Source of the DNA: a virus
Direction: 5' to 3' (one strand)
Virus record (IMG/VR): IMGVR_UViG_3300030107_001186
Span: 1-22,670 of that record
Length of the DNA stretch: 22,670 nt
Under the pieces are notes generated by a model. That model made no database searches. It worked only from the letters and a program-made list of their open reading frames with translations, and was not told where the DNA came from. Made by a program: the position numbers and the translations under genes. Shown here in pieces: positions 1-22,670 of the stretch. How positions within the stretch are numbered: the stretch's first letter is position 1; the number at the start of each line of letters is the position of its first letter.

Positions 1-530
1 ATCAGTTTGTAGTCGTATTCTTCAGAAAGTAATTTATTAAATTTCCATTGTGTTGTATCAGGTAAATTAGTTCCGTATACAATATTTTTTGGAAATGTTT
101 GTTTTAATGCAGCAGTTGACATTCCCACACCATTACCGAGATCTACTATGTTTGTATAATCTTTAATTAGTTTCTTAAAGCCAAATGGTGGTACATTTTG
201 ATTATTTTTGAGGTCATTTATATATTTGCGTGCATAAAAATCCCAACAGCACCATACTTCTGCTAAATAGATGTCCTCAGAATAGCAATCATAATCAGGA
301 TTATCGGTATTTCGCACGGAATTATACCAACGTGTTTCTAAATCAATCAGACTTTTTGCTGCTTTAATCCCTTTTTTCCCACCATCTGCAAGAAAGGCAT
401 TAGTTTGTGCAGCAGTTTGTGCAATTTCGTATGCTTTTGTATCTCCCAACCCTACTTGAGTTAGGAGATAGTAAAAGTATTTGATACCTACTGACCCTTT
501 CAGAGTCAGTAGGTCAGGTTTGTTTGTCAT
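1..530 (-). CDS. SAM-dependent methyltransferase-like protein, 3' end cut off by window
   Basis: The reading frame opens with ATG at 530 and stays open for 176 codons to the left edge, so the C-terminus is missing. Residues 127-138 read NIVDLGNGVGMS, which fits motif I of class I methyltransferases (hydrophobic strand, then D-L-G-x-G-x-G) that holds S-adenosylmethionine. A helical N-terminal region of about 120 residues, rich in Trp and Tyr, precedes it and I do not recognise it. The start overlaps the stop of the DUF932 gene as ATGA, so the two are translationally coupled and share a promoter. The cytosine-C5 signature DLFAGxGG is absent, so this is not an obvious C5-cytosine methyltransferase. 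The substrate could be DNA, RNA, protein or a small molecule; the catalytic motifs lie outside the window. Confidence 0.6.
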   Translation of the reverse strand, partial: MTNKPDLLTLKGSVGIKYFYYLLTQVGLGDTKAYEIAQTAAQTNAFLADGGKKGIKAAKSLIDLETRWYNSVRNTDNPDYDCYSEDIYLAEVWCCWDFYARKYINDLKNNQNVPPFGFKKLIKDYTNIVDLGNGVGMSTAALKQTFPKNIVYGTNLPDTTQWKFNKLLSEEYDYKL

Positions 531-1459
531 GCAGTAACAAGCATTTGTGTTTCTAGGTATTCAAGGAACTTTTTATTCATGTAATTTCTAGAACCATCTA
601 GTTGAGAAGCAAATGTTCTTTCATCTGTCTGGTCAGTCGCTTTTGTTCTGTTGTGGCTAGTGTATTGTGTCATTGCAGAAACAAGACCCCAAGCAGTTCC
701 GTTTCTAGATTCAAGATCACCACCGATAAGTCCTTCACTAAGGATTTTTTCAACAGTTCTAGTTTTAAGCATTTCAGCTTTCTCGTCATCAAAGAATCCT
801 CTGATAGCATTTTTTGCTGTATCCATTGTGATTGGTGTTTTAATACACTTGTCTTTGATTCTGTTGTATTCTTGGGATTCAGCAATTGCTGCATCAAGTA
901 CAGGTTGGACATCTCCGAATGTCATTTCTCTCAAGTGTGAGAAACAATTAAATCTTTGATGAATTTGTCTAGTCATTCCGTTTGTGCAAACTAGCTCATT
1001 GAACAGAACCATTACTTTTGGTGATTTTGATTCACCGTAGTAATCAGTTACAACTAACCAACTGTCGGTTTTATCTCCGACATCACTGAATTTTGTTTGA
1101 TCGTTAGTTAGTTTTGATGCCATGTAAAAAGTTTTGCCAGCATCAAATGACCCAACAAGGTCAAGTGTAATTTCTTTTTTACTTGCATCACAGAATTGTC
1201 TGAAATAATCAATGAATGTAGTTGGCTGAATACATTGGCGTCTTTTTCCAAATACACCCAATGCGTCCATATTGTCAGATCTATGCCAGATTTGTATTTC
1301 TGGATATTCTCTGTCATTAATTTTATGAGGTCTGCGGTCAACATTGAAGTTACAGCCGATTGAATTAAGAATGTCCTCGTTAGACATAAATCCATGAACC
1401 TCTGCTGCGGTTCCTCTAAACAGTTTTTGATCTGTTTTAGTTAGTTTTGAAGTAGGCAT
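527..1459 (-). CDS. DUF932-family phage/plasmid protein
   Basis: This 310-residue protein matches the DUF932 family, common in phages and plasmids and of unknown biochemical role. Hallmarks are the central LFNELVCTNGM segment (about residues 153-163) and the C-terminal NGTAWGLVSAMTQYTSH segment. The frame extends to a TTG at 1480. I prefer the ATG at 1459 because the promoter -10 box (1485-1490) would place the RNA start near 1478, on top of the TTG, leaving a leader of about 20 nt before the ATG. No Shine-Dalgarno sequence is visible. It is the first gene of a leftward unit and overlaps the methyltransferase-like gene by 4 nt. DUF932 genes often lie near replication or recombination genes, but nothing here proves that role. 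Confidence 0.85.
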   Translation of the reverse strand: MPTSKLTKTDQKLFRGTAAEVHGFMSNEDILNSIGCNFNVDRRPHKINDREYPEIQIWHRSDNMDALGVFGKRRQCIQPTTFIDYFRQFCDASKKEITLDLVGSFDAGKTFYMASKLTNDQTKFSDVGDKTDSWLVVTDYYGESKSPKVMVLFNELVCTNGMTRQIHQRFNCFSHLREMTFGDVQPVLDAAIAESQEYNRIKDKCIKTPITMDTAKNAIRGFFDDEKAEMLKTRTVEKILSEGLIGGDLESRNGTAWGLVSAMTQYTSHNRTKATDQTDERTFASQLDGSRNYMNKKFLEYLETQMLVTA

Positions 1460-1480
1460 TTGTTTGTTTGGTATCAACAA

Positions 1481-1500
1481 ATTAATTATAATACAATTAA
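1481..1500. repeat. 20-bp promoter repeat, copy 1 (near-palindrome, possible operator)
   Basis: ATTAATTATAATACAATTAA is identical to positions 2860-2879. Bases 1482-1500 form a 19-bp near-palindrome with arms TTAATTrTA/TAyAATTAA around a central base; only one mismatched pair plus the centre breaks symmetry. It covers the -10 box, where a dimeric repressor could block RNA polymerase. It may simply be a conserved AT-rich promoter core. Confidence 0.55.
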
Positions 1501-1513
1501 TGTAGTATTTAAA
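1485..1513 (-). promoter_or_regulatory. Leftward sigma70-type promoter for the DUF932 unit
   Basis: Read on the minus strand, the -10 box is TATAAT (1485-1490, perfect), the spacer is 17 bp, and the -35 box is TTTAAA (1508-1513, four of six matches to TTGACA). The predicted RNA start is near 1478, about 20 nt before the ATG at 1459. The -10 box sits inside a 20-bp sequence repeated exactly at the other leftward promoter. Assignment is by eye and assumes sigma70-like recognition. Confidence 0.6.
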
Positions 1514-1529
1514 CCCCCTTTTTTACACG

Positions 1530-1538
1530 CAGTAACAA
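1530..1538. promoter_or_regulatory. CAGTAACAA motif upstream of the DUF932 promoter
   Basis: The 9-mer CAGTAACAA is centred about 56 bp upstream of the predicted RNA start at 1478. The same 9-mer is at 2917-2925 upstream of the other leftward promoter. The similar placement suggests an activator site, but this is inference. Confidence 0.3.
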
Positions 1539-1568
1539 TTACTTTTCCTACATCAGGGGGTGTAGTGG

Positions 1569-1862
1569 CTATTTACGTTTACGTTCTTCTGCTTGTAACT
1601 TTTTACGATCAACTTGTTTAACTTTTTTTGTATTGCTTCCGTAATTCTTTTTTGGTCCATTGGTCTCGTTATATCGAATTGCTGATCTTATCCTTGCTAA
1701 GTTAATAGCTCTTGCCCTCAATGGGTCAGAGTCATTACTTTTATCAATTATTTTTAACCATTCGATTGTCTGATTAGGAAAGTTGGTTTTAAATTGGTGC
1801 AATCTTTCTATCTCACGAACAGAAAGATTGGGAAATGTACGCTGGTAAGAAGAATAATCCAT
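1569..1862 (-). CDS. Small basic protein of unknown function
   Basis: I do not recognise this 97-residue protein. The N-terminal 60 residues look helical, with a segment VREIERLHQFKTNFPNQTIEWL, reminiscent of a small DNA-binding or adaptor helix bundle. The last 30 residues are strongly basic (KKNYGSNTKKVKQVDRKKL and RKRK at the end), which would suit nucleic-acid binding. It is the last gene of the four-gene leftward unit. Its ATG shares one base with the stop of the preceding gene (TAATG) and has no Shine-Dalgarno sequence of its own, so it is probably translated by reinitiation. Confidence 0.7.
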   Translation of the reverse strand: MDYSSYQRTFPNLSVREIERLHQFKTNFPNQTIEWLKIIDKSNDSDPLRARAINLARIRSAIRYNETNGPKKNYGSNTKKVKQVDRKKLQAEERKRK

Positions 1863-2173
1863 TACATCAAACTGGTTTGATTGTATTCTTCTGGCTTTTT
1901 AGGCAATGTCCATAAATGTTCTTTTTTACCATAATTGCCCATAACAAATTCCTTTGTCTTTTCGAGTTTGCCATGATCAGATAAGTTGGTCATTGCTCTT
2001 CTGATTGAGGTTATTGGACATTTTAAACCAGAAATAGATAAGACCATTGATGGACTCAATGGCTTTTCATACTGATTAAAACATTTCATTATCCTTTGCT
2101 CTTGGGTTAGAGCTTGAGCTTGCGATTTGGCAAGCTCATCTGGATTTTCGTCTATTGTGTTAAAAAAAGTCAT
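1862..2173 (-). CDS. Winged-helix-like protein
   Basis: This 103-residue protein has the pattern of a small winged helix-turn-helix domain. Residues about 22-80 form helices ending in ITSIRRAMTNLSDHGKLEKT, the usual 'recognition helix then wing' layout (SxRRAxxxLxxxGxLEKT) of MarR/replication-initiator-like domains. That fits a DNA-binding regulator or replication accessory protein. The start overlaps the stop of the 133-aa gene by 4 nt (ATGA) and its own stop overlaps the next start, so it is embedded in a coupled operon. It could control its own promoter at 2864-2892; that is inference. Confidence 0.7.
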   Translation of the reverse strand: MTFFNTIDENPDELAKSQAQALTQEQRIMKCFNQYEKPLSPSMVLSISGLKCPITSIRRAMTNLSDHGKLEKTKEFVMGNYGKKEHLWTLPKKPEEYNQTSLM

Positions 2174-2571
2174 GGTGCAAACTCTGGGTATTGTTTAGTT
2201 AGTCTTTTTTCTATTGTTTTATAGTCCATATTCCATTCAACAAGACATTCAGTTTTTCTTTTCTGTATGTAGTCTTTACTGGCTTGCTCCCTTGCAATTT
2301 GTTTTCTTAAGTATTTAATTTGTTCTTTGTAATCTTTTATATGGCAATCACAGGTGTGAGCCATTTTGTCATATTTTTCAAGTTTAACAAAATGTTCGTC
2401 ATCAGCACCCATTGGTCCATCAAGTATTCTTCTCAGGTAACTTTCATCACAATTAAAGTCATCTGACCAATGTTCTGATTCTTCTCCACCAAGATCAAAC
2501 ATCTTGGTGTGGAATTTATCAAGTATTGCGAAGGCTTTTCTAGCCTGATTTAAATAATGACCTCGTTTCAT
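2170..2571 (-). CDS. Coiled-coil protein of unknown function
   Basis: This is a 133-residue protein I do not recognise. Residues about 80-125 are highly charged and helical (KDYKEQIKYLRKQIAREQ is typical), likely a coiled coil, so it probably forms oligomers or binds a partner. A CxC pair (residues 94-96) lies before the coil. The start is well supported: GGAGGG lies 7 nt upstream of the ATG, inside the end of the preceding gene, whose TAA directly abuts this ATG. The 3' end overlaps the winged-helix gene by 4 nt. Confidence 0.75.
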   Translation of the reverse strand: MKRGHYLNQARKAFAILDKFHTKMFDLGGEESEHWSDDFNCDESYLRRILDGPMGADDEHFVKLEKYDKMAHTCDCHIKDYKEQIKYLRKQIAREQASKDYIQKRKTECLVEWNMDYKTIEKRLTKQYPEFAP

Positions 2572-2835
2572 TTATTTGCCCTCCTTGTATTCTTCGTTAA
2601 CTTCCCAAAGCTGTTTGATTGCAGTAGCAACAAGTACACCCTCTCCTTCTCCAAACATAAGAAGTTGATTTAAAACATCTTTAATTGGATTTGGTGCTGA
2701 ATTGTACATTGCTGCATAATCATTAGCAATTGTTTCGACCATGTTCTTCATGTCGATTCTTTCAAGCTCTTGCTCGTAGGCTTCATGATCCTCTTGGGTC
2801 ATGTAGTCTTTAGTCTGTTTTGTTTGATTAGTCAT
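2572..2835 (-). CDS. Small acidic protein of unknown function, first gene of leftward operon
   Basis: The protein has 87 residues from the ATG at 2835. The frame reaches an upstream ATG at 2859, but the promoter -10 box is only 5 nt from it, so the RNA would start near 2857, at or inside that codon. The ATG at 2835 has AGAGG 4-5 nt upstream and a leader of about 22 nt, so I prefer it. The product is acidic and mostly helical (YEQELERIDMKNMVETIAND), ending VNEEYKEGK. I recognise no family. Its stop abuts the next ATG at 2571, and its last codons carry that gene's ribosome-binding site. Confidence 0.7.
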   Translation of the reverse strand: MTNQTKQTKDYMTQEDHEAYEQELERIDMKNMVETIANDYAAMYNSAPNPIKDVLNQLLMFGEGEGVLVATAIKQLWEVNEEYKEGK

Positions 2836-2859
2836 AAGACCTCTGTTTTGTTTTGACAT

Positions 2860-2879
2860 ATTAATTATAATACAATTAA
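2860..2879. repeat. 20-bp promoter repeat, copy 2 (near-palindrome, possible operator)
   Basis: Exact second copy of the 20-mer at 1481-1500, again with the -10 box inside it. The flanks differ between the copies, so the conservation is limited to the -10 region and its symmetric arms. Confidence 0.55.
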
Positions 2880-2892
2880 AAGTAATTGTAAA
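2864..2892 (-). promoter_or_regulatory. Strong leftward sigma70-type promoter
   Basis: On the minus strand the -35 box is TTTACA (2887-2892, five of six), the spacer is 17 bp and the -10 box is TATAAT (2864-2869, perfect). This is the best consensus promoter I found. The predicted RNA start is near 2857, giving a short leader to the ATG at 2835. It drives the four-gene leftward unit. Confidence 0.75.
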
Positions 2893-2907
2893 CCAATTAA
2901 TTTTGAT

Positions 2908-2925
2908 GTAACATCACAGTAACAA
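2908..2925. promoter_or_regulatory. GTAACA direct repeat in the divergent promoter region
   Basis: GTAACA occurs at 2908-2913 and 2919-2924, an 11-bp period (one helical turn). The second copy is part of CAGTAACAA (2917-2925), shared with 1530-1538. The repeat lies about 50-65 bp upstream of the predicted leftward RNA start and 10-27 bp before the rightward ATG at 2935, so one protein could affect both directions. Functional role is inference. Confidence 0.35.
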
Positions 2926-2934
2926 CTTATTTAT

Positions 2935-3888
2935 ATGCGACATTTAGTTACTGGTGGTGCTGGCTTTTTGGGATCACATCTGGTCGACTCACTAATAAAA
3001 GACAATCAAGAAGTCATTTGTCTTGATAATTTCCATACTGGCAAAAAAAGAAACGTTGCCCATCTGATTGGTCACAAGAACTTCGAACTGATTAGACATG
3101 ACGTAATTGAGCCTATACTGCTAGAAGTTGACCGCATTTGGCATTTAGCTTGTCCAGCAAGTCCTGTTCAGTACCAAATAAATCCCATAAAGACCATAAA
3201 AACTAGCTTTTTTGGTACATATAATATGCTCGGATTAGCGAAAAGATCGGGAGCAAAAATACTTTTTACCAGTACTTCAGAGATTTATGGTGACCCACAA
3301 ATTCACCCACAGCCTGAATATTATCTAGGCAATGTAAATACAATTGGACCTCGTGCTTGTTATGACGAAGGAAAAAGAATATCAGAAACATTGATGACCG
3401 ATTATAAAAGAGTTAATAATGTAGAGATTCGAATTGCTCGTATATTTAATACTTATGGTCCAAGAATGTTAAAAAATGATGGAAGGGTTGTTAGTAACTT
3501 TATTACACAGGCATTAGCTAATAAACCAATTACTGTTTATGGAACAGGAACGCAAACTAGGTGCTTTTGTTATGTAGATGATATGGTTGCTGGTCTAAAA
3601 AAACTTATGGATTCTGATTGCTCAAAACCAATAAACTTAGGCAATCCTGTAGAAATTACAGTTAACGAGTTGGCAATGCGTATAACAAATAAAATAAATG
3701 CTGCTTTGCCCCATGTAAATTTACCATTACCAGAAGATGACCCACAAAGAAGAAACCCAGATATTACATTGGCAAAAGAAACTTTAGATTGGTTGCCGAC
3801 AGTATCACTTGATGATGGACTTGAGGAAACAATAGACTATTTCAAGTCATTTAAAAAAATTACTTGGAATAAGGAGGCTGCATATTAA
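2935..3888 (+). CDS. UDP-glucuronate decarboxylase (UDP-xylose synthase) / SDR sugar-nucleotide enzyme
   Basis: This 317-residue extended SDR enzyme is predicted to convert UDP-glucuronate to UDP-xylose with NAD+. The NAD-binding glycine motif TGGAGFLG is at residues 6-13. Family hallmarks follow: HLACPASP (70-77), STSEIYGDP (113-121), the YxxxK catalytic pair Y143 and K147 in [18 protein letters not shown] (168-178), DGRVVSNF (182-189) and the [10 protein letters not shown] segment (200-209). The combination is closer to UXS than to dTDP-glucose dehydratase or GalE. Length is normal for a cytosolic UXS, so it looks intact. The ATG has no Shine-Dalgarno sequence. The gene opens the rightward cluster and its stop overlaps the ParB-like gene (TAATG), suggesting the sugar is used with the downstream glycosyltransferase. 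A role in host surface polysaccharide is the main alternative. Confidence 0.9.
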
Positions 3889-5207
3889 TGGGAGCTTCAG
3901 TATTCGAAATTGAGCATAATGGATTGTTTTATGAATTTGAATTTGATTCTGAACATAAATGGGTACATCACACAAAGTGGCCTGATGGAAAAACTTCCTA
4001 CTGTCTTTTACAAAATGCAGGTGGTACTTTGGAGAGAGCAAAGAAAAGGTGTAGAGAGCATATTATTGCTTGGTACGAAAATCCAGAAAGCTTTCATGTT
4101 GACGATAAATATGTCGACATGAATAATAAGTACATTAAAAAAATGCAAAAACGCAAGGAGGACTTAGGTACTGTGATTTCAACAGAATGTAGCTTATCAG
4201 AGCTAAAACCATACAAAAACAATTCAAAAATACATCCAGAACAACAAATAAAGAATATTGTTGCATCAATAAAACAGTTTGGATTTACACAGCCAATTGT
4301 TTGTGATGAAGAAAAAACTATTCTTTCTGGTCATGGAAGATACGAAGCTGCAAAACAAATGCAGATTGATGAAGTACCAATTCGTATTGTAGAAAATTTA
4401 ACTGATGCACAAAAAAAGGCTTATGTTATTGCTGATAATAAAATTGCAGAACAGTCTGAATGGGATGAAAGCAAGGTGTTAGAAGAACTAGGTAATATAT
4501 CAAACTTGGATGATTTGCACCAAGATATTGTTAATTTATTGGACTTTAATACATTTTCCTTTTATACAGTTAGACAAATGGCTGTAGCAGATTTAAAGCC
4601 ACATCCAAAAAACTACAAGTCACACCCTGCAGATCAGCTTGAACATTTGAAACAATCCATAACTGATAATGGGATTTACAGAAATGTAATCGTTGCAAAG
4701 GATAATACGATACTTGCAGGGCATGGTGTTGTTAAAGCTGCACAGTCTTTAGGGTTATCATCTGTACCTGTGTTGAAATTAGAGCTTGAATCAGATAGTA
4801 TTGAGGCTGTTAAGTTACTAACAGCCGATAACGAAGTTTCGCATTTAGGCGAAGTAGATGATCGTGCATTATCAAATATTCTTAAAGAGATTATGGAAAA
4901 AAGTGATCTCTTAGGTACCGGCTATGATGAAATGATGTTGCAGAACTTGTTATATGTAACAAGACCAGCATCAGAAATAAAAACAACAGACCATGCTGCT
5001 GAATGGTTAGGTATGCCTGATTTTGAAATATCTGACCCTGTAAAAAAATTACACGTTAACTTTGAAACATATGAGGACAAAAAAGCCTTTTGCGAACAGA
5101 ATGGCTTTGATTATTTAGAAAAAACAGACGAATCTATTTGGTTTCCACAAAAAGAAAGACGAGATATTACATCTGTAGGATTTGAGGTAGAAAATGAAGA
5201 AGCCTAA
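3888..5207 (+). CDS. Tandem ParB-like domain protein
   Basis: This 439-residue protein has two ParB N-terminal-like (ParB/sulfiredoxin fold) domains. The first spans about 98-195, beginning LSELKPYKNNSKIHPEQQ, with SGHGRYEAAK at 147-156. The second spans about 228-325, beginning VADLKPHPKNYKSHPADQ, with AGHGVVKAAQ at 277-286. In the second the Arg after GHG is Val, so that copy may have lost nucleotide chemistry. Residues 1-75 form a separate small domain. The C-terminus (371-420; AEWLGMPDFE and ESIWFP) resembles a tail I recall from other phage ParB-like proteins. There is no ParB centromere-binding HTH, so plasmid partition is unlikely. Such proteins accompany phage DNA-modification genes as predicted nucleases or NTP-binding enzymes. 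The 3' end overlaps the glycosyltransferase by 14 nt. Confidence 0.87.
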   Translation: MGASVFEIEHNGLFYEFEFDSEHKWVHHTKWPDGKTSYCLLQNAGGTLERAKKRCREHIIAWYENPESFHVDDKYVDMNNKYIKKMQKRKEDLGTVISTECSLSELKPYKNNSKIHPEQQIKNIVASIKQFGFTQPIVCDEEKTILSGHGRYEAAKQMQIDEVPIRIVENLTDAQKKAYVIADNKIAEQSEWDESKVLEELGNISNLDDLHQDIVNLLDFNTFSFYTVRQMAVADLKPHPKNYKSHPADQLEHLKQSITDNGIYRNVIVAKDNTILAGHGVVKAAQSLGLSSVPVLKLELESDSIEAVKLLTADNEVSHLGEVDDRALSNILKEIMEKSDLLGTGYDEMMLQNLLYVTRPASEIKTTDHAAEWLGMPDFEISDPVKKLHVNFETYEDKKAFCEQNGFDYLEKTDESIWFPQKERRDITSVGFEVENEEA

Positions 5208-6075
5208 TTATCCTGTATATGTTATATCAAAGGGTAGATATGATGCTTGTTTAACTGCAAACTTTTTACTGAAAGATCAAGTTGACTTTCGTATTGTTGT
5301 AGAACCACAGGAATTTGATAAGTATGCCAAGCACTACGATCCGTCAATAATTATAAAAACACCTTTTCAAAATTTAGGTTTGGGATCAATACCAGTTAGA
5401 AATTTTGTTTGGGAGCATAGCAATTCTATTGGAGCAAAAAGACATTGGATAATAGATGATAATATACGCAGTATTTACAGAAAGTATAAAAATACTCGTA
5501 TTCGTTGTAATGCAAATGTTGGTCTTAGATGTTGCGAGGACTTTACTGACAGGTATACAAACATAGCAATATCAGGATTAAATTACGTTTCGTTTGCTAT
5601 AAAACGAAACCAACCACCATTTCAGTTAAATGCTCATGTATATTCGACCCTGTTAATTGATAATTCATTGGATATAAGATGGCGTGGTAGATATAACGAA
5701 GATACTGATTTATGTTTACAAGCATTGTCGTTGGGATACTGCACTGTCAACTTTAATGCATTTTTAATAGAAAAAATGCACACAATGACAATGAAAGGAG
5801 GCAATACAGACCAACTTTATAAAGGTGATGGTAGATTAACAATGGCAAGAAGTTTAGAAAAATTGTGGCCAAAAGTAGTACAAACAAAGAGAAGATTTCA
5901 AAGACCACAGCACGTTGTACATAATAATTGGCAGAAATTTGATACACAATTAATAAGAAGAAAAGATATAGATTGGGAAAAAATACAAAAAACAGATAAT
6001 TATGGATTACGATTAGTTCAACTGAAACAACCAAAAAGTGGTTCACAAGAACTAAAAAAACTTTTTGATGAATAA
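5194..6075 (+). CDS. TET-associated glycosyltransferase-like (TAGT) protein
   Basis: The 293-residue protein resembles the TAGT group of GT-A-type glycosyltransferases found in phage base-modification loci. Visible marks are the N-terminal YPVYVISKGR strand-loop (6-15), VVEPQEFDKYAKHY (35-48), NLGLGSIPVRN (60-70), the DxD-like RHWIIDDNIR (83-92; D88, D89), NEDTDLC (168-174) and MKGGNTDQLYKG (200-211). Established view: TAGT enzymes are linked with TET/JBP dioxygenases and thought to glycosylate 5-hydroxymethylated pyrimidines in phage DNA. Inference: the UXS gene two positions upstream supplies a UDP-pentose donor. No TET gene is in the window. The start overlaps the ParB-like gene by 14 nt, and its TAA directly abuts the small terminase ATG. 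Confidence 0.82.
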   Translation: MKKPNYPVYVISKGRYDACLTANFLLKDQVDFRIVVEPQEFDKYAKHYDPSIIIKTPFQNLGLGSIPVRNFVWEHSNSIGAKRHWIIDDNIRSIYRKYKNTRIRCNANVGLRCCEDFTDRYTNIAISGLNYVSFAIKRNQPPFQLNAHVYSTLLIDNSLDIRWRGRYNEDTDLCLQALSLGYCTVNFNAFLIEKMHTMTMKGGNTDQLYKGDGRLTMARSLEKLWPKVVQTKRRFQRPQHVVHNNWQKFDTQLIRRKDIDWEKIQKTDNYGLRLVQLKQPKSGSQELKKLFDE

Positions 6076-6393
6076 ATGGCAAAAAGATCTACAAAAAAAG
6101 AAGTAGAGTGGAGAGTCCGTAAAGTTGCTGCTCTGAAAGCTCGTAATACTATGCGATCAGAAATTGTCGCTTATGGTGTAAGAGAATGGGGGGTAAAACC
6201 TAGAGCAGTTGATAAGTATATAAGTGCTGCAAATGAAGTTATGGCAACAGATTGGGATGTTGATAGAAGGCAATTTACTGCTGATGTTCTTTCTCAACTT
6301 AGTACATTGGCTCAAGATGCTAGAAGAAACAACCAGCCACATATAGCACTTGGCTGTATAAATACAATGGCAAAAGTTGCTCAGTTGTTATGA
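6076..6393 (+). CDS. terS: Terminase small subunit-like protein
   Basis: The 105-residue protein begins with a basic helix-turn-helix-like region (about 8-50; RNTMRSEIVAYGVREWGVKP then RAVDKYISAA) that would recognise phage DNA, followed by a helical oligomerisation segment (LSQLSTLAQDARRNNQPHIA). Assignment rests on this architecture and on position: the stop overlaps the large terminase start by 4 nt (ATGA). Small terminases diverge quickly, and this one is at the short end of the range. Its start abuts the glycosyltransferase stop, tying packaging and modification genes together. Confidence 0.8.
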   Translation: MAKRSTKKEVEWRVRKVAALKARNTMRSEIVAYGVREWGVKPRAVDKYISAANEVMATDWDVDRRQFTADVLSQLSTLAQDARRNNQPHIALGCINTMAKVAQLL

Positions 6394-7727
6394 GTATTAT
6401 TGATATAGAAGGCAGAATATTAGAATCATCCACTGGTGCTGATTTATGTTGTGACGATATTATTGAAAGAATAAAAAGTGACTTACATCCCGGCCAACTT
6501 GCTTTTGTTGATGATCAAGATACACAAATCATTGGTCTTTCTGCTGGTTATGGTGCAGGCAAAACCAGAAGTTTATGTGCAAAAGCTGTTCAGTTAGCAA
6601 TAAACAATCAAGGTTTTACAGGTGCAGTTATGGAACCTACTGCACCATTAATAAGAGATATATGGCAAAACGATTTTGAAACTTTTTTAGAAAATTATGG
6701 AATCCCATATACACAAAGACAGTCACCGCTCCCTGAATATCTTTTGCATTTGCCAGATGGAGATGCTCGCATACTGTGTAGAAGTTTCGAGAACTGGTCT
6801 AGAATTATTGGATTAAACCTTGCTTGGGTACTTGCAGACGAAATAGATACTGTTGCTCCATCTATTGCAGATAGAGCTTTTCCCAGAATACTTGCAAGAT
6901 TACGTTCTGGAAATCAAAGACAGTTTGGTGTCGCATCAACACCTGAAGGTTTCAGATGGATGTGGAACACTTTTGGAAGTAACGAAGCTCAAAAGAAAAC
7001 AGATCGTAAGTTAATAAAAATGCGTACATATGATAATCCACATCTGCCACAGGACTTTATAACAAGATTAGAAGAGAATTATGAAAAAGGGTTACTGCAA
7101 GCATATTTAAACGGAGAGTTCTGTAATATAACAACAGGACAGGTTTATGACCGCTTCAACCGAACTGTCCATGTCACTGATGCGTTGCCAGATATATCTA
7201 ATGAACCACTCAGAATCGGACTTGATTTCAACATTGGAAATATGAACGCAGTTATTGGTATTGCTATTGGTGACAAATTACTCGTGGTTGATGAAATAAA
7301 AGAATCACATGACACCGACTCAATTGCTCAAGAAATTAAAAGACGCTATCCAGAACAAAAAATCTATGTCTATCCTGATGCGTCAGGAGGAAACAGAAGC
7401 ACAAACGCTTCGAAAACCGACATCCAAATACTAGAGAGTTATGGGTTTATGAACCAATCACCAGCAGCTAACCCACCTGTTAGAGATAGAGTTAATTCAG
7501 TACAAAGATTACTTGAGAATGGAAAAGGTCAAATTAGACTACAAATTCATTCAAGTGCAACTAAATTAATTGAGTGTCTTGAACTTCAAAGTTATACTGA
7601 AAAGGGTGAACCTGATAAAGATGCTGGTTACGATCACATGAATGATGCTTTAGGTTACATTACTTGGCGTCTGTTTAATCCATTGCATATGGGTGCTGGT
7701 CGTAAAACAGGAATTAGGCTTTATTAA
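6390..7727 (+). CDS. terL: Terminase large subunit (packaging ATPase-nuclease)
   Basis: This 445-residue protein pumps phage DNA into the prohead and cuts it. The ATPase domain has Walker A SAGYGAGKT (51-59, Lys58) and Walker B WVLADEID (146-153, Asp150-Glu151). A coupling segment VASTPEG follows (181-187). The RNase H-like nuclease domain begins at GLDFNIGN (277-284, Asp279), continues with YPDASGG (328-334, Asp330) and ends with DAGYDHMNDALGY (411-423, Asp415 and Asp419), supplying the acidic metal ligands. All expected catalytic residues are present, so it looks functional. The 4-nt overlap with terS and the portal immediately downstream are the normal packaging order. Confidence 0.96.
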   Translation: MSIIDIEGRILESSTGADLCCDDIIERIKSDLHPGQLAFVDDQDTQIIGLSAGYGAGKTRSLCAKAVQLAINNQGFTGAVMEPTAPLIRDIWQNDFETFLENYGIPYTQRQSPLPEYLLHLPDGDARILCRSFENWSRIIGLNLAWVLADEIDTVAPSIADRAFPRILARLRSGNQRQFGVASTPEGFRWMWNTFGSNEAQKKTDRKLIKMRTYDNPHLPQDFITRLEENYEKGLLQAYLNGEFCNITTGQVYDRFNRTVHVTDALPDISNEPLRIGLDFNIGNMNAVIGIAIGDKLLVVDEIKESHDTDSIAQEIKRRYPEQKIYVYPDASGGNRSTNASKTDIQILESYGFMNQSPAANPPVRDRVNSVQRLLENGKGQIRLQIHSSATKLIECLELQSYTEKGEPDKDAGYDHMNDALGYITWRLFNPLHMGAGRKTGIRLY

Positions 7728-7763
7728 GATTATTTATTACACTAAAGAAAACATTGGAGCAAA

Positions 7764-9179
7764 ATGTACTCAGGTTATAACTATTACAACAGAGAGACAA
7801 ACTCACAAGGTAAAGAAATAAATGACCCGAATGCTATTTGGTTTCAACAAGAGCCTCATTGGATGTTGATAGAGGATCTTCTTGGTGGTACATACCAAAT
7901 GAGGAAAAGACATAGACGATATTTACCACAAGAGCCAAGAGAATTAGATGAATCATATGACAACAGACTTGCAAGGTCTGTTTGTCCACCGTTTTATTTG
8001 CGATTAGAAAGAATGTTGGCTGGTATGTTAACAAGAAAGCCTGTCAGATTAAATGATACAGCAGACCCAATCCGTGAACATTTGTTTGATGTTGATTTGC
8101 AGGGTAATGATCTTAATGTTTGGACTTATGAAACTACTAGGAAAATGGTCAGATATGGTCATGTTGGAGTTTTAGTGGATGCTCCAACAAGTGGTCAGGG
8201 TGGCAGACCATATTGGGTTACTTACACACCGAGAGATATTTTGGGATACAGAACTGAAATGATAGAAGGTGAAGTAAAACTTATACAACTACGTTTACAA
8301 GAAAAGGTATCAGTTCCTGATGGTCTTTATGGTGAAAAGATAATTGACCAAATAAGGTTATTGACCAGAGGTGGTTTTGAAATACATCAAAAGGGCAAAA
8401 ATAATTTATTTGTAAAAGTTGACGAGGGAACTACAAGTTTGTCTGAGATACCTTTTTCTGTTGCATATGCAAACAGACTTAATTTATTGGAATCAAGACC
8501 ACCAATGTCTGATATTGCAGAATTAAATTTAAAAGCATATCAAATACAGTCTGATCTAGACAATCAGTTACATATTTCTGCTGTCCCAATGTTGGCATTT
8601 TATGGCTTTCCACAAAGTTCTGAAGAAGTAACTGCTGGACCCGGAGAAGCAATAGCCTTCCCTGCTGAGGGAAGAGCCGAATATATAGAGCCTGCTGGTA
8701 GAAGTTATGATGCTCAGTTTAAAAGGCTTGATGTTTTATCAAACCAAATAAATGAATTAGGACTTGCTGCTGTATTAGGGCAAAAGTTATCTGCAGAAAC
8801 AGCAGAAGCAAAACGAATAGATAGATCGCAGGGTGATTCTACAATGATGGTTGTAGCACAACAGATGCAAGATATGATTGATAATTCTTTAAAATTTCAT
8901 GGTGAATATATTAATGCTGAAGCTGGTAGTTGTTTTGTAAATAGAGATTTCTTATCACAGAGACTAGAGCCACAAGAGATACAGGCATTACTGCAGCTTT
9001 ATACATCTGGTTCTATTACACAAGAAACATTACTGAAACAGTTACATGAGGGAGAAGTATTGGGAGATGAATTTGATGTTGAAGAAGAAATTGAATCTAC
9101 GCAAAATGGTGGATTAGTTGAAATGGCACAACCAAAAGAAGTAGAACCAGAGCCAGAAGAAAAACAAGATGCAGCATAA
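7764..9179 (+). CDS. Portal protein (DUF4055-like)
   Basis: The 471-residue protein matches the DUF4055 portal type: an N-terminal region with WMLIEDLLGGTYQMRKR (43-59), YLPQEPRELDESYDNRLARS (63-82) and RMLAGMLTRKPVRLND, then a mixed alpha/beta body and an acidic C-terminal tail (GLVEMAQPKEVEPEPEEK). Portal dodecamers form the DNA entry ring on which terminase docks. Position right after terL supports this. The ATG has GGAG 5 nt upstream. A 36-nt gap separates it from terL. Confidence 0.92.
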   Translation: MYSGYNYYNRETNSQGKEINDPNAIWFQQEPHWMLIEDLLGGTYQMRKRHRRYLPQEPRELDESYDNRLARSVCPPFYLRLERMLAGMLTRKPVRLNDTADPIREHLFDVDLQGNDLNVWTYETTRKMVRYGHVGVLVDAPTSGQGGRPYWVTYTPRDILGYRTEMIEGEVKLIQLRLQEKVSVPDGLYGEKIIDQIRLLTRGGFEIHQKGKNNLFVKVDEGTTSLSEIPFSVAYANRLNLLESRPPMSDIAELNLKAYQIQSDLDNQLHISAVPMLAFYGFPQSSEEVTAGPGEAIAFPAEGRAEYIEPAGRSYDAQFKRLDVLSNQINELGLAAVLGQKLSAETAEAKRIDRSQGDSTMMVVAQQMQDMIDNSLKFHGEYINAEAGSCFVNRDFLSQRLEPQEIQALLQLYTSGSITQETLLKQLHEGEVLGDEFDVEEEIESTQNGGLVEMAQPKEVEPEPEEKQDAA

Positions 9180-9182
9180 TCA

Positions 9183-10358
9183 ATGTCAATTCCAGAAAGT
9201 TTTTATAGACAATCTATTGATTTAAATAGATACAGCAATCGTATTTCTAGGGAGATAGTAACTAATTACAATAATGTAATTTTAGATTTAACATATAAAC
9301 TTGCCACTATTGATGAAGTTACTAACCCTGCAACTGTTGCTCGCATCAGGTCAATGCTTGCACAATTTAAAGAAAGTCTTGAGAATTGGTCTGTAGAGGG
9401 AACTGCATATATGACAGATCAATTACAAAGCCTTGCTGTATTTCAGACTGAATTTGTTGCGAATGAATTACAAAAAGTTTTGCCCCGTGGTGCAGTAAAT
9501 GTAAATACAGTACAAGTTTCTGAGGATTTCGCAAGAAGTCTTGTTTATACAGACCCAACTAGGATTAATGTTTTCACATTGCCAACACTTGAATCACAGG
9601 TGCAGAGGACATTTAGCCTTACTGCTGCTAAAGGTTCAGTAATAACATTACCAAGTGGAGAAGTAGTCGAAAAAGCATTTCGTGGTATTGCTTCTTCACA
9701 AGCTGATTTTATCAGCAAAGAGATAAGAGTTGGAGTTACAGAAGGCGAATCAATGGCAAAAATATCAAAAAGATTAAGAGGTCGATTACAGTTTGGAGCA
9801 AACCAAGAGATGACAGCAAGAGCGCAGGCACTTGCTGGTGGTACTGGAATGAAATTAGCAAACAATCAAGTTAGAACAATTGTAAGAACATCTGTAAATC
9901 AAGTTCAGACAATGGCTAATCAGGCTGTTTATTCTGCGAATCAAGAAGTTACCAAAAGATATGAATATGTTGCAACACTTGATGCAAGAACAAGTGCAAT
10001 ATGCGGAAGTTTAGATGGAAAAACTTTTAAATATGGAGAAGGTCCAATGCCTCCACAACATTTTAACTGTAGGTCAACTACTGTTCCAATTATAGATGAT
10101 GAGGATTTAAGAAAAAGATTTCCTGACACTAGGCCGAGCAGTGTTGGTCGTGTGTCGCAAGAGGAAAGCTATCCCGATTGGTTAAAAAAAAATCCAAATA
10201 TGCAAACTGAAGCTTTAGGTAATAAGAAACCTTTTTTTAATTATTTAATAAATACAAAAAAGAAAAGTCCAAGAGAAGCTTTACGACAAATAATTCGTGA
10301 TGATGGAACTGAATTATCTTTAAAAGATTTAATTAAAAAATATCCAAAAGCAATTTAA
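9183..10358 (+). CDS. Head morphogenesis protein (Mu gpF / SPP1 gp7-like)
   Basis: This 391-residue protein is a minor head protein. The family signature is in residues about 260-305: YVATLDARTSAICGSLDGK and MPPQHFNCRSTTVPI, with the conserved D-x-R-T...C...L-x-G-x...P..H-x-N-C-R-S pattern. The N-terminal half is helical. In SPP1 the equivalent binds portal and affects DNA ejection. It follows the portal gene by 3 nt with no clear ribosome-binding site, so coupling to portal translation is likely. The Lys-rich C-terminus (KKPFFNYLINTKKKSPREA) lies outside the core domain. Confidence 0.92.
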   Translation: MSIPESFYRQSIDLNRYSNRISREIVTNYNNVILDLTYKLATIDEVTNPATVARIRSMLAQFKESLENWSVEGTAYMTDQLQSLAVFQTEFVANELQKVLPRGAVNVNTVQVSEDFARSLVYTDPTRINVFTLPTLESQVQRTFSLTAAKGSVITLPSGEVVEKAFRGIASSQADFISKEIRVGVTEGESMAKISKRLRGRLQFGANQEMTARAQALAGGTGMKLANNQVRTIVRTSVNQVQTMANQAVYSANQEVTKRYEYVATLDARTSAICGSLDGKTFKYGEGPMPPQHFNCRSTTVPIIDDEDLRKRFPDTRPSSVGRVSQEESYPDWLKKNPNMQTEALGNKKPFFNYLINTKKKSPREALRQIIRDDGTELSLKDLIKKYPKAI

Positions 10359-10390
10359 AAGTTATACTATTGTTAGTTGCTTCTATTATC

Positions 10391-10477
10391 ATGCCAATGG
10401 GAAAAGGAACTTATGGTTCTAAAATGGGTAGACCACCTAAAAAAAAGAAAAAAGTAAAAAAAGGTGGTAAAAAATAA
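10391..10477 (+). CDS. 28-aa lysine-rich peptide with AT-hook-like motif
   Basis: ATG at 10391 opens a 28-codon frame, MPMGKGTYGSKMGRPPKKKK and on to GGKK. I recall very similar MPMGKGTYGS(K)xGRPPKKKK peptides in other phages, which argues that it is real despite its size. The GRP followed by a lysine run resembles an AT-hook, which binds the minor groove of AT-rich DNA. Its stop overlaps the next ATG as TAATG. Function is unknown; DNA binding inside the head is possible. Confidence 0.7.
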   Translation: MPMGKGTYGSKMGRPPKKKKKVKKGGKK

Positions 10478-10563
10478 TGGCAAAGACATTAGCACAAAAG
10501 CTTTCAGAAGCTAAAAAACCAAAGAAAAATGCCAAAGAAAAAAAAGAAAAAAAAGATTCCTGA
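10477..10563 (+). CDS. 28-aa lysine-rich peptide
   Basis: The frame begins with the ATG that overlaps the previous stop (TAATG) and reads MAKTLAQKLSEAKKPKKNAK, then a Lys/Glu-rich end, stopping at 10561-10563. The coupled start and placement in a run of small basic genes suggest it is translated. The last 35 nt are shared, in another frame, with the following 71-aa ORF, so the A-rich tract encodes lysines in both frames. No family is recognised. Confidence 0.45.
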   Translation: MAKTLAQKLSEAKKPKKNAKEKKEKKDS

Positions 10564-10744
10564 AAATTATTTAAAAGGGTCAAAAAATAGATCAAGTAAA
10601 GCAGCTGAAATTAAAAGAACAGCTGCACTTTATAAGGCAGGAAAGTATATTGATATAAAAGCTGTACAAAAATCAAGGGTAAATCAAGATGTCACAAAAA
10701 AAAAGAAGAAGTCCACTAAACGAAGCAACAAAAAAAGCTCTTAG
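10529..10744 (+). CDS. 71-aa lysine-rich protein
   Basis: The predicted product opens with MPKKKKKKKIPENYLKGSKN and ends with another Lys/Ser-rich stretch, with a short helical centre (AAEIKRTAALYKAGKYIDIK). I do not recognise it. It overlaps the preceding mini-ORF by 35 nt and the next gene by 56 nt. No good Shine-Dalgarno sequence precedes the ATG. The amino-acid bias is what A-rich DNA would give by chance, but the central helix and packed context favour a gene. Confidence 0.5.
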   Translation: MPKKKKKKKIPENYLKGSKNRSSKAAEIKRTAALYKAGKYIDIKAVQKSRVNQDVTKKKKKSTKRSNKKSS

Positions 10745-10940
10745 GAAAAAAGCTGAAGGGACTCGCTTTAAATATGGTGAACTTGCTTCTGTCTACAGAA
10801 AAGGTCAAGGTGCCTATTTGTCTAGTGGTAGTCGTAATGTGACTATGCAGGCTTGGTCAATGGCTCGTGTGAATAGTTACATGAGAGGTGGACCAGCAAG
10901 GAAAGTTGATAAAGATATTTATAAAAAGGCTAGAAAATAA
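10689..10940 (+). CDS. 83-aa basic phage protein of unknown function
   Basis: The product starts MSQKKRRSPLNEATKKALRK and continues with a non-repetitive core (FKYGELASVYRKGQGAYLSS, then AWSMARVNSYMRGG). The core looks like a real folded segment and resembles small conserved proteins next to capsid genes in marine phages. It is strongly basic. Its stop overlaps the next ATG as TAATG, and its start lies inside the 71-aa ORF. It may be a minor head or DNA-associated protein; no function is established here. Confidence 0.7.
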   Translation: MSQKKRRSPLNEATKKALRKKAEGTRFKYGELASVYRKGQGAYLSSGSRNVTMQAWSMARVNSYMRGGPARKVDKDIYKKARK

Positions 10941-11212
10941 TGGCAGTTAAACGAGGAAGAGAAACATTTTCTGGTTTTAATAAACCTAAAAGGACTCCTA
11001 GTCACCCAACAAAATCCCATGCAGTATTGGCAAAGCAAGGGGATAAAGTAAAATTAATTAGATTTGGCCAACAAGGTGTTTCTGGTGCTGGTAAAAATCC
11101 ACAGACAGATAAAGCTAAAGCTAGACGTAAATCATTTCTTGCTCGTCATGCAAAAAATATTGCAAGAGGAAAAATGTCTGCAGCATTTTGGGCAGCAAAA
11201 GTAAAATGGTGA
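10940..11212 (+). CDS. 90-aa conserved basic phage protein (NKPKRTP...KSHAV type, DUF6321-like)
   Basis: The protein reads MAVKRGRETFSGFNKPKRTP, then KSHAVLAKQGDKVKLIRFGQ, and ends RHAKNIARGKMSAAFWAAKV plus KW. I recognise this as a small protein widespread in phages beside head genes; I believe it is the Pfam group DUF6321, though I am unsure of the number. It is very basic, with a beta-like centre (DKVKLIRFGQQGVSG) and a C-terminal helix. It is the last and best conserved of the five small basic ORFs before the scaffold. A role in head assembly or DNA binding fits but is unproven. Confidence 0.8.
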   Translation: MAVKRGRETFSGFNKPKRTPSHPTKSHAVLAKQGDKVKLIRFGQQGVSGAGKNPQTDKAKARRKSFLARHAKNIARGKMSAAFWAAKVKW

Positions 11213-11227
11213 TATAAATAATATAAT
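11213..11227 (+). promoter_or_regulatory. Possible promoter before the scaffold gene
   Basis: The gap before the scaffold gene holds TATAAATA (11213-11220) and a perfect -10-like TATAAT (11222-11227), which would place an RNA start near 11235, about 15 nt before the ATG. No -35 match lies at the usual distance. TATAAATA is also the late-promoter core of T4-like phages, but such words are frequent in AT-rich DNA. Confidence 0.3.
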
Positions 11228-11249
11228 ACATTTAGTTTACGACTAATCC

Positions 11250-11945
11250 ATGTCTGAAGAAAACAAAGAAGTGGTTACGCCACCAGAAAACAATGCAGAA
11301 CTTGAGCAACTTAAAGAATCTGTAAAAAAACTTGAAGCAAAAAACTACGAACTTATTGGTAAATTAAAAAATCAAAAACCAGTTTCCGATAAAGCTTTGC
11401 CAGAAGATTATGAAGCGTTACTTGCTTTTAAACAAAAGCATGAACGTGAACAGTTAGAAAGTGAGGGCAAGTACACAGAAGCAACACAAAAACTTGAACA
11501 GCAGTATCGTGATAAATCTGCAGAAGATAAAGAACGAATACAAAAACTAGAAGCTAGAAATCGTGAGCTTGAACTTATTACACCAGCAATGCAAGCATTA
11601 TCTGAAGTAACACATGACCCTGAGTTAGTTTTAAATAATTTAGTCCCAAAAGATCAAATACAAATTAAAGAAGGTGTACCTGTTGTTGTTGATGGATATG
11701 AACAATTGCCTGTCCAAGAGTATGTAAAAAATAAACTTGAAAAAGAAAAGCCATATTTATTAAAAAATAAACTGCCATCTGGTGGTGGTGCACCAATTTC
11801 AAGGCCATCATCTGATAATTTTTCAGAAGATATGTTAAAACCATTTCTGAAAAATAGTGAAGATATTACCGAACAGGGTCGTATTTTTAAAACATATGGA
11901 AAAGAAACTTGGCAAAAGTTGAGAGATATTGCAAAAACACGTTAA
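11250..11945 (+). CDS. Capsid scaffolding protein
   Basis: This 231-residue acidic protein has the typical scaffold layout: a disordered, charged N-terminus, a long coiled coil (about 15-110; LEQLKESVKKLEAKNYELIG and DKERIQKLEARNRELEL), and a C-terminal part with SGGGAPISRPSSDNF. It lies directly before the major capsid gene, the usual scaffold position. It would chaperone prohead assembly and leave before DNA fills the head. No protease motif is visible in it or nearby, so scaffold exit without cleavage is possible. Confidence 0.82.
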   Translation: MSEENKEVVTPPENNAELEQLKESVKKLEAKNYELIGKLKNQKPVSDKALPEDYEALLAFKQKHEREQLESEGKYTEATQKLEQQYRDKSAEDKERIQKLEARNRELELITPAMQALSEVTHDPELVLNNLVPKDQIQIKEGVPVVVDGYEQLPVQEYVKNKLEKEKPYLLKNKLPSGGGAPISRPSSDNFSEDMLKPFLKNSEDITEQGRIFKTYGKETWQKLRDIAKTR

Positions 11946-12022
11946 TATATAAATATTAGGCAAGGCTACGCTAAGTCAAATAGGGTTACGCCCACAACCG
12001 TTAAATTTTTATTCTTGAACAC
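11946..12022 (+). other. 77-bp gap before the capsid gene with promoter-like and hairpin-forming sequence
   Basis: TATAAATA occurs at 11948-11955, as in the gap before the scaffold gene. Further on, GGGTTACGCCC can fold into a short hairpin, or GGTT/AACC can pair around ACGCCCAC. Neither stem is followed by a T-run, so a terminator is not supported. This stretch is GC-richer than its surroundings and may be a leader for high expression of the capsid gene. Confidence 0.3.
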
Positions 12023-13054
12023 ATGGCAGTTCTCAGGAGTGATATTATCGTTCCAGAGGTATTTACGCCTTATGTCATTGAGCAAACTACTGCTAGAGAT
12101 TCATTTCTTGCAAGCGGTGTGGTTGCACCTATGGCTGAGCTAAATGCTACTGAGGGTGGTGATTTCGTAAATGTACCTTTTTTCTCTGCAAACTTAAGTG
12201 GAGACTTTGAAGTATTATCAGATTCATCTTCATTGACACCCGGCAAAATTTCTACTGACAAACAAGTTGGTGTTATTTTACACAGAGGTCGTGCTTTTGA
12301 ATCTCGTGACTTAGCTGCATTGGCAGCTGGTTCTGACCCAATGGCAGCAATCGGTCAAAAGATCGGTGCTTACATTGCAAACCAAAGACAAAAAGATTTA
12401 CTTGCTTGTCTTGATGGAGTGTTTGGTTCTGTTAACTCAACAGACTCAAATGCAGCATTTTTTGGTTTAACAATAGATGGTGGTTCATCTGATACACCAA
12501 CTGGATTATCTCCAAGACACGTTGCTAAAGCCAGATCAATACTTGGAGATCAAGGAGATAAGTTAACAGCAGTTTGTATGCACAGTAAAGTTTACTACGA
12601 TCTCGTTGAGAGAAAGATGGTTGACTATGTTCTTGCAGCTGATGGAAATGGTGGTTCTGCAACTGCTTCTGGTGGTTCAATCACTGGTGCTTATACTGCT
12701 GGTAATGACACAGTTCCCACATACTGCGGATTAAGAGTTATTGTTTCTGATGATGTTACAACTACTGGTAGTGGTTCATCAACTGAATACAGTACATATT
12801 TCTTTACTGCTGGTTCAGTAGCTAGTGGCGAGCAAGCTGGTCTAACAACAGAAACAGACAGAGATATTCTGGCTAAATCTGATGCTATGGCTATTGATCT
12901 TCACTATACATATCACCCTGTTGGTTCTAAGTGGGCTGTTACGACAACAAACCCAACAAGAGCACAACTTCAAACTGTAGGCAATTGGTCGAAAGTCTAC
13001 GAAACAAAGAACATTGGTATCGTTAGAGCTACTAACGTATCTACTCAAGACTAG
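12023..13054 (+). CDS. Major capsid protein
   Basis: The 343-residue protein forms the icosahedral shell. The N-terminal half has segments I recognise from marine siphovirus capsid proteins: PEVFTPYVIEQTTARDSFLA (11-30), GGDFVNVPFF, DFEVLSDSSSLTPGKIS, KQVGVILHRGRAFESRDLAA and DPMAAIGQKIGAYIANQRQK. The later LGDQGDKLTAVCMHSKVYYD resembles the HK97-fold P-domain. A Gly/Ser/Thr-rich stretch at about 205-255 may be a surface loop. No N-terminal delta domain or protease site is apparent, consistent with the separate scaffold gene. The ATG lacks a clear Shine-Dalgarno sequence. Confidence 0.93.
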   Translation: MAVLRSDIIVPEVFTPYVIEQTTARDSFLASGVVAPMAELNATEGGDFVNVPFFSANLSGDFEVLSDSSSLTPGKISTDKQVGVILHRGRAFESRDLAALAAGSDPMAAIGQKIGAYIANQRQKDLLACLDGVFGSVNSTDSNAAFFGLTIDGGSSDTPTGLSPRHVAKARSILGDQGDKLTAVCMHSKVYYDLVERKMVDYVLAADGNGGSATASGGSITGAYTAGNDTVPTYCGLRVIVSDDVTTTGSGSSTEYSTYFFTAGSVASGEQAGLTTETDRDILAKSDAMAIDLHYTYHPVGSKWAVTTTNPTRAQLQTVGNWSKVYETKNIGIVRATNVSTQD

Positions 13055-13066
13055 AGGTAATTAATT

Positions 13067-13432
13067 ATGCCAAGTTTATTTGAGGTTACTGCTGGTAAGT
13101 TAACTGGACCAACAAAAGGCGGTACAGTTACCCAAGCAACAAACAAAGGTACAGGTGTAACTCTTAATACAGAGTCAGGTCAGATCACTATGAACAACGC
13201 AGCTTTGGCTGCTGCTGCAGAAGTATCATTTACAGTTACTAATAGTGAAATTGCTGCAACTGATGTTGTAGTTGTTAATCATGGTTCTGCTGGTACTGCT
13301 GGCAGTTATCTTGTAGCTGCAAACACTATTGCTGCTGGTTCTTTTGCAATCACAGTTTCAAATGTTTCTGGTGGTTCTTTAAGTGAAGCAATTGTTATTA
13401 ACTTTGTTGCATTAAAAGGTGCATCTAGTTAA
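13067..13432 (+). CDS. Capsid decoration-type protein
   Basis: This 121-residue, Gly/Ala/Thr/Val-rich, beta-predicted protein directly follows the capsid gene, where decoration or head-fibre proteins are usual. Segments TKGGTVTQATNKGTGVTLNT and AEVSFTVTNSEIAATDVVVV resemble beta-sandwich proteins I have seen after phage capsid genes. AGAGG lies about 9 nt before the ATG. Its stop overlaps the next short ORF (TAATG). Decoration is inferred from position and composition; a head-associated domain with another role is possible. Confidence 0.7.
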   Translation: MPSLFEVTAGKLTGPTKGGTVTQATNKGTGVTLNTESGQITMNNAALAAAAEVSFTVTNSEIAATDVVVVNHGSAGTAGSYLVAANTIAAGSFAITVSNVSGGSLSEAIVINFVALKGASS

Positions 13433-13578
13433 TGGGCATATTTGCTTTTAGACGAATGAGAGAACAGGAGGCTACTAAATTAGTAGCCCCTGCACCTCTT
13501 AAAAAAACAAAACGTAAGCCTAAATTAAAAACAAATGGCAATAACGATAGACGCAACAGTGGGCGGAGCATCAGCTAA
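13432..13578 (+). CDS. 48-aa basic protein (FRRMREQEA type)
   Basis: The frame starts at the TAATG overlap and encodes MGIFAFRRMREQEATKLVAP, then a Lys/Arg-rich tail ending in GRSIS. Small proteins with the same 'FRRMRExEA then basic tail' form sit at this position in other phages, which supports it as real. The last 44 nt overlap the next gene in another frame. Function is unknown. Confidence 0.65.
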   Translation: MGIFAFRRMREQEATKLVAPAPLKKTKRKPKLKTNGNNDRRNSGRSIS

Positions 13579-14095
13579 CAGTTACATAAGTCTGTCTGAT
13601 GCAAACGCAATTGTAGAAGGTTTAATTCTTGATGATGATGTTTCAGTATGGGATAGCTCTAATACTGATAATAAAAACAGAGCTTTATACACTGCTGCGG
13701 TCAGGATTGATCGAGAAAGATTTTTGGGTGCAAGAGTAACAGATACACAAGCATTACAATGGCCTCGTACAGGTGTCAGGAAACCAGATACTTATATAAA
13801 TACTTATGCAACAAGATTTCCATTTCGTATAACAACTGATTACTTTACTGATACAGAGATTCCAGAACAAGTTAAAAAAGCACAAGTTATTCTTGCTGTA
13901 TATTTGAATAATAATAGGAATGGGTTAGGATTAAGTGGTCTAGAAGATTTTAAAAATGTAAAAATTGGTAATCTAGATGCAACACCAAATTTTTATGGTG
14001 CTGTTGGTGCTGATAGAGTACCACCACTATTTGAACGGTACTTTACTGGTTTACGACATAGTGGACCTGCTAACGTCGCAATTAAAAGGAGTTAA
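13535..14095 (+). CDS. Head-tail connector-type protein (often labelled DnaT-like)
   Basis: The 186-residue protein starts MAITIDATVGGASANSYISL and has the ALQWPRTGVRKPD segment at about 75-87. This is the phage group often labelled 'DnaT-like ssDNA-binding protein'. In this position, between capsid and tail-completion genes, a head-tail adaptor (gp6-like) role is more plausible than DNA replication. The helical region EIPEQVKKAQVILAVYLNNN also fits gp6-like adaptors. The start lies inside the preceding 48-aa ORF. Confidence 0.75.
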   Translation: MAITIDATVGGASANSYISLSDANAIVEGLILDDDVSVWDSSNTDNKNRALYTAAVRIDRERFLGARVTDTQALQWPRTGVRKPDTYINTYATRFPFRITTDYFTDTEIPEQVKKAQVILAVYLNNNRNGLGLSGLEDFKNVKIGNLDATPNFYGAVGADRVPPLFERYFTGLRHSGPANVAIKRS

Positions 14096-14097
14096 CA

Positions 14098-14319
14098 ATG
14101 AGCTACTACCCAGCTGCCAAAATCATTAATGATACTGATGCACATACAGGTCGATTTGGTTGTGTTCAAGCAATCAAAGATTCTGAAATTGCAACTTTAG
14201 TGGCAGAGAATATTACTGGTGATCTTACAAGTATTGATCTGAAATCTAATTGTAAGATTGAAGGTGTTATTACTAGCATTACACTTGCAAGTGGAACTGT
14301 TGTTGCTTATTTAATATGA
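14098..14319 (+). CDS. Small structural-type protein of unknown function
   Basis: This 73-residue protein reads MSYYPAAKIINDTDAHTGRF, then a beta-rich remainder ending in GVITSITLASGTVVAYLI. It has a strong ribosome-binding site (AAGGAG, 6 nt before ATG), and its stop overlaps the next start by 4 nt. The terminal repeated strands suggest a small beta-barrel or spike-like structural protein. I know no named function; its place among connector genes suggests a minor virion component. Confidence 0.7.
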   Translation: MSYYPAAKIINDTDAHTGRFGCVQAIKDSEIATLVAENITGDLTSIDLKSNCKIEGVITSITLASGTVVAYLI

Positions 14320-14669
14320 GCCTTGCAAACGCCTTAAAAAAAGCTGCATCAAAGACACTAAGTAAGCTTGGTGGAGATGTAACCATAAGGCAAGTTACTG
14401 CTGGTTCATATAATACAACTACTGGTGCAATAACAGAATCAACTTCTGATACAACTATTAAAGGTTCTTTAAATAATGTAAATAGGTCTGAGGTAAATGA
14501 TCTTATTGAGGCACAAGATAAAATTCTTACTATATCTGCTGGCGATATTACTTTTGTACCAACCACAAAAGATAGAGTTGTTATAAGTAGTGTTGAATTT
14601 AAAATCATATCTGTAACTACAAACGAACAAAATAATACACCAATTAGCTTTGAACTTGTTTTAAGGTAA
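14316..14669 (+). CDS. Head-closure (stopper)-like protein
   Basis: The 117-residue protein has a helical basic N-terminus (LANALKKAASKTLSKLGGDV) and a beta-rich body with TTIKGSLNNVNRSEVNDLIE and TTKDRVVISSVEFKIISVTT, resembling small beta-barrel head-closure proteins of the SPP1 gp16/HK97 type. Position between the adaptor and the gp10-like protein supports this. It overlaps the preceding gene by 4 nt. Confidence 0.65.
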   Translation: MSLANALKKAASKTLSKLGGDVTIRQVTAGSYNTTTGAITESTSDTTIKGSLNNVNRSEVNDLIEAQDKILTISAGDITFVPTTKDRVVISSVEFKIISVTTNEQNNTPISFELVLR

Positions 14670-14671
14670 GT

Positions 14672-15028
14672 ATGGCCAGACAAATTAAAATTGAACAAAT
14701 AGATGATCTTATGGCAGAAGCAGTACAAGAGTTAGTACAAAAAACAACATTACGTTGGACAGAACTTTCAAAAAAAGCTACACCTGTTGGCGATACTGGT
14801 AATTTAAGAAATGGTTGGAAAACAAATATACAAAAATTTAAGGGTACTATCATAAATAATGTTGAATATGCAGAACCAGTAATATATGGAACTTCACTTC
14901 CACCTAGTTGGCAAGGCAAATTTAGAACAAGACAACAAACAATAAAAGGCTTTCCAGAATTACAAGCAAAACAACTTACCACTCAATATATACCAAATGA
15001 ATTACGAAGAATTATTAGGAGTAAGTAA
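14672..15028 (+). CDS. Tail completion / neck protein (HK97 gp10-like)
   Basis: This 118-residue protein carries the HK97 gp10-like pattern: an N-terminal helix, then TPVGDTGNLRNGWKTN (residues 36-51), matching the common P-V-x-T-G-x-L-R-x-S motif, and NVEYAEPVIYGT (residues 63-74) in place of the usual 'N-x-x-x-Y-A-x-x-x-E-x-G' segment. Such proteins join head and tail. AAGG lies upstream of the ATG. The stop overlaps the next ATG (TAATG). Confidence 0.82.
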   Translation: MARQIKIEQIDDLMAEAVQELVQKTTLRWTELSKKATPVGDTGNLRNGWKTNIQKFKGTIINNVEYAEPVIYGTSLPPSWQGKFRTRQQTIKGFPELQAKQLTTQYIPNELRRIIRSK

Positions 15029-15450
15029 TGGCTGCAACTAATCTCAACACAGTACGATCTACTATTGAAGCAAGATTGGCAACAGAGTTGGCAAGCAGCC
15101 CTGTTATTCCTGTTGTATTTAACAATATGTCTTTTGATTCAACTGCAGAAGATACCTTTGTGCAATGCCAAACAAGTTTTGGTTCTGGTAGTTATTTAAC
15201 TATGGGTGGTACTGCAAATTCTACAAACAGTGTAATTGGCTTAGTTCTTTTGAATATATTCACAGAAGAAGGTATTGGTGCTGGTGCTAATTATGTTATT
15301 GGCAAAAGGTTGCGAGACCTTTACAATAATATTACAGTTTCAAATGTTATTTTTGATTCGCCTATTGGACCAGAAGTTTTAACTTCTAGTCCAGAAGGTA
15401 AATTCCAAACACAAATAAGAATTACATTTGAGATATATGAGGATCTTTAA
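15028..15450 (+). CDS. Tail terminator-like protein (DUF4128-like)
   Basis: The 140-residue protein begins with a helix (LNTVRSTIEARLATELASSP), then alternating strands including VPVVF-like PVIPVVFNNMSF, and ends QTQIRITFEIYEDL. This is the alpha/beta layout of lambda gpU-type tail terminators, which cap the tail tube when it reaches full length. AGGAG precedes the ATG. Its place between the gp10-like protein and the tail tube gene is the standard one. I believe the family is DUF4128, from recollection. Confidence 0.78.
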   Translation: MAATNLNTVRSTIEARLATELASSPVIPVVFNNMSFDSTAEDTFVQCQTSFGSGSYLTMGGTANSTNSVIGLVLLNIFTEEGIGAGANYVIGKRLRDLYNNITVSNVIFDSPIGPEVLTSSPEGKFQTQIRITFEIYEDL

Positions 15451-15452
15451 TT

Positions 15453-15605
15453 ATGCCAAAACTTGTAATCACAGAAGAAATGCTAGATGCTATCGAAGCT
15501 GTTAAAGGAATAAGAGACTCAAGAATGTGGGATCCTAACTGCAAAAGATATATGGAGAATCAACAAAATACCAAAAAAGATGTAAAAAAGTCTGAAACAA
15601 GCTAA
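15453..15605 (+). CDS. 50-aa protein of unknown function
   Basis: ATG at 15453, two nucleotides after the terminator stop, opens a frame encoding MPKLVITEEMLDAIEAVKGI, then RDSRMWDPNCKRYMENQQ and a Lys-rich end. GAGG lies about 10 nt upstream. The non-repetitive first 35 residues and tight spacing argue that it is real. No family is recognised; it may be a small tail accessory protein. Confidence 0.55.
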   Translation: MPKLVITEEMLDAIEAVKGIRDSRMWDPNCKRYMENQQNTKKDVKKSETS

Positions 15606-15634
15606 ACTATTTATTAATAATTCTTTTTTTCGTT

Positions 15635-16054
15635 ATGGCTGCTCTTAAAGGTGACGTAGGTAAAATCATGTTCCATAATGCTGCTGGAACAGAAGCTGAT
15701 ATATCAGGTCTTAGAAATTGGTCACTGAATATTACAAAAGACACAATGGAAACCACAGTGCAAGGAGACACTTCAAAAACTTTTATTGGCGGTCTTATTT
15801 CTGGAGAAGGTTCAGCAACCCTTATTTATGACAATGCTGGTAACTCTGATTATTTAGCATTTGTTGAAGATGTATATACAACAGGTGATGCTGCAGATGC
15901 CTTGTTTGAGTTATTTCCAGATAGCAGTGCAAGTTCTAAAAAAATAGGTTTTTCGGGAATAATTAATGGAGCAACTTATGGTGCTGAACTTGGGTCAATT
16001 CAAGAAATCAACATCACATTCCAGACCTCAGGTGCCATAACTTCAGATATATAG
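15635..16054 (+). CDS. Major tail (tube) protein
   Basis: The 139-residue protein is beta-rich with features of siphovirus tube subunits: an N-terminal GDVGKIMFHN, SGLRNWSLNITKDTMETT (residues 24-41), TVQGDTSKTFIGGLISGEGS, and a C-terminal EINITFQTSGAITSDI strand. The T-K-D-x-x-E-T-T pattern is typical of lambda V/HK97 tube proteins. It follows the terminator and precedes the tail chaperones, the standard order. The leader is T-rich with no Shine-Dalgarno sequence. Confidence 0.87.
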   Translation: MAALKGDVGKIMFHNAAGTEADISGLRNWSLNITKDTMETTVQGDTSKTFIGGLISGEGSATLIYDNAGNSDYLAFVEDVYTTGDAADALFELFPDSSASSKKIGFSGIINGATYGAELGSIQEINITFQTSGAITSDI

Positions 16055-16081
16055 TAAATTAGGATAATACAATAAATTTAC

Positions 16082-16432
16082 ATGACAACAAAAAGAACAG
16101 TTGACATTATCACTGAGGCTTTCAGTGATGTTATGTCAAACAGACGTAAATACGAATTAGAATTGCCTAACGGAAAAAAAATTGATATATACTTTCCACC
16201 AGTTACTAGATATGACAGACAAAGAGCACAGACATCTGCTGGTACTGATGATGCATTAATGGTTTCTACTCAACTACTTTGTCAACTTGCTCAAAATGAA
16301 GATGGTTCTAAAGCTTTTGCATTAGCAGATGCTATAAATCTACAAAGAATGTTGCCTGAAAAAGTTCTTAATGATATAGAATTGTTTTTATTTGAAATCA
16401 AGTTAGACGTTGATACAGCAAAAAAAGATTAA
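16082..16432 (+). CDS. Tail assembly chaperone, short form (gpG-like)
   Basis: The 116-residue helical protein occupies the lambda G position between the tail tube and tape measure genes. Segments include RRKYELELPNGKKIDIYFPP (22-41) and ALADAINLQRMLPEKVLNDI. It would coat the tape measure protein during tail assembly and be absent from the virion. Codons 114-115 lie on an A7 run (16420-16426), where ribosomes can slip to give the longer GT form; in-frame termination follows two codons later. Confidence 0.85.
   Translation: MTTKRTVDIITEAFSDVMSNRRKYELELPNGKKIDIYFPPVTRYDRQRAQTSAGTDDALMVSTQLLCQLAQNEDGSKAFALADAINLQRMLPEKVLNDIELFLFEIKLDVDTAKKD
16420..16426 (+). other. Programmed -1 frameshift site A AAA AAA
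   Basis: The zero-frame codons are GCA AAA AAA GAT TAA, so the heptamer A AAA AAA is in the correct X XXY YYZ register. A -1 slip reads on as AGA TTA AGG AGA AAT AAC TGG and stays open for 58 codons. This matches lambda G/GT architecture. Transcriptional slippage on seven As could give the same product. An AAGGAG lies just downstream (16431-16436), not at the upstream stimulator position known from dnaX. Confidence 0.85.
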
Positions 16433-16602
16433 GGAGAAATAACTGGCTTTACTTTGAGTTGTTTCTCGCAGTTGAATTAGGAAAAACACTTACAGAACTA
16501 AGACAAAGCATGACAGAAGAGGAATTTTTATATTGGGTAGCTTATTATCAAATTAAACATGAAAAAGAAGAAAATATTCGTCAAAGAGCAAAAAACAGGT
16601 AA
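16426..16602 (+). CDS. Tail assembly chaperone, frameshift extension (gpT-like part of GT)
   Basis: This -1 frame continues the gpG-like protein for 58 codons after the slip, giving a GT fusion of about 173 residues. It contains WLYFELFLAVELGKTLTELR, then MTEEEFLYWVAYYQIKHEKE, the usual T-domain pattern (hydrophobic helix, 'L..LR..MT..E...W.AYY'). It has no proper start of its own: the only in-frame ATG (16510) lacks a ribosome-binding site. In lambda the T part binds tail tube subunits while G binds the tape measure. Confidence 0.85.
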   Translation, partial: RLRRNNWLYFELFLAVELGKTLTELRQSMTEEEFLYWVAYYQIKHEKEENIRQRAKNR

Positions 16603-16633
16603 TATATAAGAAATAGAATTTACAGAAAATTAA

Positions 16634-18445
16634 GTGGCTGAAAGTATAGTTACCTTAAGAGTTGAAGCAAGAAATGCAATATCTTCTTTAAATAAAACTT
16701 CTTTAGCTACAAAGCAATTATCAACTAATGCAAAAGGGGCAACAGCTTCTTTAACTTCAGCATCAGCAGCAGCAAAAGGATTAGGTGCGTCATTAGCCAC
16801 TTCACTTGGACCATTACTTACTATGGGTGCTGCTTTTGCTACTGTAGGTAGTGCAATAGGAACTTTTACAGCAAGAGAAAGAGATGTAGCAATTTTAAGA
16901 CAAGGTTTAGTTAATTTAGGTGAAGGTACTGTTGCTTTAAATGAATTGCAAGTGGCAGCTGATAAATTAGGAAATCAAACTTTATTCAATCAAGAAGAAT
17001 TTACTAGAGGTTTCAACTTATTAACAAGTTTTAGAAAAATTGGTGTTGATTCATATGAACGTGTAGCTCAAGCTGCTGCAGATATTGCTCAAGTTAACCA
17101 AGTTGATGTTAATACTTCTTTTATGCAATTAGCAAAAGCATTACAAGACCCAGAAAGAAATTTATCAAATTTAAATAGATCAGGTATTGCTTTTACAAAA
17201 ACACAAACTGAAGTCATAAAGGAATTAATGAAAACTAATAAAACCGCAGATGCTCATGCAATGATTCTGCGAATTGTTGAAGAAAGTTATAATAAATTAT
17301 CACAAGCTGCTGCAGAAGGTTTTGCTGGTAATGTTGATTCTTTGGGAGAAGCTTTTCGTGATTTTTCAGAAACATTAGGTAAAACATTAGAACCTGCTTT
17401 AATTGCAACCACAAAAGGGTTAACAGAATTATTGAAAGGTGCCAATGATTTCATTAATTCACCAATAGTAGGAACAGCTACATTATTCACTGGAATCGCT
17501 GTTGCGGCAAAAGGAACAATAGCAGTATTAGCTCTTCTTAAAACAGGTTTGGCTGCTGTCGGTGGTGCTGCTGGCGTTGCAGCAATAGCTTTAAACTCAA
17601 TACCTTTTGTAGCTGCAGCTACTCTTGTTGGCGCATTAACTACAAAAATAATAAGTGCAGCAAAAGAGCAACGAGATTTTAATAAAGCTTTAAAAGAAGG
17701 TGATGACCAAATACTAAAAAGTGAATTTAATAGTTTATTTATTGAAAGACAAAAAATATTAAAAAGAATTAATGAAGCACAAGAAAGTAGTAATAAAAAA
17801 GCATTGCAATCTTTAGAAAGACAACTTGATATAATTGAAAAATCAATGAGCCCAATAAAAGAAAAACTAGATGAAAATAGAAAAATTAAAAATACGATAA
17901 AAGATCAAAATGTTGCATTAACAGAACAAGAGACACAAATAGACAAAAATGCAGAGGCAGCAAAAAAACTGAAACAACAATTTGATGCTGCAGGTCAATC
18001 TGTTGAACAAAATATAGTACAAAATTTATCTGATGCCATTATGGGCGCTAAATCTCTTGGTGATGCTTTATCAAATGTTATAAGAAATATGCAAAGACAA
18101 CTTGTAGAAACCGCAGTAATGAGTGCTGTAGGTGGAATTGGTAATGTATTTAGTAATTTTTTAAGTGGCATATTTAAGAAAAAAGCAATGGGTGGACCTG
18201 TTGCCGCTGGCGGGTCTTATCTCGTAGGTGAGAAAGGCCCTGAATTATTTGTACCACAGCAAAGCGGTAATATAGTTCCGAATCATTCTCTTGCTGGTAC
18301 AACTAACGTGGTAGTAAATGTAGATGCTTCTGGCTCTGATGTTCAAGGTAATGATGATAGTGCTGCTAAACTAGGTGAAGTTATAGCATCAGCAGTACAA
18401 GCTGAAATAGTTAATCAACAAATGGCAGGGGGTTTATTGAGCTAA
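16634..18445 (+). CDS. Tail tape measure protein
   Basis: This 603-residue protein starts at GTG (16634), with no clear ribosome-binding site. It sets tail length; at about 0.15 nm per residue it predicts a tail near 90 nm. An Ala/Gly/Leu-rich hydrophobic segment lies at about 48-76 and a longer one at about 278-340. A charged coiled coil follows at about 345-450. The C-terminus carries MGGPVAAGGSYLVGEKGPEL (519-538), a well-known tape measure end motif. Residues 85-245 resemble the 'phage tail tape measure' core (TSFRKIG, LAKALQDP, ETLGKTLEP). Position after G/GT is exact. Confidence 0.93.
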   Translation: MAESIVTLRVEARNAISSLNKTSLATKQLSTNAKGATASLTSASAAAKGLGASLATSLGPLLTMGAAFATVGSAIGTFTARERDVAILRQGLVNLGEGTVALNELQVAADKLGNQTLFNQEEFTRGFNLLTSFRKIGVDSYERVAQAAADIAQVNQVDVNTSFMQLAKALQDPERNLSNLNRSGIAFTKTQTEVIKELMKTNKTADAHAMILRIVEESYNKLSQAAAEGFAGNVDSLGEAFRDFSETLGKTLEPALIATTKGLTELLKGANDFINSPIVGTATLFTGIAVAAKGTIAVLALLKTGLAAVGGAAGVAAIALNSIPFVAAATLVGALTTKIISAAKEQRDFNKALKEGDDQILKSEFNSLFIERQKILKRINEAQESSNKKALQSLERQLDIIEKSMSPIKEKLDENRKIKNTIKDQNVALTEQETQIDKNAEAAKKLKQQFDAAGQSVEQNIVQNLSDAIMGAKSLGDALSNVIRNMQRQLVETAVMSAVGGIGNVFSNFLSGIFKKKAMGGPVAAGGSYLVGEKGPELFVPQQSGNIVPNHSLAGTTNVVVNVDASGSDVQGNDDSAAKLGEVIASAVQAEIVNQQMAGGLLS

Positions 18446-18789
18446 TGGCTAGTTTTCCAACAACAGTAAATCCATCTTATGGTGCAGTTAAAAATTCTGA
18501 ACCAAATGTTCGCATTGCACAGTTTGGTTCTGGATATTCTCAACGTTCAACTTTTGGAATAAACCAAAATTTAAAAATTTATAATTTTAATTGGAGAAAT
18601 ATATCTGAAACAGATGCAGATGAAATAGAAACTTTTCTTGATGCAAGAGCAGGGGTAGAAAATTTTGATTACACACCAGCAGGGGAATCAGCTTCAAAAA
18701 AATTTATTTGTCCTCAATGGAGAAAAACTATACCTTATTTAAATAGAGCTTCAATATCAGCTACGTTTATAGAGGTGGCAGAGGCATGA
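18445..18789 (+). CDS. Minor tail protein, lambda gpM-like
   Basis: The 114-residue protein fits the gpM/'phage minor tail protein' family: RIAQFGSGYSQRSTFGINQN (23-42), then NFNWRNISETDADEIETFLD and a terminal SISATFIEVAEA. The family packs at the tail tip beneath gpL. It overlaps the tape measure stop (TAATG) and the next start (ATGA). Confidence 0.88.
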   Translation: MASFPTTVNPSYGAVKNSEPNVRIAQFGSGYSQRSTFGINQNLKIYNFNWRNISETDADEIETFLDARAGVENFDYTPAGESASKKFICPQWRKTIPYLNRASISATFIEVAEA

Positions 18790-19529
18790 CAAGCGCACAA
18801 ATAGTTCCAGCTTCTTCAAAAATTAGTGAAGAAATACAAAAACTTGAACCATCTGCACTGATTACTTTATTTGAACTCAAATTAACTCTTGACATTAATG
18901 GTGTAAATCAAACTTATTATTATCATGCTGGAACAAATGAGTTAAAAAGTAATATTGTATTTAATGGTATTACTTATGTTGCTGCACCTGTAGAAGTAAA
19001 AGGGTTTGATAAAACTACGAAAGGAACATTACCTAGACCTACTTTTACTGTTGCAAATGCTGATAATGCAATTACAAACTTAATGCTTTTATATAATCCT
19101 TTGAACGCAGAACTAAAAAGAATACAAACACATAAAAAATTTTTAGATGCTGTAAATTTTTCTAGTGGTACTAATGCAACCGCAGATCCCACCGCAATAG
19201 CACAGACTGATGATATTTGGTATATAGATAGAGTTGCAGCAGAAACCCCTCAATCAGTTTCATTTGAACTTACAGGAAAAATTAATATGCAAAATCTTAG
19301 ACTACCTAAAAGACAAATTGTTGAGCATTGTCCATGGCTTTATAAAGGAACTCAATGTGGATATAATGGTTCAAAATGTTTTGATGTTAATGATGTAGAG
19401 TTGACAGGTGATAATAAACAAGCTTTAGATAAATGTGGTCATAAATATTCAAGTTGTTTGGTACGTTTTTCTGGTAAAAATGAACTTGTGCCTTTCGGAG
19501 GATTTTTAAATGCAAGATTGCAGATGTGA
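18786..19529 (+). CDS. Minor tail protein, lambda gpL-like, with Fe-S-type cysteines
   Basis: This 247-residue tail-tip protein has an N-terminal beta-rich domain (LITLFELKLT, YYYHAGTNE) and a Cys-rich C-terminal domain. Cysteines at 182, 191, 217 and 224 have the spacing (9 and 7 residues within pairs) that I recall for the lambda gpL ligands reported to bind an iron-sulfur cluster; Cys198 is extra. HCPWLYKGTQCGYNG (181-195) is the family signature. The protein ends GGFLNARLQM, the normal end. It overlaps gpM and the peptidase gene by 4 nt and 1 nt. Confidence 0.88.
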   Translation: MTSAQIVPASSKISEEIQKLEPSALITLFELKLTLDINGVNQTYYYHAGTNELKSNIVFNGITYVAAPVEVKGFDKTTKGTLPRPTFTVANADNAITNLMLLYNPLNAELKRIQTHKKFLDAVNFSSGTNATADPTAIAQTDDIWYIDRVAAETPQSVSFELTGKINMQNLRLPKRQIVEHCPWLYKGTQCGYNGSKCFDVNDVELTGDNKQALDKCGHKYSSCLVRFSGKNELVPFGGFLNARLQM

Positions 19530-19834
19530 TGATATTTAAAGAAGAAGCAAAAAAACACGCTATAGAAGAGGCCCCAAGTGAATGTTGTGGAATTGTTGTT
19601 GATGATATTTATTATCGCTGCAATAATATTTCAGATACACCCAAAGATAATTTTGCAATACACCCAAAAGATTTTTTAAAAGCCAGATCAAAAGGTAAAT
19701 TACAATATATTATTCATAGTCATCCAGAAGGAGGTGATGCAAGTGAGGCTGACAAAAAAGCTTGTAAAGCAACAAAAATACCTTGGTTTGTTTATCTTTT
19801 ACCAGAGGACACATGGCAAATTATAAATCCTTAA
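19529..19834 (+). CDS. JAMM/MPN metalloprotease (N-terminal half of lambda gpK)
   Basis: From ATG 19529, which shares one base with the gpL stop (TGATG), the protein has 101 residues; the frame also allows GTG at 19526. It carries a complete JAMM zinc-peptidase motif: Glu18 (PSECCG), His63 and His65 (HSHPEGGDASEAD), Ser72 and Asp75. In lambda this domain is fused to an NlpC/P60 domain as gpK. Here the two are separate, overlapping genes. The likely role is processing or peptidoglycan cleavage during tail tip assembly or entry. Confidence 0.88.
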   Translation: MIFKEEAKKHAIEEAPSECCGIVVDDIYYRCNNISDTPKDNFAIHPKDFLKARSKGKLQYIIHSHPEGGDASEADKKACKATKIPWFVYLLPEDTWQIINP

Positions 19835-20187
19835 TCGGCAGACAATGGCAGTATGGGGTTTTTGATTGTTACTCTATAGTGCGTGATTATTATGCTTTGT
19901 TAGGAATAAACCTACCTGATTATGAAAGGCCAAAAAGTTTTGAAACTTGTAAAAGTATATTTTTAAGCGATGCAAACAAACTTAATTTTAAAGAAGTAAA
20001 TATAGATCAAAGAGAACCAAATGATGTTTTAATTATGAAAATATGGACTAAAGAACCAATGCATGGTGCTGTTCTTTTAAAAAATGATATGATACTACAT
20101 CAAAAATTTGAGTCTGTAAGTTGTTCAGAGTACTTTAACCATTATTATAGAAAAAGAACTGTAGGGTGTTTTAGATATGCAGCATAA
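19813..20187 (+). CDS. NlpC/P60 cysteine peptidase (C-terminal half of lambda gpK)
   Basis: I start the gene at ATG 19813 (124 residues), preceded by AGAGGA, rather than at the upstream ATG 19783, whose extra 10 residues look unrelated. The NlpC/P60 catalytic set is present: Cys19 in FDCYSIVRDYY, His84 in PMHGAVLL and His96 in ILHQ. Such enzymes cut peptidoglycan cross-bridges. The start lies 22 nt inside the JAMM gene in another frame, and the stop overlaps the gpI-like gene by 11 nt. The pair replaces the single lambda K gene. Confidence 0.87.
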   Translation: MANYKSLIGRQWQYGVFDCYSIVRDYYALLGINLPDYERPKSFETCKSIFLSDANKLNFKEVNIDQREPNDVLIMKIWTKEPMHGAVLLKNDMILHQKFESVSCSEYFNHYYRKRTVGCFRYAA

Positions 20188-21409
20188 AATTCTGCTGCTA
20201 GATGAATTAGGAGATAGGTGGGGTAAAACTCATGTGTATCATAATTTAAGATCACCTAGTGAAGCATTAAAATTGCTTTATATTAATTACCCTGATTTAC
20301 AAAAATATTTTGCTACTGCTCACGAAGATGGAATTGGTTTCACAGTTGTCCAAGCTGGTGAGTTTTTAGGTTATGAAGATTTAGGTTTACCATTAGGCAA
20401 AAATGATTTAGTTATAACACCTGTAATTACTGGTAGTGGTGGAGTTGGTAAAACGTTATTAGGTGCAGCTTTAATTGTTGTAACTGGAGGACTTGGAACA
20501 GCATTAGGTGTAACTGGTGGTGCTGGTTTGTTTGGTATAACAGGAGGTGTGGCAGGTGCTATTGGAGGTGTAATTGGAAAGCTCGGTGTTGGCCTTGTTC
20601 TTAGCGGTGTTTCAGATATTATTTCTCCTCAAACACAATTACCTGACTTTGATTTTGAAGCACCTGTATCAGGTTTTACAGGTGGTGCTGGTGGTATTAC
20701 AAGAGGTTCTGATGGTTCTCAAAGTTACGCTTATACAGGCGCAGCTAATACTGTAGGTTTAGGTAAAACTATTCCTGTAGTTTATGGTAAAGCCTTAGTC
20801 GGAGGTCATATATTAAGCACAAATATAGAAGTGTCTAATCAGTCTGACCCCTTAATGAAATATATAAGACCACCTAATTTTAATACTGTTCTTTTAAATA
20901 GTGAAAGATTAGAGACTCATTATACAAATGCTGGTGGTGTGATGGCAAGAAGATACAATGACACAACAAGCAACGCAAGTGGAACACAAAGCTATTTAAC
21001 TTCAAATAAGGTTATAGATTTACAAAACGAAGGTGAACAAAAAATTGCAGATATAACAGGAGATTCAAGTGGTAATACTGATGTTAAAAAGTTTCAAATA
21101 TTGTTTCAGGTAGGTGGCTTAATTGATTTTGTTGGAGAAGAAGGAACCACTAAAATTGATGGTTTTATTACATACAGAATTAAAATAAAAGAAAGAGATG
21201 ATGCAACTTTAGTTCTTAATAATCAGTCAACGATTCAAGGCTTAACTACAAAAAATCAAAATTACAGTTATATAACTAAATTGCCTTATCAAAAAATATC
21301 TGATAAAAGTAATTATGAAGTATTACTAGAAGTTATTGATACAGGAGTGGATTTTAATAAAGCATCTTTTACCATAAAGCAAGTAGGTTATAACTTAAAA
21401 GAGAATTAA
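20177..21409 (+). CDS. Tail assembly protein, lambda gpI-like, with long C-terminal extension
   Basis: The first part of this 410-residue protein matches lambda gpI: a ubiquitin-like N-terminal domain (about 1-82; LRSPSEALKLLYINYPDLQK), then a Gly/Ala-rich hydrophobic segment with likely membrane-type helices (88-148). Lambda gpI ends soon after (about 223 residues). Here the chain continues for some 200 residues: VGLGKTIPVVYGKALVGGHI (193-212), then a beta-rich region ending TIKQVGYNLKEN. The extension's start resembles the opening part of gpJ-type tip proteins, so it may be a tip domain built into gpI. Confidence 0.8.
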   Translation: MQHKILLLDELGDRWGKTHVYHNLRSPSEALKLLYINYPDLQKYFATAHEDGIGFTVVQAGEFLGYEDLGLPLGKNDLVITPVITGSGGVGKTLLGAALIVVTGGLGTALGVTGGAGLFGITGGVAGAIGGVIGKLGVGLVLSGVSDIISPQTQLPDFDFEAPVSGFTGGAGGITRGSDGSQSYAYTGAANTVGLGKTIPVVYGKALVGGHILSTNIEVSNQSDPLMKYIRPPNFNTVLLNSERLETHYTNAGGVMARRYNDTTSNASGTQSYLTSNKVIDLQNEGEQKIADITGDSSGNTDVKKFQILFQVGGLIDFVGEEGTTKIDGFITYRIKIKERDDATLVLNNQSTIQGLTTKNQNYSYITKLPYQKISDKSNYEVLLEVIDTGVDFNKASFTIKQVGYNLKEN

Positions 21410-21411
21410 TT

Positions 21412-22670
21412 ATGCCTTTAAATTCAACGTCCGTAATAAAAGTAATAGACCTACTATGTGAGGGAGAAATTGAAGGTATTGTAGAGGGCAAAAAAGGTAT
21501 ATTTCTAGATGAAACACCAGTTAAAACAGGTACAACTTTAAATATATCAAAAGAACAATTTGATTTTGATGAAAGAAAAGGAACAAAAACGCAAACGAAA
21601 TTAAACGATTATCAAAAAGGAGGGGCATCAAATCTTTCTAATATTTCAGAAGAAATAGGTTCAAATTACAGTGAAAGTGTTAATGCACAAAATAAAGTAA
21701 CACAACGGAATTATGGTGCGGGGACAAAAATAATTCAGATAACAGATACAGAAACAACCTCAGTTCAATTTCTTTTTACAATACCATCTTTGTTCTGCAC
21801 TGCAATGGAAGGTATTGCAAGAGGACAACTATTTAACGCAAAAGTAAGAATTAAAATTTTTTTCAAATCAAGTGGATCTGGATTTAATGAAGTCTACGAT
21901 AAAACTTTTGAAGGAATATCAACTTCTGATTTTCAATTCAAAACCCCGCCAATTGATTTAACCGTAAATGGCGCGGGAAACGAATTAACAGCACCATTTT
22001 TATTTAAAATTAAAAAAATAACAAACAATGAAAATGATTATGAAGTCAAAAAAACTGATTTTGAAGATATAAGTGAAGATACAGCATTGGAAAATACAAG
22101 AGGTAATCGTATATTTCTTACATCATTGATTGAAAGACAAGATTTTCAAAGTCGTTATCCTTTTACAGCTTGTGTAGGATTATCTTTATCAACAGAAAAA
22201 TTTTCATCTTTACCAACAAGAGCATATTTAGTAAAAGGACTTAAAGTAGCTATTCCACACAACGCAACTGTAAGAGATGATGGGAGTTTGGAATTTAACG
22301 GTTCTTTTGATGGAAGTCTGTTGCAAGATGATAATGGCAAATTTTTAAAACAATGGACAACTTGTCCTGTCTGTATTTTTTTCGATATGCTTACAAGTGA
22401 TAAACATGGGGCAGGGGATTTTGTAACAACATCAAATATAAGTTGGGTCGATTTGTACCCACTTGCTCAATATGCAAATCAGCTTGTATCAACTCCTGAT
22501 GGTAATGAACCACGTTTTGCAATAAATACTGTCATTGGAGCGCAAAATTCAGCTTATAAAGTTTTACAGAACCTTGCAAGTGCATTTAGAGGTATGACTT
22601 ATTGGGCTGCAAATACAGTCAATGTAGGAGCAGATCATGGTAATTTAGACGGTTCTGATGTTGACCCTGT
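21412..22670 (+). CDS. Tip attachment / receptor-binding protein, lambda gpJ-like, 3' end cut off by window
   Basis: ATG at 21412 opens a frame that stays open for 419 codons to the right edge. The N-terminus (VIKVIDLLCEGEIEGIVEGK, then FLDETPV) matches the gpJ start 'xDLLCEGxIxGLVxG...xLDxTPL'. Further on are SLPTRAYLVKGLKVAIPHNA and the region around WTTCPVCIFFDML and DLYPLAQYANQLV, which align with the gpJ/HDII-HDIII tail tip core. This protein forms the central tip and usually carries host receptor binding at its distal C-terminus, beyond this window. Two nucleotides separate it from the gpI-like stop. Confidence 0.87.
   Translation, partial: MPLNSTSVIKVIDLLCEGEIEGIVEGKKGIFLDETPVKTGTTLNISKEQFDFDERKGTKTQTKLNDYQKGGASNLSNISEEIGSNYSESVNAQNKVTQRNYGAGTKIIQITDTETTSVQFLFTIPSLFCTAMEGIARGQLFNAKVRIKIFFKSSGSGFNEVYDKTFEGISTSDFQFKTPPIDLTVNGAGNELTAPFLFKIKKITNNENDYEVKKTDFEDISEDTALENTRGNRIFLTSLIERQDFQSRYPFTACVGLSLSTEKFSSLPTRAYLVKGLKVAIPHNATVRDDGSLEFNGSFDGSLLQDDNGKFLKQWTTCPVCIFFDMLTSDKHGAGDFVTTSNISWVDLYPLAQYANQLVSTPDGNEPRFAINTVIGAQNSAYKVLQNLASAFRGMTYWAANTVNVGADHGNLDGSDVDP

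Follow-up and report, generated by a model that had tools for sequence, protein, structure and literature searches.

A 19-bp near-palindrome repeated at leftward promoters in a group of related phages is probably the operator of a phage-encoded DNA-binding regulator, most likely a small ribbon-helix-helix (RHH)-like protein, resembling the Arc and CopG repressors, through which the early genes would be shut off. The case for this assignment comes from sequence comparison: the placement of the sites at promoters, their recurrence in related contigs and their association with the gene of the candidate regulator.

Repeated Near-Palindrome at Two Leftward Promoters

The 20-mer ATTAATTATAATACAATTAA occurred exactly at positions 1481–1500 and 2860–2879 of the window, i.e., the whole stretch of 22,670 bases, a virus record, as had been noticed in an earlier sequence-only reading. 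When up to three mismatches were allowed, the sole further match in the window was the near-palindromic self-match at 1482–1501 on the other strand, and shuffled sequence gave a mean of 0.07 matches in such a search. The shared core reads TTAATTGTATTATAATTAA on the minus strand. The near-symmetry pointed out in that reading was borne out, the dyad of the window 19-mer comprising 8 of 9 base pairs, and both window 19-mers matched the symmetric consensus TTAATTGTAnTACAATTAA at 17 of 18 positions.

On the minus strand each copy of the 20-mer contained TATAAT, preceded at a distance of 17 bp by a further hexamer, also in agreement with the initial description. At the promoter designated P1 (the 2860 copy) this hexamer was TTTACA, with a promoter score of 11/12, the best in positions 1–6000; at P2 (the 1481 copy) it was TTTAAA, with a score of 10/12. 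The −35 box of P2 is poor. Promoter-like matches in positions 1–6000 were not enriched over shuffled sequence (20 versus 24.6 ± 4.6), and hence the promoter status was based on recurrence and not on the promoter scan. The elements of the two promoter regions are as follows.

1482–1500, minus strand: predicted operator at P2, TTAATTGTATTATAATTAA, over the −10 box; exact repeat, 17/18 to the consensus, dyad 8/9
1485–1490, minus strand: P2 −10 hexamer TATAAT, from the promoter scan
1508–1513, minus strand: P2 −35-like hexamer TTTAAA, 17 bp from the −10 box, variable in relatives
2861–2879, minus strand: predicted operator O1 at P1, over the −10 box; exact repeat, 17/18 to the consensus, dyad 8/9
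2864–2869, minus strand: P1 −10 hexamer TATAAT, from the promoter scan
2882–2900, minus strand: predicted operator O2 at P1, TTAATTGGTTTACAATTAC, over the −35 box, 21 bp upstream of O1; 15/18 to the consensus
2887–2892, minus strand: P1 −35 hexamer TTTACA, within O2, from the promoter scan

The third, weaker copy, O2, had been overlooked in the sequence-only reading. It lies 21 bp from the copy at 2861 and overlaps the P1 −35 box. With O2 over the −35 and O1 over the −10, both promoter boxes of P1 therefore fall inside predicted operators. The AATT boxes across this operator pair are spaced by 11, 10, and 11 bp, and a pair of the O1/O2 type was also present in the relatives G001, G004, G006, G008, and G012.

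The following genes stand behind the two promoters.

530–1459, minus strand: first gene after P2, encoding a DUF932 (TIGR03299-like) protein of 310 aa (Pfam PF06067, 7.5e-14)
1569–1862, minus strand: P1 operon, helical protein of 97 aa, with relatives in all lineages compared and unconvincing fold matches
1862–2173, minus strand: P1 operon, protein of 103 aa, phrog_9069, detected in no compared contig outside the window lineage
2170–2571, minus strand: second gene of the P1 operon, 133 aa, with no assigned function (ORF and profile searches)
2572–2835, minus strand: first gene after P1, 87 aa from the second ATG, with AGAGG 4 nt upstream of that ATG

The DUF932 protein matched NCBIfam TIGR03299 at 2.2e-19 with 69.8 bits, under the family cut-off of 110.7. 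Since the likely RNA starts coincide with the earliest candidate start codons (TTG 1480 and ATG 2859), ATG 1459 is preferred as the start of the DUF932 gene, and ATG 2835 appears to be the better start of the first P1 gene. As a possible binder of the repeated sites, the 97-aa protein was tentatively set aside in view of its helical model and the fold matches mentioned above.

Sites in Other Contigs

The repeat system proved much larger than stated in the sequence-only reading. The exact 20-mer was found in 21 stretches of 20 other IMG/VR contigs, with up to five copies per contig. One of these 20 contigs, L006, has none of the genes of the family, and its copy was taken as a chance occurrence. 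Thirteen contigs, the window included, contained 91 sites matching TTAATTGTAnTACAATTAA at 15 or more of 18 positions, 84 of them intergenic, a count that is partly redundant (90 oriented sites are reduced to 52 at 70% identity) and obtained with a consensus derived from the very sites later scored. The intergenic sites mostly stand directly ahead of leftward genes, presumed to be early.

The sequence-only reading had asked whether such sites concentrate before genes, and this was examined in the window and in the relatives G004 and G309. The three contigs carry three, nine, and nine sites of at least 15/18, respectively, and all of them (3/3, 9/9, and 9/9) lay outside ATG-initiated ORFs of at least 60 aa. 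The noncoding fractions being 0.133, 0.129, and 0.107, the binomial probabilities of these distributions were 0.0023, 9.6e-9, and 1.9e-9. The three contigs together hold 21 sites, whereas permuted palindromes of equal composition, about 60 in number, gave 0.93 sites on average and 5 at most. In G309 all nine sites are in or next to the leftward block, and no site was found in the rightward block of 30 genes at 374–21979.

A search with the terminase, limited to the best 80 of 591 relatives, brought in further contigs. Thirteen of the 14 AT-rich terminase contigs without a match to the early genes had no site, and the fourteenth, L079, had one site 3.2 kb ahead of the terminase gene. Past the terminase start, a site was found in only one of the AT-rich terminase loci checked (L081; one weak site, 15/18).

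Adjacent sites were mostly separated by 20–21, 31, or 39–41 bp, and distances of 35–36, 52, and 75 bp were also seen. Arrays of four sites between divergent genes were present in G004, L056, and L058.

Anatomy of the Site

Among the 52 nonredundant sites, the AATT boxes were kept in 48 to 52 at each position. The inner core positions 8, 9, 11, and 12 were kept in 50, 49, 52, and 51 sites, and the less conserved positions 7 and 13 in 43 and 33.

Two promoter layouts were distinguished by a rule written post hoc, which leaves 25 of the 52 sites in neither class. In class I the operator-like site sits on the −10 box, usually with TTTACA or TTGACA approximately 17 bp upstream, and the ATG is mostly 15–26 nt away. 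In class II the site stands just ahead of a separate TATAAT, the ATG being mostly 32–38 nt away, often with a second site 39–40 bp further upstream; this class includes two sites for which the distance to the ATG is unusual (15 and 72 nt). A T at position 13, which creates TATAAT and breaks the symmetry, was found in 11 of the 18 sites that double as a −10 box versus 8 of the 34 others (Fisher p = 0.014), the difference between class I and class II alone not being significant (p = 0.10). The palindrome thus overlaps promoter elements at several promoters, as is characteristic of a phage operator and its repressor. Since it coincides with the −10 box in some promoters but precedes a separate −10 box in others, a protein-binding site seems more likely than a promoter consensus.

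Phage Group and Likely Host

The terminase of the window is 70–73% identical to those of the Prochlorococcus and Synechococcus siphophages MED4-117, MED4-184, KBS-S-2A, and S-H1, and on account of this resemblance the host is probably a picocyanobacterium. The four isolates showed no site within four mismatches of the 20-mer and no clear match to the RHH-like protein. Positions 1–3000 of the window had no DNA similarity to isolated phages, and a search of genome contigs with the terminase for a host returned two loci, neither of them informative.

Two relatives look like complete genomes. G004 (40,555 bases) has its end genes repeated and the same gene order as the window, and G309 (41,346 bases), whose first 40 bases recur about 100 bases from the end, has a related gene order. 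Neither sites nor the RHH gene were present in 59 GC-rich terminase relatives (L083–L141) or in a distant DUF932 relative, L062. The GC-rich relatives would be poor in AT-rich sites by virtue of their base composition in itself, which confounds their shared absence of operator and RHH.

RHH-like Candidate Regulator

The candidate is a protein of 58–62 aa that starts with M-A-[RN]-R-P-K-G-S (MARRPKGS or MANRPKGS) and has a conserved R-T-x-V-x-Q-[SA]-K in the expected strand. Its gene was found in all 16 contigs that have both the DUF932 and the helicase-like genes, and a truncated copy was present in a further contig. Searching with the protein, without recourse to the DNA motif, gave 43 candidate stretches, from which 11 contigs were confirmed; all 11 carry sites, including L044, which was new by that route. 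After the DUF932 and terminase searches the RHH-positive contigs numbered 17, each with a site of at least 16/18.

The promoter of the RHH gene itself has a site of 15–16/18 in 12 of the 17 contigs (G002, G004, G006, G008, G011, G012, L012, L020, L044, and L055–L057). In G003, G007, G009, L058, and L080 this promoter has no site of 15/18, L058 and L080 reaching 14/18. The RHH, DUF932, 97-aa, and helicase-like genes travel together in one clade, and the co-occurrence with the sites therefore does not single out the RHH-like protein. Since the RHH gene of G004 directly follows the counterpart of the window ORF 3–530, the RHH gene of the window phage is expected, as judged from its close relatives, just beyond the left end of the window.

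Weak similarities to known RHH proteins were returned from PHROGs for the G004 sequence (phrog_7325, CopG-like, 2.6e-4; phrog_3431, Arc-like, 2.6e-3), and no CopG- or Arc-like match for that of G009, the second of the two sequences tried. Nothing significant was found in Pfam, NCBIfam, or PDB sequences. The monomer model (mean pLDDT of 75) has helices at 21–34 and 38–52, and its N-terminal strand region was modelled as a helix. Superposition gave middling scores, below a Z of 8, for CopG (Z 6.0, 1.6 Å over 44 residues) and Arc (Z 5.7, 2.0 Å over 45 residues); the RHH partition protein ParG was also among the fold matches, and Foldseek hits had E-values of 1.4 or worse. Altogether, the RHH-like protein appears to be a better candidate for the binder than the 103-aa protein of the P1 operon, which is considered below.

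Alternative Explanations

The palindrome might not be a repressor site at all: it might be a strong and conserved consensus of early promoters, or a site for an activator or a phage-specified polymerase, with extra conserved bases around the −10 box. The class I promoters, with their near-consensus −35 and −10 boxes about 17 bp apart, agree with this, and so does a second conserved element, TGTTACWG, seen by eye approximately 47 bp upstream of several −10 boxes. However, the palindrome also stands ahead of a separate −10 box and in arrays at divergent promoters, and it occurs as perfect dyads, which makes a promoter or activator element unlikely. A promoter for a phage sigma factor was set aside as well. 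The sole Sigma70_r2 positive was KBS-S-2A, which has an annotated sigma factor but lacks the motif, and the 13 motif-bearing records covered by this search (mostly fragments, one unrelated, a set preceding the later lineages L055–L058, L080, and L044) were all negative.

Another explanation assumes that the phages exploit the site of a host regulator, for instance the cyanobacterial RHH repressor TrcR. TrcR of Anabaena is an RHH repressor that binds, over its own −10 box, a region containing ATACTACACTTGTATTAC (PMC10272220). That own-promoter motif and the phage core, compared by eye, have TTGTATTAC in common, and both kinds of site lie on or near −10 boxes, for TrcR its own among them. In contrast to the phage system, TrcR is encoded on the chromosome, regulates translation genes, and has a consensus of 8 bp (PMC10272220). 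Against a host regulon, which was set aside, the 19-mer TTAATTGTANTAYAATTAA was found in one of 292 cyanobacterial genomes (L147), and a reversed control in one other; the 292 genomes come from the phylum to which a MAG titled 'uncultured cyanobacterium' belongs. The RHH profile, run without a positive control, had no match in these genomes at an E-value of 0.001 and none below 0.3 in a Nodularia phage for which a TrcR homologue has been reported. A link of the phage protein to TrcR by homology was tentatively set aside, there being no clear profile match in the Nodularia phage, and we regard a borrowed host site as quite improbable.

Equally improbable in our view is that the RHH-like protein and its operators form a partition or immunity array, serving as the centromere or the lysogeny switch of a non-integrating prophage. 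The four-site arrays between divergent genes and the presence of ParG among the fold matches would suit such a function, but many of the sites are single operators at promoters. Moreover, tyrosine integrase (PF00589), resolvase (PF00239), and the ParA-type domain AAA_31 (PF13614) were each found in none of 11 records, mostly fragments, of which G004 and G309 look complete. Hence neither an integrase nor a plasmid maintenance gene of the kinds that accompany temperate-phage immunity was detected in these records; the partition array was set aside for want of a ParA-type domain, and the shut-off of early genes is favoured over a lysogeny or plasmid switch because of the absence of all three domains.

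The sequence-only reading had taken the repeat for the operator of a phage repressor that coordinates both leftward units. This part of the proposal has been strengthened, the sites recurring at promoters of the leftward block in related phages and being mostly intergenic. The same reading named the 103-aa winged-helix-like protein (1862–2173) as the possible repressor, and this part fitted poorly. The protein is encoded under P1, and its distant mycobacteriophage relatives carry helix-turn-helix annotations. Nevertheless, tblastn gave no match to it in ten contigs with the same operators and gene block (G002, available from base 14189 only, G003, G007, G009, G011, L055–L058, and L080), and the relatives that it does have, in P-SSP7 and mycobacteriophages, come from different phage groups. 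Since these ten related contigs carry the sites but not its gene, the 103-aa protein is a very unlikely binder.

Bending of promoter DNA by AATT tracts phased every 10–11 bp, with no specific protein involved, would agree with the box spacing at P1 but not with an inner core conserved as strongly as the AATT boxes themselves, and we give it hardly any credence.

Proposed Mechanism and Known Systems

The explanation that we prefer, an operator of the RHH-like protein, can be outlined as follows. A genome of about 40 kb would carry approximately nine predicted operators. RHH dimers would bind to each of the two half-sites, the AATT boxes lying one helical turn apart, and would line up side by side along adjacent sites. 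Once bound at the −10 or the −35 box, the protein would block the host sigma70-type RNA polymerase. In the window, P1 would be covered by two adjacent operators over −35 and −10, and P2 by one over −10. The genes of the leftward block, presumably early or replication genes, would be transcribed at once on infection, and as the RHH protein accumulated, these genes and the gene of the regulator itself would be shut off.

A close parallel is the Arc protein of phage P22, a small phage-encoded RHH protein with its operator over an early promoter, which shuts off early transcription and controls its own synthesis. Arc works at one divergent promoter pair. The small size is common to both proteins, and so, if the predictions for the phage protein hold, would be the RHH type, the operator over an early promoter, the shut-off of early transcription, and self-control; the Arc structure was seen as a fold match. 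The phages described here differ in that roughly nine predicted operators, of another sequence, are spread over many promoters in each genome.

More distant parallels come from archaeal viruses and mycobacteriophages. AvtR and SvtR are archaeal-virus RHH regulators for which several sites in the genome of the virus (eight potential ones for AvtR), self-repression, and proposed spreading along adjacent sites are described (PMC5569661), features that in our system are predicted from sequence. The differences lie in the archaeal hosts and promoters and in the site sequences, and AvtR is, moreover, described there as a tandem-RHH monomer that also activates (PMC5569661). Mycobacteriophage stoperators likewise are many dispersed sites for one phage repressor, but they are asymmetric and also terminate elongation, whereas the sites analysed here are near-palindromes placed mostly at promoters (PMC9283540).

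A bolder proposal concerns the siphophage clade related to marine cyanophages and apparently devoid of integrase, and we offer it tentatively, with more doubt than confidence that it will hold in full. One tiny RHH protein might act in these lytic phages as a genome-wide off switch of early genes, its dimers stacked at intervals of roughly one helical turn on operators with phased AATT boxes, across the early promoters and the four-site divergent array, on a core resembling that of TrcR.

Among the matches listed from the open-access literature we found no earlier account of this motif and no operator or early regulator for the cyanosiphophage relatives. Such a kind of switch is already familiar, here in the form of a dispersed set of phage operators with a likely RHH regulator. 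The site, its promoters, and a single candidate protein of 58 aa would offer a sharp experimental handle on the timing of gene expression in uncultured phages, and the motif could serve to identify presumed early promoters, as well as phages belonging to this group, in DNA sequence with no other information.

Proposed Operator Arrays and a Second Repeated Element

Four operators lie within about 120 bp, separated by gaps of 40, 40 and 21 bp, between divergent genes of the related 40,555-base contig G004, and similar arrays were found in two other related operator-bearing contigs, L056 and L058:
L029 (G004) 2378-2497, four-operator array
L056 5063-5178, similar array
L058 8310-8424, similar array

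Among the 292 cyanobacterial genomes screened, one contained a perfect operator dyad, in a single copy (L147, G062:C10:32298-32316).

A second element, CAGTAACAA (minus strand, TTGTTACTG), is repeated in the window, with copies upstream of the predicted leftward promoters P1 and P2 and of the ORF at 3-530:
2904-2925, P1, adjoined by the palindrome TGATGTAACATCA
1530-1538, P2
532-540, ORF 3-530

Inspection by eye of other lineages revealed resembling boxes, TGTTACWG, approximately 47 bp upstream of the -10 box of some promoters, in some cases repeated at a spacing of 10-11 bp. The CAGTAACAA/TGTTACWG element is a possible activator site. An RNA polymerase sigma factor gene is present in cyanophage KBS-S-2A (L026 7779-8708, Sigma70_r2 match); none was found among the 13 motif-bearing records searched.

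Neighboring Genes

The ORF at 3-530 has a glycine-rich stretch from which, by eye, it looks like a SAM-dependent methyltransferase. Directly before the terminase, the window carries a cassette that might play a role in DNA modification:
2935-3888, epimerase
3888-5207, protein with two ParB-N stretches
5194-6075, TET-associated glycosyltransferase
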